From NCBI RefSeq assembly GCF_001422485.1, contig NZ_LMNF01000002.1:569949-633948 (forward strand): a DNA stretch of 64,000 nt, written 5' to 3'. Positions 1 to 64,000 of this stretch are shown one piece after another (position 1 is the first letter of the stretch; every line of letters starts with the position of its first letter). The notes beneath the pieces were generated by a model. The model did no database searches and was not told where the DNA came from. It saw nothing but the letters and a program-made list of their open reading frames with translations. The translations under genes and the position numbers were made by a program. This DNA is from Agreia sp. Leaf283 (GTDB taxonomy: Bacteria; Actinomycetota; Actinomycetes; Actinomycetales; Microbacteriaceae).

Positions 1-3000
1 AAGCGCGCCGACACCATGGGCTTCAACGAGTTCCTCCACGCCTATGAGGAGCTGGTCAGCCGCGCACGCGCCAACAAGCTCACCGCCGCCGACTTCCAGG
101 GAACGACGATCTCCCTCACCAACCCCGGCGGAATCGGCACCGTGCACTCCGTGCCGCGGCTGATGAAGGGCCAGGGCTGCATCATCGGCGCCGGCGCCCT
201 CGAGTACCCCGCCGAGTTCCAGGGAACCAGCCCGAAGACCCTGAACGACTTGGGCATCGGCAAGATCATCACCCTCACGAGCACTTACGACCACCGTGTC
301 ATCCAGGGCGCAGGATCGGGCGAGTACCTGCGCAAGGTGCACGAACTGCTCATCGGTGAGCGCAACTTCTACGAGAACATCTTCGCCGAGCTGCGCATCC
401 CCTACGCTCCCATCCACTGGGCTCCCGACATCAGCGTCGACCTCTCCGACGCCGTCGACAAGACCGCCCGCGTGCAGGAGCTGATCAACGCGTTCCGCGT
501 GCGCGGCCACCTCATGGCCGACATCGATCCGCTCGAATACCGCCAGCGCACGCACCCCGACCTCGACATCGAGAACCACGGGCTCACGCTCTGGGACCTC
601 GACCGCGAGTTCGTGACCGGCGAGTTCGGCGCCAAGCGCAGCGCGCTCCTCCGCGACATCCTCGGTGTGCTGCGCGACTCCTACTGCCGTAAGACCGGCA
701 TCGAGTACATGCACATCCAGGACCCTGCTCAGCGCAAGTGGATCCAGGACAAGATCGAGCGCCCCTACGCCAAGCCGGGTCACGACGAGCAGATGCGCAT
801 CCTCGCGAAGCTCAACGAGGCCGAGGCGTTTGAGACCTTCCTGCAGACCAAGTACGTCGGCCAGAAGCGGTTCAGCCTCGAGGGTGGAGAGTCGACCATC
901 GCCCTGCTCGACGCGGTCATCCAGGGTGCCGCCGACGAGGGCCTCGACGAGGTCGCGATCGGCATGGCCCACCGGGGCCGCCTCAACGTGCTCACGAACA
1001 TCGCGGGCAAGACCTACGGCCAGATCTTCCGCGAGTTCGAGGGCACTCAAGACCCGCGAACCGTCCAGGGCTCCGGCGACGTGAAGTACCACCTGGGAAC
1101 GGAGGGAACCTTCCACGGCAGCGACGGAACGGAGATCCCCGTCTACCTCGCGGCGAACCCGTCGCACCTCGAGGCAGCCGACGGCGTGCTCGAGGGCATC
1201 GTGCGCGCCAAGCAGGACCGCAAGGCGATCGGCACGTTCTCGACCCTTCCGATCCTGATCCACGGCGACGCGGCACTCGCGGGCCAGGGCATCGTGGTCG
1301 AGACGCTGCAGATGTCCCAGCTCCGCGGCTACCGCACGGGCGGCACGATCCACATCAACATCAACAACCAGGTGGGCTTCACGACGCCTCCTGGCGAGTC
1401 CCGCTCGTCGGTGTACTCGACCGATGTCGCCAAGACGATCCAGGCCCCCATCTTCCATGTCAATGGAGACGACCCCGAGTCGGTCGTGCGCGTCGCACAG
1501 CTCGCGTTCGAGTACCGCCAGCAGTTCCACCGCGACGTGTTCATCGACCTGATCTGCTACCGCCGCCGCGGGCACAACGAGGGAGACGACCCCTCGATGA
1601 CCCAGCCGCTCATGTACAACCTCATCGAGGCGAAGCGCAGCGTTCGTCGGCTCTACACCGAGTCGCTCGTCGGTCGCGGCGACATCACCGAGGAGGAGTA
1701 CGAGGCCGCCCACCGCGACTTCCAGGACCGCCTCGAGCGCGCCTTCGCCGAGACGCACGCAGCGCAGACCTCGTCGATCCCGATCATCACGCCCGACGGA
1801 TCGAGTGTCGCCGACCTCGAACTGCCCGACGCCCAGCAGAACAACTCGGCCTCTGCCGAGGCGTTCTCGACCGCGGTGTCCGAATCCACGATCCACCAGA
1901 TCGGCGACGCGTTCCAGAACAAGCCCGCCGGCTTCACGGTTCACCCCAAGCTGCAGCAGCTTCTGAACAAGCGCCTCGAGATGAGCCGATCGGGAGGCAT
2001 CGACTGGGCCTTCGCCGAGCTCCTCGCCCTCGGTTCGCTGCTGCTCGAGGGCACTCCCGTGCGCTTCGCAGGGCAGGACACGCGCCGCGGCACATTCGTG
2101 CAGCGTCACGCCGTGCTGCACGATCGCGAGAACGGCCAGGAATGGCTCCCGCTCGCGAACCTCGGCGAGAACCAGGCCCGCTTCTGGATCTACGACTCGC
2201 TGCTCAGCGAATACGCCGCCATGGGCTTCGAGTACGGCTACTCGGTCGAGCGACCCGACGCGCTCGTGCTCTGGGAGGCCCAGTTCGGCGACTTCGCCAA
2301 CGGCGCCCAGATCGTGATCGACGAGTTCATCTCGTCGGCCGAGCAGAAGTGGGCGCAGCGCTCGTCGCTCGTGCTCCTGCTCCCCCACGGCTACGAGGGC
2401 CAGGGCCCCGACCACTCGTCGGCACGCATCGAGCGCTACCTGCAGTTGTGCGCCGAGAACAACATGACGGTCGCCCGCCCCTCGACCCCCGCGTCGTACT
2501 TCCACCTGCTCCGCCGGCAGGCGTACGCTCGACCGCGCAAGCCGCTCGTCGTATTCACGCCGAAGGCGATGCTTCGCCTCCGGGGCGCCACGTCCGATGT
2601 GCCCGATCTCACCGGCGGAACCTTCGAGCCCGTGATCGACGACACCCGCGTCGCCGACAAGGCGGCCGTCACCCGCGTGCTGCTGCACTCGGGCAAGATC
2701 CACTACGACCTGCTGAACGAGCTGCAGAAGAAGCCCGACGAGGCGATCGCCCTCGTGCGGCTCGAGCAGTACTACCCCGCTCCGATCGTCGAGCTGAAGG
2801 CCGCTCTCGACCAGTACCCGAACGCCGAGGTCGTGTGGGTGCAGGACGAGCCGGAGAACCAGGGTGCCTGGCCCTTCGTGGCCGTCGAGGTCGCCCCGCA
2901 CCTCGGCCGTTTCGTGCGCGTCGTCTCCCGTCCGGCGGCGGCATCGCCCGCTGCGGGATCGGCCAAGCGTCACGCCGTGGAGCAGGCCGAGCTGATCGAG

Positions 3001-3018
3001 CGGGCCCTCACCCTGTAG
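1..3018 (+). CDS. kgd: Multifunctional 2-oxoglutarate dehydrogenase (E2-E1 fusion, Kgd), 5'-truncated
   Basis: The frame is open from the first base, so the N-terminus lies outside the window; 1005 residues are visible against roughly 1230-1270 in the family. Residues 1 to about 130 are the end of an E2-like acyltransferase domain with the DHRVIQG active-site motif near residue 97. The rest is a thiamine-diphosphate E1 component: [11 protein letters not shown] near 319, GDAA near 422, and the [10 protein letters not shown] segment near 451. In actinobacteria this fusion supplies the E1 (and acyl-transfer) function of the TCA-cycle oxoglutarate dehydrogenase and can also decarboxylate 2-oxoglutarate to succinic semialdehyde. 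It converges on zwf, 24 bases downstream. No frameshift is seen. Confidence 0.95.
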
Positions 3019-3026
3019 CCCGACCT

Positions 3027-3073
3027 CGAGCCGGGCCTGGCGCTACTTCTTCTTGTCGCGCCAGGCCCGCTCG
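3027..3073. terminator. Hairpin between convergent kgd and zwf
   Basis: A 16-bp stem (left arm 3027-3043, right arm 3058-3073) with one bulged C encloses a 14-base loop. The right arm and loop lie inside the 3' coding end of zwf, and the loop specifies its lysine-rich C-terminus. A stem this strong between convergent genes fits a bidirectional terminator. There is no clear U-tract, so the role is inferred from structure and position only. Confidence 0.5.
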
Positions 3074-4551
3074 AACGGCAGCCGCCATGCATGCGGCGCG
3101 ATGAGCTGATGGATGGCGTTGGGCCCCCAGGTTCCGGGCGCATACAGGCGCACCGGCGGTGGGTCCTGCAGCAGGGTGGCAGACACCTCCCACAGCCTCT
3201 CGATGCCCTCCGCTGTGGTGAACAGCGTGTGGTCGCCACGCATAGCGTCGAGGATGAGCCGCTCGTAGGCCTCGAGCACATCGCCCTCCCGGCCGGTCTC
3301 GTGCAGGGCGAACTGCATGCTCAGCTTGTCGAGCTTCATTCCCGGGCCCGGTCGTTTGCCGTAGAACGAGAGTGAGACCTTCGACGCGTCGGCCAGGTCG
3401 AATGTCAGGTGGTCGGGGCCGTGCGCCCCGACGCCCGAGCCCTGTGGGAACATGCTCTTCGGCGGCTCGCGGAAGGCGATCGAGATGATGCGCTGCCCCT
3501 CGGCCAGTTTCTTGCCGGTGCGCAGGTAGAACGGCACACCCGCCCAGCGCCAGTTGTCGATCTCGCACTTGAGGGCGACGAAGGTGTCGGTGTCCGACTC
3601 GGGAGCTACTCCCTCCTCGTCGCGATAGCCGATGTACTGTCCGCGCACGACGTTGTCGGGAATGAGCGGCCGCATCGATCGGAAGACCTTGTTCTTCTCC
3701 TCGCTGATGGCGATCGGCTCGAGCGCGGTGGGCGGCTCCATGGCCATGAACGCCAGCACCTGGAAGAGGTGGGTGACCACCATGTCCTTGTAGGCGCCGG
3801 TCGACTCGTAGAACTGGGCGCGCCGGTCGAGTCCGAGGGTCTCCGGAATGTCGATCTGCACGTGGTCGATGAAGTTGCGGTTCCAGATCGGCTCGAAGAG
3901 GCCGTTCGCGAATCGAAAGGCGAGGATGTTCTGCGCGGGCTCCTTGCCGAGGAAGTGGTCGATGCGGAAGATCTGATCCTCGGCGAAGGTCTCGTGGAGC
4001 TCGGCGTTCAGGGCCACCGCCGATTCCAGGTCGGTGCCAAAAGGCTTCTCCATGATGATGCGGCTGCGATCGACCAGCTCGGCCTCGCCGAGCATGTGCA
4101 CCACGCTGAGCGCGGCCCGAGGCGGCACGCTCAGGTAGTGCAGCCGCCGCACGTCGGGGCCGAGCGACTTCTCGGCATCCAGAACGGCCTTGGCGAGCGC
4201 CTTCGGGCCGGCGGACTGAGGAACGTAGCTCAGCTTGGACTCGAAGCGGTCCCACTGATCCGGGGTCAGCGCCCGGCTGCCGAACTCGTTGTAGGCGATC
4301 TTGGCGAAGGCTCGGAAGGACTCGTCGTCGTGTTCCTCGAGCGACGTGCCGACAATGCGGATGTCGGGTGCGAGCGACGAGAGCGCGAGATGGGCCATGC
4401 CCGGGATGAGCTTGCGCCGGGCGAGATCGCCCACCGCTCCGAACAGCACGACCACATGGGGCGTGGTGTGTTCACTGGGATTGACTCGGGAGGGCAGATC
4501 GCTACTGAGGGTCACCGTGCCGATAATGGCACTGACCGGAGCCGAAGCCAA
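3043..4551 (-). CDS. zwf: Glucose-6-phosphate 1-dehydrogenase
   Basis: Oxidises glucose-6-phosphate to 6-phosphogluconolactone, making NADPH for the oxidative pentose phosphate pathway. The NAD(P)-binding motif GAVGDLARRK is near residue 38 and the substrate-binding active-site motif RIDHFLGKE near 195 (RIDHYLGKE in most members). The longest frame starts at a TTG and gives 502 residues; the GTG at residue 23 (VNPSEHTT) is a plausible alternative start and would remove an N-terminus that does not look conserved. It is on the same strand downstream of sigR-rsrA; linking NADPH supply to the thiol-stress regulon is a contextual inference. Family assignment is firm, the start is not. Confidence 0.93.
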   Translation of the reverse strand: MASAPVSAIIGTVTLSSDLPSRVNPSEHTTPHVVVLFGAVGDLARRKLIPGMAHLALSSLAPDIRIVGTSLEEHDDESFRAFAKIAYNEFGSRALTPDQWDRFESKLSYVPQSAGPKALAKAVLDAEKSLGPDVRRLHYLSVPPRAALSVVHMLGEAELVDRSRIIMEKPFGTDLESAVALNAELHETFAEDQIFRIDHFLGKEPAQNILAFRFANGLFEPIWNRNFIDHVQIDIPETLGLDRRAQFYESTGAYKDMVVTHLFQVLAFMAMEPPTALEPIAISEEKNKVFRSMRPLIPDNVVRGQYIGYRDEEGVAPESDTDTFVALKCEIDNWRWAGVPFYLRTGKKLAEGQRIISIAFREPPKSMFPQGSGVGAHGPDHLTFDLADASKVSLSFYGKRPGPGMKLDKLSMQFALHETGREGDVLEAYERLILDAMRGDHTLFTTAEGIERLWEVSATLLQDPPPVRLYAPGTWGPNAIHQLIAPHAWRLPFERAWRDKKK

Positions 4552-4612
4552 TCGTCGGATGCGGAGTTTAACGCCGCCGAAATCTGCCGTTCATGTGGCA
4601 GAGGGCAGCTGG

Positions 4613-4855
4613 CTAGTGCGTGGCCTGGATGGTGCGGATGGAGAGAAGAACCTGGTCGCGCAGATCGCCCGGCGCGGTCTCGCGGCACGCGCGCTGAACC
4701 GCCTCGGTCAAAACCCGCCCGACGTGCAGCTCGGACTCGCAGTCCGAGCAGCCGGCGAGGTGTTCACGGATGTCTTCTGCATCGGTCGAGCACAGCTCGT
4801 TGTGCAGATACTCCTCGAGTTCGGCCTTGGCCTTGTCGCAACCGCAATCGGTCAT
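4613..4855 (-). CDS. rsrA: Zinc-binding anti-sigma factor RsrA
   Basis: 80 residues with the ZAS-family metal motif: C6, then H32, C36 and C39 in HLAGCSDC, reproducing the Cys-N25-His-x3-Cys-x2-Cys spacing known for RsrA. In this family the reduced zinc form binds and inhibits sigma-R; disulfide stress ejects zinc and frees the sigma factor. The start codon overlaps the sigR stop by four bases, so the two are translationally coupled, as expected for a sigma/anti-sigma pair. It should be cytoplasmic; no membrane segment is seen. Confidence 0.92.
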
Positions 4856-5562
4856 TTCTTCGTGCTCCCCGTCTTCGCCGCGACATGAATGCCGCGGTCT
4901 GCTGCATAGTCAGTCAGAAGTCCCCGCAGAAGTCGTCTGCCTCGGTGCAGACGACTCATTACCGTGCCGACAGGGGTCTTCATGATGTCGGCGATCTCCT
5001 GGTAGGAGAAACCTTCCACGTCGGCGAAGTAGACCGCCAGACGAAAATCTTCGGGAATCGACTGCAGCGCATCCTTGACCGCGCTGTCGGGCAGGTGGTC
5101 GATCGCCTCGGCCTCCGCCGAGCGGCTCGACATGGCCGTGGCCGATTCGGCCTCGCCCAGCTGCCAGTCCTCCATATCGGAGATGGTGCCCTTGTAGGGA
5201 TCGCGCTGCTTCTTGCGATAGGTGTTGATGAACGTGTTCGTCAAAATGCGGTACAGCCACGCCTTGAGGTTCGTGCCCTGTTCGAACTGGGCGAAGGCCG
5301 CGTAGGCCTTCACGAACGTCTCCTGCACGAGGTCTTGCGCATCTGCCGGATTGCGGGTCATGCGCAGGGCGGCGCCGTAGAGCTGGTCGAGGAACGGTAT
5401 CGCCTGTTCCTCGAACAGGTCCCGGGGATCTGAGGTCGCCGCGGGAGTGGTGTCAGGTGTGGGAGTGCTCATCAAGCCTGAGTCTACTTCGGAGAGGGCG
5501 CGTTCGGCCCAGGCCATGCCCGGGCGGACGACGGTCGGTCGCACCAGCTGCTCAGTCACCAC
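4852..5562 (-). CDS. sigR: ECF sigma factor SigR/SigH (thiol-oxidative stress)
   Basis: Group IV sigma factor. Region 2 is represented by [21 protein letters not shown] and the [19 protein letters not shown] segment; region 4 by [17 protein letters not shown] and the following [24 protein letters not shown]. Two starts are credible. GTG at 5562 has a perfect AGGAGG seven bases upstream and gives about 236 residues. ATG at 5472 (MSTPTPD) gives 206 residues but has only a weak Shine-Dalgarno. In Streptomyces a stress-induced longer sigma-R isoform from an upstream start is known, so both may be used. It lies directly upstream of rsrA, with a sigma-R-like promoter ahead (see separate entry). Confidence 0.9.
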
Positions 5563-5622
5563 CTGCGCTCCTCCTGTGCCTCTCCGTCGTCGATGCACCC
5601 GCTCGGTGCCCGTACGATCAAC

Positions 5623-5649
5623 AACCGCGATGGGAACGCGGTTTATTCC
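5623..5649 (-). promoter_or_regulatory. Putative sigma-R-dependent promoter of sigR
   Basis: Read on the minus strand, GGAAT (5649-5645) and GTT (5625-5623) are separated by 19 bases. This matches the GGAA(T/C)-N18-19-GTT consensus of sigma-R/SigH promoters, about 60 bases upstream of the long sigR start. Positive autoregulation of sigR is established in Streptomyces and Mycobacterium. The element is also within 50 bases of the divergent aroA start. Confidence 0.6.
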
Positions 5650-5672
5650 GTGCTCGCGGTAATCTGGGGGCA

Positions 5673-7046
5673 ATGGGAATCATCAGCCAACTCGATCCGC
5701 GTTTCTCCCCCTACGACGATGAGACGCCAGGGGTCGCCTCCGTGCCGCCGGCGGACTCGCCGTGGCCGTCGCCGACCGCCACCGGTCCCATCGACACGTC
5801 GGTCGTCCTTCCCGGCTCCAAGAGCCTGACCAACCGCGAACTCGTGCTGTCGGCGCTAGCCGAGTCGCCCTCTACTCTTCGGGCTCCGCTCCACTCGCGC
5901 GATACGTCTCTGATGGTCGATGCCCTCCGATCGATGGGCACGACGATCGAGGCCGTCTCCGGCGCCGGGGATTTCGGCGACGACTGGCTCATCACGCCAG
6001 CGGAGGAGCTGCTCGGAAGCACGACGGTCGACTGCGGCCTCGCCGGAACCGTCATGCGCTTCATCCCGCCCGTCGCCGCCCTGGCGCTCGGTCCCGTCGT
6101 GTTCGACGGAGACGAGGCCGCGCGGCGCAGGCCCATGTCCACGACCATCTCGTCGCTCCGCTCCCTGGGCGTCGACATCGCCGACGACGGAGCGCGATCG
6201 CTCCCCTTCACGGTTCACGGCACCGGTCGCGTCGCCGGTGGCGAGATCGTCATCGATGCGTCGAGCTCCAGCCAGTTCGTGTCGGGCCTCCTCCTGAGCG
6301 CGAGTCGCTTCGACGACGGACTCGTGCTGCGCCACTCCGGTGAGCGGGTGCCGAGCCAGCCTCACATCGAGATGACGATCCAGGCGCTGGCCGCCCGCGG
6401 CGTCGAGGTCGAGCAGCCGCAGCCGGGCGTGTGGACCGTCGCGCCCTCGCGCATCCGGGGCCTCACCGTCGACATCGAACCCGATCTGTCGAATGCGGCA
6501 CCGTTCCTCGCGGCGGCCGTCGCCACCGGCGGTCGGGTCAGCGTCAGCGGCTGGCCGTCGAGCACCACCCAGGTGGGCGCACTGCTCGCCGAGTTCCTGC
6601 CCCTGTTCGGCGCCACCGTCACCCAGGCCGACGGAGTGCTCACGGTCGAGGGCGACGGGTCGATCCACGGAATCACCCTCGATCTCTCCGAGGGCGGCGA
6701 GCTCGCCCCGGCCCTGGTCGCCCTGGCAGCGCTGGCCGACTCCCCCAGCGAGATCACCGGCATCGGACACATCCGTCACCACGAGACAGACCGCCTGTCG
6801 GCCCTCGCGGCGGAGATCAATGGGCTCGGCGGCTCCGTCACAGAGCTGGAGGACGGCCTGCGCATCGAGCCGGCACCGCTGCACGGCGGAACGTGGAAGA
6901 CCTACGCCGACCATCGCATGGCCCATGCCGGCGCGATCATCGCCCTCGTCGTTCCCGACGTTCTGATCGAGGACATCGCGACCACATCGAAGACGCTCCC
7001 CGAATTCCCCGAGCTCTGGAGCGCGTTGGCCGCGAGCACCTCATGA
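5673..7046 (+). CDS. aroA: 3-phosphoshikimate 1-carboxyvinyltransferase (EPSP synthase)
   Basis: Sixth step of the shikimate pathway: joins phosphoenolpyruvate and shikimate-3-phosphate. 457 residues, normal for the family. Signatures: [18 protein letters not shown] near the N-terminus (PEP and S3P binding), [11 protein letters not shown], the RRRPM segment, [12 protein letters not shown], and [11 protein letters not shown] near the C-terminus. The ATG at 5673 follows a GGGGG stretch. The stop overlaps the rsgA start by four bases (ATGA). It diverges from sigR across a short promoter region. The aroA-rsgA-hisN order beside sigR-rsrA is conserved in many actinobacteria (known), which supports the calls. 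Confidence 0.95.
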
Positions 7047-8086
7047 CCTGGTGGGCGAACGACGACGATGACGACGACGAGTCGGAATACGACGAGTCGA
7101 GCGTTCGTATCCGGCCCAACCCGAAGGGCAACAAACCCCGCACGAAGATCCGGCCGGAGTACGCCGACGCGGTTCCCGGTCGCATCCTCACCGTCGACCG
7201 CGGCCGCTTCAGCGTGCTCGTCGACGAGGACACCCCCGACGAGCGCGCGATCACGGCGTCTCGGGCCCGCGAGCTCGGCAAGACGGCCATCGTCACGGGC
7301 GATCGCGTCGGACTCGTCGGAGACACCTCCGGCGCCGAGGGCAGCCTTTCTCGAGTCGTCAAGCTCACGCCGCGCACCACGCTTCTGCGCCGCAGCGCCG
7401 ACGACACAGACGCCGTCGAGCGGGTGATCGTCGCCAACGCCGACCAGATGCTGATCGTCGTGGCCGCGGCCAATCCCGAACCGCGCGCCCGACTGGTCGA
7501 CCGCTACCTGGTCGCCGCATTCGATGCCGGCATCACTCCGATCCTCTTCATCACCAAGACCGACCTCGCCGACCCGAGCGAGTTCCTCTCCGAGTTCGAC
7601 TGCCTCGACCTCACCGTGGTCACCGGGCAGCGCGACGAGCTGCCGCTCGACGAACTGAAGTCGTTGCTGATGGGCCACACCACCGTCACCGTCGGCCATT
7701 CGGGTGTCGGCAAGTCCACGCTGGTGAACGCGCTCGTTCCCGGCACAGATCGGGCGATCGGGCGCGTCAACGACGTCACCGGCCGCGGGCGCCACACGTC
7801 GTCGTCGACGCTGGGCCTGCGGGTGCACGACGACGCGGGCCACTCGGGCTGGATCATCGACACCCCCGGCGTGCGCTCGTTCGGCCTCGGCCATGTCGAT
7901 CCCGCGAACGTTCTGAAGTCGTTCGCCGGAATGGCGATCCCGTCGTCCATCCCGCCGGCCGACGGCATCCCGCTCAGCCAGGCCCACGACTGGGAGATCG
8001 TCGACCGGGTGCTGGCGGGAGAACTGGGTGCCAGCGGCATCGCACGCATCGAGTCGCTGCAGAAGCTCGTGGGCTCGCTGAGCTAG
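7043..8086 (+). CDS. rsgA: Ribosome small-subunit-dependent GTPase RsgA
   Basis: Circularly permuted GTPase that assists late 30S maturation. 347 residues: an acidic N-terminus (a run of Asp after MTWWAN), an OB-fold with VPGRILTVDRGRFSVLV, then G motifs in permuted order: TKTD (G4), GHSGVGKST (G1), GRGRHTSS (switch region) and DTPGVRSFG (G3). The C-terminal region, where most RsgA proteins carry a Cys/His zinc-binding module, contains no cysteine here (it reads AGMAIPSSIPPADG and onward). It starts inside the aroA stop and is almost certainly co-transcribed. Confidence 0.92.
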   Translation: MTWWANDDDDDDESEYDESSVRIRPNPKGNKPRTKIRPEYADAVPGRILTVDRGRFSVLVDEDTPDERAITASRARELGKTAIVTGDRVGLVGDTSGAEGSLSRVVKLTPRTTLLRRSADDTDAVERVIVANADQMLIVVAAANPEPRARLVDRYLVAAFDAGITPILFITKTDLADPSEFLSEFDCLDLTVVTGQRDELPLDELKSLLMGHTTVTVGHSGVGKSTLVNALVPGTDRAIGRVNDVTGRGRHTSSSTLGLRVHDDAGHSGWIIDTPGVRSFGLGHVDPANVLKSFAGMAIPSSIPPADGIPLSQAHDWEIVDRVLAGELGASGIARIESLQKLVGSLS

Positions 8087-8134
8087 TCGCACGATCGAGC
8101 ACGCCTGGTCGTCGCGGCTGGCTACGCTTGAGGC

Positions 8135-8962
8135 ATGACCGAGCCGTATGCAGCCGACCTCGCCCTCGCCCTCGACATCGCCGACGCGGCCGACGCGATC
8201 TCGCTCGATCGATTCATGGCGCTCGACCTGGTCGTCGAGAGCAAGCCCGATCGAACACCAGTGACGGATGCGGACCGCGCCGTCGAGCGCGAGATCAGAG
8301 ACCGGCTCGCGGCCGCCCGCCCGGAGGACGCGATCCTGGGCGAGGAGTACGGCTCGGCCGGCGACTCGAGCAGGCAGTGGATCATCGATCCCATCGACGG
8401 CACGGCCAACTACCTGCGCGGCGTTCCCGTCTGGGCCACGCTGATCTCGCTCGTCGTCGACGGCGTTCCCGTCGTCGGTGTGGTCAGCTCCCCTGCGCTC
8501 GGACGCCGCTGGTGGGGAGCCCTGGGCCAGGGCGCGTGGACGACGGACAGCACCCTCGCGCCGTCGGCGGCACCCCGTCGGCTCGCGGTCTCCGCCGTGG
8601 CCCGCCTCGATGACGCGAGCGTCAGCTACAACAGCCTGAAGGGCTGGGACGAGGCTGGCCGGCTCGACAGCCTGCTCGCCCTCAGCCGCAGTGTCTGGCG
8701 CACCCGGGCCTATGGCGAGATGTGGTCGTACATGCTCATCGCCGAGGGCGCCCTCGACGTGGCCGGCGAATTCGACCTGCAGCCCTACGACATGGCGGCC
8801 CTCATCCCGGTGATCCACGAGGCCGGGGGCCGGTTCACGTCGGTCGACGGCACACCCGGCCCCTGGTCGGGTTCGGCCCTCGCCACCAACGGGCTCCTGC
8901 ACGACGCGGCCCTCCGGGTGCTCTCCCCCGGTGACGTCGTCGAGCCCCACTCGGGGCGTTAG
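8135..8962 (+). CDS. hisN: Inositol monophosphatase-family phosphatase, probable histidinol-phosphatase HisN
   Basis: 275 residues of the metal-dependent IMPase superfamily. Metal-site motifs: GEEYG near residue 69, WIIDPIDGTANYLRG near 81, and QPYDMAALIPVIHEAGG near the C-terminus. Actinobacteria use an IMPase-type enzyme, HisN, for dephosphorylation of histidinol phosphate, and the position after aroA-rsgA is typical of it; inositol-phosphate activity cannot be excluded from sequence alone. Its stop overlaps by four bases the stop of the convergent DUF4166 gene. Confidence 0.83.
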   Translation: MTEPYAADLALALDIADAADAISLDRFMALDLVVESKPDRTPVTDADRAVEREIRDRLAAARPEDAILGEEYGSAGDSSRQWIIDPIDGTANYLRGVPVWATLISLVVDGVPVVGVVSSPALGRRWWGALGQGAWTTDSTLAPSAAPRRLAVSAVARLDDASVSYNSLKGWDEAGRLDSLLALSRSVWRTRAYGEMWSYMLIAEGALDVAGEFDLQPYDMAALIPVIHEAGGRFTSVDGTPGPWSGSALATNGLLHDAALRVLSPGDVVEPHSGR

Positions 8963-9633
8963 AACCGACGATCGATGGCCGCGGTGTCGACCGCGTCGAT
9001 CGGTCCACCCCTCGGCTCGTAGGTGAAGGAACCCCGGTATTCGAAGACACGGCCGAGCACCGGATGCGTAAGGGTCACCTCAACCTCCTGGCTCGCGGTC
9101 GCGGAGTCCCAGCGCTCCGTGAGGTCGACCCGTGCGGAGAAGATGCGAGGCACGGGGACGCGCAGACGGCCGAGCCAGAGCCAGGTGCCGACCGATCGCA
9201 TCCGGAGCCACCCCTCTGACGAGACACCCAGCCGCAGTGACACTTCGAGGAATCGCCGTCTGCCGAGGAAGTCGTGGAGCAGACCGTCACGACCGGCCAG
9301 CATCGTGTCCTCCATCGCGCGGGTCACGCCGGGGAAGGCGAAGCTGCGGGTCGAGCTGAGGCAGACTCGACCCCGCCCGTCGGCGTGGGGAACGTTGACG
9401 ACGGTCAGGCCGACGTTCTCGCCGCGTTCTCCGAACAGGGCGTTCGCGCGCGCCATCAGAGCGAAGAGCGGCGCGAGCCATGCCTTCGAGGGCCCCGCGA
9501 ACTCGTAGACCCCTCGACCGATGCCCGCCTCTCCGCGCACCGCGCCGTCGACGTAGTTCGACAGCTGGGGCTGCAGGCGATCAGCTTGATCGCCGAGCAG
9601 CACGCGATACACGGAGCGCCGGGCCCCCGACAT
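8959..9633 (-). CDS. DUF4166-family protein
   Basis: 224 residues matching DUF4166 in character: an N-terminal YRVLLGDQADRLQPQL segment, a Gly-rich stretch, then a beta-rich body with repeated short hydrophobic strands and a final EYRGSFTYEPR strand. No catalytic motif, signal peptide or membrane helix is seen. It starts six bases after the ppc stop, so it is probably co-transcribed with ppc, though a link in function is not apparent. In other bacteria this domain can be fused to SDR-like domains; here it stands alone. Function unknown. Confidence 0.72.
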   Translation of the reverse strand: MSGARRSVYRVLLGDQADRLQPQLSNYVDGAVRGEAGIGRGVYEFAGPSKAWLAPLFALMARANALFGERGENVGLTVVNVPHADGRGRVCLSSTRSFAFPGVTRAMEDTMLAGRDGLLHDFLGRRRFLEVSLRLGVSSEGWLRMRSVGTWLWLGRLRVPVPRIFSARVDLTERWDSATASQEVEVTLTHPVLGRVFEYRGSFTYEPRGGPIDAVDTAAIDRRF

Positions 9634-9639
9634 CGCGGG

Positions 9640-12309
9640 CTATCCCGTGTTCTGCAGTCCGGCCGCGACCCCGTTGACGGCGAGGAGCAGAAGCCGATGG
9701 GTGTCGTCGGCCGGGTCGACGCTGCCCGAGCTGCGAACGGCCCGGAGAGCCCGGAGCTGCAGGAGCGACAGCGCGTCGACGTAGGGACTGCGGAGCCTGA
9801 CCGCGCGCTGCAGCACGGGACGACCCTCGAGGATCTCGCCGTGACCCGTCGTGCGCCTCACCCATTCGCGGGTGAGCTCCATCTCGTCGAGCACGAGGGA
9901 GGCCAGGTCGTCGCGATCGCCCAGGGCGAGATAGCGCTCCGCGAGCCTGTCGTCGGTCTTCGCGAGCGACATCTCCACGTTGTTGATCATGGCGGTGAAC
10001 AACGGCCACCGGGCGTAGGCGTCTCGGAGGACGTCGATGTCTCCGACCGCCGCGAGGGCAGAACCGAGCCCGAACCAGCCGGTGAGATTGATGCGCGCCT
10101 GCGTCCACGCGAAGACCCAGGGGATGGCCCGGAGATCTTCGAGCGATTCCACGGACAGTCCGCGCCGGGCCGGCCTCGAACCCAGCGCGAGCAGGCCCAC
10201 CTCCTCCATCGGGGTGACCTGGGCGAACCAGGGAGCGAAGCCATCTGCCTTGATGAGTTCGAAGAAGCGCTCACGTGAACGCAGGTCGAGCGTGCGCGCC
10301 ATGTCGACGAAGTCACGGGTTGCCGTGTTGTTGGCCTCTTCGTTCGACGGGCTCGATGCGAGCAGGGTGGCCGCTGCCATCTGCTCGATGTGGCGCGCGG
10401 CGATCGCCTTGTCGCCGTACTGGGCGAAGATCACCTCGCCCTGCTCGGTGAGCTTGAACCGGCCCTCGACGGAGCCGCCGGGCTGCGCCATCACGGCCTC
10501 GTTGGCCGGACCGCCGCCACGACCCAATGCGCCACCCCGGCCGTGGAACAGCGTGAGGACGATGTCGTTGTCCTTCGCCCAGCGGGAGATGCGCTCCTGC
10601 GCCGAGTAGAGGGCGAGCGTCGCCGAGACGGGCCCGACGTCTTTCGAGGAGTCGGAGTAGCCGAGCATGACCTCGAGGCGCCGACCGGTTGCTGCCAGCC
10701 GCTCCTGCACCTGCGGGAGAGTCAGCATCTCGTCGAGAATGGTCGTGCTCGCCTCGAGGTCGGCGAACGTCTCGAACAGCGGCACGGCATCGAGCACGGG
10801 GGCCGCCTCGGCAGAACCCAGGGCGGCTTCCGCCAGCGCGTAGACAGTCGCGATGTCGGCCGAGGACTGCGTGAACGACACGATGTACCGACGGGCCGCC
10901 GCCAGGCCGTAGCGCTTCTGCAGTGTCGCGATCGTGCGGTAGACCGACAAGACCTCCTCGGTCATCTCGCTCAATGCACCACCGGCACGGATCTCCTCGA
11001 GCGCCTGACGGTGCACCTTGGAGTGCTGGCGCACCTCGAGCTCGGCGAGGTGGAACCCGAAGGTCTCGACCTGCCAGATGAGGTTCTGGAGTTCGCCGTT
11101 GGCGCTGCGGTCGGCACCGGCCTCTCGCAGGGACTGCTGAATGACCCGCAGGTCGGAGACGAGTTCGTCGGGCAGTCCGTAGGCGAGCTCGGTGCCCTGC
11201 CTGGTGGCGACGATTCGAGCGGCGACCACCATCAGTACTCTGCGGTGCGGCTCGTGCGGCGAGCGTGTTCCGATCTGGCTCGTCACCTGCGGCGCGATGG
11301 CCTGCTGCCGCCCCCACAGCGCCATCAGAGCCTCGCTGGCCGGAGTGTCCTCGGAGTCGAGCGTGAGCGTGCGACCGATACGGGTCGCGGCGTGCTCGAG
11401 GCCGAACAGGATGTGCTCGCTCGCGATCGCGGCCGCCTCTTCCGTGACGTCGGCCGTGACGAAGGGGTTGCCGTCGCGGTCCGCGGCGATCCAGCTGCCG
11501 AGACGCATGAACGCCGGCGCGACCACGGGTGCCTTGCCCGCATCGCCCTCGAGCATCCAGTCGTCGAGCAGGCGGTACACCTGCGGCACGACCTGGAACA
11601 GGGTCTGGTCGAAGATGTTCATCGCCGTTCTGACCTCGTCGAGGGGCGTCGGCCTTGTCGTGCGCAGCGGCGAGGTGCGCCAGAGCACATCGATCTGCTC
11701 GAGCAGGCGCCGCTCGATCTCGGCCGAGGCAAGGCCGCCCTGCTGGCCGGCGTCCCTGTCGGAGAGCAGGTCACTGATACGGCGGATGGCCGAGGCGACG
11801 GCGCGGCGTCGGGCCTCGGTGGGATGGGCCGTCAAGACGGGGTGGAATCTCAGGTCGGCCAGTCGCGCGGCCGTCTCCTCGCGCCCGACCTCGCCGACCA
11901 GCCGCTCGATGGCGGCGGGAAGGGAGTCGGCGGGCGCGGGATCGCTCGCGGACACGTACCGGCTTCGCAGCACCCGCACCCTGTGGTGCTCCTCTGCCAG
12001 GTTGGCCAGGTGGAAGTAGCTGGTGAACGCCCGGGCGACCTGCTCGGCCCGCACGGGCGTGAACGAGTCGACGAGCTTCTCGGCGTCTTCGATCGACGCG
12101 TCGTTCTGCTTCTCATAGGCGTCGATGGTGAGCTCTCGCAGCCGCTCGACATCGTCGAGCAGCTCGGAGCCGCCTGCCTCGGTCAGAATTCGGCCCAGCA
12201 GGGCGCCGAGCAGTCGAACGTCGGCACGCAGAGCGGCGTCTACCTCGTCGCGAATACTCCGACGGCTGAGGTCGGGGTTGCCAGGGGTCGTGTCAGCAGA
12301 AATCGTCAC
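9640..12309 (-). CDS. ppc: Phosphoenolpyruvate carboxylase
   Basis: Carboxylates phosphoenolpyruvate to oxaloacetate, replenishing the TCA cycle. 889 residues. Catalytic signatures are intact: VLTAHPTEARRR near residue 157 (active-site His), GYSDSSKDVG and FHGRGGALGRGGGP in the middle, and the conserved C-terminal NTG. The ATG start (MTISADTTP) gives a normal N-terminus. The long open frames opposite this gene are artefacts of its G/C-rich codon use. Confidence 0.96.
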   Translation of the reverse strand: MTISADTTPGNPDLSRRSIRDEVDAALRADVRLLGALLGRILTEAGGSELLDDVERLRELTIDAYEKQNDASIEDAEKLVDSFTPVRAEQVARAFTSYFHLANLAEEHHRVRVLRSRYVSASDPAPADSLPAAIERLVGEVGREETAARLADLRFHPVLTAHPTEARRRAVASAIRRISDLLSDRDAGQQGGLASAEIERRLLEQIDVLWRTSPLRTTRPTPLDEVRTAMNIFDQTLFQVVPQVYRLLDDWMLEGDAGKAPVVAPAFMRLGSWIAADRDGNPFVTADVTEEAAAIASEHILFGLEHAATRIGRTLTLDSEDTPASEALMALWGRQQAIAPQVTSQIGTRSPHEPHRRVLMVVAARIVATRQGTELAYGLPDELVSDLRVIQQSLREAGADRSANGELQNLIWQVETFGFHLAELEVRQHSKVHRQALEEIRAGGALSEMTEEVLSVYRTIATLQKRYGLAAARRYIVSFTQSSADIATVYALAEAALGSAEAAPVLDAVPLFETFADLEASTTILDEMLTLPQVQERLAATGRRLEVMLGYSDSSKDVGPVSATLALYSAQERISRWAKDNDIVLTLFHGRGGALGRGGGPANEAVMAQPGGSVEGRFKLTEQGEVIFAQYGDKAIAARHIEQMAAATLLASSPSNEEANNTATRDFVDMARTLDLRSRERFFELIKADGFAPWFAQVTPMEEVGLLALGSRPARRGLSVESLEDLRAIPWVFAWTQARINLTGWFGLGSALAAVGDIDVLRDAYARWPLFTAMINNVEMSLAKTDDRLAERYLALGDRDDLASLVLDEMELTREWVRRTTGHGEILEGRPVLQRAVRLRSPYVDALSLLQLRALRAVRSSGSVDPADDTHRLLLLAVNGVAAGLQNTG

Positions 12310-12354
12310 CGACCTAAACTAGCGCCGAAGTGTTGACGGCATGTTTCGGCGTCG

Positions 12355-12669
12355 TTATGTGTCGGCGCGATCCGAGGCCTGGACCCGGTCGATCAGCTGC
12401 CGCCACGGCCCCACGACGCGGGACTCAGGCAGTGTCGCGTGCAGCTGAGACGTCGACGTCGATTCGACAGGGAGCGCCTCGACGGTGACGACGAAGACGA
12501 AACGATCGGGAACCCCGTCGCCGTCGAGATCTACCGCGTCCGACCATGGGCACGCGTCGACGATGTGGAGCCATTCGTCGACGGCGGTCGACGACTCGTC
12601 GTCGACGACGACCCGCCAGGTTCGCCGTAGACCTGCGAACCCGCCGCTGCGCACCACGGTGATGTTCAC
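12355..12669 (-). CDS. Emfourin-like inhibitor of M4 metalloprotease
   Basis: 104 residues starting at GTG 12669 (VNITVVRSGGFAGLRRTW). The N-terminal strand with SGGFAGL and the compact alpha/beta size fit the protealysin inhibitor family emfourin, small cytoplasmic proteins encoded next to protealysin-like M4 peptidases. The start codon sits in a GTGA overlap with the stop of the upstream M4 gene, so the pair is translationally coupled, which strongly supports protease/inhibitor partnership. Upstream in-frame codons exist inside the protease end but would add non-conserved residues. Confidence 0.8.
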   Translation of the reverse strand: MNITVVRSGGFAGLRRTWRVVVDDESSTAVDEWLHIVDACPWSDAVDLDGDGVPDRFVFVVTVEALPVESTSTSQLHATLPESRVVGPWRQLIDRVQASDRADT

Positions 12670-13703
12670 AACTCGACTCCGACAGACGCCCACGCCCGCT
12701 GCACCGCGTCGAGCTCGTCAGAGGTGCCGCCGTATCGGGCTCGGGCGGCCTCGACCGTGGCACGGGCGAACTCTACGAAGGTGGCTCGCGGCTCGAGCCC
12801 GCCTGCGGTGATCGTGTCGTACCAGATGCGACCGGCGCGCTGCCACGCGTAGCCGCCGAGGGCGTCGGCCACGAGGAAGAATGCCCGGTTGGGGATGCCG
12901 GAGTTGATGTGCACCCCTCCGTTGTCGTCGCGGGTGTCGACGAAATCGCGCATGTGGGCGGGCTGGGGGTCGACGCCGAGGATGTCGTCGTTGTAGGCGG
13001 TGCCCGGTGCCTTCATCGAACGGAGCGCGGCACCTTCGACCATGTCGGTGAACAGCTCCTCGCCGATGAGCCAGCTTGCCTCCGAGGCCACCTGCCCTCG
13101 GCTGTGCTGCTCGACCAGCGCTCCGAACACGTCGGACACCGATTCGTTGAGGGCCCCGGACTGGCCCTGGTACTCGAGCGCGCTCGAGTACTGGGTCACT
13201 CCGTGACTGAGCTCGTGCCCGATGACGCTCAGCGACAGCGTGAACCGGCGGAAGACCTCGCCGTCACCGTCGCCGAACACCATGCGCTCACCGTCCCAGA
13301 AGGCGTTGTCGTAGCGCGAGCCGTAGTGCACGGTGGCTTCGAGCCCGAGCCCGCGACCGTCGATCGAGGAACGCTCGAACGCGTCGGCGAACAGCGCGTG
13401 CGTCGCCCCGAGGCCGTCGTAGGCCTCGTCGACCGCGGCATCGCCCGATTCGGCGCCGCCCTCGCGCCGAACGACGGAGCCGGGCAGCACCTCGCGCCCC
13501 CCGGCATCGCTGATCGTGCGATCAGGGCGAGGCGGCGCAGTCGACGGCGGCACGGCACGCGGAGCAAGAGCCTGCCTCGTCTCGCGCAGGGGCTCCGTCT
13601 GCATGAGGGTCTCGTGGGCCGCGGCGGCGACGCCTCCGAGACCGGCCTCATCGAGGCGGGAGAGACGGGAGAGCAGGTAAGGGGGAACAATCGTGCAGCG
13701 CAT
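12666..13703 (-). CDS. Protealysin-like neutral metalloprotease (family M4)
   Basis: 345 residues from the ATG at 13703 (MRCTIVPPYLLSRL). The short propeptide carries the PPYL motif typical of protealysin-type precursors; no secretion signal is evident, consistent with that subgroup. The catalytic zinc motif HELSH is at residues 163-167, followed by NESVSDVFGAL with the third zinc ligand Glu, and VHINSGIPNRAF near the substrate-binding region. Zinc-dependent endopeptidase. The downstream emfourin-like gene overlaps its stop codon. An in-frame start 12 codons upstream is possible but less natural. Confidence 0.9.
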   Translation of the reverse strand: MRCTIVPPYLLSRLSRLDEAGLGGVAAAAHETLMQTEPLRETRQALAPRAVPPSTAPPRPDRTISDAGGREVLPGSVVRREGGAESGDAAVDEAYDGLGATHALFADAFERSSIDGRGLGLEATVHYGSRYDNAFWDGERMVFGDGDGEVFRRFTLSLSVIGHELSHGVTQYSSALEYQGQSGALNESVSDVFGALVEQHSRGQVASEASWLIGEELFTDMVEGAALRSMKAPGTAYNDDILGVDPQPAHMRDFVDTRDDNGGVHINSGIPNRAFFLVADALGGYAWQRAGRIWYDTITAGGLEPRATFVEFARATVEAARARYGGTSDELDAVQRAWASVGVEL

Positions 13704-13771
13704 GGATCGAGCTTCGCACCGGCCCCTGACATCGTCCACAGAGTCCGACGCCCCGGGCTAGAATTTGAGTC

Positions 13772-14176
13772 ATGACGACCCATTCCGCGCCGGTCACCAC
13801 ATCCGCCCCGGCCAAGACATCCGCCCCGGCCAAAGACATGACGAAGCCCCTCGGTGGCGGCCTGTTCGTTCTCTTCTGGGCCATCGCCATCGTGCTGTGG
13901 GTCCTCGTCGGCCAGTTCGAGGAGCCCGGGCTGCGCGGCTTCGTCGCCGATGCGGGAATCGTCTTCGCCTCGCTCGGCACCGCGGCACCGTTCCTCGCCA
14001 CCCGACGCTCGCTTGTGATCGCCGTCGGCTGGGGCGCCGTCGCGCTCGGCCTCTTCGCTCTCGCCGACCTCGGCCAGGTCACGGTCGTCGTCTATCTCCT
14101 GCGCATGTTCGTTCCGCTTGTCGCCCTCCTCGCCCCGGTCAACAAGTTCGTCAACGGTTACCGAGTGTTCGTCTAA
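13772..14176 (+). CDS. Small membrane protein of unknown function
   Basis: 134 residues. A Thr/Ser/Ala/Pro-rich N-terminus with a short repeat (TSAPAKTSAPAK) precedes four hydrophobic segments, at about 30-46, 57-75, 83-101 and 106-122. No motif recognised. The stop codon abuts the GTG of the mshA-like gene, so the three genes 13772-16104 form one operon. A role in mycothiol metabolism is suggested only by this position. Confidence 0.7.
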   Translation: MTTHSAPVTTSAPAKTSAPAKDMTKPLGGGLFVLFWAIAIVLWVLVGQFEEPGLRGFVADAGIVFASLGTAAPFLATRRSLVIAVGWGAVALGLFALADLGQVTVVVYLLRMFVPLVALLAPVNKFVNGYRVFV

Positions 14177-15376
14177 GTGCTGCGAATAGCTCTCGTCTGC
14201 CTCCACACATCGCCGGCCGACGAGCCGGGCTCCGGCGATGCCGGAGGCATGAACGTGGTGGTGCTGCACCAGGCGCAGGCCCTCGCCTCACAAGGACACG
14301 ACGTCGAGATCATCACGCGACGGTCCACGCCCACCGGTCCGGCCGTTCTGAACTTCGGCGACCGACTTCGCCTGCGGTTCGTGGATGCCGGCCCCGCGCA
14401 TCCGCTCGCCAAGGGCGATCACGAGCTCTACATCGGCGAGTTCAGCGACGCCCTGAGTGCGCTCGGCCCGTACGACGTCTTTCACTCGCACCACTGGTTC
14501 TCGGGCATGGCCGCCCTGCCCGTCGCGCGCACGCGGGGCATCCCCCACGTGCAGAGCTTCCACAGCATCGCGGCCGACGATTCGACTCCCCTCTCCGACG
14601 GAGAGCGCGCGGAGTCGCCCGGGCGCATGGCCGGCGAATCGTGGCTCGCGCGCGAGTCCGACGCACTGATCGCGATCAGCGAGGCCGAAGCCCACACGAT
14701 CGAGACGCGTCTCGGCGGATCGCCCGGTCGCATCACCGTCGTCTCCCCTGGCGTCGACAGCGAGCTGTTCGCACCGGCTGCACCGGCTCTCGGATCGCAC
14801 GAGTCCCGCAGGCCTTACGCGGTCGTAGCCGCCCGGCTGCAGCCGCTCAAGGGCCTCGACCTCGCGATCGAGGCGATCGCCGCGGTTCCTGAGAGCATCC
14901 GACCCGAACTGGTGATCTCGGGCGATGCGTCGGCCGACTTCGACGGATACATCGACGAGCTCTCGCAACTCGCCGGCCGACGCGGCATTGCAGACTCCGT
15001 GCACTTCATCGGTCCGCAGTCGAGACAGGCGCTGGCCGAACTGCTGCGCAGCGCCCGCGTCGTTCTGATCCCCTCCCACTCCGAGACATACGGCCTCGTC
15101 GCGCTCGAAGCGGCCGCGAGCCGCGTTCCCGTCGTCGCCGCCGCCTCGGGTGGTCTCAGGGAGGCCGTGGTCGACGGCGTGACCGGACTCGTTCTCGATT
15201 CGCGCGACCCCGCCGTCTGGGCCGATGCGATCGCCCGCCTGCTCTCGCATGGCGAGGAGGCCGACGAGCTGTCGTCGAGAGCCCGCGAACGCGCGGAGAC
15301 CCTCAGCTGGGCGCGCTCCGCCGACGCGCTCCTGGGCGTCTACACGGGGCTCGTCTCGTCCGTCGCCGTCGCGTGA
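14177..15376 (+). CDS. mshA: GT4-family glycosyltransferase, MshA-like (D-inositol-3-phosphate glycosyltransferase)
   Basis: 399 residues, GT-B fold. The N-terminal motif HTSPADEPGSGDAGGMNV closely resembles the diagnostic stretch of MshA, which starts mycothiol synthesis by moving GlcNAc from UDP-GlcNAc to inositol-3-phosphate. Further MshA-like features are HSHHWFSG, the VVSPGVDSELF segment, and the C-terminal nucleotide-sugar site SHSETYGLVALEAAASRVPVVA. The immediate downstream gene encodes an MshB-like deacetylase, which supports the assignment. Other GT4 enzymes share these motifs, so orthology should be treated as probable. Confidence 0.72.
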   Translation: MLRIALVCLHTSPADEPGSGDAGGMNVVVLHQAQALASQGHDVEIITRRSTPTGPAVLNFGDRLRLRFVDAGPAHPLAKGDHELYIGEFSDALSALGPYDVFHSHHWFSGMAALPVARTRGIPHVQSFHSIAADDSTPLSDGERAESPGRMAGESWLARESDALIAISEAEAHTIETRLGGSPGRITVVSPGVDSELFAPAAPALGSHESRRPYAVVAARLQPLKGLDLAIEAIAAVPESIRPELVISGDASADFDGYIDELSQLAGRRGIADSVHFIGPQSRQALAELLRSARVVLIPSHSETYGLVALEAAASRVPVVAAASGGLREAVVDGVTGLVLDSRDPAVWADAIARLLSHGEEADELSSRARERAETLSWARSADALLGVYTGLVSSVAVA

Positions 15377-16104
15377 GTCTTCTCGACGGCGTGCGCAACG
15401 TGCTCTTCGTGCACGCCCACCCCGACGACGAGACCCTCGCCACCGGCGCCCTGATCGCCGAGCTGGTCGACCGCGGCGTGCGGGTGAGCCTGCTCACCGC
15501 CACCCGCGGAGAACGCGGTGAGATCGTGGAGGGATCGCTCGATCACGCGGTGGATGCCGAGGGCCTGAGCGCGCTGCGCGAGACCGAGCTGCGCCGAGCG
15601 GCAGACTCGCTCGGTATCTCCGACAGGTACTGGCTGGGCACCGCCCCGGCGCGAACCGTCGGGCAACCGACCGTGCGCTACCGCGATTCGGGCATGTCCT
15701 GGATCGAGCCCGGACTTGCCGGTCCCGCGGCCGATGTCGAGCCCGGTGCGCTGGCGCTCGCGCCCCTCGAGCAGGTCGTGGGCGACGTGGTGGCGCTCAT
15801 CGAGCTGCTCGATCCCGAGCTGGTCGTCAGCTACGACCACGGCGGTGGCTACGGACATCCTGATCACGTGCGAACGCACGAGGCCACGCTGGCGGCGAGT
15901 CGCCTGACGGCCACGCCGTTCGCCGAGATCGTCTCCGAACCCGGCTCCGATGTGGAGTGGTTCGACCTCGACCACCGATTGTCAGCGGTGACGCGGGCGC
16001 TCCAACAGCACCGCACGCAGCTGACCGTCGTCGACGGCGATGTCGTGCACTCGGGCGGGCAGCGACACGCGATACCCCTCTCGATGGGGCTGCGCCAGCA
16101 CTGA
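15373..16104 (+). CDS. mshB: PIG-L/LmbE-family deacetylase, MshB-like
   Basis: 243 residues with the zinc-binding HPDDE motif at 16-20 and GHPDH at 161-165, the signature of PIG-L deacetylases. In the mycothiol pathway MshB removes acetate from GlcNAc-inositol; the related amidase Mca acts on mycothiol conjugates. The GTG start overlaps the mshA-like stop by four bases, favouring MshB over Mca. It is shorter than typical MshB (about 290-300 residues), so another PIG-L substrate is possible. Confidence 0.68.
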
Positions 16105-16259
16105 CTCCGCGGCCGAAGGACTGCACTACTCCTCACGCCGCGTCGAAAATAACCACGGGTGTCACACAGGTGAAACACCCCCGCCACACGAGTCTTCTAT
16201 CGTGGCGCCACCGGGTTCCGCATCGATCCGCGGTCGGGCGCCGTCACGAGGGAGTAAGA

Positions 16260-18437
16260 ATGACTGGAAACACTGTCCGTCTGCAGGCCATCAGGGATGT
16301 CGAGGCCTACGTGCCGCCCGCCATCAGCTTCACCCCGACCGAGACGCCCGGCGAGGTCTTCGGCGAGAACGTGTTCAACCAGATCGTCATGCAGAAGCGG
16401 CTCCCGAAGTCCGTCTACAAGTCGGTCATGGCCACCATCGACCACGGTGTCATGCTCGATCCGCTGGTCGCCGACGCCGTGGCCTCGGCCATGAAGGACT
16501 GGGCCCTCGAGAAGGGCGCGACGCACTACGCGCACGTCTTCTACCCGCTGACCGGTCTCACCGCCGAGAAGCACGACAGCTTCCTCGAGCCGGTCGGCGA
16601 CGGAACGGCCCTGGCCGAGTTCGCGGGCAAGACGCTCACCCAGGGCGAACCGGATGCGTCCAGCTTCCCGAACGGCGGCTTGCGCAACACGTTCGAGGCT
16701 CGCGGCTACACCGGCTGGGACGTCACGAGCCCGGCGTACGTGCTCGAGAATCCCAATGGCAACACCCTCTGCATTCCCACTGTCTTCGTCTCGATGACCG
16801 GTGAGGCCCTCGACCACAAGACGCCCCTCCTGCGCTCGCAGCAGGCGATGGGCGAGCACGCCGAGCGCATCCTGAAGCTGTTCGGGCACACGAACCCGAA
16901 GCACGTCGTGTCGTTCTGCGGGCCCGAGCAGGAGTACTTCCTGGTCGACAGGCACTTCTTCCTCGCCCGACCCGACCTGATCAACGCCGGTCGCACCCTT
17001 TTCGGTTCGAAGCCGCCGAAGGGCCAGGAGTTCGACGACCACTACTTCGGCGCCATCCCCGAGCGCGTGCTCGGATTCATGATGGACACGGAGCGCGAGC
17101 TGTTCAAGCTCGGCATCCCCGCCAAGACCCGCCACAACGAGGTCGCCCCGGGCCAGTTCGAGATCGCTCCGATGTTCGAGCGGGGCAATATCGCCGCCGA
17201 CCACCAGCAGCTCCTGATGACGACCTTCAAGACCATCGCCAAGAAGCACGGCATGGAATGCCTGTTCCACGAGAAGCCGTTCCAGGGCGTCAACGGGTCG
17301 GGCAAGCACGTCAACTTCTCGCTCGGCAACTCCGAGCTGGGCAGCCTGCTCGTGCCGGGCGACACGCCCCACGACAACGCGCAGTTCCTGGTGTTCTGCG
17401 CCGCGGTCATCCGCGCCGTGCACAAATACTCCGGTCTGCTGCGCGCATCCGTCGCCTCGGCCACGAACGACCACCGCCTCGGCGCGAACGAAGCTCCCCC
17501 GGCGATCATCTCGATCTTCCTCGGCGACCAATTGGCCGACGTCTTCGAGCAGCTGGCGAAGGGCCCTGCGACATCGTCGAAGGGCAAGGGTCGTATGCAG
17601 ATCGGTGTCGACACCCTGCCGGTGCTGCCGACCGACCCGGGTGACCGCAACCGCACGAGCCCGTTCGCGTTCACCGGAAACCGCTTCGAGTTCCGCGCCC
17701 CGGGATCGATGCAGTCGGTCGCAGGACCGATGACCACCATCAACACGATCATGGCCGACTCGCTCGACTTCATCGCCACAGAGCTCGAGGCGGCCACGGC
17801 GGCGGGAGAAGACTTCGACACGGCCGTGCAGACCCTCCTCACGCAGATCATCACGGAGCACGGGGCGGTCGTCTTCAACGGCGACGGCTACGCCGATGCG
17901 TGGCCGATCGAGGCCGAGAAGCGCGGCCTCGCCAATCTGCGCACGACCCTGGACGCCCTTCCCGAGCTCATCACCGACGAGGCCATGGAGCTGTTCGAGA
18001 AGTACCGGGTCTTCAACCACCGTGAGATGCACAGCCGCTACGAGATCGGGCTGGAGCAGTACGCCCTCACCATCGGCGTCGAGGCGCGCTTAGCCCTCGA
18101 GATCGGTGCCACGGCCGTTCTGCCGGCGGCCGTGCGCTACCAGACGGAGCTCGCCGTGAACATCGGTGCGCTCAAGGCTGCCGGCGTGGAGACCGATACG
18201 GAGGCTCTCGACGAGGTGTCGGTTCCGCTTGCCGAGCTGCGCAGCGCCCTGGCCACGCTCAAGAAGGCGCTGGCGGCCGAGACCGGTCATGAGGCGCTCG
18301 CCGAGGCGGAGCACGCGCGCGACGCACTGTTGCCGGCGATGGACGCCGTGCGCGCCGCAGCCGACACTCTCGAGGACATCGTGGCCGACGACCTGTGGCC
18401 GCTGCCGACCTACCAGGAGATGCTCTTCGTGCTGTAA
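16260..18437 (+). CDS. glnA: Type III glutamine synthetase
   Basis: 725 residues, the size of GSIII (GlnN) rather than GSI (about 470). Motifs: [12 protein letters not shown] (first metal/ammonia region), [15 protein letters not shown], the [21 protein letters not shown]/glutamate region, and [11 protein letters not shown] near residue 475. Makes glutamine from glutamate and ammonia with ATP. The ATG at 16260 follows GGGAG with good spacing. Many actinobacteria with GSIII also have a type I enzyme; none is in this window. It converges on ssrA across a perfect inverted repeat. Confidence 0.93.
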
Positions 18438-18446
18438 GGGGAGCCG

Positions 18447-18495
18447 CTTCGACAGGCTCAGCGAACGGTAACCCCGCTCCCTGAGCCTGTCGAAG
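18447..18495. repeat. Perfect 15-bp inverted repeat between glnA and ssrA
   Basis: CTTCGACAGGCTCAG at 18447-18461 is repeated as its exact reverse complement at 18481-18495, with a 19-base loop. From memory, very similar palindromes are dispersed in intergenic regions of Microbacteriaceae and relatives. Its place between convergent genes suggests it could also stop transcription in both directions. There is no U-tract. Confidence 0.65.
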
Positions 18496-18531
18496 GGCGG
18501 CAACCGAACAGTGCGTGACAGCGACCTCAGA

Positions 18532-18928
18532 TGGTGGAGATGCGGGGAATTGAACCCCGGTCCACTGCTGTGATTCTGCGCCTTCTACGGGCGTATCCTG
18601 TTGAGTCGTTCTACTCGGCCCCGAGCTTTGCTACAGGCATCTAGCTCGACGGGCCCAGCCCGAGTGCAAGTCCCTCCGCGCCCTCAGGCGTAACGCGGAA
18701 GCAATCTCTCTGAATGTCGCCAGAACCCGGGTAGAGAGCATTCCCGGACTGACGGTCTCTATTTAGTGCTTAGAAGAGAACTACGCCGCGAGGGCGAAGT
18801 CTGCCTGAGCAGAGACAGTGCGGTTTGATTTGGCACTTATTGTTTTTCAGAGATCGTTAACGAGATAACCCTGAATCCTCGACCCGCTTCTCGCAGTTTC
18901 GCAGGCAATGTCGAAACCGATCATCCCC
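18532..18928 (-). ncRNA. ssrA: Transfer-messenger RNA (tmRNA)
   Basis: Rescues stalled ribosomes with SmpB. The 5' end GGGGATG (18928-18922) pairs with CATCTCC next to the encoded CCA 3' end (18532), giving a seven-pair acceptor stem with one G-U pair like known tmRNAs; the T-arm CGGGG-TTCAATT-CCCCG is perfect. The tag frame starts at GCC (18834-18832) and ends with TAG (18783-18781): it encodes AKSNRTVSAQADFALAA, whose ALAA end is the ClpXP degron. Total length is about 397 bases. smpB lies about 1.7 kb away on the same strand. Confidence 0.95.
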
Positions 18929-19064
18929 AAGCGGGTCACTATCACGCACTGTTGAGTTGTGTCTTGCGCACAGGCATCCGAAAGGATGCAGCCCTCAATC
19001 CTACGACAGAAAATCGGCAATGGCCACCGCGGGCCCTCCTCCGGTCGCGGATAGGGTGAGACCC

Positions 19065-19742
19065 ATGAGCGAGACCATCATCACCGTCGCCGGCTATGCA
19101 GAGACGCACCATTCACCCGAGCGGGCCGTCGTGCAGCTCGCACTCGGGTTCGAGGGACCGGAACGCCAGAGCGTGTTCGAACAGACGAGGCAGCTTCACG
19201 CGGAGACGTCGGAAAGCCTCCGGGCCCTCCACGATCCCGTGGCCGACGCGGTGACGCGGTGGAGCGCCGACCAGGTGAGCGTGTGGGGGCAGCGCCCCTG
19301 GAACCAGGACGGCGTGCAACTGCCACCGGTCTATCACGCGACCACCACCGTGCGAGCCCGATTCCGCGACTTCTCGGCGCTGGCGACCTGGATCGATTCC
19401 ATCGCGTTCCGCGACGGCGTGACCGTGACCTCGGTCGACTGGGCTCTCACCGCAGCGACGCGGGCGGCTCTGGAGTCCGACGTTCAGAAGGACGCGATCG
19501 TGAGCGCCCGGTCGAAGGCGCAGAACTACGCCGAGGCCCTCGGGCTGTCGGCACTCCGGCCCCTCGCCGTGGCCGACCCCGGAATGCTCGGAGACGGCGG
19601 AGGCGGCTCCTCGCCGGTCGGCGTGGCGCGCTTCGCCTCGCACGATATGGCCAAGTCCAGCGCATCCGGCCCCCTCGACCTCACGCCCGCAGACGTCGTC
19701 ATCAGCGCGTCGGTCGAGGCCCGTTTCGCCGCGTCCGCATGA
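19065..19742 (+). CDS. SIMPL (DUF541) domain protein
   Basis: 225 residues from ATG 19065 (MSETIITVAGYAETHHSPERA). The opening VxGxAE strand, the internal alternation of strands and helices, the ARSKAQNYAEALGL helix near residue 150 and the closing ISASVEARFAAS strand are typical of SIMPL/DUF541 proteins. The region before the ATG lacks conservation. No signal peptide is seen, so it is probably cytoplasmic, although many relatives are exported. The stop overlaps the next start by four bases. Function unknown. Confidence 0.78.
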   Translation: MSETIITVAGYAETHHSPERAVVQLALGFEGPERQSVFEQTRQLHAETSESLRALHDPVADAVTRWSADQVSVWGQRPWNQDGVQLPPVYHATTTVRARFRDFSALATWIDSIAFRDGVTVTSVDWALTAATRAALESDVQKDAIVSARSKAQNYAEALGLSALRPLAVADPGMLGDGGGGSSPVGVARFASHDMAKSSASGPLDLTPADVVISASVEARFAASA

Positions 19743-20647
19743 ACCGCGACCTCGTCGACCGCACGGTCGTCATCACAGGCGGCAACGCCGGGCTCGGCTA
19801 CTTCACGGCCGAGCAGCTCGCCCGCAGGGGCGCACGCATCATCATCGCCGGACGCAACGAGGCAAAGGCCGACGCCGCCATCGCGTCCCTGCGGCGCGAG
19901 GTGCCCAACATCGAGGCACCGTCGTTCGTGCTGCTCGATCTGGCCGATCTCTCGAGTGTGGCTCGGGCATCCACCGAACTCTCGCGGCTGCCCGCCATCG
20001 ACGTGCTGGTCGCGAACGGGGGCATCACCTCGGGCACCGCGGATTCCGCCACCGCCGACGGGTTCGAGAGCATGTTCGGAACCAATCACCTCGGCCACTT
20101 CGCCCTGGTCGCGGGTCTTCTGCCGACTCTGCTCGCGACCCCCGCGTCACGGATCGTGCATCTCGGCAGCATCAGCCACCGCTTCTACGCGCTCGATCTC
20201 GACCAGCGCGACACCCCCGAGCGTTTCCGCAGTTTCCGCAGCTACAGCCGGTCGAAGCTGGCCGTGATGACGTTCGCGTTCGAGCTCGATCGTCGGCTTC
20301 GCGCCGCCGGGCACGACACCCGCAGCATCGTCGCGCATCCGGGGTTCGCCGTCGACGAGCTGACGCCAGAGCGCCCCGGAGTCACGCCGGATGTCAGCAC
20401 CGCTGCGATCGTGCGGACCGTGTTCGGCTCGTTCGCCCAGGGCAAGGACGCCGGAGCACTGCCCATCGTGATGGCCGCCACCGACGACTACCTGCGCGGT
20501 GGCGAATACGTGGGTCCGGCCGGCTGGCAGCAATTGAAGGGCCGCCCGCGGGTGGTGCCGGCCAAGGCGTGGTCACGTGATCCCGCGGTGGCCGCCCGCC
20601 TGTGGGCGCTGTCCGAAGAGCTGACCGGCGCATCCATTCGTCTGTGA
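19739..20647 (+). CDS. Short-chain dehydrogenase/reductase
   Basis: 302 residues. TVVITGGNAGLGYFTAEQLARRGARIIIAGR is split here as the TGGNAGLG cofactor motif near residue 13 and the AGR motif near 37 that suggests NADP preference; NGG replaces the usual NAG near 98; the catalytic set is Ser in SISHRF and YSRSK with Tyr and Lys. It resembles the retinol-dehydrogenase/protochlorophyllide-reductase-like branch of SDRs. Substrate cannot be told. It is translationally coupled to the SIMPL gene and converges on smpB, six bases away. Confidence 0.88.
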   Translation: MNRDLVDRTVVITGGNAGLGYFTAEQLARRGARIIIAGRNEAKADAAIASLRREVPNIEAPSFVLLDLADLSSVARASTELSRLPAIDVLVANGGITSGTADSATADGFESMFGTNHLGHFALVAGLLPTLLATPASRIVHLGSISHRFYALDLDQRDTPERFRSFRSYSRSKLAVMTFAFELDRRLRAAGHDTRSIVAHPGFAVDELTPERPGVTPDVSTAAIVRTVFGSFAQGKDAGALPIVMAATDDYLRGGEYVGPAGWQQLKGRPRVVPAKAWSRDPAVAARLWALSEELTGASIRL

Positions 20648-20653
20648 CCGACG

Positions 20654-21130
20654 TCAGTCGCCGAGGTTGCGCCTCGCCGACATGGCCCTGTCGGACTCGC
20701 GCTTGTCTTGACGCTCGCGCAGCGTCTGCCGCTTGTCGTACTCGCGCTTTCCCTTGGCCACGGCCAGCTCGACCTTGGCACGGCCGTCGCTGAAGTACAG
20801 CTGCAGCGGGATGAGCGTGTAGCCGCCCTCTTTGGTCTTGTTGTGCAGCTTGAGGATCTGCTCCTTGTGCAGCAGCAGCTTGCGCTTGCGCCTTGGCGTG
20901 TGGTTGTTCCACGTGCCCTGCGTGTACTCGGGAATGTGCACGGCGTCGAGCCAGGCCTCGCCGTTCTCGATGAAGGCGTAGCCGTCGACCAGCGACGCTC
21001 GACCCATGCGGAGCGACTTCACCTCGGTGCCGTTCAAGACCATTCCGGCCTCGTACGTCGACTCGATGGTGTAGTCGTGCCGAGCCTTGCGGTTGGTCGC
21101 GACGACCTTCTGACCGCTCTCCTTGGGCAC
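20654..21130 (-). CDS. smpB: SsrA-binding protein SmpB
   Basis: 158 residues from a GTG start with AGGAG seven bases upstream. It binds tmRNA and places it in stalled ribosomes. Motifs: [30 protein letters not shown], the ENGEAWL segment, and the basic C-terminal tail [15 protein letters not shown] that occupies the mRNA channel. It lies at the end of prfB-ftsE-ftsX-smpB, a cluster order common in actinobacteria and other Gram-positives. Confidence 0.96.
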
Positions 21131-21233
21131 GTTGCGCTCCTGACGATTCTTGGTGCCGCACCTCGCGTGCGGCAGCCGTCCAGTATACGCCCGGTCGACC
21201 CGGGCGTGGGCGGCGCCGCTCGGACCGGTGCGA

Positions 21234-22148
21234 TCAGACCTTGAGGTAGCGCGTGATCGCGAACTTGGCCGACAGCGCCGCGAGCACGGCTCCGACGACG
21301 ATCAGGATCGGCGCCACCAGCAGCGCATCGCCCGTGGAGACGAACGATGTGAACGGCAGCTGGTTCAGCAGCCATCCCTGCACGAAGAACTTCACGATGG
21401 CCCAGATCGCCAGGCCCGCGAGTGCCGAGCCGATGAGCGATGCGATCACACCCTCGATGATGAACGGCGTCTGGATGAACCTGTTCGAGGCCCCGACGAG
21501 GCGCATGATTCCGAGTTCTCGACGACGCGAGAAGGCAGACAAACGGATGGTCGTGGCGATGAGCAGAACTGCTGCGATCAACATGATCGCAGCCACGGCG
21601 ATGGCGGTGTAACTCGCCGCGTTGAGTACCGTGAAGATCTGCTCGAGGTAGCTGCGTTGGTCGGTGACGCTCTCCACGCCCGCGAAGCCCGAGAGACTCT
21701 CGACGAGCACCGCCGATTGCGTCGGGTCTTTCAGGTTGACCCAGAATGTCTGCGGAAGAAGGTCGGGCGTCACGTACTCGGTGACAGGGTTGCCCTTGAA
21801 CTGCGACTGGAAGTTTTCGTAGGCCTGATCGTGGTTCTCGAAGTAGTACTTGTCGATGAACGGCGACAGCGTCGGCCCGTCGAGCTGGGCCTCAACGGCG
21901 TCGATCTGCTCCTGGGTCACGTCGCCGTTGCCGCAGGTCTCGCCCGCGTCGGTGGCCGTGCAGAGGTAGACGGCGACCTGGGCCTTGTCGTACCAGTAGT
22001 TCTTCATCTGGCCGATCTGCATCTGCAGCAGAATGGCCGTGCCTACGAAGGTGAGCGAGATGAAGGTCACGAGAACGACAGAGACGACCATCGAGACGTT
22101 GCGTCGGAGGCCGGTGCCGACCTCTCCGAAGATGAGTCCGAGTCTCAC
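21234..22148 (-). CDS. ftsX: Cell division protein FtsX (ABC-like permease)
   Basis: 304 residues: a cytoplasmic N-terminus ([17 protein letters not shown]), TM1 at about 21-43, a large extracellular domain to about residue 170 containing two cysteines ([10 protein letters not shown]), then three TM segments. FtsEX relays division signals to peptidoglycan hydrolases outside the cell. The start overlaps the ftsE stop by four bases. The two extracellular cysteines could form a disulfide, as reported for mycobacterial FtsX. Confidence 0.94.
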
Positions 22149-23185
22149 GAGGTGGGTCCTACGTTCTGGTCCTGGGGGTCGATGCGTTCGCCCGGGGCGC
22201 GCAGCCCGAGCTTCTCGGCGAGTCCGAGCTGGTCGGTCACGGGGTCGGCGGCGTCGGGGCGGGCCGACACCGGCGCGGGGGTCGTGGATGCGACGGGCGC
22301 GGCCTGCGCGGGCTCGCCGGCGGGCACACGGGATGCCGTGGGCGCGGCAGGCGCTGGCGCCTCGGTCGCGGACGGGCCCTGGGGGTTCACGACGGGCGTG
22401 GAGAACGTGGGAGAACTCGCACCCGGTCCCCTGCTGCCGCGCGTCAGCCCGGGAATGCCGATCTCGGCCGTCATTCCGCTGTCGCGAAGCGCGATCTCGG
22501 CCGTCATGCCGTAGCCGCCCTGCAGTTCGTCGCGAACGATCTCGCCCTGAACGAGCTCGATCACGCGTCGCTGCATCTGGTCGACGATGGCGTTGTCGTG
22601 CGTCGCCATGATCACGGTGGTTCCGCCCGCGTTGATGCGCTGCAGAACCTGCATGATTCCGCCACTGGTGAGCGGGTCGAGGTTTCCTGTCGGCTCGTCG
22701 GCGAGCAGGATGGCGGGCTTGTTCACGACGGCGCGGGCGATGGCCACGCGCTGCTGCTCACCACCGGAGAGTTCGTGCGGAAGGCGGTTCGCCTTCTCGT
22801 TGAGGCCCACCATGGCGAGCACGTCGGGAACGGCCTCCTGGATGAAGCCCCGCGACTTGCCGATGACCTGAAGCGTGAAGGCCACGTTGTCGAAGACGTT
22901 CTTGTTCGGCAGCAGACGGAAGTCCTGGAAGACGACTCCGAGGTTGCGCCGGAAGTAGGGAACCTTGCGCGACGAGATCGTGCCCAGGTCTTGGCCGAGC
23001 ACGTGGATGCTGCCGCTCGTGGGCTTGTCCTCCTTCAGCACGAGGCGCAGGAAGCTCGACTTGCCGGAGCCGGAGGCGCCGACAAGAAAGACGAATTCAC
23101 CGCGGAGGATCTCGAGGTCGACGCGGTTCAGCGCCGGCTTCTTGGTCCCCCGGTAAATCTGGGATACGTGATCAAATCGAATCAT
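22145..23185 (-). CDS. ftsE: Cell division ATP-binding protein FtsE with C-terminal extension
   Basis: The first ~222 residues are a complete FtsE ATPase: [13 protein letters not shown], Walker [10 protein letters not shown] near 36, the Q-loop [12 protein letters not shown], signature [14 protein letters not shown] near 139 and [12 protein letters not shown]. About 124 further residues follow: two copies of an 11-residue unit starting GMTAEI near 227 and 238, then a Pro/Ala/Ser/Thr-rich stretch. Typical FtsE is about 229 residues, so the tail is an added, probably disordered, region. It sits downstream of prfB and overlaps ftsX. Confidence 0.94.
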
Positions 23186-23282
23186 GGCAGGTTGAGCTTA
23201 AGCAGCCTTGCGACCCACTCGACGCGCGACTCGCCACGGATGCCCGATTGGCGCGCCAGTCTGTACGAACGCCTTGTATCGC

Positions 23283-24389
<1,107 letters not shown>

Positions 24390-24447
24390 GGTGCCCCCAG
24401 CCTACCGGGCGGGCGTGGTCGCTCCCCCGGCGTACAGTGGATGCGAC

Positions 24448-25710
24448 ATGAGCGATGCAGAGACCGGGTTCCGATTCCGTTCCATCGCCCTCCCCGCCCT
24501 TCTCCCGTCGCTGCTCTTCGCCATCGGCGAGGGCTCGATCATCCCCATCATTCCGGCGATCGCTCAGGATCTCGGTGCCGGTCTCGCCCTGGCGGGATTC
24601 ATCGCCGCCATGATCATGGTCGGCGAGCTCATCGGCGACATTCCGAGCGGTTGGATCGTGAGCCGCATCGGTGAGCGGCGGGCCATGGTGGGTGCGTCTC
24701 TCGTGTCGATCATCGGCGTCACGACGTGCATCGTCGCATCCGGGCCCTGGATGCTCGGGGTCGGCATCTTCCTGCTCGGCCTGTCGACCGCGACCTTCGC
24801 CCTCGCCCGGCACGCGTTCATGACCACCTTCGTGCCGCTGCAGTATCGGGCGCGCGCACTCTCCACTCTCGGCGGAACCTTCCGGGCGGGCTGGTTCGTG
24901 GGCCCTTTCATCGCCGCCGGACTCATCGCCCTCACGTCGCACGCCGAGATCGTGTTCTGGGTGCACCTCGCGTGTGCCGTTCTGGTGATCGTGCTCCTCC
25001 TCGTGATGCCCGATCCGACCGCGGGGGCCGCGGCACGCGCGCAGGTCGACGGCACGCACGAGACCGAGGGCGAGCACCTCGTGGCCGAGGAATCGCACGG
25101 GCTGTTCCGCACCGTCTGGAACTTCCGCGGGGTTCTCGTTCGCCTCGGAACGGGTGTGGCGATCGTCGGCGCTCTGCGCGCGAGCCGCTCCGTCATCCTG
25201 CCGCTGTGGGCGGTGAGCCTCGGCCTGTCGGAGAGCACGACCGCCCTCATCATCGGGCTCGGCGGCGCCATGGACTTCGCCCTGTTCTATGCCAGCGGCC
25301 AGGTCATGGACCGGTTCGGGCGACTGTGGAGCGTGGTGCCGTCGATGCTCGGCATGGGCATCGGACTCTTCGTGCTGGCGTTCACCCACGACCTGCAGCA
25401 CGCGGTCGGGTGGTTCATCGGTGTCACGGTGCTCACCGGCCTCGCGAACGGCATCGGCAGCGGAATCCTCATGACGCTCGGCGCCGACCTCGCCCCGAAA
25501 GACGACCCCGCCCCGTTCCTGGGCGCGTTCCGCTTCACCGGCGACGCGGGAACTGCCGCCGCTCCCCTGCTGGTATCGCTCATCGTGGCCGTGGCCACGC
25601 TGTCGCTTTCGACGGCGATCATGGGGGTCATCGGCGTGCTGGGTGCCGGTTTGATGCTGCGCTACGTTCCCCGCTACGTTCCTCGGCGGCCGGGCAGGCC
25701 GTCGGCCTGA
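24448..25710 (+). CDS. MFS transporter (12-TM, DHA1-like)
   Basis: 420 residues from ATG 24448. Twelve hydrophobic segments split by a charged central loop near residues 195-220 (VDGTHETEGEHLVAEES). The MFS motif A region reads GWIVSRIGERRAM after TM2. Probably a proton-driven efflux carrier; the substrate is unknown. It diverges from prfB with 58 bases between and converges on the next MFS gene across short palindromes around 25695-25716. Confidence 0.87.
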   Translation: MSDAETGFRFRSIALPALLPSLLFAIGEGSIIPIIPAIAQDLGAGLALAGFIAAMIMVGELIGDIPSGWIVSRIGERRAMVGASLVSIIGVTTCIVASGPWMLGVGIFLLGLSTATFALARHAFMTTFVPLQYRARALSTLGGTFRAGWFVGPFIAAGLIALTSHAEIVFWVHLACAVLVIVLLLVMPDPTAGAAARAQVDGTHETEGEHLVAEESHGLFRTVWNFRGVLVRLGTGVAIVGALRASRSVILPLWAVSLGLSESTTALIIGLGGAMDFALFYASGQVMDRFGRLWSVVPSMLGMGIGLFVLAFTHDLQHAVGWFIGVTVLTGLANGIGSGILMTLGADLAPKDDPAPFLGAFRFTGDAGTAAAPLLVSLIVAVATLSLSTAIMGVIGVLGAGLMLRYVPRYVPRRPGRPSA

Positions 25711-25726
25711 TCAGGCGCGCTGCTCG

Positions 25727-27214
25727 TCAGGCGTCGGATGCGGCGGTCTCGCGCTTCGCGGCTTTCGCACGCGATCTCAGGTCGACGAGCCCTACGATGA
25801 GCGACACCGTGATGAGCGAGATAGCGATGAGGATGCCGTTGCGGAAGCCCTCGTGGTAGGCCATCAGCTGATCGGCGTCCGCCTTGTCGCGGTAGAGGGT
25901 CGCGAAGAACGTTGAGCTGACGGCGGCGACGCCGATCGCGGTGCCGACGCGCTGTCCGACCTGGGCGAGTGAGCCCGCGACCCCGCCCTCGCTCACGGGA
26001 ACCTCGGCGAGCGTCAGGGTCTGGTTGGGCGAGATCACGAGGCCGCCTCCGGCTCCCGCGACGGCCATGGCGGCGGCCATCCACCAGATCGTCTCGTCGC
26101 GCGGGGTGAGCACCGCCGCAGCGAGAATGAGGGAGAAGCCCACGATGACCGTGGCCGTGCCGATCACGACGAGCTTGCGGCCGTAGCGCTCAACGATGCG
26201 GCCGCCGATCAGCGAGCTGGCGGCGGAGGTGAGGGCGAACGGGATGCTGACCATGCCGGCGAAGACGGGCAGGGCGCCGAGGCCCTGCTGCAGGTAGAGC
26301 GTGGTGAGCAGGAAGGTGCCCGGGATGGCCGCGAAGTACGCGGTGGCTACGAGGATTCCGTTGCGGTACGAGGCGATGCGGAACAGGGAGAAGTGCACCA
26401 CGGGAGACTTGCCGCGCCGGCCGTAGTCGCGCTCCCAGAGAAGGAACGCGGTGGTTCCGAGAGCGAAGCCGATGAGCCAGAACCAGCGCTTCGGGTCGTC
26501 GTCGGGGCCGCCGGTGGTGAAGACGAAGGGCACCATGAGGCTGAAGACCGAAAAACCGAGAAGAAGGATGCCGACGAGGTCGAGCTGGGTCTTCACGGTC
26601 GTGCCCTTGGGCTTCGTCGGCAGCAGGCGCAGCGCGAAGAACAGGGCGATGAGTCCGAGCGGAATGTTCATCCAGAACAGCAGTCGCCACCCGTCGGTCT
26701 CTCCCCCGACGGCGATCAGCAGCCCGCCGAGCGTCGGCCCGAACGCGGTGGCGACGCCGATGGTGGCGCCGAAGATGCCGAAGGCGCGCCCGCGAGCAGA
26801 ACCCTGGAACAGCTGCTGCACGAGCCCGAGCACCTGCGGCATCTGGATGCCTGCGGCGACACCCTGAAGGATGCGCGCGATGAGCAGGGTCTCGACCGTC
26901 GGTGCGAGCGCGCAGGCGAGACTCGCGAGGGTGAACGAGATGAGTCCGATGGAGAAGAGGAGTTTGCGCGAGTAGATGTCGCCGAGCCGCCCGGCGGGAA
27001 CGAGCGCGAGTCCGAAGGCGAGGGCGTAGCCGGCGACGATCAGCTGCAGTTCGGTGGACCCAGCGCCGAGCGCCTTCTCGATCGAGGGAAGCCCGACGTT
27101 GACCTTCGACAGATCGAGAATCGTGAGGGCCGCCACTCCGACGGCCACGGCGAATGCCTGCCATTTCGCCCGCTCGGTGAGTTCGATCTTCGGAGCGGGC
27201 GGAGTAGACGTCAT
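25727..27214 (-). CDS. MFS transporter (14-TM, DHA2 drug-efflux type)
   Basis: 495 residues with about 14 hydrophobic segments. Motif A appears as AGRLGDIYSRKLLF, and motif C-like Gly/Pro residues appear in TM5 (GPTLGGLLIAVGG). DHA2 members export drugs or dyes with protons. It is the last clearly core gene before the accessory island; about 100 bases without a gene follow its start. Confidence 0.88.
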   Translation of the reverse strand: MTSTPPAPKIELTERAKWQAFAVAVGVAALTILDLSKVNVGLPSIEKALGAGSTELQLIVAGYALAFGLALVPAGRLGDIYSRKLLFSIGLISFTLASLACALAPTVETLLIARILQGVAAGIQMPQVLGLVQQLFQGSARGRAFGIFGATIGVATAFGPTLGGLLIAVGGETDGWRLLFWMNIPLGLIALFFALRLLPTKPKGTTVKTQLDLVGILLLGFSVFSLMVPFVFTTGGPDDDPKRWFWLIGFALGTTAFLLWERDYGRRGKSPVVHFSLFRIASYRNGILVATAYFAAIPGTFLLTTLYLQQGLGALPVFAGMVSIPFALTSAASSLIGGRIVERYGRKLVVIGTATVIVGFSLILAAAVLTPRDETIWWMAAAMAVAGAGGGLVISPNQTLTLAEVPVSEGGVAGSLAQVGQRVGTAIGVAAVSSTFFATLYRDKADADQLMAYHEGFRNGILIAISLITVSLIVGLVDLRSRAKAAKRETAASDA

Positions 27215-27315
27215 GAGAGAAAACGCTACACCGCACCATGGCGCGCATTCGGGGGCCTTGCGCGCGTGCTACCTGAACACAGAGCGGGGCAGCTGCGGTG
27301 GGGTCGGGCCCTTGC

Positions 27316-27897
27316 CTAGGACTCTCTGATCGCAATTCCTGGATACTCGATGACAAGCCCTGAACTGTCGTACCGCAGACGACACGAAAACTCGAACGTC
27401 GATGATTCGTAGTGGAACAGGATCTCCTCCGGACCAGCCTCAATCAATGTGTAGCGCTGTTCGAGACGTTCCACGCTGAGGTCGTCAGCTCGGACAAACG
27501 CGGCCGGCACGTCGACGCCGACTCCCTCGATGAAGTCGAGACGATGGAGGGGAAGCGTGTTCGTCACCGCGGACGACTCGAAATCAACATCAGAGCACCC
27601 ATCAAGTTCGGGTCGCAGCTCGCCGTTCACGGTCCATGTTCCCGCGGAGTCGCGTGTTAGAGCCAGCTCACGTTTCCCTGTGTCCGTCAGCCTGGATGAA
27701 TGAACCGCGACCGTTCTCCAAGAATCATCCACCGTCACGTCATAGCCAACCGACCACAGCTCAACAGACTCGCGTGCGGTTGTATGACCGGTCAGACGGT
27801 AACCGACGCCCAGATCCTTGAAGAAGGCGACCTCGAAACCAGCTCGCGCTCCTCTGTGGGTCCAGCTCGCCCCAGCAGCTGGTGTCGTCAGTCTCAT
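27316..27897 (-). CDS. Putative glycolipid-binding domain protein
   Basis: 193 residues matching the Glycolipid_bind (DUF1089) family pattern: SVGYDVTVDDSWRTVAV, the DSAGTWTVNGE strand, LDGCSDVDFESSAVTNTLP, then VERLEQRYTLIEAG and SGLVIEYPGIA at the end. All beta-rich, no signal peptide. Base composition is lower in G/C than the MFS genes to its left, so it is probably the first gene of the accessory island. The role in the cell is unknown. Confidence 0.75.
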   Translation of the reverse strand: MRLTTPAAGASWTHRGARAGFEVAFFKDLGVGYRLTGHTTARESVELWSVGYDVTVDDSWRTVAVHSSRLTDTGKRELALTRDSAGTWTVNGELRPELDGCSDVDFESSAVTNTLPLHRLDFIEGVGVDVPAAFVRADDLSVERLEQRYTLIEAGPEEILFHYESSTFEFSCRLRYDSSGLVIEYPGIAIRES

Positions 27898-27979
27898 GAA
27901 CGGAACCTATCAATCCGTCGGGCTGGACCGATGCACTGATGCCCCAGCGGACAATATCGCGCCTCGAGATGATCGACGG

Positions 27980-28960
27980 GTGATTGCAAGCATCACTCTC
28001 GGGTACACCGCCGATCAGGCGAGCGCCATGGCCGGCCAGGGGTACCGGGTCCCGACCGAGCGGGAGAACAATATCCTCGCCGAAACGAACACTGCGGCAG
28101 CACGTCTCGAAGAGCTGCGCGCACTTATGGAGGCGATCCCCACGCCAAGGTCCATCACGGTGACCGCATCCGGTAACGGACTTCAGTATTCGGACTCAAG
28201 AGAGAACCACGCCTACGGAGGCACTGTTGGCGGTGCCGTTGCTCAAGCAGCGATGGCATTCGTTGGTGGTGGCACTGCGGTAGGCCCCGGTACATCTAAG
28301 TCGGACTCGATCCCGGTGTGGCTGTCAGCCGGCGAGGAAGTGATTCAGGACCCATACGAATCGCGGAACAGAGGCCTCCTGCAATCGATCAATGCAGGCG
28401 ATGACCCTCGATCGTGGTTGGCGTCGATGATGGGTTGGGGCAGCCTGGTCCCGGCAAGCTACGAGGGCTATTCGGGATACTCGTCGACTGGAGGATCTGC
28501 GGCGGAACCGCAGGTCGTCCAGATCGAATTGACGACGAGCGGCGGTGCCGAAAAGTTCGTTGACATTCGTATCAACGGGGCGCTGAAAGTCCAGGAGCGC
28601 GAGCGGCATATGACTCTTGTCTCTGGTAGGAGCCGATATCGGAAAGATCAGCGAGCAGGCCCGCACCGCCTGCAGCCCTGTGGCCCCTCACCCGGCTGCA
28701 GGGGCCGCTCCTTGTTCCTCAGTCGTTTTGCCTTCTGGATCCGCGACGATCGCGAATACGCACGTAACCCACACCGACATATGGGCACAAAGTTCTCGAT
28801 CCACGACGAGACGAACAGGGCGGCATTGCTTCAGGAGTTACATGCTCTCGTGGATGCGATTCCTAAGTCGGAGTTCGATCCCTGCCTCCACAACGCATCC
28901 TGTAGTCGGATTCATTATGCTCGTCACCCTGGTGAGGGAGCAGCGACTTGGACGTTCTGA
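27980..28960 (+). pseudogene. Remnant of a phage tape-measure protein C-terminus
   Basis: The frame contains a Gly/Ala-rich stretch (YGGTVGGAVAQAAM) followed by VGPGTSKSDSIPVWLSAGEE, the pattern found near the C-termini of phage tape-measure proteins (GPGTxxSDSIPAxLSxGE). A helical ETNTAAARLEELRALMEAIP segment precedes it. Similarity fades near 28620, after which the frame runs into non-conserved sequence. No other tail, capsid, integrase or lysis gene is nearby, so this is a stray 3' fragment. Near 28800 a weak echo of the helical segment recurs (ALLQELHALVDAIP). Confidence 0.6.
28682..28706 (+). terminator. Hairpin downstream of the tape-measure remnant
   Basis: GGCCCCT (28682-28688) and AGGGGCC (28700-28706) form a 7-bp G/C-rich stem with an 11-base loop, followed by a moderately T-rich stretch. 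It lies just beyond the point where similarity to tape-measure proteins ends and could be the original phage-gene terminator. Confidence 0.35.
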
Positions 28961-29826
28961 AGGCAATATCTGATTGGTTAGATGTCACTTGGGACGATCC
29001 TGTAAACGGTCGCGAGGCTGCCCTGTCCGTTCTCGTGTCACTCCTATTTACCGGTGCTGGATTCATCTGGGGCAGGGATCAGGAGCGGAGGAAAAACGCA
29101 GCCGCCGAACGCGCCCGCCAGCTGGAGGACCGCGCACGAGCCTTCCGACTGGTTGAGGAGACCTGGGCGCCTATCGTCAGGCTGTTGGACGTCGACAAAT
29201 TCCGAGGCATCGCGGACGATCTCACGGCCATTTTCACCAATAGCGTCAAGGTAGTGCCGCTGCACTCGCGCCGACCCGACTGGCCGTTGGAGTGGATGCC
29301 CCTGTATGAATGGTTATCGGCTGCGATGGCCCACATAGAGCTTTACCGAGACTGGTCCTCAGGCATGGAGTATGGGAAAGCCCTAGCGCCAGTGCGTGCC
29401 CAACAGGCAGCACTTGAGCGAATCAGGACAGAACTCATGGCCGGGCATATTGGACTGGCGTTTTTTGCCACTCATCGCCTCACCATCGAATTGGCAAGCC
29501 GCGAACTTCAAGTCCGAGTTGCGCGACAAAAGGAGTACGCGGCAGCGCTCGGCATGATGGAATCCGCACTGATCTTTTTCGCTTCGGAATACATGGGATC
29601 GTTTGGGAGACTCGTGTCCGACGTTCAAGCAGCCCGGAGTGCGTTCGAGCGTCTGCAGTTGACTCACTCCGGAGACTTCGGCCCGGAACTGCAAACTATG
29701 CAGTCGTACCTGGAGCGAATCGAACGGTTCGTCGTAGCGAGCCCGTACGCAACCCTCAACGAACGGCAAGAATTCGAAGAACAGTTCTGGCCACCGGGCG
29801 GCCCACAAAAGTGGATTAGTGGGTAG
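28948..29826 (+). CDS. Hypothetical membrane-anchored protein
   Basis: 292 residues from TTG 28948 with GAGGGAG eight bases upstream. One hydrophobic segment at about 26-42 (LSVLVSLLFTGAGFIW) is followed by a charged segment (GRDQERRKNAAAERARQ) and a largely helical soluble region. The likely topology is an N-terminal anchor with a cytoplasmic helical domain. No family recognised. Base use is like the island and unlike the core. A small open frame with a good ribosome site follows 29 bases later. Confidence 0.62.
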   Translation: MDVLKAISDWLDVTWDDPVNGREAALSVLVSLLFTGAGFIWGRDQERRKNAAAERARQLEDRARAFRLVEETWAPIVRLLDVDKFRGIADDLTAIFTNSVKVVPLHSRRPDWPLEWMPLYEWLSAAMAHIELYRDWSSGMEYGKALAPVRAQQAALERIRTELMAGHIGLAFFATHRLTIELASRELQVRVARQKEYAAALGMMESALIFFASEYMGSFGRLVSDVQAARSAFERLQLTHSGDFGPELQTMQSYLERIERFVVASPYATLNERQEFEEQFWPPGGPQKWISG

Positions 29827-29855
29827 AAGTCTATATACCAGCCCGGGGAGGCCGT

Positions 29856-30056
29856 GTGGAAAAACTGCCCGAAATGTACGTTGCCTTCACTCGGAGCCGC
29901 ACAGCAGAGGGAGCACCTGGGAGGCCCCCGTGGGGCGCTTTGGTCCTTCTACCTGTCAACCCTGATCATCATCACCTGCAACTCCTCCGACGGGCGCTCG
30001 AGCAGTCCTGCCTTCATCGTCTGGCAGTCAGCGCCTTCACCTTCGACTTCGGATGA
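29856..30056 (+). CDS. Small hypothetical protein
   Basis: 66 residues starting at GTG 29856 (MEKLPEMYVAFTRSRT) with GGGGAGG five to seven bases upstream. It sits close behind the preceding membrane-anchored protein gene and could be its co-transcribed partner. No domain is recognised, and a short frame like this can arise by chance; the ribosome site is the main support. Confidence 0.35.
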   Translation: MEKLPEMYVAFTRSRTAEGAPGRPPWGALVLLPVNPDHHHLQLLRRALEQSCLHRLAVSAFTFDFG

Positions 30057-30090
30057 CTCACCAGTCTTACTTCTGGCACTCACTCGAACC

Positions 30091-30444
30091 TCATTCATCC
30101 ACCATACGTTGCGGCTTCCCGTCGACTAGGTCATCGGTGTCTGGGAGCAGCCTGGCCGTGAGTGCTGACATCTCCGCGGCGTGCTGGCGGATGAACGTCG
30201 CAGCCGACCCGATGGTCTCGAAGGACTTCACCCACGCACGTTTCCCGCCCTCATCGAGGCCATGCGAGTAGACGTGGAACATGCGCCCGTGCGACTTCGG
30301 TTCATCCCACCTGATCCAACCGAGGATCTTCCCGTGCGGGGCCACACACCAGATCTGCTTGTGGATGTGCAGGATCGCGTAGGGGTCTGTCGGCACGAAG
30401 TCGATGCCGGCCATCAGGGCGGTGAAGTCGCCAACCTTATTCAT
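30091..30444 (-). CDS. Hypothetical protein
   Basis: 117 residues from ATG 30444 (MNKVGDFTALMAG), with AGGAG six bases upstream. The sequence has a strand-rich first half (YAILHIHKQIWCVAPHGKILGWIRWD) and a helical C-terminal half (SFETIGSAATFIRQHAAEMSALTARLL). No family recognised. It diverges from the HTH-ImmA/IrrE gene across a 136-base region with a palindrome, so it may be controlled by that regulator. Confidence 0.55.
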   Translation of the reverse strand: MNKVGDFTALMAGIDFVPTDPYAILHIHKQIWCVAPHGKILGWIRWDEPKSHGRMFHVYSHGLDEGGKRAWVKSFETIGSAATFIRQHAAEMSALTARLLPDTDDLVDGKPQRMVDE

Positions 30445-30540
30445 GGGGTGCTCCTGTCGTTCGGGAGCGTCCCGGCCGACGCAAGAATGCATGCTATCCG
30501 GTGGCACAGACAGGCCGACACAGCGCCGAACTGCCGCGAT

Positions 30541-30559
30541 TGTTGGTAATTTCCCAACA
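30541..30559. promoter_or_regulatory. Palindromic operator candidate
   Basis: TGTTGG (30541-30546) and CCAACA (30554-30559) are perfect inverted 6-mers with a 7-base A/T-rich spacer, 21 bases before the start of an HTH-XRE gene and within the divergent promoter region. XRE-type regulators commonly bind such dyads to control their own operons. Confidence 0.45.
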
Positions 30560-30580
30560 TGCCCGCGTACTGTTAGCCAC

Positions 30581-31642
30581 ATGGACATTGGGCAAAGAAT
30601 TTCGGAGCGCATAGACGCGCTCGTGCCCGCGATTACACGGAAGGATTTCGCGGGCCGGGTGGGGATGACGCCGGATGCGCTCTCTCGAGCTCTGAGCGGG
30701 AAGCGCGGTTTCGCGAGCATAGAACTGGTGCGTGTTGCCGAGGAGCTACATGCCGATATTCATGAGCTGATTACCGGGGAACGAAACCCCAATCAGGTAT
30801 TTGTGAACGCGCGACACCAGTACGACCACGCGACGACAAGCAGATCTGTGCCGACGCTTGAAGATGACAAGGCAGTCCTCGAAGACATTTGCGTCGCTTA
30901 TCTGCAGGCGGAGCTGCCTGCCCGACCACATAAGGTCACCGCCGGAAGTCCCGCTCAGGTGAGAGATGTCCTGGGAACGGGATTTGCTCGACCATTTGCG
31001 GACAGGATGGAGGAACGGCTCGACCTAGATGTCATTAGGGCCAATGATCTTGGCACTGCGTATTCGGGTACGGTCGGCGGTCGCACTTTCGTAGCGATTC
31101 CGGCGACGGGTAGCTGGTTCCGCGAAAATTGGGACCTTGCCCACGAACTTGGCCACGTTGCCGGCAGCCAGTCCGAGGCGGAGGCGAATAGCTTCGCTGC
31201 GAATTTGTTGATGCCCGAGGAGCTTGTCCGGTCAGTCAATTGGTCGCGTGCGTCTCAAGAAACGGTGGCCGACTTCCTTTGGCAAACCGGGGTCTCGACA
31301 TATGCGTTGAGGGTCCGCCTGGAAGCACTTGGCATACCTCATGCACCACTTGCGGATGTGCTTTCGCAGAACACTCAGCGCGCTCTTCGCAGGGCGAGAA
31401 GCTGGTCTTCTGAATTTGGCGATGAGATCACGATGCGCATGGAGGCGGCAAGCCGCCGCCGGTTTCCCCTCGATCTGCAAGAAGCACACGAGGTTGGAGT
31501 CGAGGAGGGACGCTTGGGGCCGGGGTATCTGGCTTGGATGCGGGGAGTTGAGGCTGAGTGGATCGCAGAGACCTACGCTCCCGATGTGCACGACCCGAGC
31601 GTAAATGATCTAGCTGCGGCATTCGGTCTAGCTGTTGGCTAG
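30581..31642 (+). CDS. HTH-XRE / ImmA-IrrE metallopeptidase regulator
   Basis: 353 residues from ATG 30581 (MDIGQRISERIDALV). Residues 1-65 are an XRE-type helix-turn-helix (KDFAGRVGMTPDALSRALSGKR). Near 185-210 lies the ImmA/IrrE (DUF955) zinc-protease signature WDLAHELGHVAG with HExxH at 188-192 and a downstream acidic EAEANSFAANLLMP. Proteins with this layout cleave or oppose repressors and occur as the control partner in some toxin-antitoxin and defence pairs. The stop overlaps the next gene, a PIN protein, by eight bases, which indicates coupled expression. Confidence 0.85.
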   Translation: MDIGQRISERIDALVPAITRKDFAGRVGMTPDALSRALSGKRGFASIELVRVAEELHADIHELITGERNPNQVFVNARHQYDHATTSRSVPTLEDDKAVLEDICVAYLQAELPARPHKVTAGSPAQVRDVLGTGFARPFADRMEERLDLDVIRANDLGTAYSGTVGGRTFVAIPATGSWFRENWDLAHELGHVAGSQSEAEANSFAANLLMPEELVRSVNWSRASQETVADFLWQTGVSTYALRVRLEALGIPHAPLADVLSQNTQRALRRARSWSSEFGDEITMRMEAASRRRFPLDLQEAHEVGVEEGRLGPGYLAWMRGVEAEWIAETYAPDVHDPSVNDLAAAFGLAVG

Positions 31643-32183
31643 CGCTCTCTTCTTCCCAGACACGACGGTTGTCAGCAATTTTGCACTCATCGGCCAGATG
31701 CAGCTGCTGGAGGACATGGTCAACGGTAACGGAGCTTGGTGCGCGACTGTCGCGTCTGAGTGTGCGGCGGGCTCCGCCCTACCAGGTCTCGGGGATATGG
31801 CGAAAGCCGGCGGGATTTTTGGGTCGCCTATCTATCCCGACGCCGCAGAACACGTCGACATCCTGGTGCTGCAAGATCACATGCGGCAGCCGGGCGATCT
31901 TGCCACGGCCCACTTAGGAGAGGCAGAGACCATCACGATTATTGCCCGGCGGGGACTGAACGCTGCATTCGTGACTGACGACACAGATGCGCGCAGACAA
32001 GCCTCAGCTCATGGGATCCCCGTCTACAGCACATGGCACATATTGAAACTGGCCGTCGCAACGAAAGCTCTCACGATGGCGGACTTTTTCGTGGCCTACT
32101 ACGTACTCGTGGCAGCGAAGCGAGGCCACCCGCCTTGCGCGCGCGAGAAGTCGGCTGTCTCCACGTGGTTGACAACGAACTAA
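31635..32183 (+). CDS. PIN-domain protein, possible toxin nuclease
   Basis: 182 residues from a TTG start inside the end of the HTH-ImmA/IrrE gene. The PIN pattern of spaced acidic residues is visible: PDTTVVSNFA with Asp9, LGEAETITIIARR near 95 with two Glu, and FVTDDTDARRQASAHGIPV near 113-125. PIN proteins such as VapC are metal-dependent RNases. The overlap suggests the upstream gene is its regulator or antitoxin. Whether it cuts RNA is not shown by sequence. Confidence 0.75.
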   Translation: MASALFFPDTTVVSNFALIGQMQLLEDMVNGNGAWCATVASECAAGSALPGLGDMAKAGGIFGSPIYPDAAEHVDILVLQDHMRQPGDLATAHLGEAETITIIARRGLNAAFVTDDTDARRQASAHGIPVYSTWHILKLAVATKALTMADFFVAYYVLVAAKRGHPPCAREKSAVSTWLTTN

Positions 32184-32256
32184 GGTTCGTCTGAGGTATG
32201 TTTCTCGACCTGGCGGCGCATTTGTCGACGCCGCCGTGACGCGCTTTCAGCGGGCA

Positions 32257-32397
32257 TCAGAGTTGGTCAGGGCGAATTGTCAATTGGCATTCGTCGCAAC
32301 GCCAGACGGGTCCTCGATGGTAGTTCGCTCGGGCGGGACGCATGGGCATAAGGCATCGCGGGCAGTTCGGTGAGACGCCGTCGCTGAGCTCATCCAT
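32257..32397 (-). CDS. 46-residue zinc-ribbon protein
   Basis: ATG 32397 opens a short frame with CPRC near residue 12 and CDEC near residue 34, separated by a short hairpin-like linker with an aromatic His-Arg-Gly turn. This is the Cys4 zinc-ribbon layout of small metal-binding proteins. It starts two bases after the stop of the preceding hypothetical gene, so it probably belongs to an operon with the TIR gene further upstream. Too short for routine detection; function unknown. Confidence 0.55.
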   Translation of the reverse strand: MDELSDGVSPNCPRCLMPMRPARANYHRGPVWRCDECQLTIRPDQL

Positions 32398-32399
32398 GC

Positions 32400-32735
32400 T
32401 TATCCGACAGCTGGTTCTGGATTGCCCGCAGCAACGCCATCCCAGCAGGCGCCGCCATGATCAGGGAATAGCGGCTCTTTCAGGATGCAGTCACCACTGA
32501 CCGGCCCTCCATCAATGTAAGAGTCCAGATCATTTACCGACCCGTTGTCAGCCGAGTAGAGGCCGGGGGCGAGAGCGACGACCTGCGGCGAGGTCTTGTA
32601 AGCGCTGGTCACCCTTAAGTCGATACTTGCCAGATCCACCACAACAGGATATCCGGGGTAGGTCGATCGAATCCGAGTTACCAACGTCGATGCCAAGTGA
32701 CCAGGCCTTGAGTACCTAACGTTTGTCCAAGTCAC
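32400..32735 (-). CDS. Hypothetical protein downstream of the TIR effector gene
   Basis: 111 residues from a GTG start nine bases after the stop of the CAP12-like TIR gene. The sequence is beta-rich and acidic towards the end, with two cysteines (GDCILKEP, GGACWDG). No family recognised and no clear ribosome site, but tight spacing with genes on both sides argues for a real operon member. Confidence 0.45.
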   Translation of the reverse strand: MTWTNVRYSRPGHLASTLVTRIRSTYPGYPVVVDLASIDLRVTSAYKTSPQVVALAPGLYSADNGSVNDLDSYIDGGPVSGDCILKEPLFPDHGGACWDGVAAGNPEPAVG

Positions 32736-32744
32736 GCGGGATGT

Positions 32745-33641
32745 CTAGATACCCTTCATACGGTCTTGGATCAGCGCGACCACTCGACCCTCCGTCCGGT
32801 GGATCTCTCCGGGCTCGAAGGGTATGTAAGTGAGTCCAGCGATGTTGGAGGGAGCGTCTACGCCCTTCTCTAACAGCACGATAGTGTTGCGGGTTCCAAG
32901 AGCACCGTGACTGTAGCCAGCTTCGTGGACGACGTTCTGCCGCGCCCGCTTGGTGCCGTCCTTCATCTCGTCGGCAGCGGTCATTACGATCACAGCCATT
33001 GACGCTGACCCAATCATTTCCGCAACCACATCGAGGGTAATTTGACCTGCCCTTTCAGCCTCCGTGAACGCATCCACCGTCACCCCTGCGCGCTTCAGAT
33101 AATCGCGAACAACCTCCCACGCGTGTCCACCTCCGAAGGCAATGAACACCTTGAAATCGCCCGCCGCGAGCACAGCGTCTTCCGTTGGGTAATCGCCAAG
33201 AATCTCCCTCGCGTTTCGCATTATTGAGAGCGCCGTATCTTCAGACTGCGAAAAAGCAGTCAGCGAGAGATGTGAAAACGAGTGGGATTGTATTTTCAAA
33301 TAAGAATGATTGTAAGAATACGGTGTGTAATTTCTCCACAGATAGAAACCCACGGTCCAAGAAGTCGCATCTTCAGGGACCAGCCGAGCGAAGACACCTT
33401 CCTCAAAGGGAACCGACTTCGCAGCACCAACCGTCAGGCCATCCATGACGAAATCATCGATAAGTGCGCTCACACCGTCGGCATTAAACCTGTTGCGCTC
33501 GTCCTCCGGCGCAATGCCGGGACCCCTCCCAGAGGACGCCGTTGGATCGTACTTTTCGGCAAACTTAGCTAGCGACTGCCCTATGCGCTCGAACGCTTGA
33601 GGAGGCAATTGAGATTTGAAGTACCCGGACACCGTCGCCAT
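32745..33641 (-). CDS. TIR-like (CAP12/Pycsar-type) effector protein
   Basis: 298 residues from ATG 33641. Residues 1-160 form an unrecognised N-terminal domain with an aromatic, Tyr/Ser-rich middle. Residues 163-298 match the predicted nucleotide-binding TIR-like family: FKVFIAFGGGHAWEVVRDYL, then RQNVVHEAGYSHGALG with the presumed catalytic Glu240, and IAGLTYIPFEPGE. Related domains are NADase effectors activated by cyclic nucleotides in CBASS or Pycsar. No cyclase gene is seen nearby, so here the N-terminal domain may itself be the sensor. The stretch near 33,240-33,330 is notably A/T-rich, a sign of transfer. Confidence 0.82.
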   Translation of the reverse strand: MATVSGYFKSQLPPQAFERIGQSLAKFAEKYDPTASSGRGPGIAPEDERNRFNADGVSALIDDFVMDGLTVGAAKSVPFEEGVFARLVPEDATSWTVGFYLWRNYTPYSYNHSYLKIQSHSFSHLSLTAFSQSEDTALSIMRNAREILGDYPTEDAVLAAGDFKVFIAFGGGHAWEVVRDYLKRAGVTVDAFTEAERAGQITLDVVAEMIGSASMAVIVMTAADEMKDGTKRARQNVVHEAGYSHGALGTRNTIVLLEKGVDAPSNIAGLTYIPFEPGEIHRTEGRVVALIQDRMKGI

Positions 33642-33720
33642 GGCCCTAAGCCTAGGGGTTTGGCCGAAGTGACGAAGTCCACTCGAATGTTCAATACGCT
33701 GCGACCTACCGAGTTCGGCC

Positions 33721-33996
33721 CTACATCCCGCAATGACCGGCGAGTTCGTTCGACGCTGCTCGCAGAATAAAACGCTCCCTGCTCTTCTCAAGGGGCGTTT
33801 TCGTAGATGTTGCGAGTATGAGCATCGTGACCTCTTTCTTGCCGGCGGCCTCGAGCAGAGTACGCTTCGTGTCTTCTCGCATGGCAACACGGATGACTGA
33901 GTCTCGGCCCGCGCGCCGGGCCATTACTGACAACTTCTTGCCCGCCGGATTCTTGGCACAGCTAACGCCCACACCGAGCCTCTGCGCTTTCGGCAT
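33721..33996 (-). CDS. Possible small basic protein
   Basis: The 487 bases between 33642 and 34128 hold no confident gene. The best candidate is this 91-residue frame from ATG 33996 (MPKAQRLGVGVSC), Lys/Arg-rich and probably helical in its second half. It lies on the same strand as its neighbours and downstream of the PIN gene. It could also be a decayed fragment. A competing frame on the plus strand (33818-34135) looks less protein-like. Confidence 0.28.
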   Translation of the reverse strand: MPKAQRLGVGVSCAKNPAGKKLSVMARRAGRDSVIRVAMREDTKRTLLEAAGKKEVTMLILATSTKTPLEKSRERFILRAASNELAGHCGM

Positions 33997-34128
33997 CCGG
34001 CCGACAGATTGTGTATTCCCCCGGAGCACCACAGAAGTTACCGAAAGTGCTCGGCATAAGGTAAGAACTAGACAGCTTCCACCCACTGAAGCCTCGGCGC
34101 TTTGCACGTCTTGCAACCCACGACTAAT

Positions 34129-35049
34129 TCACTGAAATTTCAGTTCAAAGTCAGAAAGAGATGAATCACTCTCATTCGCAGCGAACGTGTGTGGTTCAAA
34201 GTTCAGCCAGCCGTCGATCTTAGCGGTGGCCCACTCCGCCCCAGATGCATCCGCAAGGGCTACCGATGCCCGAACCTGAGCAAGCCCGCCGTCGTCAATG
34301 ACATATCCCTGGCCAATCCGAGATTCAGCGACTATCAGCCGGGCGTTCCAGACTCGCTCCACGGTGTACTCCGCTGAATCCTTATCGTCCAAGAATTCGA
34401 TGAATTCGGATCTGATTGATAAGTCAAAGGCATCAGCGAGACTTTGGTCAGGCGGATCAGGTAGGTCTACCTTCGTCGCGATTGCGTCCACAAATGAATT
34501 CGTCGAGTCAAGATACGTAACAGGATGTTCTGCTGATGCAACTTCCGCTAAAAGCCCTGCGAACAAACCCGTGGTACCAAAGTCTTTTGAGTTGTTCGTC
34601 ACGAAGAAGACCTTGTGGCCCTCATTTGCCAATGCTGCAACGGTCAACCAGATCGCACTGTCGCGACCACCTTTGCCCAGTCGGGCGGGCAGAACACGCC
34701 TAGCCTCCCGTCGGAATGCTTCGCGAGCATGCTCGCCTCCAAGGGGTAAAATTTCGAAGACTTCATTTAGTCGGTCCTCCAGGACCTTGGCTACTTCTGT
34801 GCCGCTTGGTGTGTAAATTGCGTCCATAGTCGTCATCTGGCTCAATTGGCTATTTGAGGAAACAAAGGTGGAAAGCAACTTGTCCGCCGTTTCGCGTCGC
34901 AGATTAACTGCTTCATGAAGTGTGACCTCTGAAATCGACGGCCTAATTTCTTTGAGGGCGCAGAGTCGAAAAAGCAAGGACCAGAAAGCGCTCTGCAGGA
35001 TGCCCTTCTGGGGCAAAGCGTTCGTATCGAGGACTAGGTACGTGGCCAT
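34129..35049 (-). CDS. PIN-domain protein (DUF4935-like)
   Basis: 306 residues from ATG 35049 (MATYLVLDTNAL). The PIN pattern is clear: LDTNAL with Asp8, SEVTLHEAVNLRRE near 40, KGGRDSAIWLTVAALA and VFFVTNNSKDFG near 130-155. The remaining C-terminal ~130 residues are acidic and unrecognised. A TTG at 35061 that overlaps the ParA stop (TTGA) is the alternative start. Tight coupling to the ParA-like ATPase suggests the two act together; likely a metal-dependent nuclease. Confidence 0.78.
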   Translation of the reverse strand: MATYLVLDTNALPQKGILQSAFWSLLFRLCALKEIRPSISEVTLHEAVNLRRETADKLLSTFVSSNSQLSQMTTMDAIYTPSGTEVAKVLEDRLNEVFEILPLGGEHAREAFRREARRVLPARLGKGGRDSAIWLTVAALANEGHKVFFVTNNSKDFGTTGLFAGLLAEVASAEHPVTYLDSTNSFVDAIATKVDLPDPPDQSLADAFDLSIRSEFIEFLDDKDSAEYTVERVWNARLIVAESRIGQGYVIDDGGLAQVRASVALADASGAEWATAKIDGWLNFEPHTFAANESDSSLSDFELKFQ

Positions 35050-35057
35050 AGGAAACG

Positions 35058-36050
35058 TCAACCCACCTCAGCCATGCGTCGTTCAATATCTTCGCCCAGA
35101 GCAATAAAATCCCCGAGTGTGTCCTTTGCACGGACATACTGAGCACCTCTAGCCTCCGCCCCGGAAAGTTCGAAGATCGCAGCATTAGCCTCTTGCGCCA
35201 TCGGGACCAGGCTCGAGAGATTGCGCACAGTGCCGATTTGACCAACGGCGGCTGGCACTTTGAGCCCTGCGTTAGCCAATTTACCTGCCACGTCTCGTAC
35301 GTAAGCGCCAGGAATTTCATTCAACCAGCGCTGGAATGCCGCAGTGGGAGCACTCCTGTAGCTCGCAAACTGTTGACTGATGTATCCAAGCGGTGCGGGT
35401 CTCCCGGCAGGCAGACCGCCAGGAAGTTGCAGATCAACACCCGTTCGCTTCGCTTGACTAACTGCTACTGTCCACTCGCCGACCCAGCTCGTAATCGCCC
35501 CGCCGACGCTAGGTAGCGCCGTCAGCGAGAACAAATCGGGTGACAATGGCACGACGAAACCATCAGAACTCAAAAGCACGGCACGGTTCAGGGCTCCGAC
35601 GCTAGGTCCAACATCTATGAGCACCGTATCTGCGTTTACGGCTGACGCTGCAGACTCTATGACTCGCCAGAAGGCGGTGGTCTGCTGAAAACCCGCGTAC
35701 CTACCGGCCAAGGTATCGGACCAACCGGTAGCCAAACTTTCTTCGTATTGACTAAGCAAAATGTGACCCGGGATGATCCAGGCGGTATCACGAATCTTTA
35801 TCGGGTTCATAACCAAGGGTTCGCCCGTAGTTCGAATAACGGGTAGGAGCGCATGGTAGATCGTCTGTTCTGCTTCAATCTGCTCAAGATATGAGCTGGC
35901 CGATAGCGCAGTGCCAGTGAGATTTGCTTGTGGGTCTGCGTCGACGAACAATATTCGCCGGCCGGTACCAGCGAGAGCGATGCCGACATTGAATAGCAAC
36001 GTCGTCTTTCCTACTCCGCCTTTGTGATTGAAGAACGTAATGACGGACAC
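35058..36050 (-). CDS. ParA/MinD-like ATPase
   Basis: 330 residues from GTG 36050, preceded by AAAGG. The deviant Walker A is FFNHKGGVGKTTLLFNVG near residue 7 and the second motif is FVDADPQANLTG near 34. LIDVGPSVGALNRAVLLSSDG follows near 135. There is no ParB gene beside it and no replication gene in the island, so a partition role is doubtful. It sits between a TIR gene (120 bases upstream, same strand) and a PIN nuclease gene that it touches. Confidence 0.85.
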   Translation of the reverse strand: MSVITFFNHKGGVGKTTLLFNVGIALAGTGRRILFVDADPQANLTGTALSASSYLEQIEAEQTIYHALLPVIRTTGEPLVMNPIKIRDTAWIIPGHILLSQYEESLATGWSDTLAGRYAGFQQTTAFWRVIESAASAVNADTVLIDVGPSVGALNRAVLLSSDGFVVPLSPDLFSLTALPSVGGAITSWVGEWTVAVSQAKRTGVDLQLPGGLPAGRPAPLGYISQQFASYRSAPTAAFQRWLNEIPGAYVRDVAGKLANAGLKVPAAVGQIGTVRNLSSLVPMAQEANAAIFELSGAEARGAQYVRAKDTLGDFIALGEDIERRMAEVG

Positions 36051-36170
36051 AGGAGACCTTTCGGGGACGGTTACCGCGAGCGTAGCGTGCAACCACAATT
36101 ATTCGCGTGGCATGGCTCCCTACCTATGGGGATACTCGCGGCTCAATAAGAAGAAGGAACGATCCGCTAC

Positions 36171-37073
36171 TCACAGTTGGGTTCCACCGGAGATTCCTGC
36201 ATCATCAGGTCCAGTTTGCTCGACTTCATCGACGAGACGCGCAAGTCGCGAATACTCTTCATCCTGTAGATCTTCCTGCGCCCTCACAGCCTTACGGAGC
36301 TTGCTAACAAACTCGGCGGCCTGAACATCTTCATTTCGAAGTTTAGGAGAGTTCTTGGCAAACTCCATCAGAAATTTTGAACTAGGCGTCAGTGAGTCAC
36401 CATCCCACAACGAGTACCGCGATGATCGACGGGCGAGAGCTGCAAGTAGAGCGCTGGGACTGGCCTCTAGATCTCCAGGAATGCCGGGTGTATACCCCTG
36501 CCGAAGGTTCGCGGAGATCGAACGCACGATTGTGAGAGTCTCCTCCAATAGTGCTCCAACGTCGGGCGGCTCAGGAGCTACCACGGGCTCTTCCTCATCG
36601 CCGATAAGCTCCAGCATCTTCTCGAGGTTCGGCCACCACTGTTCGAACGCGCGAACCAAGACTGATTCGTCCTTACGGTTTGGTGAAGCCGAATTTATTG
36701 AGCGTATGAGGACAAGTAGGCCGTCGTGGTCCGGTGACACCCCGTTGAACTGCCTGAGCGGATAGTCAAGTGAGCCGATAGGAAAATCGATAACGACCGG
36801 AACGACGCGTGTCCCGTCACCAAGTTTTTTCGCCAATGCACCAGACTCAAAATTCAGCCACGACGAGTTCTGATTGTCAGCCGTCACGCAAATTACACCG
36901 AAGTCAGTGCTGGCCAGCTCAGAATTGATTACCTGCAACCACTGCTGACCAGCCTCAATGCCGGTTTGCGAGATGAAGCACTCGACGTCCTGGATTACAT
37001 CTGGAATCCAGGCGGACAACTCCTTCGCAAACTTGCCGCTCTTACTTCCCGACCAGCTGATGAAAACCTTCAC
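36171..37073 (-). CDS. TIR-domain protein
   Basis: 300 residues from GTG 37073 (MKVFISWSGSKSGKFAKEL). The TIR domain spans about 1-125: VFISWSG opening strand, CFISQTGIEAGQQW, and SSWLNFESGAL with Glu76 as the expected NADase catalytic residue. The C-terminal half is helical, with a Glu/Pro linker near 145. No ribosome site is visible before the GTG, so leaderless initiation is possible; upstream in-frame starts would run into the divergent YaaC gene. Bacterial TIR proteins commonly deplete NAD+ in anti-phage defence (known). Confidence 0.85.
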   Translation of the reverse strand: MKVFISWSGSKSGKFAKELSAWIPDVIQDVECFISQTGIEAGQQWLQVINSELASTDFGVICVTADNQNSSWLNFESGALAKKLGDGTRVVPVVIDFPIGSLDYPLRQFNGVSPDHDGLLVLIRSINSASPNRKDESVLVRAFEQWWPNLEKMLELIGDEEEPVVAPEPPDVGALLEETLTIVRSISANLRQGYTPGIPGDLEASPSALLAALARRSSRYSLWDGDSLTPSSKFLMEFAKNSPKLRNEDVQAAEFVSKLRKAVRAQEDLQDEEYSRLARLVDEVEQTGPDDAGISGGTQL

Positions 37074-37162
37074 GGCGTCAGCATATGGGCTGGTCGATAC
37101 ATTTAATGCTTGCAGCACATGACCAATGTTCAGAAACCAGGACCAAGGCGATCGGGGATCTA

Positions 37163-38203
37163 GTGGCCAAGTCAATGTTCATCATGGGCGCAAACACAGC
37201 CTCGGAGGCTTGGAGGACGATCCGATCACATCGGGCCGCTCCCTCGGAAAGGTTGGCTCAACTACTCCGGGGCCACCGATACAAGGTATTCCACATGGCT
37301 CTGGAGCAAGCGCAACAGCAGCTTTCGGCTTCGGCAACGATCGGATACGAGAGCCGCCCGCTCAATCTTTTCTACGGTATTACTCAAGCCGGTAGGGCGC
37401 TCTCTGCAGCGAGCAAAGACCTTGGATACAGGAACGCTCCGAATGAACGACAGCTGTGGCTCGGTACCCAACATGGCCTCCAGTTCCCGACCACTCTCGA
37501 TTCTGCGCTTGGTCTCTTCAAGACATCCGTCACGATGCAGCCGAATGCGAAGGATTCTTTCTCGCGACTTTCATACGCACTCGGCTCGCCGCTGGACGCC
37601 GGGGATATCGAGTTTGGCGCTCTGATCGCACAACTGCCCGAGGTCAGTTACGAGTTCCGAAAGCTCGGACCCTGGCCTACGCAACTTTCGCCGATGTCGC
37701 TCAATTACCTAAGTTCCGAACCTCCTTACTTGATCGATAGCCTCGAAACCCCTGGGCTTAGGGATCCTGACAACGCATCTGAGGCTGAAATTCGAGATTG
37801 GATCGACCAGTACCCCGCTCTACGTCCCCTTGAAATACCTCTTACGGACGAGGGTCGAGTTATGAGGTCTCGTAGTTCCGGATACATCAGCCTACGAATT
37901 CCGGATGCATCCTTACTGACTTCACAGCCGAGTTCTCACCTGGTCGCCGCGAAGTTGTATCGCCGACACCAGATCCTCTTTCCGGCCAGTGGATCAAGCG
38001 ACGAAGCCCTACACCCTTTACTGACTTGGTGGCTCGTGCTCTATTCGTTATCGATGCTCGCTCGTTACTCCCCCAGCGACTGGATGGAAGCACTGGACAT
38101 CAAATCCAGTCCGATAGCGTCGATTCTGGAACACATCATGGACTCGGCGTTGGATTGCGTGCCTGACCTCATCAGTGAGGCCCTGGATCATCTCAACGAA
38201 TGA
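37163..38203 (+). CDS. YaaC-family protein
   Basis: 346 residues from GTG 37163; ATG 37085 upstream or ATG 37175 are alternatives. It shows the two hallmarks of YaaC-like proteins: RPLNLFYGITQAGRALSAAS near residue 65 and, near the C-terminus, HPLLTWWLVLYSLSMLARYSP followed by an acidic-aromatic segment. Helical, soluble, with no catalytic motif recognised; biochemical function of YaaC is not known to me. It diverges from the TIR gene with about 90 bases between them, which suggests joint control. Confidence 0.78.
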   Translation: MAKSMFIMGANTASEAWRTIRSHRAAPSERLAQLLRGHRYKVFHMALEQAQQQLSASATIGYESRPLNLFYGITQAGRALSAASKDLGYRNAPNERQLWLGTQHGLQFPTTLDSALGLFKTSVTMQPNAKDSFSRLSYALGSPLDAGDIEFGALIAQLPEVSYEFRKLGPWPTQLSPMSLNYLSSEPPYLIDSLETPGLRDPDNASEAEIRDWIDQYPALRPLEIPLTDEGRVMRSRSSGYISLRIPDASLLTSQPSSHLVAAKLYRRHQILFPASGSSDEALHPLLTWWLVLYSLSMLARYSPSDWMEALDIKSSPIASILEHIMDSALDCVPDLISEALDHLNE

Positions 38204-38290
38204 CGAATGGGAAACCGACCTCCGACGTTTGATTCAATTCGCATGTCCAACGCGGTGGATGCGTCAACCAATCACGTTGTAGGTATTCGC

Positions 38291-38784
38291 GTCCACGAAG
38301 GGCAAGCTGAGATCGACCCGCCGACCCGAGCTCTGCAGCATGCGCTCCACGAGTTCGCGCACCTCGTTGTCGGACAGCACCACGTTCGACAACTCCGCAT
38401 CGACCCGCCGGCCCGAGCTCTGCAGCATGCGCTCCACGAGTTCGCGCACCTCGCTGACGGACAGCACCACGGTCGACAGTTCGGACACGCCGTTCCGGGC
38501 GACGAAGACCTTGTCGGGCGCGTTGATCCAGATCTCCTCGATGCCCGGATCGTCGAGCAAGGGCTGCAGCGCACCGAACCCCGTAAGCGAGGCCACGACC
38601 TCGCGAGCCGCGACCGCCTCGTCGGCCAACAACGGCGCGCTGCCGCCCAATGCTCGCTCCGAGTAACTGCGCACCTCGTCGTCGACGAACCGCCTCGCCA
38701 GCGTGTGTCGGAGGCCAGGTCGACGCCCTCGCGGCGCACCCGGTCGCGCACACGCTCGGTGATCACCTGCACGGCGTTCGTCAC
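38291..38784 (-). pseudogene. Truncated, frameshifted cpaF/tadA secretion ATPase fragment
   Basis: GTG 38784 opens MTNAVQVITERVRDRVRREG, the usual start of CpaF/TadA pilus-assembly ATPases. After about 27 codons the reading frame shifts, and the family sequence continues in another frame: LLADEAVAAREVVASL, GFGALQPLLDDPGIEEIWINA, VRELVERMLQSSGRRVD. The last stretch occurs twice because of an 87-bp tandem duplication. After SLPFVDA homology ends abruptly near 38291, before the Walker A and the catalytic domain. No other tad genes are present. The break probably marks the island edge. Confidence 0.75.
38312..38485. repeat. Two 87-bp tandem copies inside the cpaF fragment
   Basis: Units 38312-38398 and 38399-38485 share all but about eight bases. 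The period is 29 codons, so the duplication is in frame and repeats the EVRELVERMLQSSGRRVD segment. The differences cluster at one end of the unit, so the duplication is not recent. Confidence 0.85.
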
Positions 38785-38899
38785 GGTCGATACTCCTGTC
38801 GCTCACCCCCGACCGACATGGTGCCCTGAAACGCCGAAACCCCGTGGAAGTTATCCACAGGGCTCCGGCGATCAGGCGAACGAGCTACGACCGAGTGAA

Positions 38900-40189
38900 C
38901 TACTCGTACCGCAGCGACTCGATCGGATCCTGCCGCGCCGCTCGCAGCGCGGGGATCGTTCCGGCGAGGAACGCGATGCCCATCACCACGAGGATGATTA
39001 CCGCGATCGAGGCGGGGTCGAACGCGATGAGCGTGAGCCCAGGTAGTGCCGACAACAGTCCGTTCGCCAGCACACCGTTCAGCGCCGTTCCCGCGAGGAT
39101 CGCGCCGAGCGCTCCTATCGCGCTTCCGAGGAACCCGATGAACACAGCCTCGAGGCTGAACAGCCCGAACACCCGGCCGGCGCCCATGCCCATCGCCTTC
39201 ATGAGCCCGATCTCGCGGGTGCGCTCCTGCACGCTCATCAGAAGGGTGTTCACGATGCCGAAGCCGGCCGCGATCAGGGCGATCACGGCGAAGCCGTTCA
39301 GCACCAGCACGATGGCGTCGATGACCGTCTTGAACGACCCGATCTGGTCCTCCACGGTCGTGGCGTCGTATCCGAGCTCCTTCAGATCGCTCTTGATCGT
39401 CGACACCTGCTCATCCGAAGACGAGGGGTCGAAGCGCAGGCTCACCGAGGCATAGCTGTCTTTGCTCGACGAGCTGAGGCCCACCGACTGCGCGTCATAA
39501 AGCGCCGTCGTCAGCGCGTCGTTCGCGGTGAGGCTCGACGATCCGAGCAGACCCGCCTCGGCGACGCCCGTGACGGTGGCGTCGATGGTGCTCGACGCGC
39601 CCGTCTGGTCGGTGACGCCGAACGTCACCGTCTTGCCCACGGCATCCGCATCGCTCGAGAAGCCGAGCGGCTCGACGTACGATACGGGCAGCGCGACCTC
39701 GAAGGTGTCGCTGTCACCCGAGGGCTCCGAGCCCGCGGCCAGATCGAGGCTCATGCCCGACACGAAGCCGCCGATCGCCGCCTGATACTGCGTGCCCCCG
39801 TCGTACGCCACGTAGTTCGGCCGGGCCGTCAGCACCGGATCGACCGATTCGACACCGGGAACGGCGCGGATGTCGTCGAGCTCCGCCGCCGTGATGGCCT
39901 CCACCGTCGACCCCGGCCTTCCGGTCGCGCTCTCGACGTTGGTGGTATCGGGCTCGTACTTCGCCGGCCCCGTCGACGTGTCCTCCGCGGTCTTCGTGAC
40001 CGTCATCACGTCGTCTGAACCGATCGATGAGACCGTCGTGTCGATGTAGCGGTTGATTCCCGTTCCCACCCCGCTGGTCAGCGCCAGGGTGAAGGCGCCG
40101 ATGAAGATGGCCAGCACCGTGAGGGTCGTGCGCGTCTTGCTGCGGAACGTGTTGCCGATCGCCGAACGGATCAGATCGAGGCCGCTCAT
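38900..40189 (-). CDS. MacB/FtsX-like ABC transporter permease
   Basis: 429 residues: TM1 near 20-42, an extracellular MacB-like periplasmic-core domain to about 285, then three TM helices in the FtsX domain (VIALIAAGFGIVNTLLMSVQERTREIGLMKAMGMG is the characteristic region after TM2). Such permeases extract or export membrane-bound peptides or lipids rather than import solutes. Its start overlaps the partner ATPase stop by four bases. The operon faces a two-component system 190 bases away. Confidence 0.88.
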   Translation of the reverse strand: MSGLDLIRSAIGNTFRSKTRTTLTVLAIFIGAFTLALTSGVGTGINRYIDTTVSSIGSDDVMTVTKTAEDTSTGPAKYEPDTTNVESATGRPGSTVEAITAAELDDIRAVPGVESVDPVLTARPNYVAYDGGTQYQAAIGGFVSGMSLDLAAGSEPSGDSDTFEVALPVSYVEPLGFSSDADAVGKTVTFGVTDQTGASSTIDATVTGVAEAGLLGSSSLTANDALTTALYDAQSVGLSSSSKDSYASVSLRFDPSSSDEQVSTIKSDLKELGYDATTVEDQIGSFKTVIDAIVLVLNGFAVIALIAAGFGIVNTLLMSVQERTREIGLMKAMGMGAGRVFGLFSLEAVFIGFLGSAIGALGAILAGTALNGVLANGLLSALPGLTLIAFDPASIAVIILVVMGIAFLAGTIPALRAARQDPIESLRYE

Positions 40190-40881
40190 GCGCTCACTCC
40201 GTTGCGGTCGACGATGAGGCCGTCGCGGATGAAGACGCTGCGGTCGGTCTTCGCCGCCAGGTCCTCATCATGGGTCACCACGATGAGCGTGATACCCGTG
40301 CGCCGGTTGAGGTCGAAGAGAATGTCTTCGACCACCGCGCCCGTGGCCGTGTCGAGGTTGCCTGTGGGCTCGTCGGCGAAGATCACGCGGGGCTCGTTCA
40401 CCAGCGCGCGGGCGATGACCACGCGCTGCTTCTGGCCGCCCGAGAGGTCCGTTGCCTTGTTCTTCGCCTTGTCTGCGAGCTCGAGGCGTTCGAGCGCCTC
40501 CATTCCGCGCCGGCGCCTCTCGGAACCGCCGACCCCGGCGATGCGCAGCGGCAGCGTCACGTTGTCGAGCACCGAGGTGTTGGGGGTGAGAAAGAACTGC
40601 TGGAACACGAACCCGAACGTCTGGTTGCGTGTGCGGTTGAGGACTCGGCCGCCGAGGGCACCCGCGTCGCGTCCGCTCAGCTCGACAGCACCGGTCGACG
40701 GCTTGTCGAGCAGCGCGAGCAGGTGCATGAGCGTCGACTTGCCCGACCCGCTCTTGCCGACGATCGAGATGGACTCGCCCTCCTCGATGTCGAGCGACAC
40801 CCCCTTCAGGGCGTCGAAGCGGGCTGCGCCTCGACCATAGGACTTCTTGACGTCTCGCGCCGCGAGAACCGGAACCGGCAT
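40186..40881 (-). CDS. ABC transporter ATP-binding protein (LolD/MacB type)
   Basis: 231 residues. Walker A GKSGSGKST near 41, Q-loop FVFQQFFLTPNTSV, signature LSGGQKQRVVIARA near 142, Walker [13 protein letters not shown] and the H-loop THDED. It powers the downstream FtsX-like permease. Divergent from a histidine kinase gene: transporters of this type next to NarL-family sensor pairs are often controlled by them (inference from context). Confidence 0.92.
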   Translation of the reverse strand: MPVPVLAARDVKKSYGRGAARFDALKGVSLDIEEGESISIVGKSGSGKSTLMHLLALLDKPSTGAVELSGRDAGALGGRVLNRTRNQTFGFVFQQFFLTPNTSVLDNVTLPLRIAGVGGSERRRRGMEALERLELADKAKNKATDLSGGQKQRVVIARALVNEPRVIFADEPTGNLDTATGAVVEDILFDLNRRTGITLIVVTHDEDLAAKTDRSVFIRDGLIVDRNGVSA

Positions 40882-41069
40882 GAAATGCTCCTGAGCTGTC
40901 TGCTCGTGCGATGTGCACGATCACTCCAGACTGGCCGCGAACCGGATGCCGGTCGTCACCCCGGCACGGCATCTTCGGCTACCACGAACGTGGGACGCGC
41001 CAGGCGCGGGGTGCTGCGAGACTGGACGACAGCGAGCAGACGCACGGAAGCAGAGAAGGAGGCGCGCCC

Positions 41070-42353
41070 ATGAGATCGGGTTCTCGAGCGTTCCCCGTAC
41101 CCTTCGAGTCGCCCCTGCCCCCGCGCCTGCGCTGGATCCCCTCTGCGCTCGCGATCATCGTCGTCTGCATTCCCGTCGTCGTCGCATCCCGCAGCGCAAC
41201 GCCGCTCGCCGGCTCGACGACCGAGGTGCTGGCGACCTCCGCCGTGCTGGCGATCGTTCTGGTCGTCGCCCTCGTACTGCGCACGCGGTACCCCCGCAGC
41301 ACGGCGGCGGTCGCGATCGTGGCAGCGTGCGCGGCGGTGCTGCTGTCGAGCCTGGAGCTGATCGGCCCCGGTCCCGTGGTCGCCGCGATCCTCACGGTGA
41401 TGATCACCGTCTTCGGCGTCGGATCTCGCCAGGGACGTACCCCGGCCCTCATCGTGGCCGGTGGCGCATTCGTGGCGATCGGCAGCGTGCTGCTGCTCGC
41501 CCCTCCGCCCGAATCGCGCGGCATCGAATCGCTCGTGCTGCTCGTCGCTCTCATCGGTCTCGCCGCCACCGGGGGCGTGGCCCAGTACAACGGCCGCGCC
41601 TTCATCCAGGCCATCACCGAGCGGGCGCGACGAGCCGAGGAGACCCGCGAGTCCGAGGCCGAGAGGCGGGTGGCCGAGGAGCGGCTCGCCATCGCGCGCG
41701 ACCTGCACGACGTGATGGCCCACCAGATCGCCGTGATCAACCTGCACGCCGCGTCGGCCTCGCAGGCGCTGCGCACGCGACCGGATGACGCGGAACGCTC
41801 CCTCACCACCGTGCGCGAGGCGGCTCGCACCGTGCTCGGCGAAATAGGCAGCCTCCTCACCGTGCTCCGCTCGGCCGACAGCACGCACTCGGCGACGCTC
41901 GCGCCCACGCCCGGCCTCTCCCACCTCCCCCAGCTGATCGACGAGTTCTCGAAGGCCGGCCTCACCGTGGAGCAGAGGACGGTCGGCACACCGGTCGAGC
42001 TCGACTCCCTGCGCGACATCGTGGCCCACCGCGTTCTGCAGGAGGGTCTGACGAACGCGCACAAGCACGGCGGCGACGGCACCGCCCTCGTTCAGCTCGA
42101 CTACGGCACCGACGGCCTCGGCATCACGGTCACGAACGTGACGCGAACCCGACGCGACGACAGGATCGTCGTCGAGAGCGGGCACGGACTCGTCGGCGTG
42201 CGCGAGCGCGTGTCGTCTGTCGGCGGAAGCCTCGAGACGTCGTTCGGCCCGGGACCGGTGCACCGCTTCGTCGTGAATCTTCCGTTCGACGAACCCGCTC
42301 CGGGTGTGCGCGGCAGTGCGCACGCCTCCACCGACCCGAAGGGCCACGCATGA
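41070..42353 (+). CDS. NarL-family sensor histidine kinase
   Basis: 427 residues from ATG 41070, with GGAGG ahead. About six TM segments fill residues 25-175, with no large sensing domain, as in intramembrane-sensing kinases. The HisKA_3 dimerisation helix has RDLHDVMAHQIAVI near 210 (phospho-His213), and the HATPase domain shows EGLTNAHKHGGDG and SGHGLVGVRERVSSVGG. It overlaps the response-regulator start by four bases. Confidence 0.92.
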   Translation: MRSGSRAFPVPFESPLPPRLRWIPSALAIIVVCIPVVVASRSATPLAGSTTEVLATSAVLAIVLVVALVLRTRYPRSTAAVAIVAACAAVLLSSLELIGPGPVVAAILTVMITVFGVGSRQGRTPALIVAGGAFVAIGSVLLLAPPPESRGIESLVLLVALIGLAATGGVAQYNGRAFIQAITERARRAEETRESEAERRVAEERLAIARDLHDVMAHQIAVINLHAASASQALRTRPDDAERSLTTVREAARTVLGEIGSLLTVLRSADSTHSATLAPTPGLSHLPQLIDEFSKAGLTVEQRTVGTPVELDSLRDIVAHRVLQEGLTNAHKHGGDGTALVQLDYGTDGLGITVTNVTRTRRDDRIVVESGHGLVGVRERVSSVGGSLETSFGPGPVHRFVVNLPFDEPAPGVRGSAHASTDPKGHA

Positions 42354-43018
42354 TCTCCGTCGTACTCGCCGACGACCAGGCCCTGATCCGCACCGCCGTC
42401 AGCGAACTCGTCTCCCACGAAGAGGGCTTCACGGTCGTGGGAGAGGCGTCGAATGGTCGTGAGGCCGTGGATGTCGTTCGCGCGACCCGCCCCGACATCG
42501 TGCTCATGGACATCCGGATGCCCGTGATGGACGGGCTGCAGGCGACCGAGGCGATCTGCGCCGACCCCCTGCTCGCCGGCACCCGCATCGTGATCCTCAC
42601 CACCTTCGAAGACGACGAATACGTGCTGCGCGCGCTGCAGGCCGGCGCGAGCGGGTTCCTCGGCAAGGGCACCGAGGCCGACGCGCTGATGTCGGCGATC
42701 CGCACCGTGCATGACGGCGAAGCGCTGCTCTCGCCCAAGGCCACGCGCGCGCTGATCGATCGGTACCTGTCTCCCTCCGAGCCCGCGGCACGGCCCGTGC
42801 CCGACGAGCTCGCCCTGCTGACCGAGCGCGAGCGGGAGATTTTGCTGCTCGTGGGCAGCGGCCTCTCGAACGGCGAGATCGCGGCCGGTCTCGTGATCTC
42901 TCCGCAGACCGCGAAGACGCACGTGAACCGCATGATGTCGAAGCTCGGTGCGCACGACAGGGCGCAGCTCGTGATCATCGCCTACGAGTCCGGCCTGCTC
43001 GTGCCCGGGAGAGCATGA
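42350..43018 (+). CDS. NarL/LuxR-family response regulator
   Basis: 222 residues. Receiver domain with ADDQ at the N-terminus, the phosphorylation-site segment IVLMDIRMPVMDGLQ near residue 54 and the conserved Lys in FLGKG. The C-terminal LuxR-type HTH is LTEREREILLLVGSGLSNGE, with SPQTAKTHVNRMMSKL as recognition helix. Likely target: the adjacent ABC exporter operon. Confidence 0.93.
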   Translation: MISVVLADDQALIRTAVSELVSHEEGFTVVGEASNGREAVDVVRATRPDIVLMDIRMPVMDGLQATEAICADPLLAGTRIVILTTFEDDEYVLRALQAGASGFLGKGTEADALMSAIRTVHDGEALLSPKATRALIDRYLSPSEPAARPVPDELALLTEREREILLLVGSGLSNGEIAAGLVISPQTAKTHVNRMMSKLGAHDRAQLVIIAYESGLLVPGRA

Positions 43019-43051
43019 TCGAGCGCGTCGCCGGTACACTGTTTGTGTTCT

Positions 43052-43133
43052 GCGGGAGTGGTGGAATTGGTAGACACGCAGGATTTAGGTTCCTGTGCTT
43101 TCGAGCGTGAGGGTTCAAGTCCCTTCTCCCGCA
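43052..43133 (+). tRNA. tRNA-Leu (anticodon UAG)
   Basis: Acceptor stem GCGGGAG pairs with CTCCCGC; the anticodon arm CAGGA-TTTAGGT-TCCTG gives anticodon TAG, reading CUA leucine codons. A long variable arm (class II) and T-arm GAGGG-TTCAAGT-CCCTT (one G-T pair) follow. The CCA end is not encoded. A TACACT hexamer about 12 bases upstream could be the -10 element. Confidence 0.96.
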
Positions 43134-43236
43134 CTCCATGTCCTGTGTGTGCCGCGGGGGTACTCTTGATGCACACATACCCCTTGTCCGCCGCCGACCG
43201 GCCTAGACCTGACCCGCCGACGACTGGAGCCTCCAC

Positions 43237-43959
43237 TTGACACACGCCGCACTCATTCCCTGGCTCGACCCGGAGACGCTCATCCAGAGCTTCGGGCCGT
43301 TCGCGCTCATCGGCGTGTGCCTGATCATCTTCGCCGAGACGGGCCTCCTCATCGGCTTCCTCTTTCCCGGCGACACCCTGCTGATCATCACCGGCGTTCT
43401 CGCCTTCAGCCCGGGTATCGGAGTCGACATCTGGTGGGTGTGTCTGGCCATCGGCTTCGCGGCCTTCGCGGGCGGTGAGGTGGGCTATCTCATAGGCCAC
43501 AAGTTCGGGCCGAAGATCTTCGAACGCAAAGAATCCGGGCTGTTCAGCATCAAGAACGTCGAGAGAACGAACGCCTTCTTCACGAAGTACGGCGCCTTCG
43601 CGGTCATCCTCGCCCGCTTCGTTCCCATCGTTCGCACGTTCGCCCCCATCGCGGCCGGCATCGGGCACATGAACTACCGCAAGTACTCGCTCTACAACCT
43701 CATCGGCGCACTCGTCTGGGGTGCCGGCGTCACGTTCGCCGGCTACCTGATCGGCAACATCCCCCCTGTCAGGGACTTCGTCACCAGCTACATCGACATC
43801 ATCCTGCTCGCCGCAGTCGCGGCGACGCTCATCCCCACGATCTGGCACTACGTGCAGTCGACGATGAAGGCTCGAAAGGCCAACGCTGCGGAGGCTGCCC
43901 AGCCCCACGCAGACCTGGCGCTCGATCCCGACGTCTTCGACCACAAGCCCGAGGCCTAG
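43237..43959 (+). CDS. DedA-family membrane protein
   Basis: 240 residues from a TTG start. Signature motifs: ETGLLIGFLFPGDTLLI near 31 and ARFVPIVRTFAPIAAGIGHM near 128, the conserved Arg-containing reentrant region. About five TM segments and a charged C-terminal tail. DedA proteins are linked to membrane-potential upkeep and lipid (undecaprenyl phosphate) transport. It lies 18 bases before aspS and may be co-transcribed with it. Confidence 0.88.
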   Translation: MTHAALIPWLDPETLIQSFGPFALIGVCLIIFAETGLLIGFLFPGDTLLIITGVLAFSPGIGVDIWWVCLAIGFAAFAGGEVGYLIGHKFGPKIFERKESGLFSIKNVERTNAFFTKYGAFAVILARFVPIVRTFAPIAAGIGHMNYRKYSLYNLIGALVWGAGVTFAGYLIGNIPPVRDFVTSYIDIILLAAVAATLIPTIWHYVQSTMKARKANAAEAAQPHADLALDPDVFDHKPEA

Positions 43960-43977
43960 AAAGCACCACACCACCCT

Positions 43978-45750
43978 ATGTACAGAACCAACTACGCGTC
44001 CTCGCTCACCCGCCAGGACGTGGGACTCGACGTCATGCTCTCCGGCTGGGTCGCCCGCATCCGCGACCACGGCGGCGTCGCCTTCATCGATCTGCGCGAC
44101 TCCTCCGGAATCGCCCAGGTCACCTTCCGCGACGAGCTCGTGGACACGGCGGAGAGCCTGCGCGTCGAGTCCGTCGTCACCGTGAAGGGGATCGTTCGCG
44201 AACGTCCCGCCGGCAACGTCAACTCGGCCATCGCATCCGGAGAGGTGGAGATTCAGGCCACGAGCCTCGAGGTGCTCGCCGCCAGCGACGTGCTGCCCTT
44301 CCAGCTCGACGACGAACCGGGCGAGGAGACTCGCCTGGCCTACCGGTACCTCGACCTTCGTCGTGAGGAGGCCGCGTACCCCCTCAAGCTCCGGTCCAAG
44401 GTCTCGGCGGCCGTGCGCTCCGTGCTCGTCGATGAGGACTTCGTCGAGGTCGAGACGCCCACGCTCACCCACTCGACGCCCGAGGGCGCCCGAGACTTCC
44501 TCGTTCCCGCCCGCCTGAAGCCGGGCACCTTCTATGCGCTCCCGCAGAGCCCGCAGCTGTTCAAGCAGCTGCTCATGGTCGGCGGGTTCGAGAAGTACTT
44601 CCAGATCGCCCGTTGCTACCGCGACGAAGACTTCAGAGCCGACCGGCAGCCCGAGTTCACCCAGCTCGACGTGGAGATGAGTTTCGTCGATCAGGACGAG
44701 GTCATCGCGCTCGCCGAGAAGGTGCTGCGGGCCATGTGGCGCACGATCGATGTCGAGCTCCCCACTCCCCTGCCGCGCATGACCTATGCCGAGGCGATGC
44801 GTCGCTTCGGCTCCGACAAGCCCGACCTGCGATTCGGTCTCGAACTCGTCGAGTTCACCGACTACTTCGCCGGCAGCGACTTCGCCATCTTCCAGGCTCC
44901 CTACGTGGGCGCCGTCGTGATGCCCGGTGGCGCAGGCCAGGCTCGTCGCGCCCTCGACGCGTGGCAGGAATGGGCGAAGCAGCGCGGCGCCAAGGGCCTC
45001 GCCTACGTTCTCGTCGGCGAAGACGGAGAGCTCCGCGGCCCGGTCGCGAAGAACCTGTCAGAAGAGGAGCGCGCCGGCCTCGTCGCGCACGCCGGGGCTC
45101 AGCCGGGCGACTGCATCTTCTTCGCCGCGGGCGCCGTGAAGTCGTCCCGCGCCCTCCTCGGCGCACTCCGCGGCGAGATCGCTGCGCGCCAGGGCCTCAT
45201 CGACCCGGACGCCTGGGCCTTCACCTGGGTGGTCGATGCCCCGCTCTTCGAGCCCGCGGGCGACGCGGTCGCGAGCGGAGACGTGGCCGTCGGCGGCGGC
45301 GCATGGACCGCAGTGCACCATGCGTTCACCTCCCCCAAGCCCGAGTTCATCGACACCTTCGACTCCGACCCCGAATCGGCCCTGTCGTACGCCTACGACA
45401 TCGTCTGCAACGGCAACGAGATCGGCGGCGGAAGCATCCGGATCCACACCCGTGAGCTGCAGGAGCGCGTCTTCAAGATCATGGGCATCAGCCAGGAGGA
45501 GGCGCAGGAGAAGTTCGGCTTCCTGCTGCAGGCCTTCGCGTTCGGCGCGCCGCCGCACGGCGGATTCGCCATGGGCTTCGACCGCGTCGTGTCGCTGCTG
45601 GCGGCCACGGACTCGATCCGCGACGTGATCGCGTTCCCCAAGTCCGGCGGCGGCAACGACCCGCTCACCGGCGCTCCGGCAGAGCTCGAGGCCGTGCAGC
45701 AGGTCGAGCTGTATCGCACCCTCGGCGTTCAGGCGCTGCCCCAGAAGTAG
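43978..45750 (+). CDS. aspS: Aspartate-tRNA ligase
   Basis: 590 residues: N-terminal OB-fold anticodon-binding domain ([20 protein letters not shown]), class II motif 2 [18 protein letters not shown], the bacterial-type insertion (GAD) domain in the middle, and motif 3 [14 protein letters not shown] near the C-terminus. Whether it also charges tRNA-Asn cannot be decided here, since the status of gatCAB is outside the window. Confidence 0.96.
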
Positions 45751-45800
45751 TCCTCGGAAGCAGCCCTCAGAGGCAGCCCTCGTCACGAGGACGCCTGCGC

Positions 45801-46736
45801 CTACGGGTGCAGGTGCTCCTCGTGCCGGGCGTGCTCCGCCGGCTCGAGCTGGAACGTCGAGTGCTCGACGTCGAAGTGAGACGACAGGCACGACGACAGC
45901 TCGTCGAGCAGGCGGCCCGATCCCCCCGCCTCGAAGACCTGCTGGTCGACCACGACGTGAGCCGAGAAGATGTTCTTGCCCGTGGTCACCGCCCAGACGT
46001 GAACGTCGTGCACGTCGACCACGCCCTCGGCCTCGAGAATATGGTTGCGGATCTGCGCCACGTCGGTGTCGACCGGCGTCTGCTGCAGCAGAACCCGGAT
46101 GACGTCGCTCAGCAGCGAGACGGCCCGCGGAATGATCATGGCCGCGATCACGAGCGATGCGATGGCGTCGGCGGGGGCGAAGCCCGTGGTCAGGATCACG
46201 ATCGACGCGACGATGACCGTGACCGATCCGAGCAGGTCTCCGAAGACCTCGAGGTACGCGCCGCGCATGTTCAGCGACGTGGCCGCTCCGCCGCGCAGCA
46301 GCATCAGGGCTCCGAAGTTGGCGACGAGGCCGATCACCGCGACGACGAGCAGCGGCAGGGGCGGGATGTCCACCTCCTGCGGAGACATCAGGCGGGAGAT
46401 GCCCTCGACGGCGACGAAGACCGCCACGCCGATCAGCAGCAGCCCGTTGAACAGGGCGGCGAAGACCTCGACCCGCTGAAAGCCGAAGCTGTGCTTCTCG
46501 GTGGCCGGTCGCGCTGAGATGACGGTCGCCACAAGCGCCACGATCAGTCCGATCAGATCGGATGCCATGTGCCCCGCGTCGGCGAACAGGGCGAGCGACC
46601 CCGTCGCAAGGGCTCCGACGACCTCGACGAGCAGCACGGTCGCGACGATCGCGATGGCCCAACCGAGCCGTGTGCGGTTCGTCGTCGCCGAAGCATGATT
46701 GTGCGATCCGTGCGAGTGCGCGTCTGTCTGAGCCAT
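45801..46736 (-). CDS. Cation diffusion facilitator (zinc/cobalt-type efflux)
   Basis: 311 residues with a His-rich N-terminus (DAHSHGSHNHAS), six TM segments, and the metal-site motif FADAGHMASDL in TM2 with a paired site in TM5 (APADAIASLVIA). The cytoplasmic C-terminal domain contains VHDVHVWAVTTGKNIFSAHV. It exports divalent metals such as Zn2+ against protons. It is last in the murI-rph-rdgB run, with 48 bases before it, so it may be a separate unit. Confidence 0.92.
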   Translation of the reverse strand: MAQTDAHSHGSHNHASATTNRTRLGWAIAIVATVLLVEVVGALATGSLALFADAGHMASDLIGLIVALVATVISARPATEKHSFGFQRVEVFAALFNGLLLIGVAVFVAVEGISRLMSPQEVDIPPLPLLVVAVIGLVANFGALMLLRGGAATSLNMRGAYLEVFGDLLGSVTVIVASIVILTTGFAPADAIASLVIAAMIIPRAVSLLSDVIRVLLQQTPVDTDVAQIRNHILEAEGVVDVHDVHVWAVTTGKNIFSAHVVVDQQVFEAGGSGRLLDELSSCLSSHFDVEHSTFQLEPAEHARHEEHLHP

Positions 46737-46784
46737 TGTTCCTCCAGCGTAGGCACCCGTGGCGCGATACGCCTAGCGCCGCCG

Positions 46785-47399
46785 CTAGTTAGGAATGACG
46801 CTCATTCTCAACACGGGAACCAGCTCACGGAAGGCCCGGCTCCTGTGGCTGTCGGCGTTCTTCTGCTCGGCCGTCAGCTCTGCTGCCGAGACCTCCGACC
46901 CCTCGGGCATGAACACGGGGTCGTAACCGAAACCGTTCTCGCCGCGCGGCGCATCCAGAATTCTGCCGCGCCATTCGCCCACCGCGAGATGCTCGCTCGC
47001 CGGGCGACCCGACTGCTCGGGCACGACCACGGCGATGGTGCACGCGTACCAGCCCGTGCGGTGCGGATCGCGGATGTCGGCGAGCTGGTCGAGCAGCAGG
47101 TCGAGGTTCGCCTGGGCACCGCGGCCGTGGCCGGCCCAGCGCGCGGAGAAGATTCCGGGGGCGCCGCCCAACACGTCGACGCAGACGCCCGAGTCGTCTG
47201 CGAGGGCGGGCAGACCGGTGTGGGCCGCTGCGGCACGCGCCTTGAGCAGGGCGTTGTCGGCGAACGACACACCGTCCTCAACGGGCTCGGGTCCGTCGTA
47301 GGCGACGATCTCGAGTTCGGGGATCTCGGCCGCCAGGATCTTCTGGAATTCCTCGACCTTGTGCGCGTTGTGCGTCGCCAGAACGACCCGGATGCTCAT
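46785..47399 (-). CDS. rdgB: XTP/dITP diphosphatase (RdgB/HAM1)
   Basis: 204 residues. Hydrolyses non-canonical purine triphosphates (ITP, XTP) to keep them out of DNA and RNA. Motifs: [12 protein letters not shown] at the N-terminus, [22 protein letters not shown] with catalytic Asp, and [15 protein letters not shown]. The start overlaps the rph stop by four bases, a common gene pairing. Confidence 0.95.
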
Positions 47400-48136
47400 T
47401 CGCCCGACCCGAGGACCGTCGCCTGGATCTGGGCCAGCTCCGCCGTGCCCGCAAGGGCGAGGTCGAGCAGGGCGTCGAGCTCGGAGCGGTCGAACGGAGC
47501 GCCCTCTGCCGTGCCCTGGACCTCGACGAACAGCCCACGACCGGTGACGACCACGTTCATGTCGGTCTCGGCGCGCACGTCTTCGATATAGGCGAGGTCG
47601 AGCATGGGGGCGCCGTCGATGATGCCCACCGAGACCGCCGACAGGCTGTCAATCAGGGGCTGCGACTTCTGGCCGATGAACTTCTTGGTGCGCGCCCACT
47701 CGATGGCGTCGGCCAGGGCGACGTAGGCGCCCGTGATCGCTGCCGTGCGCGTGCCGCCGTCGGCCTGCAGCACGTCGCAGTCGATCACGATCGTGTTCTC
47801 GCCCAGAGCCTTCATGTCGACGACCGCACGCAGGCTGCGGCCGATCAGTCGCGAGATCTCGTGCGTGCGTCCGCCGATCTTGCCCTTGACGGCCTCGCGG
47901 TCCATGCGGTCGTTCGTGGAGCGGGGAAGCATCGAGTACTCGGCCGTGACCCAGCCCTGGCCCTTGCCCTGCTTCCAACGGGGAACGCCGTTGGTGAACG
48001 AGGCGGTGCAGAGCACCCGGGTCTTTCCGAAGGAGATCAGCGCCGAGCCCTCGGCCTGGTCGCTCCATCCGCGCTCGATCGTGATGGGGCGCAACTGCTG
48101 TGGGGTGCGGCCGTCTTTGCGGGTGTCGTTCGACAT
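47396..48136 (-). CDS. rph: Ribonuclease PH
   Basis: 246 residues. Phosphorolytic 3' exonuclease that trims tRNA precursors. Motifs: [39 protein letters not shown] and [20 protein letters not shown]. It lies 16 bases after murI and overlaps rdgB. Confidence 0.96.
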
Positions 48137-48152
48137 GGGTTCTCCTGGTGGT

Positions 48153-48977
48153 TCAGCGGGCGGGGGGAAGTGTGATGACGCCGGTCTCGACCAGCTCGAC
48201 GCTCGACACCTGTCGGCCGAGCATCAGATCGGCGAGGCGCATGAATTCGTCGGCGCTGTCTCCTGTGGCCTCGTATCTGTGCACGGCGGGCGCGGCTGAG
48301 GTGCGCTCGATGCCGCGACTCACGAGCTCGCGGTAGACGTCGTTGGCCGTCTCGGTGTCGCTGGAGACAAGCCGGACACCATCGCCCATGACGTAGGAGA
48401 TGGCGCCTTTGAGGAAGGGATAGTGGGTGCACCCGAGCACCAGGGTGTCGATGTCGTGCTCCCGAAGAGGGGCCAGGTACTGCTCGGCGACGGCGAAGAG
48501 TTCACGGCTCGTCGTGTCGCCGGATTCCACGAACTCGACGAAGCGGGGGCACGCCTGGGTGAACAGCTCGAGGTGCGGAGCGGCGGCGAACGCGTCGTTG
48601 TACGCCCTCGACCGGATCGTGCCCTCGGTGCCGATCACGCCGACCCTGAGGTTCTTCGTCGACGACACGGCAGCACGGACGGCGGGCTGGATGACCTCGA
48701 CGACGGGAACGGAGTACCTCTCCCTGGCATCACGCAGCATGGCGGCGGATGCCGTATTGCAGGCGATGACGAGCATCTTGACGCCCTGGTCGACCAGGGT
48801 GTCGAGGGCCTCGAGCGCGAACTCCCGCACCTCGGCGAGGGGACGGGGACCGTACGGCGATCGGGCGGTGTCTCCGATGTAGGTGATGGACTCCCTGGGC
48901 AGCTGATCGCGGATGGATCGAGCCACGGACAATCCGCCGACACCGGAATCGAAGACTCCGATCGGCGCATCACTCAC
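48153..48977 (-). CDS. murI: Glutamate racemase
   Basis: 274 residues. Makes D-glutamate for peptidoglycan. The two catalytic cysteines are in [11 protein letters not shown] (near residue 74) and [13 protein letters not shown] (near 185); the N-terminal [14 protein letters not shown] is diagnostic. First gene of a minus-strand operon with rph and rdgB; it diverges from pncB with 44 bases between them. Confidence 0.96.
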
Positions 48978-49021
48978 CCGTCAAGACTACTGCGCGCACG
49001 AGCCGCGGATATGCTTGCCCG

Positions 49022-50323
49022 GTGACCGCCGCATCCTCGCTTCTCACCGACCGCTACGAACTCACTATGCTCGATGCGGCCATTCAGGCCGGCACCCATG
49101 AGCGCGAGTGCGTCTTCGAGGCCTTCGCGCGTCGCCTGCCGCAGGGCCGGCGCTACGGCATCGTGGCAGGCACCGGGCGCCTCCTCGAGCTCATCGAGGC
49201 CTTCCGTTTCGGCGATGCCGAACTCACCTGGCTCGCGGAGCAGGGCATCGTACGCACGGCGGCACTCGACTGGCTCGCCGACTACCGTTTTCGCGGCACC
49301 ATCTCGGGATACCGCGAGGGCGAGGTCTACTTCCCGAACTCCCCCATTCTCGTCGTCGACTCCACGTTCGCCGAGGGAGTGATCCTCGAGACCTTGATTC
49401 TGAGCGTGCTCAACTACGACTCGTCCGTGGCGAGTGCGGCGTCGCGCATGGTATCGGCCGCGGCCGGTCGTCCCCTGGCAGAGATGGGATCGCGGCGCAC
49501 GGGCGAGAGATCGGCAGTCGCCGCCGCGCGCGCCGCCTACATCGCGGGCTTCGGTGCGACATCGAACCTGGAGGCCGGCCGCAGCTGGGGCATCCCGACG
49601 ATGGGCACGGCGGCCCACGCGTTCACCCTCCTGCACGACAGCGAGGAGGCCGCCTTCCAGGCGCAGGTCGACGCGCTCGGCCCATCGACCACGCTCCTGG
49701 TCGACACGTTCGACGTGCAGCGCGGCGTCGAGCTCGCCGTCAAGGTCGCCGGAGATCGCCTCGGGGCGGTCCGACTCGACTCCGGAGATCTTCCCTCGCT
49801 CGTCAAGGCCGTGCGCGAACAGCTCGACTCGCTCGGCAACCCCGACACGAAGATCACGGTCACCAACGACCTCGACGAGTACACGATCGCCGCGCTGTCC
49901 GCCTCACCGGTCGACTCGTACGGGGTCGGAACCTCGGTCGTGACCGGTTCGGGCTCCCCCGCGGCCGGCATGGTCTACAAGCTCGTCGCGCACACCGATG
50001 CCGCGGGCGAGTGGGTCTCCGTCGCCAAGAAGTCGGCCGAGAAGGCCACGATCGGGGGGCGCAAGAACCCGGTTCGTCGAATCAACTCATCCGGGCGCGC
50101 GACGACCGAAGCGATCCATGTCGGAGAGGCCACACGGCCGGAGGCATCCGATCGCGAGCTGCTCGTGACCCTGATCGACAACGGAGTCGTGAACGAGCAA
50201 TTCACCGGGCCCGGCGGCGTCGAGCGCGCCCGCGCACACAGGGCGGATGCGATCGCCGAGCTCCCCGACCAGGCGTTCCGTCTGGGCCGCGGCGAGCCGG
50301 TGATCCCGACGCTGTACGTGTGA
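49022..50323 (+). CDS. pncB: Nicotinate phosphoribosyltransferase
   Basis: 433 residues from a GTG start. First step of NAD salvage from nicotinate. Motifs: LTDRYELTMLDAA at the N-terminus, the phosphoribosyl-binding LVDTFDVQRGVELAVKVAG and VRLDSGDLPSLVKAVREQL, and GVGTSVVTGSGSPAAGMVYKLV. Confidence 0.95.
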   Translation: MTAASSLLTDRYELTMLDAAIQAGTHERECVFEAFARRLPQGRRYGIVAGTGRLLELIEAFRFGDAELTWLAEQGIVRTAALDWLADYRFRGTISGYREGEVYFPNSPILVVDSTFAEGVILETLILSVLNYDSSVASAASRMVSAAAGRPLAEMGSRRTGERSAVAAARAAYIAGFGATSNLEAGRSWGIPTMGTAAHAFTLLHDSEEAAFQAQVDALGPSTTLLVDTFDVQRGVELAVKVAGDRLGAVRLDSGDLPSLVKAVREQLDSLGNPDTKITVTNDLDEYTIAALSASPVDSYGVGTSVVTGSGSPAAGMVYKLVAHTDAAGEWVSVAKKSAEKATIGGRKNPVRRINSSGRATTEAIHVGEATRPEASDRELLVTLIDNGVVNEQFTGPGGVERARAHRADAIAELPDQAFRLGRGEPVIPTLYV

Positions 50324-50338
50324 CCGGAATGGCCGGGA

Positions 50339-50644
50339 TCACTCCGGCTTCAGTCCCTCGTAGATGCGCTTGCAGTCAGGGCACACCGGAAACTTCTCGG
50401 GGTCGCGGCCCGGCAGCCACTTCTTGCCGCAGAGAGCCTTGACGGGCTTGCCGGTCATCGCCGATTCGAGAATCTGCTCCTTCTTGACGTAGTGCGAGAA
50501 GCGCTCGTGATCGCCGGGCTCGATGGCCTCCTGCTCGAGCAGCTCTTCGAGTTCACGATCGAGGGTCGAGGTTCCACCGCCCTCGCTGGGACCGCCGGGC
50601 TCGGCAATGCTGGCTGACGGACGGGCTGACGAAACGTGACTCAT
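50339..50644 (-). CDS. DUF3039 protein
   Basis: 101 residues. An N-terminal low-complexity stretch precedes the conserved core HERFSHYVKKEQILESAM, KPVKALCGKKW, and the closing FPVCPDCKRIYEGL. Three cysteines (C-x-C-P-x-C type) suggest metal binding. DUF3039 is an actinobacterial family of unknown function. Confidence 0.9.
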   Translation of the reverse strand: MSHVSSARPSASIAEPGGPSEGGGTSTLDRELEELLEQEAIEPGDHERFSHYVKKEQILESAMTGKPVKALCGKKWLPGRDPEKFPVCPDCKRIYEGLKPE

Positions 50645-50694
50645 GCGTCCAGTCTAATTTCTCCGGATGCCGGTGAGGCCGCGATGGTGCCGAT

Positions 50695-52341
50695 TCAGCA
50701 GGGCCGCAGACGCGCGACATCCTCACTGAGCGAAGCGGGTCCTCCGATGAGCACGACCTTGTTGATGTGGGATCCTCGTATGAGGTCGAGTGTCTGTTGA
50801 GGAACACACGTCGGCTCAGAGAGGTAGACCCGCGCGTTCTGACTCGCCGCGAGGGTTGTCGCGGACATGGCGTCGGGATAGTTCCGTGCACTCACGAGAT
50901 AGGCGGTCTGCTGCCACTCCACGAAAGGGTACTGGCCTTGGCCGCCGCCGTTGAGGGCTCGATTCACCGCGAAGCGATCTGCGCCACCGTAGCGTCCGGC
51001 CCCTCCCCATTTGGTGAAGTAGCCGAGCTGGTCGACAAAGTCGTCGCTGATGACCGCCGGGCCGCCGACTGCGGTCAGTAGTTCGAGGTCGGCGCCGAAG
51101 AGGAACGATCGGGTGACGTCATCGATCCGGTCACCGCCCGTGTTGATAAGGACCACGGGGGCGTCGATCCTCGCTGCCACCGCGCCTGCCGACAGGGCGT
51201 CCGAGAAGTTCGAGCCGGTGGCCACGAGCATCGTGCGCGACGGCACCCGGCTGCCGAACACTTCTGTCGAAACGGCGCGAGACACCTCGAATCGGTCAGC
51301 ACCACCGATTCGGCTCACCGACGGGGAGTAGGCCTTCAGCTGCGCGAGCACTTGGTCGGACACGGACGCCGGACCGCCCACAACGACGATGCGCTGGGGT
51401 TGGAGTCTCCGCAGCTCGCCGTCGAGCACCGCCGGAATCGAAGACGGGGCGGTGAGCAGCAGCGGCCCGCCCTCATGGGCAGCCGCGGGTCCCGCGCTCA
51501 ACGCGTCTGGCCAATTCAACCCATTCGTGATGTAGACGACGGGAACGCCGGCGGAGAAGGCCGCCTCCGAAGCCATGACCGCATTGTCGAAACGGTCAGC
51601 GCCCGCGATCCTCTCGGTCGTGGTCGACCACGGCGGCAGCTCGACGTCGATGTTGTCTACTATCTCGCCCCCAACGACCTCGACCACCGTTCCGTCGCCG
51701 AAGAGCCGGTCGGCGTAGGCCGGAATCACATAGCCCGCATTGACCGGCTGCTGGCCGCCACGGATCACGAATTCCCCCGGTGGCACAGTGATCGAGTAGG
51801 TGCCAGACGCGTCCGTCTCGCCGGTTCCCGCGAGCTCGTAGCTTCCATCGATCGGGTCATAGAGGAATGCCGCAGCCGAACCTCCCGCCACCGTGCCTCC
51901 GCCTGACGCGGTCACATGACCGGACAGCACTCCGGCCTGTACAAGATTGATGGTTATGCTCACGTCGTGATCCGTGATCTCTACAGGCTGGGAGCGCGAG
52001 CGGTAGGAAGTGTCGCCGTACCAGGCACCCGCCATGGGTGTCCCGATGTCGGAGAACCGTGCCGCGCCGGCTTTAACGAGGTAGCGTCCCACGGGAAGAT
52101 CGCGCACGACTTCAGTATTGGACTCGTTCACTAAGACCCCGTCCATTGTGTAAACCTGGACCCAAATCCACGTCGGGGGTTCGCTGGCCTCATCGGGCAA
52201 CGGCGGAATATCGAGGTGAACATCGACAGAGAGCCTGAACGACAGGGGGAACGCATCGGCCTGCACGGGTGGAGCAATACCGCCGACCAATCCGAGCATG
52301 ATCGTCACGCCAACCGTCAGGCCCGCCATCCGTTTGAACAC
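50695..52341 (-). CDS. Secreted protein with three cell-wall-binding repeats (CW_binding_2)
   Basis: 548 residues. A signal peptide occupies about 1-29 (RMAGLTVGVTIMLGLVGG then VQADA). Residues 30-235 look like two prealbumin-type beta domains (LSGHVTASGGGTVAG, TYSITVPPGEFVIRGG). From about 241 there are three cell-wall-binding repeats beginning IAGADRFDNAVMASEAAF, IGGADRFEVSRAVSTEVF and YGGADRFAVNRALNGG, each with an (I/V)VVGGPASVSD-like end. No enzymatic domain is present. The start is GTG 52341; ATG four codons on is possible. Confidence 0.88.
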   Translation of the reverse strand: MFKRMAGLTVGVTIMLGLVGGIAPPVQADAFPLSFRLSVDVHLDIPPLPDEASEPPTWIWVQVYTMDGVLVNESNTEVVRDLPVGRYLVKAGAARFSDIGTPMAGAWYGDTSYRSRSQPVEITDHDVSITINLVQAGVLSGHVTASGGGTVAGGSAAAFLYDPIDGSYELAGTGETDASGTYSITVPPGEFVIRGGQQPVNAGYVIPAYADRLFGDGTVVEVVGGEIVDNIDVELPPWSTTTERIAGADRFDNAVMASEAAFSAGVPVVYITNGLNWPDALSAGPAAAHEGGPLLLTAPSSIPAVLDGELRRLQPQRIVVVGGPASVSDQVLAQLKAYSPSVSRIGGADRFEVSRAVSTEVFGSRVPSRTMLVATGSNFSDALSAGAVAARIDAPVVLINTGGDRIDDVTRSFLFGADLELLTAVGGPAVISDDFVDQLGYFTKWGGAGRYGGADRFAVNRALNGGGQGQYPFVEWQQTAYLVSARNYPDAMSATTLAASQNARVYLSEPTCVPQQTLDLIRGSHINKVVLIGGPASLSEDVARLRPC

Positions 52342-52427
52342 TGATTCGCCCGCTTCCCCCGGATCATCACGACCCTAGGGAATACTATCGGGGCTAATCA
52401 GCCACTTCGTGTCGGATAGGCGAAAGA

Positions 52428-53999
52428 TCAGTTGCGCAGCGCTGCGGCCAGGATGTCGGGACCGCGTCGATCGAAGATCGCCCCGCCAATGACAGTGCCG
52501 GCGATGAGCACGACGAAACCGGCGCCCGCGCCCCACCACAGCGAAGGCCAGAACGCCGACTCGTCGCCGAGAAGGCCGAGGATGGCGTAGTAGACGGAGG
52601 GAGCCGCAAACAGTGTGGTGAGCAGAACGAACGCGATCTGCACCACGAATCCGGTTCCGCCGCCGACCTGCGGCTGCGAGAACGGCCCGTCGCCCGGTCG
52701 CACGGCCGGATAGGGGAAGACTGCGGAGAGGAGGTTTCCGACACCGAGCCCGGCCAGGAGCAGCACCGTGCTGACGCCCAGAAGCGCCGGCAGCGCCTCG
52801 AAATCGTCTGCGAAGAAGGCTGCCGCCACCGACCCCACGGCAATGAGGGGCACGCCCATCGCAAGAACTGGCACGACGCGCCCGAGCCGGTCGGCGAAAC
52901 CGACACGACTTGCAGACACGTGCAGCCAGATCGCCGAATTGTCGAGCGCCACATCGTTATGCACCGAGAAGGCCAGGGTGGCGCAGAGCGCCGGCACGGT
53001 GAGGAGTACAAGATAGGTGAGCGGGATGCCGGCAATGACGAACGCGAGGAAGACGACCACGAGGAACCCGAAGACTCCGATGACGGGCACCGGATACCGG
53101 GCGTCACGTGCCCAGTATGTGAAGCTGCGAGCGGCGACGGCGCCCGACCGGGTGGACGGCGTGCGGGCGAACCAGCCGAGGTTCGCGTGTTCGCGTTCGG
53201 GCACGGATCGTTGAGCCGTGACGAGAACTCGCGCGACGAGAGCACGCCACGACAGCCACAGCAGAGCGAGGAATGCGAGCGAGATCAGCAGTTTGATCGT
53301 CACCTCGCCGCCGGAGACGCCCGTCGCGACGTCGGCCGGCAGAGCCCATGCGGCGCCCAAGGGACTCCAGCTGAGGGCATCTGCAGCGGCGCCGACGAGA
53401 CCCGAGCCGTCTCGACCCCAGTTGACGCTGAACCAGAGCACCACGGCGGGAGAGGCGAGAACGATCAGGAGAACAGTGATGAGGCCGGCGGTCTCGCGCG
53501 ACCGGCGAGTGGAGAGACCCACGGCGGCGATGAGGGCGGCCACGCGCGAAGCGAGCACGATGGTCGCAACCGCGATCAGTGCGGCCAGAACGGCGAGAAG
53601 CGTGGTGGCGGCGTTCTCAGACCAGACCGGCACGGTGAAGACGGCTGCCACGAGTGTGAGAACAACGGGCACGCTGACCGCGCCGGCGATGGCCAGCCCC
53701 CTGGCCAGGGTCGCAGCGGGGATGCCGAACAGCGCGAATCTGCGGGGGTCGAGCGGGTCGGGAACCGACGACACGAGGGGCACGACGATGAAGGCCAGAA
53801 CGACGACCGAGCCGCCCAGGATCACCGCGGTGCGGGCCTCATCGGAGCCCGCGTCGAGCGAGGAGAGCGCGATCACGCACGCGACCGTCAGCGCAAGACC
53901 CACCAGGGTCGCGACGACGATGCCTGCGTTCTGCTTGGCGGTGCGGTTGAAGGTGTTGGCGAGAAGCGCGAACTTCAGTTTGAGGAATTCAGCAACCAT
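52428..53999 (-). CDS. ABC transporter permease (multispanning, 523 aa)
   Basis: About 12 hydrophobic segments with two repeated halves. It begins MVAEFLKLKFALLANTFNRTAKQNAG, typical of large actinobacterial ABC-2-like permeases. The start lies 25 bases inside the partner ATPase gene, so the two are translationally coupled. Substrate unknown. Confidence 0.82.
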   Translation of the reverse strand: MVAEFLKLKFALLANTFNRTAKQNAGIVVATLVGLALTVACVIALSSLDAGSDEARTAVILGGSVVVLAFIVVPLVSSVPDPLDPRRFALFGIPAATLARGLAIAGAVSVPVVLTLVAAVFTVPVWSENAATTLLAVLAALIAVATIVLASRVAALIAAVGLSTRRSRETAGLITVLLIVLASPAVVLWFSVNWGRDGSGLVGAAADALSWSPLGAAWALPADVATGVSGGEVTIKLLISLAFLALLWLSWRALVARVLVTAQRSVPEREHANLGWFARTPSTRSGAVAARSFTYWARDARYPVPVIGVFGFLVVVFLAFVIAGIPLTYLVLLTVPALCATLAFSVHNDVALDNSAIWLHVSASRVGFADRLGRVVPVLAMGVPLIAVGSVAAAFFADDFEALPALLGVSTVLLLAGLGVGNLLSAVFPYPAVRPGDGPFSQPQVGGGTGFVVQIAFVLLTTLFAAPSVYYAILGLLGDESAFWPSLWWGAGAGFVVLIAGTVIGGAIFDRRGPDILAAALRN

Positions 54000-55543
54000 T
54001 CCATGCCTTCCGCTGCCTTGCGCCCACCGGCGAGCTCGACGAAGCGGTCTTCCAAGGTGCCGTCGCGCCTGACCTCATCGACCGTTCCCTGCGCGAGAAC
54101 CTGTCCCTGCACGATGATGGCGACGCCGTCGCACACCCGCTGGATCATGTCCATGCTGTGGCTCGACAGAACAACCGTTCCGCCCGTCTCCACATACTTC
54201 TGCAGGATCTCGATGACGTTCGCCGCCGACACCGGGTCGACCGATTCGAAGGGCTCGTCGAGCACGAGGATGCGAGGCGAGTGGATCATGGCCGCAGCCA
54301 GAGCGATCTTCTTCGTCATGCCGGCCGAATAGTCGGTGACCAGGCGCCCGAGTGCGTCTTCGAGGCCGAAGGCCGCCGCAAGGTCGTCGCTGCGCTCCCT
54401 GACGGTCTTGTTGTCGAGGCCGCGAAGAGTGCCGGCGTAGTAGAGCATCTGACGCCCGGTCAGGCGATCGAACAGGCGGAGACGGTCGGGAAGGACACCG
54501 ATGATCTTCTTGGCCTCGGCGGGATTCGCCCAGACGTCGAGGCCGTTGATCGAGATGGTTCCCGAATCGGGTCGCAGGAGTCCGGTGACCATCGAGAGCG
54601 TCGTCGTCTTGCCCGCCCCGTTCGGGCCCACGATTCCGTAGAACGAGCCCTGTCGCACCTCGAGGTCGATTCCGTCGACGGCGATCGTGCTGCCGAACTT
54701 CTTGATCAGTCGCTCGATCGAGAGCACGACGGGCTGCTGTGCGCGGAATGCGGCACGCTCGGCGGCCTCGGCCTCGGCGAGTGCTGCGGCCTTCTTCTGC
54801 GCCGCAGTCATCCTCACGGGTTTGGGTGTCGTCTTCTTCGCGGGTGCGCTGACGGGAGTCGCTGACGGATCGAGCACGATCGGAGCGTCGGATGCCGACG
54901 GTGCGGCTTTCGAGCGGGGCGCTGCGGGCTTGCGCGGCGCACGCGGGGCGGAAGGCACGCGAGCCGAGCCGGACGCGGCCTTCGTGGCAGCGGCGCTTCG
55001 CGCACGGGGAGATCGCGGAGAAGCCGGACGCGGCTTGGTGCCGGCGTCATCGGGAGAGGCGGACACGTCGAGAGAGGCGGCCTCGTCAGAAGAAGCGCCA
55101 TCGACACCGGTCGGCTCGGACGCGCTGCCCGGACCGGTCGTCTGCGCGTCGTCGGCCACGTCGCTGTCGGCCACATCGGTCGGAGACTGGGGTGTCACGT
55201 CGTCCTCTTCGCTGGTTGCGCCGATCGCGTCGACGCCGGGGTCGGCGGGCTTCACCGGTCGGACTGGATTGCGCGGCTTCGCCGTGCGTGACGGGCGAAC
55301 CGTCGTGGTGGATTTTGCCGCACCTGCCGAACGAGGCTTGGATGTTCGAGCGGATGAAGGCTTTCGTGCTGATGTCGATGCATTCGTGGTCTCAGAACGT
55401 GCGGTGCGGGCACCGGCCACGGGTTCTGCATCAGAGGAATTCAGCTCCTCGTTCAACTCGTCGTCGCCTTCGCCCCCGGTCGTTGAAATATCTGACTCTG
55501 AGCTCACCGAACTTAAGGTATCAGCCGAGACCGACACTCGCAT
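53975..55543 (-). CDS. ABC transporter ATPase with long low-complexity N-terminus
   Basis: 522 residues. The ATPase core starts near 271: IKKFGSTIAVDGIDLEV, Walker A GPNGAGKTTT near 305, signature YSAGMTKKIALAAAM and Walker B ILVLDEPFESVD. The first ~244 residues are Ser/Ala/Pro/Thr/Arg-rich with no fold visible, then MTAAQKKAAALAEAEAAERAAFR forms a charged helix. An internal start at ATG 54811 would give a normal-length ATPase; the upstream frame is nonetheless open and biased in composition, which favours translation. Confidence 0.85.
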   Translation of the reverse strand: MRVSVSADTLSSVSSESDISTTGGEGDDELNEELNSSDAEPVAGARTARSETTNASTSARKPSSARTSKPRSAGAAKSTTTVRPSRTAKPRNPVRPVKPADPGVDAIGATSEEDDVTPQSPTDVADSDVADDAQTTGPGSASEPTGVDGASSDEAASLDVSASPDDAGTKPRPASPRSPRARSAAATKAASGSARVPSAPRAPRKPAAPRSKAAPSASDAPIVLDPSATPVSAPAKKTTPKPVRMTAAQKKAAALAEAEAAERAAFRAQQPVVLSIERLIKKFGSTIAVDGIDLEVRQGSFYGIVGPNGAGKTTTLSMVTGLLRPDSGTISINGLDVWANPAEAKKIIGVLPDRLRLFDRLTGRQMLYYAGTLRGLDNKTVRERSDDLAAAFGLEDALGRLVTDYSAGMTKKIALAAAMIHSPRILVLDEPFESVDPVSAANVIEILQKYVETGGTVVLSSHSMDMIQRVCDGVAIIVQGQVLAQGTVDEVRRDGTLEDRFVELAGGRKAAEGMEWLLNSSN

Positions 55544-55793
55544 TCATGAAGGACACACAGTGATGCGCTTTCATCCCCGACTTCACTCCCCGGGAAACAG
55601 CTGGAGGTTATATCACGAACACGAAACGATGGTCGATCCTCACGTGACCCGAATAGGGGGACACGATACAGTGAAGTGCGACATAACGGAGTGTCCAGCG
55701 CCTCTCAATCGGCTTAACGGTTTCTGAATTCTCGATTCCTGGGCCGATGCGCAGTCTTGTCCTCATTACTTTCGCACCATCAAGGAGATCATC

Positions 55794-56486
55794 ATGACCA
55801 CCCAGGTAGTCATCCTCGCCGCAGGAATGGGCAGCCGCCTCGGCCGCAGCCTTCCGAAGCCTCTCACTGAACTCAACGATGGCCGCACGATCATGGGTCA
55901 GCAGTTCGACAACATCCACCACGCCTTCGGCAACAGCGCCAAGGTCACCATCGTGGTGGGTTACAAGCTCGAGCACATCATCGAGGCGTTCCCGCAGGCA
56001 TCCTTCGTCTACAACGAGCAGTACGACCAGACCAACACGTCGAAGAGCCTCATGCGCGCCCTGCAGGCATCGGGCCCCGGCGGTGTGCTGTGGATGAACG
56101 GCGACGTCGTCTTCGACCCGGCCGTTCTCGATCGCGCCGCTGCCATGATCGCCCGCGAGCAGTCCTTCGTCACGGTCAACACGTCGAAGGTCTCCGACGA
56201 AGAGGTCAAGTACACGACCAGCGCCGAGGGCTACATCAAAGAACTGTCGAAGACCGTCAAGGGCGGTCTGGGCGAGGCCGTCGGGATCAACTACATCTCC
56301 GCCGCCGACAAGGCCACGCTGCTGCGCCAGCTGAAGGTCGTCGGCGACCAGGACTACTTCGAGCGAGGCCTCGAGCTCGCCATCGAGCAGAACCGGCTTC
56401 TCGTCGAGCCTGTCGACATCTCAGACCTCTATGCAGTCGAGGTCGACTTCGCCGAAGACCTGGAGCGGGCCAACCTCTTCGTCTGA
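55794..56486 (+). CDS. Sugar/choline nucleotidyltransferase (LicC-like)
   Basis: 230 residues from ATG 55794 with AAGGAG well placed. The nucleotidyltransferase motif ILAAGMGSRLGRSLPKPLTELN opens the protein, and WMNGDVVFDP holds the catalytic metal Asp. Its closest general relatives are phosphocholine cytidylyltransferases and sugar-phosphate nucleotidyltransferases, which activate cell-surface substituents. A long stem-loop at its 3' side separates it from the export genes. Confidence 0.82.
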   Translation: MTTQVVILAAGMGSRLGRSLPKPLTELNDGRTIMGQQFDNIHHAFGNSAKVTIVVGYKLEHIIEAFPQASFVYNEQYDQTNTSKSLMRALQASGPGGVLWMNGDVVFDPAVLDRAAAMIAREQSFVTVNTSKVSDEEVKYTTSAEGYIKELSKTVKGGLGEAVGINYISAADKATLLRQLKVVGDQDYFERGLELAIEQNRLLVEPVDISDLYAVEVDFAEDLERANLFV

Positions 56487-56529
56487 CGCGTCCCAGCGTC
56501 CGAATCCTTTCGGGCACCAGCTTCGAGTC

Positions 56530-56572
56530 CATGCCCCTTCGCGCCGATCATCGATCGGAGCGAGGGGGCATG
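56530..56572 (+). terminator. Strong stem-loop after the nucleotidyltransferase gene
   Basis: Positions 56530-56549 pair with 56553-56572 over 20 positions, with one mismatch and one G-T pair, leaving a 3-base loop. It starts 44 bases after the stop codon. There is no U-tract, as is common for actinobacterial terminators. Confidence 0.6.
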
Positions 56573-56628
56573 ATTCGTGTGCGGGATAGAGTGGAGCGTT
56601 GTTCTTCCAGAGAAATGAGAAACGGCAC

Positions 56629-57432
56629 GTGACGACGACGCTCAGCGAGGTGCGGCCGAACCAGCGCACCCCGTTCGCGCGGTATCGCAACGCCCTCTGG
56701 CTGCTGACCCGGCGCGATCTGCGAGTTCGCTACTCGACGTCTGCGCTCGGATACGTGTGGTCGATCCTCGATCCCCTCGTGATGGCGCTCATCTACTGGT
56801 TCGTCTTCACCCAGGTGTTCCAGAAGTCGGTGGGCGAAGACCCGTACATCGTCTTTCTCCTGGCCGCCCTGCTGCCGTGGATGTGGTTCAACGGCACGAC
56901 CGCCGACGCGACGCGCGCATTCCTCCGTGAGGCGAAGCTCATCCGTTCCACCAAGATCCCCCGCACGATCTGGGTGAACCGTCTCGTGCTCTCCAAGGGC
57001 ATCGAGTTCCTCGCCAGCCTGCCGGTGCTCGCGGCATTCGCCATCTTCGCGGGCGCGACCCTGCACGTCGAGGTCCTCCTTTTCCCCCTCGCCATCCTGA
57101 TCCAGGGAGTCCTCACGGTCGGGGTCGGCCTGATCGTGGCCCCCCTCGTGGTGTTCTTCCGAGACCTCGAGCGGGCCGTGAAGCTCGCCCTCCGTGCCCT
57201 GTTCTACGCATCTCCGATCATCTACAGCACGGCCGACCTGCCCGAGCAGCTGCACGTCGTCGCCGCGTTCAACCCGCTCAGCGGAATCTTCTCGCTGTAC
57301 CGCGCCGCGTTCTTTCCCGAGCAGCTCGACTGGTATCTCGTCGGCGTGAGCGCGGCGATGTCCGTTCTTCTGCTTCTCGTGGGCATCCTCGTGTTCCGTC
57401 GCACCGAGCGTGCCGTGCTGAAGGAGATCTGA
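56629..57432 (+). CDS. Polysaccharide ABC exporter permease (ABC-2, Wzm-like)
   Basis: 267 residues from GTG 56629 (MTTTLSEVRPNQ). Six hydrophobic segments; RYRNALWLLTRRDLRVRYS then SALGYVWSILDPLVMALIYWFVF is the characteristic start of glycan-export ABC-2 permeases. It ends one base into the ATPase gene start (TGATG overlap). Exports a lipid-linked glycan or teichoic-acid-like polymer (inferred). Confidence 0.87.
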   Translation: MTTTLSEVRPNQRTPFARYRNALWLLTRRDLRVRYSTSALGYVWSILDPLVMALIYWFVFTQVFQKSVGEDPYIVFLLAALLPWMWFNGTTADATRAFLREAKLIRSTKIPRTIWVNRLVLSKGIEFLASLPVLAAFAIFAGATLHVEVLLFPLAILIQGVLTVGVGLIVAPLVVFFRDLERAVKLALRALFYASPIIYSTADLPEQLHVVAAFNPLSGIFSLYRAAFFPEQLDWYLVGVSAAMSVLLLLVGILVFRRTERAVLKEI

Positions 57433-58196
57433 TGACCGACTCCCCCGTCATCACCGTGGCCGACGCCGGCATCCGGTTCAAACGCAACCGACGCTCGAGA
57501 CGCAACTTCAAAGATCTGTTCGCCGGCAGGCTCCGCCGCTCACGACCCGGCGAGTTCTGGGCCCTGCGCAACGTGAGCTTCACCGTGCAGCAGGGCGAGG
57601 CGATCGGCGTCATCGGGCGCAATGGTCAGGGCAAGTCGACCCTGCTCAAACTCGTCGCCGAGGTCGTTCTGCCCGATGAGGGTTCGGTTCGGGTGCACGA
57701 GGGGGTCGCACCGCTCATCGAGATCACCGGCGGCTTCGTCGACGACCTGTCGGTTCGCGACAACGTCTACCTCACCGCGGGCCTGCACGGCATGACCAAG
57801 GCGCAGATCGACGAGCGGTTCTCGCGCATCATCGACTTCGCTGAGATCGGCGACTTCCTCGACACGCCCTACAAGCACCTCTCCAGCGGTATGAAGGTGC
57901 GAATCGCCTTCTCCGTCATTTCGCAGCTCGAAGAGCCGATCATTCTCGTCGACGAGGTGCTGGCCGTCGGTGACAAGGCGTTCCGAGAGAAGTGCTACCG
58001 ACGCATCGAGGAGTTGCTCGCCGGCGGCCGCACGCTGTTCTTCGTGTCGCACAACGAGAAGGACCTGCGGCGCTTCTGCACCCGCGGGCTGTACCTCGAC
58101 AAGGGTTCCCTGGTCATGGATGCGCCGGTGTCGGACGTTCTCGCCCGGTACGCCGCCGACTACCCCGTCTCGGTCGCGCCCAAGAAGCAGGCCTAG
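57432..58196 (+). CDS. Polysaccharide ABC exporter ATPase (Wzt/TagH-like)
   Basis: 254 residues. The N-terminal KRNRRSRRNFKDLFAGRLRR and Walker A GRNGQGKST near 58 fit polysaccharide/teichoic-acid export ATPases; signature HLSSGMKVRIAFSV, Walker B IILVDEVLAVGD, H-loop SHNEKD. It lacks the C-terminal carbohydrate-binding domain of some Wzt proteins, so export is probably not length-gated by this protein. Confidence 0.9.
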   Translation: MTDSPVITVADAGIRFKRNRRSRRNFKDLFAGRLRRSRPGEFWALRNVSFTVQQGEAIGVIGRNGQGKSTLLKLVAEVVLPDEGSVRVHEGVAPLIEITGGFVDDLSVRDNVYLTAGLHGMTKAQIDERFSRIIDFAEIGDFLDTPYKHLSSGMKVRIAFSVISQLEEPIILVDEVLAVGDKAFREKCYRRIEELLAGGRTLFFVSHNEKDLRRFCTRGLYLDKGSLVMDAPVSDVLARYAADYPVSVAPKKQA

Positions 58197-58873
58197 AAGT
58201 CGAAGCCGCCGCCGAAGTCGCCGCCGCCGAAATCTCCCCCGCCGCCGTCTCCGAAGCCGCCGCCATCAAAGCCACCGGCATCCGCACCGCCAGCGTCGGC
58301 ACCACCAGCATCCGCACCGCCGGAATCGGCACCGCTCGCGTCCGCACCGCCGGCGTCCGCGCCCGATGCCTCGCCTCCACCGAGGTCGGGCATGAACGCC
58401 TGCGCGATCGCGGAGCCGACGACGATGCCGGCCACACTGCCGAGCAGCGAACCGGCGAACATCGAGCCCATGCCCATCCCAAATCCGCCCTGGGCCGGTG
58501 CTGAAAGGGAACGCTCGAGGGTGCCCGGGTTACGGAGCTCGGAACGGGTTGCGGCCTGCGCGAGCGCCGGGGCGCTCTCATCGCGCGGAGCCTCGCCGGT
58601 CGGCGCCTCGGCACTGAGCTGAGCGAACAGCTGAGCACGCTGCTCGGGCGTCAGCCGAGCGAAGGCCTCTTCGTGCACCTGCTCGATGGTCTCGGGCGGT
58701 GCCGTACGCAGCAGGTAGCGGTAGCGCTCGATGGCGATGTCGTCTTCGGAGCGGCCTCCCGCCTGTGCATCGCGAACCGCTCCGGGCGGTGTTCCATAAT
58801 CGGGCGCCGCCTGCGCAGCTGCAGCCGAGGGCTGCTCCGGCTCACGTCCGAGAAGCTTGTCGATGAATCCCAC
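58193..58873 (-). CDS. DUF2076-like protein with Gly/Asp/Ala-rich tail
   Basis: 226 residues from GTG 58873 with AAAGGA ahead. Residues 1-100 are soluble and helical (LTPEQRAQLFAQLSAE). A hydrophobic Gly-rich segment (GSMFAGSLLGSVAGIVVGSAIA) follows. The last ~70 residues are repeats of GGADA/SGADSGG, then GGGFGDGGGGDFGGG. Its stop overlaps by four bases the stop of the convergent Wzt-like gene. Role unknown. Confidence 0.72.
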   Translation of the reverse strand: MGFIDKLLGREPEQPSAAAAQAAPDYGTPPGAVRDAQAGGRSEDDIAIERYRYLLRTAPPETIEQVHEEAFARLTPEQRAQLFAQLSAEAPTGEAPRDESAPALAQAATRSELRNPGTLERSLSAPAQGGFGMGMGSMFAGSLLGSVAGIVVGSAIAQAFMPDLGGGEASGADAGGADASGADSGGADAGGADAGGADAGGFDGGGFGDGGGGDFGGGDFGGGFDF

Positions 58874-58982
58874 GGAATGTCCTTTCGATCGACTCTGGCT
58901 AACCATTGTCGCGACCGAGCCTGTGGCCCGGCTGAACCGGCGGCATCCGAGATAATGGAGAGTGAACAGTTCGCGCGGCCCC

Positions 58983-60179
58983 ATGTCCACCTCCCGCGCG
59001 ATGCCGTGGTTCCTCCTGGCGGGCGTCGTCCTCTTCGCACTGAACCTGCGAGGCCCGATCGTGGCCATCGCGCCCGTGATCGGCCAGATTCGCGACGAAC
59101 TCCATCTCTCTGCCGCGACCGCCGGGCTGCTCACGAGTCTCCCCGTGCTGTGCTTCGCCCTGGCGACGCCCGTGGCCGCGGCTCTCATCGGTCGAGCGGG
59201 ACCGGAACGCGCCGTGCTGATCTCCCTCACGGGAATCCTGGTAGGAACGCTGATCCGCGCCCAGGGCGGCTTCGCCGTGGCCGTCATCGGCACGGTCGTG
59301 ATCGGTGTCGCGATCACGATCGGCAACGTCGTGGTTCCCGTGGTCGTGCGCCGAGACTTCCCGCCCGCGCGAGTCGGCATCGTGACGGGCGTCTACACCG
59401 CGACCCTCAATGTCGGCGCGATGCTGACCTCCCTCGGCACGGCTCCGCTCGCAGACTGGCTGGGCTGGCGGGCAGCAATCACCGCCTGGGCCGTGCTGAT
59501 CGTCGTCGCCATCATCGTGTGGGGACAGGCGGCCGGATGGCGCAGGTCCGTCCTCGGCGACCGGGGTCCGGCGTCCGACGTTCTCGACGCCCCGGCTGAG
59601 CACTCGGCGTCGTGGCGGAGCCTCACCGCGTGGCTGCTGATGCTGGCGTTCGGCGGACAGGCGTTCTCGTACTACGGAATCACCACGTGGCTTCCCACGA
59701 TCCTGCACGACCTCCAGGGACTCGACGCGAGATCTGCGGGCGCCAGCTCCTCCGTGTTCCAGATCCTCGCGGTGGTCGGCGCGCTCGGGGTTCCCCTGCT
59801 CGCTGGCCGCTGGCGCCCGGGCTCCGTAGTCGCGCTCGTGGGTGTGCTCTGGCTCGCCATGCCGGTGGGCCTGCTGGTGAATCCGAGCCTGTGGCCCCTC
59901 TGGTCGGTGCTCGGAGGCGCAGCTCAAGGCGGCGGCATCACGATCGTCTTCATCATCATCGTGCGCATGTCACGCAGCGACGACCAGGCCCGAGGCATGT
60001 CCGCGTTCGTGCAGGGCGGCGGATACCTGCTCGCCGCGACCGGACCGACGATCGTGGGCGCCGTGCACGAGGTCTCCGACGGATGGTCGGCACCGTTGCT
60101 CGTCGTCGCCGGCTCGGTGCTGGCACTCATCGCCTTCGGGCTGATCGCGGCGGCAAGGGTTGAGGCTCGACACCCCTGA
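58983..60179 (+). CDS. MFS transporter, CynX/NimT type
   Basis: 398 residues from ATG 58983; GTG 58962 is an alternative. Twelve TM segments. The opening FALNLRGPIVAIAPVIGQIR is typical of the cyanate/nitroimidazole transporter branch of MFS, and FGGQAFSYYGITTWLPTIL marks the second half. Substrate cannot be told from sequence. Confidence 0.87.
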   Translation: MSTSRAMPWFLLAGVVLFALNLRGPIVAIAPVIGQIRDELHLSAATAGLLTSLPVLCFALATPVAAALIGRAGPERAVLISLTGILVGTLIRAQGGFAVAVIGTVVIGVAITIGNVVVPVVVRRDFPPARVGIVTGVYTATLNVGAMLTSLGTAPLADWLGWRAAITAWAVLIVVAIIVWGQAAGWRRSVLGDRGPASDVLDAPAEHSASWRSLTAWLLMLAFGGQAFSYYGITTWLPTILHDLQGLDARSAGASSSVFQILAVVGALGVPLLAGRWRPGSVVALVGVLWLAMPVGLLVNPSLWPLWSVLGGAAQGGGITIVFIIIVRMSRSDDQARGMSAFVQGGGYLLAATGPTIVGAVHEVSDGWSAPLLVVAGSVLALIAFGLIAAARVEARHP

Positions 60180-60203
60180 TGCGGGGGCGTGTCTCTCGGC
60201 CCG

Positions 60204-61778
60204 TCAGACCTCGGGCGTCGGAAGCAGGATGGCGTCGTCGAGAAGCGCGCGCACCCGTGGCAGCAGCTCGTCGAGGAGAGCCGTCTCATCGACCGACAGC
60301 AGCTGCGCCAGTGCGCCGCAGATCGCGCCGATGGTGAGTTCGCCGTCGCAGGCGCCCACGAGGGCCGCGAGCCCTGTATCGATCGGGGTCTGACGACCGA
60401 AGCCGCCTCCCTGCCTGAGGATCATGGCGGTGGGATCGTCGTCGCCCGGCCAGTAGTGCCGCTCGACGGTCACATCGGATGCGACGACCAGCGTCGATGC
60501 CGCAAGCTCGGCGTCGCTCCGCCTCGTCTGCCAGTCGTGGCCGGCGAGGCAGTCGCTCAGATGTGCACCGAGACCGGAGCCGGAGCCTCCGAGCGGGCCA
60601 TGCAGCTGCTCGAGACGGCGGAACGGCGACGGCGTCGCCGGCGACGCCGCATCCGGTCGCCTCAGCATGACGTAGCCGAAGCCGACCTGCTCGACGCCGC
60701 GATGCTCGAAGTCGTTGAGCCATGCGCCGTAGAGCCGATCGAACTGCGGCGAGGCGGGCGTCGTGCCGCCGTCTCGGATCCAGGTCTCCGCGTACTCGTC
60801 GATGTGCTGAACGTCGCGTTCGATCACCCAGGCGTCGACGATCGGGTCCGTCGTCTCGTCGAGCCACCCCTGCACGCGATCGAGCCCCGCCTCGGCGTGC
60901 GTGTACTCCCAGTTGCCGAGGAACTGGGCGACTCCGCCGGGTGCGAGATGCTCCCCCGCGTGACGCACGACGTGCTGCACGAGGGCGTCGCCGACCATGC
61001 CTCCGTCTCGGTACTCGTAGCTCGGCACTCCCTCTGCCCGCGGGGTGATCACGAACGGCGGGTTGGAGACGATCTGGTCGAACGTCTCGTCGGCGACGGG
61101 CTCGAAGAGGCTGCCCAGACGGAACTCGATGTTCTCGAAGCCGTTGAGCTCGGCGTTCAGCGAGGCGATGTCGAGGGCGCGGGCGGAGATGTCCGTCGCG
61201 ACGACCCGGCGCGCGTGACGTGCGGCGTGCATGGCTTGGATGCCGCAGCCGGTGCCCAGGTCGAGGGCGCTGTCGACGGGGCGCTGGATCATGAGTCCGC
61301 TCAGAGTCAGGGATGCGCCGCCGACGCCGAGCACGTGATCCTCGCCGACCGCATGCCCGAGCGAGAGCTCTCCCAGATCGGACATGATCCACCAGCTGCC
61401 CACGCCGAGCTGGTCGATGAAGCTGTAGGGGCGCAGGTCGGCAACGGGTCGCACGCTCTCGTCGTGCTCGTCTACTGACGAGATCAGGCGGAGCTCCGCG
61501 GCGCCCTGGATACCCAGGCTCGGCAGAGCCTCAGCGAGCAGGGCGGGCGCGACCGGCAGACCGAGAACGAACAGTTCGGCGAGTGTCGCCGTCGCTGTCG
61601 AGCGACCCAGGGTGCTGCGCAGGCGGGCGAGGGCACGCAGTGCTGGTACGCGCTGATTGCGGTGCAGCGCGGCATCGGCGTCGGGACCCCAGAGCCCGGA
61701 CAGGGCGGAGACGGTGAACCCCGCGGCAGTGAGATCGGAACGGAGGGCCGCGATGAGGTCGCGCTGGGGATGAGTCAC
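60204..61778 (-). CDS. Class I SAM-dependent methyltransferase (RsmC/PrmC-like, DUF7059 N-terminus)
   Basis: 524 residues from GTG 61778 (MTHPQRDLIAALRSDL). The N-terminal ~140 residues form a helical domain found in front of many actinobacterial methyltransferases. The Rossmann core has DSALDLGTGCGIQAMHAARHARRVVATDIS (given here as its DLGTGCGIQ and VVATDIS motifs) and the catalytic IVSNPPFVITP. NPPF points to methylation of an exocyclic amine in nucleic acid or of a glutamine side chain. The C-terminal ~170 residues are unassigned. Confidence 0.85.
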   Translation of the reverse strand: MTHPQRDLIAALRSDLTAAGFTVSALSGLWGPDADAALHRNQRVPALRALARLRSTLGRSTATATLAELFVLGLPVAPALLAEALPSLGIQGAAELRLISSVDEHDESVRPVADLRPYSFIDQLGVGSWWIMSDLGELSLGHAVGEDHVLGVGGASLTLSGLMIQRPVDSALDLGTGCGIQAMHAARHARRVVATDISARALDIASLNAELNGFENIEFRLGSLFEPVADETFDQIVSNPPFVITPRAEGVPSYEYRDGGMVGDALVQHVVRHAGEHLAPGGVAQFLGNWEYTHAEAGLDRVQGWLDETTDPIVDAWVIERDVQHIDEYAETWIRDGGTTPASPQFDRLYGAWLNDFEHRGVEQVGFGYVMLRRPDAASPATPSPFRRLEQLHGPLGGSGSGLGAHLSDCLAGHDWQTRRSDAELAASTLVVASDVTVERHYWPGDDDPTAMILRQGGGFGRQTPIDTGLAALVGACDGELTIGAICGALAQLLSVDETALLDELLPRVRALLDDAILLPTPEV

Positions 61779-61817
61779 CCCCTTATTCAATCCCACTCGC
61801 ACTGTCAGACTGAACGG

Positions 61818-62330
61818 ATGAGCACTCGCATCATGATGATCGCAGACACGCACCTGCCCAGACGGGCGAAGGCTCTCCCCCGCTCGGTGTGGCAGGCCAT
61901 CGACGACGCCGACCTCGTGCTGCACGCGGGCGACTGGGTCGACGAGGCGACCCTCGACGATGTGCAGTCCCGATCGAAGGAATTCGTGGGCGTGTACGGA
62001 AACAACGACGGCGACGGCCTCAGATCGCGTCTGCCCGAGGTCGCGCGGTTCGAGGTCGAGGGCCTGCGGTTCGCGATGATCCACGAGACGGGCGCGGCGA
62101 CGGGCCGCGAGGCTCGCATGGCGGACATGTTCGGCGATGCCGACGTGCTCGTCTTCGGCCACAGCCACATTCCGTGGGACACGACGGCCGCCACCGGCCT
62201 GCGCCTGCTCAATCCCGGATCGCCGACAGATCGTCGACGACAACCCCACTGCACCTATCTCACCGCGGTCGCCGACTCCGGCGAGCTGCGAGACGTCGAA
62301 CTGCACCTCGTCGACAGGGACCCGTCATGA
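61818..62330 (+). CDS. YfcE/MJ0936-like metallophosphoesterase
   Basis: 170 residues from ATG 61818. Metal-binding motifs in order: MIADTHLPRRA, LVLHAGDWVD, VYGNNDG and FGHSHIP, with NPGSPTDRR at the end, all diagnostic of small calcineurin-like phosphodiesterases. Substrate unknown. The stop overlaps the next start by four bases. Confidence 0.92.
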   Translation: MSTRIMMIADTHLPRRAKALPRSVWQAIDDADLVLHAGDWVDEATLDDVQSRSKEFVGVYGNNDGDGLRSRLPEVARFEVEGLRFAMIHETGAATGREARMADMFGDADVLVFGHSHIPWDTTAATGLRLLNPGSPTDRRRQPHCTYLTAVADSGELRDVELHLVDRDPS

Positions 62331-63193
62331 CGAGCTCACCCGTCGTTCTTCTTCTCGAGCCGTCGGGCATCAGGAAGGTCGATCCCCGGGAGCCCCAGCT
62401 GGCCGTGACCGACTGGGGTGCGACCCGGGGCGACGGCGTCTTCGAGAGCGTCAGCATCATCGACGGCCGGATGCCTCCGCTCGACGCCCGCTTCGATCGT
62501 CTCGAGGCGTCGGCGAGGGCGCTCGACCTGCCCCTCATCGATCGCGCCCGCTGGACGGAGGCGCTGGCGATGTCGATCGAGGAGCACGATCCGGCGGAGC
62601 GCCTGGCCGTGACTCTCGCCATGACGCGGGGCATCGAGGGCGGCGACGGCACACCCACGGCCTGGCTGCTGGCCCGACCCGCCCGAGACTTCACCGGCAT
62701 CCGGCGCCGTGGCGTCTCGGTTGTCACGCTCGATCGCGGCTATGCCAGCGACGCGGCGGACGGCGCGCCCTGGCTGCTGCTGGGGGCCAAGCACCTGTCG
62801 TACGCGACGAATGCGGCGGCGCTGCGCGAGGCATCCCGTCGCGGTGCCGACGACGTGATCCTCACGTCGACCGACGGACTCGCTCTGGAGGGACCCACGT
62901 CGAGCCTGCTGGCGCGACGCGGCGACGTCGTGGAGAGTCCCGGCGTCGAGAGCGGGATCCTGGCCGGAACGACGCAGGCGACGGCGTTCAGGTTCTTCGA
63001 GTCACGAGGCCTGCGAACGCGGTTCGCGCCCATCCGCGCCCGAGACCTCGCTGACTACGACGCGCTCTGGCTGGTGTCGAGCGTGCGCCAGGCGGTTGCC
63101 GTGCACACCCTCGACGGTCGTTCGATGCAGGTCGACGAGGAGCTGACGGCCGAGCTCAACGACTGGCTCGCACGTGCCGCGCGCAGTGAGTGA
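62327..63193 (+). CDS. pabC: Class IV aminotransferase fold: 4-amino-4-deoxychorismate lyase-like
   Basis: 288 residues. PLP fold-type IV features: WGATRGDGVFESV near the N-terminus, the Lys of AKHLSYATNAAALREA as Schiff-base residue, and DDVILTSTDGLALEGPTSSLL with SGILAGTTQATAF for phosphate binding. PabC releases p-aminobenzoate for folate; branched-chain or D-amino-acid aminotransferases share the fold, so the substrate is probable, not certain. Confidence 0.8.
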   Translation: MTSSPVVLLLEPSGIRKVDPREPQLAVTDWGATRGDGVFESVSIIDGRMPPLDARFDRLEASARALDLPLIDRARWTEALAMSIEEHDPAERLAVTLAMTRGIEGGDGTPTAWLLARPARDFTGIRRRGVSVVTLDRGYASDAADGAPWLLLGAKHLSYATNAAALREASRRGADDVILTSTDGLALEGPTSSLLARRGDVVESPGVESGILAGTTQATAFRFFESRGLRTRFAPIRARDLADYDALWLVSSVRQAVAVHTLDGRSMQVDEELTAELNDWLARAARSE

Positions 63194-64000
63194 TCAGGCC
63201 TTGCCCGGTGAGACCACGGGGATGCTCGCCGTCTGATACACCGTCTCTCGCCGCGGCAGGAAGAGCGCGAGGATGGCCCCGGCCAGCGCGACCGCGGCCG
63301 CGAGCCCGAACGACCACTGGAAGGCGGCCGCCGTCGGAATGGCGCGGTCCCCCACGATGTCGACGTGCGACGAGAGGATCACGCCGATGACCGCCGCGGC
63401 GATCGTCGACCCCAGCGTGCGCATCACCGAGTTGAATCCGTTCGCCGCCGCCGTCTCCGATGCGGGCACCGCGTGCATGATGAGCGTCGGCATGGCGGCG
63501 TACGCGAAGCCGACGCCGAATCCCACCGCGGTCGCGACGAGCACGGCGTGCCAGACCTCGGTCATCAGGCCGACGGCGACGACGTAGCCCACCGCGATGA
63601 TCGCCGATCCCAGCACGAGAGACGTGCGCGGCCCCTTGCTCGCCGACAGACGCGCCGCGATCGGTGAGAGGAAGAACATCACGATTCCGCTGGGCATCAG
63701 GCAGAGGCTGGCGATGAACAGCGTCTGGCCGAGGCCGACGCCCGTGTCGGTGGGGGCCTCGAGCAGCTGGGGCAGTACGGCCACGCTGGCGAAGTAGGCG
63801 AATCCGACGGTGATCGACGCCAGGTTCGTGAGAAGCACCGGGCGCCGCGCAGCGATCCGCAGATCGATCAGGGGGTTGGATGCGCGGAGCTCGTAGAGGC
63901 CCCACACGACGAGAACGGCGGCTCCCCCGACGAACAGGCCGATGGTGCCCGGCGTCGCCCAGCCCCACTCGTTGCCCTTCGACACCGCGAGCAGGAGTGC
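63194..64000 (-). CDS. MFS transporter (DHA2-like), N-terminus beyond the window
   Basis: The last 269 codons of a gene that continues past position 64000. Six to seven TM segments are visible, with a GWATPGTIGLFVGGAAVL segment in the middle of the protein and a short hydrophilic C-terminus. Layout fits the second half of a 14-TM drug exporter. Its stop directly abuts the stop of pabC, with no bases between. Confidence 0.85.
   Translation of the reverse strand, partial: ALLLAVSKGNEWGWATPGTIGLFVGGAAVLVVWGLYELRASNPLIDLRIAARRPVLLTNLASITVGFAYFASVAVLPQLLEAPTDTGVGLGQTLFIASLCLMPSGIVMFFLSPIAARLSASKGPRTSLVLGSAIIAVGYVVAVGLMTEVWHAVLVATAVGFGVGFAYAAMPTLIMHAVPASETAAANGFNSVMRTLGSTIAAAVIGVILSSHVDIVGDRAIPTAAAFQWSFGLAAAVALAGAILALFLPRRETVYQTASIPVVSPGKA

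Follow-up and report, generated by a model that had tools for sequence, protein, structure and literature searches.

The sigR-rsrA operon of Agreia sp. Leaf283 probably carries two promoters and two start codons for SigR, with the choice of promoter being the choice of isoform and with the long form, by analogy, being removed quickly. The operon lies in the window, by which we mean the whole 64,000-nt stretch of DNA that was analyzed, and consists of the following features.

4852 to 5562, minus strand: sigR long frame, 236 codons from GTG 5562 to TGA, matching TIGR02947 with 305 bits
4852 to 5472, minus strand: sigR short frame, 206 codons from ATG 5472 to TGA, with conserved start and -10 box
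5473 to 5562, minus strand: N-terminal extension of the long form only, 30 codons in an open frame, substitution ratio 0.41
5570 to 5575, minus strand: Shine-Dalgarno (SD) sequence AGGAGG of the long start, with a 7-nt spacer to GTG 5562
5623 to 5649, minus strand: P2, putative SigR-type promoter GGAAT-N19-GTT, a conserved motif predicted to be autoregulatory
5481 to 5486, minus strand: P1, putative SigA-type -10 box TAGACT, within the extension, 8 nt 5′ of ATG 5472
5473 to 5474, minus strand: TG preceding the short ATG, which would serve P1 as YR initiator, with G 5473 as the predicted +1
4613 to 4855, minus strand: rsrA, anti-sigma factor, whose ATG overlaps the sigR stop (ATGA)

The initial annotation had proposed two sigR starts, the upstream one with a well-spaced AGGAGG, and an N-terminal extension of about 30 residues. 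Direct reading bears out both: the spacer is 7 nt, the extension has exactly 30 codons in a single open frame, and this frame runs uninterrupted from GTG 5562 via ATG 5472 to the stop at TGA 4854-4852. A second GTG, at 5559, stands right behind GTG 5562-5560. The sigma factor scores well above the curated cut-off of 251.55 bits of TIGR02947 (SigR/SigH of actinobacteria), while the RsrA product reaches 56.1 bits with the RsrA equivalog TIGR03988, slightly below its cut-off of 62.5, and 28.1 bits with zf-HC2, above the cut-off of 22.2; H-x3-C-x2-C is visible in its sequence. The gene is flanked by rsrA downstream on the minus strand and by a divergent aroA, and the closest named loci, from two Agreia assemblies, share 92-93% identity along the entire long protein.

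We detected sigR in 8/8 genomes of the genus, 144/150 of the family, 194/198 of the order and 240/246 of the class. From the 144 family and 194 order genomes with matches, which are overlapping sets, 182 loci were examined, and the exclusion of two whose anchor failed (L150 and L175) left 126 family loci, including that of the window, and 54 order loci from other families; the 8 genus genomes come in addition to the 182. The class set holds 85 loci, that is, 90 from the 240 class genomes with matches minus 5 same-order duplicates, and a named set of 80 loci, partly repeats of the others, has 73 readable members and 7 without a recognised core pattern. Counts of 125 leave out L138, which has no in-frame ATG, and counts of 123 (family) and 44 (order) leave out loci without a SigR box. 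The short ATG was picked blind to promoters as the nearest in-frame ATG 5′ of the core, and the long start in relatives is the best-SD choice among in-frame starts. As all sequences are related, locus counts are not independent of each other.

Both starts are conserved among these relatives, so the prospect raised in the initial annotation, that only one of them might be, did not materialize. The AGGAGG of the long start is a rare feature: placed 5-9 nt ahead of an ATG or GTG, it accompanies seven of the 1888 such codons on the minus strand of the window and one of the 1725 on the plus strand. When one identical procedure was applied to all frames, a start with an SD match of at least 4 bases and a frame open to the short ATG was present in the sigR frame of 111/123 family loci, compared with 0 and 9 for the remaining two forward frames, and in 22/44 order loci compared with 2 and 3. 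Between the box and the ATG, stop codons make up 41 of 4699 codons in the sigR frame of the family, against 340/4735 and 76/4781 in the other frames; the order values are 5/2071 against 109/2103 and 23/2110. It could be argued that the short form alone is real and that GTG with its AGGAGG arose by chance in a G+C-rich region, as such sequence contains few stops (just those 76 in the 4781 codons of frame 2) and the tail sequence is highly variable; we regard this as highly improbable, given that open SD starts gather in one frame and that both the L-E-R-P-like motif and the substitution ratio described below are frame-specific.

Upstream of the long start, the motif points to a putative SigR-dependent promoter. 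GGAAT-N17-20-GTT was found within 400 nt upstream in 123/125 family and 44/54 other order loci, while the corresponding numbers were 2 (family) and 0 (order) on the reverse strand and roughly 1.5 and 0.4 after single-base shuffling. Outside the order, 64/85 class loci have a SigR box no farther than 520 nt from the core, a count made without a control; in class family f22, only 2/13 loci have the box and 1/13 the spaced -10 motif of the short start. If +1 lies 7 nt past GTT, the P2 transcript of Agreia would begin about 53 nt before GTG 5562. As a separate observation, in the order set (L056, L058, L060-L066 and others) an in-frame ATG or GTG stands exactly 9 nt past GTT in 21/44 loci and an out-of-frame one in 0, suggesting that the long form may be leaderless in those loci.

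The extension evolves like protein. Among six genus members its nonsynonymous/synonymous ratio is 0.41 (0.46 without the last six codons), compared with 1.21 and 1.76 in the shifted frames and 0.03 in the SigR core, suggesting that it is translated and constrained, though loosely. Extension peptides frequently start like MTATAVLERP. An L-E-R-P-like motif is in frame in 47/123 family loci, the five other frames giving 3, 1, 1, 0 and 2, and exact LERP occurs 25 times in frame against 0, 0, 0, 0 and 1; these 25 cases draw on four Leu, five Arg and four Pro codons. The window itself does not have the strict motif, showing LVRP instead, nor do 76/123 family loci, and outside the family it barely exceeds its control (3/44 against at most 2 in the order, 13/85 against 3 and 2 in the class). 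In one family locus, L138, the stretch from the upstream stop to the SigR core holds no in-frame ATG, and the match contains two TAG, so the long form may have been lost there.

At the short start, the 22 nt 5′ of ATG 5472 nowhere match the AAAGGAGGTGAT consensus over 4 or more consecutive bases, and the nearest in-frame ATG has an SD match of at least 5 bases in 0/123 family and 0/44 order loci (11 and 3 loci match over 4 bases). Internal in-frame start codons have an SD match of at least 5 bases more often, in 51/526 and 2/112 cases. What precedes this ATG is a -10 box. At -14 to -9, TANNNT has its T, A and T in 94%, 92% and 93% of 125 family loci and in 98%, 100% and 98% of 54 order loci, and TANNNT-N8-ATG was found in 115/125 family and 53/54 other order loci by the blind choice of ATG, with none at the other spacings from 4 to 12. 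In 9 of the 10 remaining family loci TANNNT-N8 precedes an ATG farther upstream, giving 124/126; the exceptions are L138, L141, where the box is ahead of a GTG, and L179 of the order. The named set, partly the same genomes, has the motif in 73/73 readable loci. Beyond the order it is present in 38/85 class loci, with other spacings from 4 to 12 occurring twice, and it is carried by whole families (f41 12/12, f36 6/6, f31 4/4, f43 4/4) while being missing or nearly so in others (f35 0/9, f33 0/10 and the f22 mentioned above).

The box appears to be kept as DNA. The codon at -15 to -13 is NTA in at least 115/125 family and 53/54 order blind loci, while NTA accounts for 53 of 4699 NTN codons of the SigR core in the family and 10 of 1847 in the order, and this near-constancy of a codon that makes up about 1% of NTN elsewhere argues that DNA rather than protein is conserved here. 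Protein-level conservation was considered as the cause of the box and rejected, since the uncommon wobble A persists although the encoded residues differ. By its motif (TAGACT, 5486-5481), a separate promoter for the short form would thus lie downstream of the long start, and the ATG is best read as a leaderless or 1-nt-leader start because the internal promoter motif stands at a fixed spacing. The poor ribosome site that the initial annotation gave ATG 5472 therefore holds in that there is no SD, but the ATG does not appear to be a weak competitor on one shared mRNA, as it has a promoter motif of its own.

That alternative, implicit in the initial annotation, holds that one upstream mRNA serves both starts, with the ATG as a weak internal one and TAGACT as no promoter. 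It agrees with our finding of no recognisable -35 hexamer, nor a full sigma-70 promoter, at P1, yet it leaves unexplained a box at the single spacing of 8 nt in 115/125 and 53/54 blind loci, its resting on NTA codons, and the fact that short ATGs are poorer in SD than internal start codons, and we consider it very unlikely. In the wider region 4400-5900, we found neither a sigma-70 promoter with both hexamers nor an intrinsic terminator, and no Rfam match at gathering scores (4000-7000) indicated structured RNA between the starts.

Building on the two starts, the two promoter motifs, their conservation and the protein-like evolution of the tail, the mechanism that we infer would run as follows. 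In unstressed cells, SigA RNA polymerase would fire P1 and produce an mRNA beginning at ATG 5472 or 1 nt before it, whose translation without a Shine-Dalgarno sequence would yield short SigR, to be bound by RsrA. Upon thiol oxidation, RsrA would release SigR, which would then transcribe P2, and the P2 mRNA, bearing AGGAGG and GTG 5562, would give long SigR with its 30 additional residues. Promoter choice would amount to isoform choice because an internal ATG without SD should work poorly on the long mRNA. The long form would amplify the response and then, as proposed by analogy with Streptomyces sigma-R′, be subject to fast Clp-type proteolysis via its tail, ending the response. SigR-type boxes ahead of a thioredoxin reductase gene and of one of two Clp_N-containing ATPase genes of this genome fit with the proposed loop, while none was found near clpP1P2 or the second Clp ATPase gene (about 1.5 kb on each side). 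Separately, 26 copies of the strict pattern GGGAAT-N16-20-GTTG were counted in the window's genome (L390-L415), against 0 of the backward pattern, and these 26 sites are candidate SigR targets.

The instability and shut-off, both named in the initial annotation, are modeled on Streptomyces, where the available portions of two papers describe a long form that at first boosts the response and later undergoes degradation (PMC4921905, PMC5472188), the tail being what makes it a Clp substrate in S. coelicolor (PMC5472188). An alternative is that the long form exists but lasts just as long as the short one, with the tail acting otherwise, for example on RsrA binding. The loose constraint on the tail (0.41) is compatible with this, as are the short SigE isoforms of M. 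tuberculosis, made from an internal SigH promoter, for which preliminary results, in the part of the report available, indicate no main functional difference (PMC10027907). Against it stand the half-lives reported for S. coelicolor, about 10 min for the long form and hours for the short form (PMC4921905), and an arrangement of promoters and starts that is alike in outline; we therefore find equal stability unlikely, although less so than a single shared mRNA.

The sigma-R′ parallel drawn in the initial annotation is borne out by anatomy, with a SigR box 5′ of the long start, a protein-like extension and a -10 box inside it. Judging from the accessible parts of the Streptomyces reports (Yoo 2016, PMC4921905; Feeney 2017, PMC5472188), the sigma factor is orthologous by family model, and both systems have a SigR-dependent upstream p2 for the long form and a downstream p1 for the short form (predicted here by motif), an upstream start between the promoters and an rsrA overlap of ATGA. 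According to the same sources, the extension has 55 residues in Streptomyces and 30 here, and the short start is leadered there, with AGGAGGTG and a GTC repressed by IF3, whereas here it is an ATG without SD, with a -10 box 8 nt off; no GTC following an extended AGGAGGTG was found at the Agreia short start. The Streptomyces p1 is also described there as WblC-induced via an AT-rich site, and P1 has no AT-rich stretch. Control of P1 by WblC/WhiB7 as in Streptomyces was therefore left unsupported: A+T upstream of P1 is 30-40% per bin, the longest A/T run is 2-3 bases in 101/124 family loci, and two loci have runs of 7 and 11.

Other systems share single elements, as far as the available sections of their reports go. 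The M. tuberculosis sigE gene also uses several promoters to reach different start codons, one of them leaderless, and makes isoforms of an ECF sigma factor, but its oxidative-stress promoter, P3, depends on SigH, lies internally and yields shorter isoforms (PMC10027907), whereas the SigR-type promoter here is upstream and would give the longer one. In C. glutamicum, whose genome matches the same family model, sigH-rshA also has several SigA-type promoters, but the sigH start sites reported lie 22, 89 and 93 nt 5′ of the start codon, making leadered mRNAs (PMC3489674). Mycobacterial leaderless mRNAs resemble the short start in having TANNNT without -35 right before an SD-less start (PMC3898074, PMC4633059).

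The spacing of 8 sets sigR apart from leaderless-type genes of its own genome, which mostly have 6 or 7. With 33 crude genes, the window was too small for a spacing test, which was hence redone on 464 kb of the window's genome, where 353 genes were crudely called and TANNNT ahead of ATG or GTG was counted within their first third; spacings 6, 7 and 8 occurred 46, 17 and 3 times, and 4, 1 and 0 times in the rest of the same genes. The sigR start, with TG ahead of it, is not one of the three cases with 8, and its spacing is thus off the genome norm. Ahead of the short ATG, YG is present as TG or CG in 109/124 family and 46/53 order loci, and it prevails even though G and C are roughly equal in frequency at wobble positions. 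With the usual distance of 7, a YR initiator would place +1 on that G, giving a 5′-GAUG transcript.

Whether this matters depends on how well such a transcript is translated. The available text of a mycobacterial study reports apparently lower use of start codons at +2 to +5 than of those at +1, with N-terminal peptides for 4/558 and 51/1098, respectively, which its authors call not definitive (PMC4633059). Since +2 to +5 starts seem less used there, we tentatively raise the possibility, which we hold to be somewhat doubtful, that a box at 8 nt followed by YG throttles translation by giving 5′-GAUG, poorer than 5′-AUG, and keeps short SigR scarce across much of the class. A slightly less than even chance can be given to the simpler view that P1 transcripts start at the A of ATG and that sigR is an ordinary leaderless gene whose spacing of 8 carries no particular significance. 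The part of the M. tuberculosis report available gives TANNNT without a -35 motif as the common promoter there and places the centre of the -10 motif 7-12 bp ahead of the start site, a range that allows +1 at the A (PMC3898074), while the genome's norm of 6-7 and the Y followed by G ahead of ATG, instead of Y directly, speak against it. If the throttled 5′-GAUG start is true, it would be an alternative to the Streptomyces GTC and IF3 for holding SigR below RsrA in unstressed cells, and upon oxidation the cell would turn to another mRNA, one encoding the long and short-lived form. If the two-promoter reading is right, sigR would also be a natural test case for the loss of translation from a 1-nt leader.

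The two-isoform scheme of sigma-R and sigma-R′ is already known, and what differs here is how the short form starts. A 2009 paper by Kim on sigma-R isoforms reportedly already says 'in actinomycetes' in its title. In the parts available of the literature matches listed, we found no leaderless short SigR, no fixed TANNNT-N8-ATG and no LERP-like tail start. If our reading of the two promoters is right, promoter firing sets the isoform of a central redox sigma factor beyond Streptomyces, in nearly all family and order loci examined and in part of the class beyond. TANNNT-N8-ATG also offers a simple rule for the true short SigR start, which a start finder favouring ribosome sites could misplace.

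Two further observations concern the neighborhood and the wider class. In class families f33, f34 and f22 (L230, L234, L241 and others), which are without the N8 motif, the extension ends ahead of the core in sequences such as EGV or EVGP, and by analogy with Streptomyces these ends may hold an embedded ribosome site. Next to sigR, the divergent aroA (plus strand, ATG 5673; region 5660-5675) has TAATCT 7 nt ahead of its ATG and so appears to be leaderless too, with 10 bp separating this -10 box from the P2 box of sigR.
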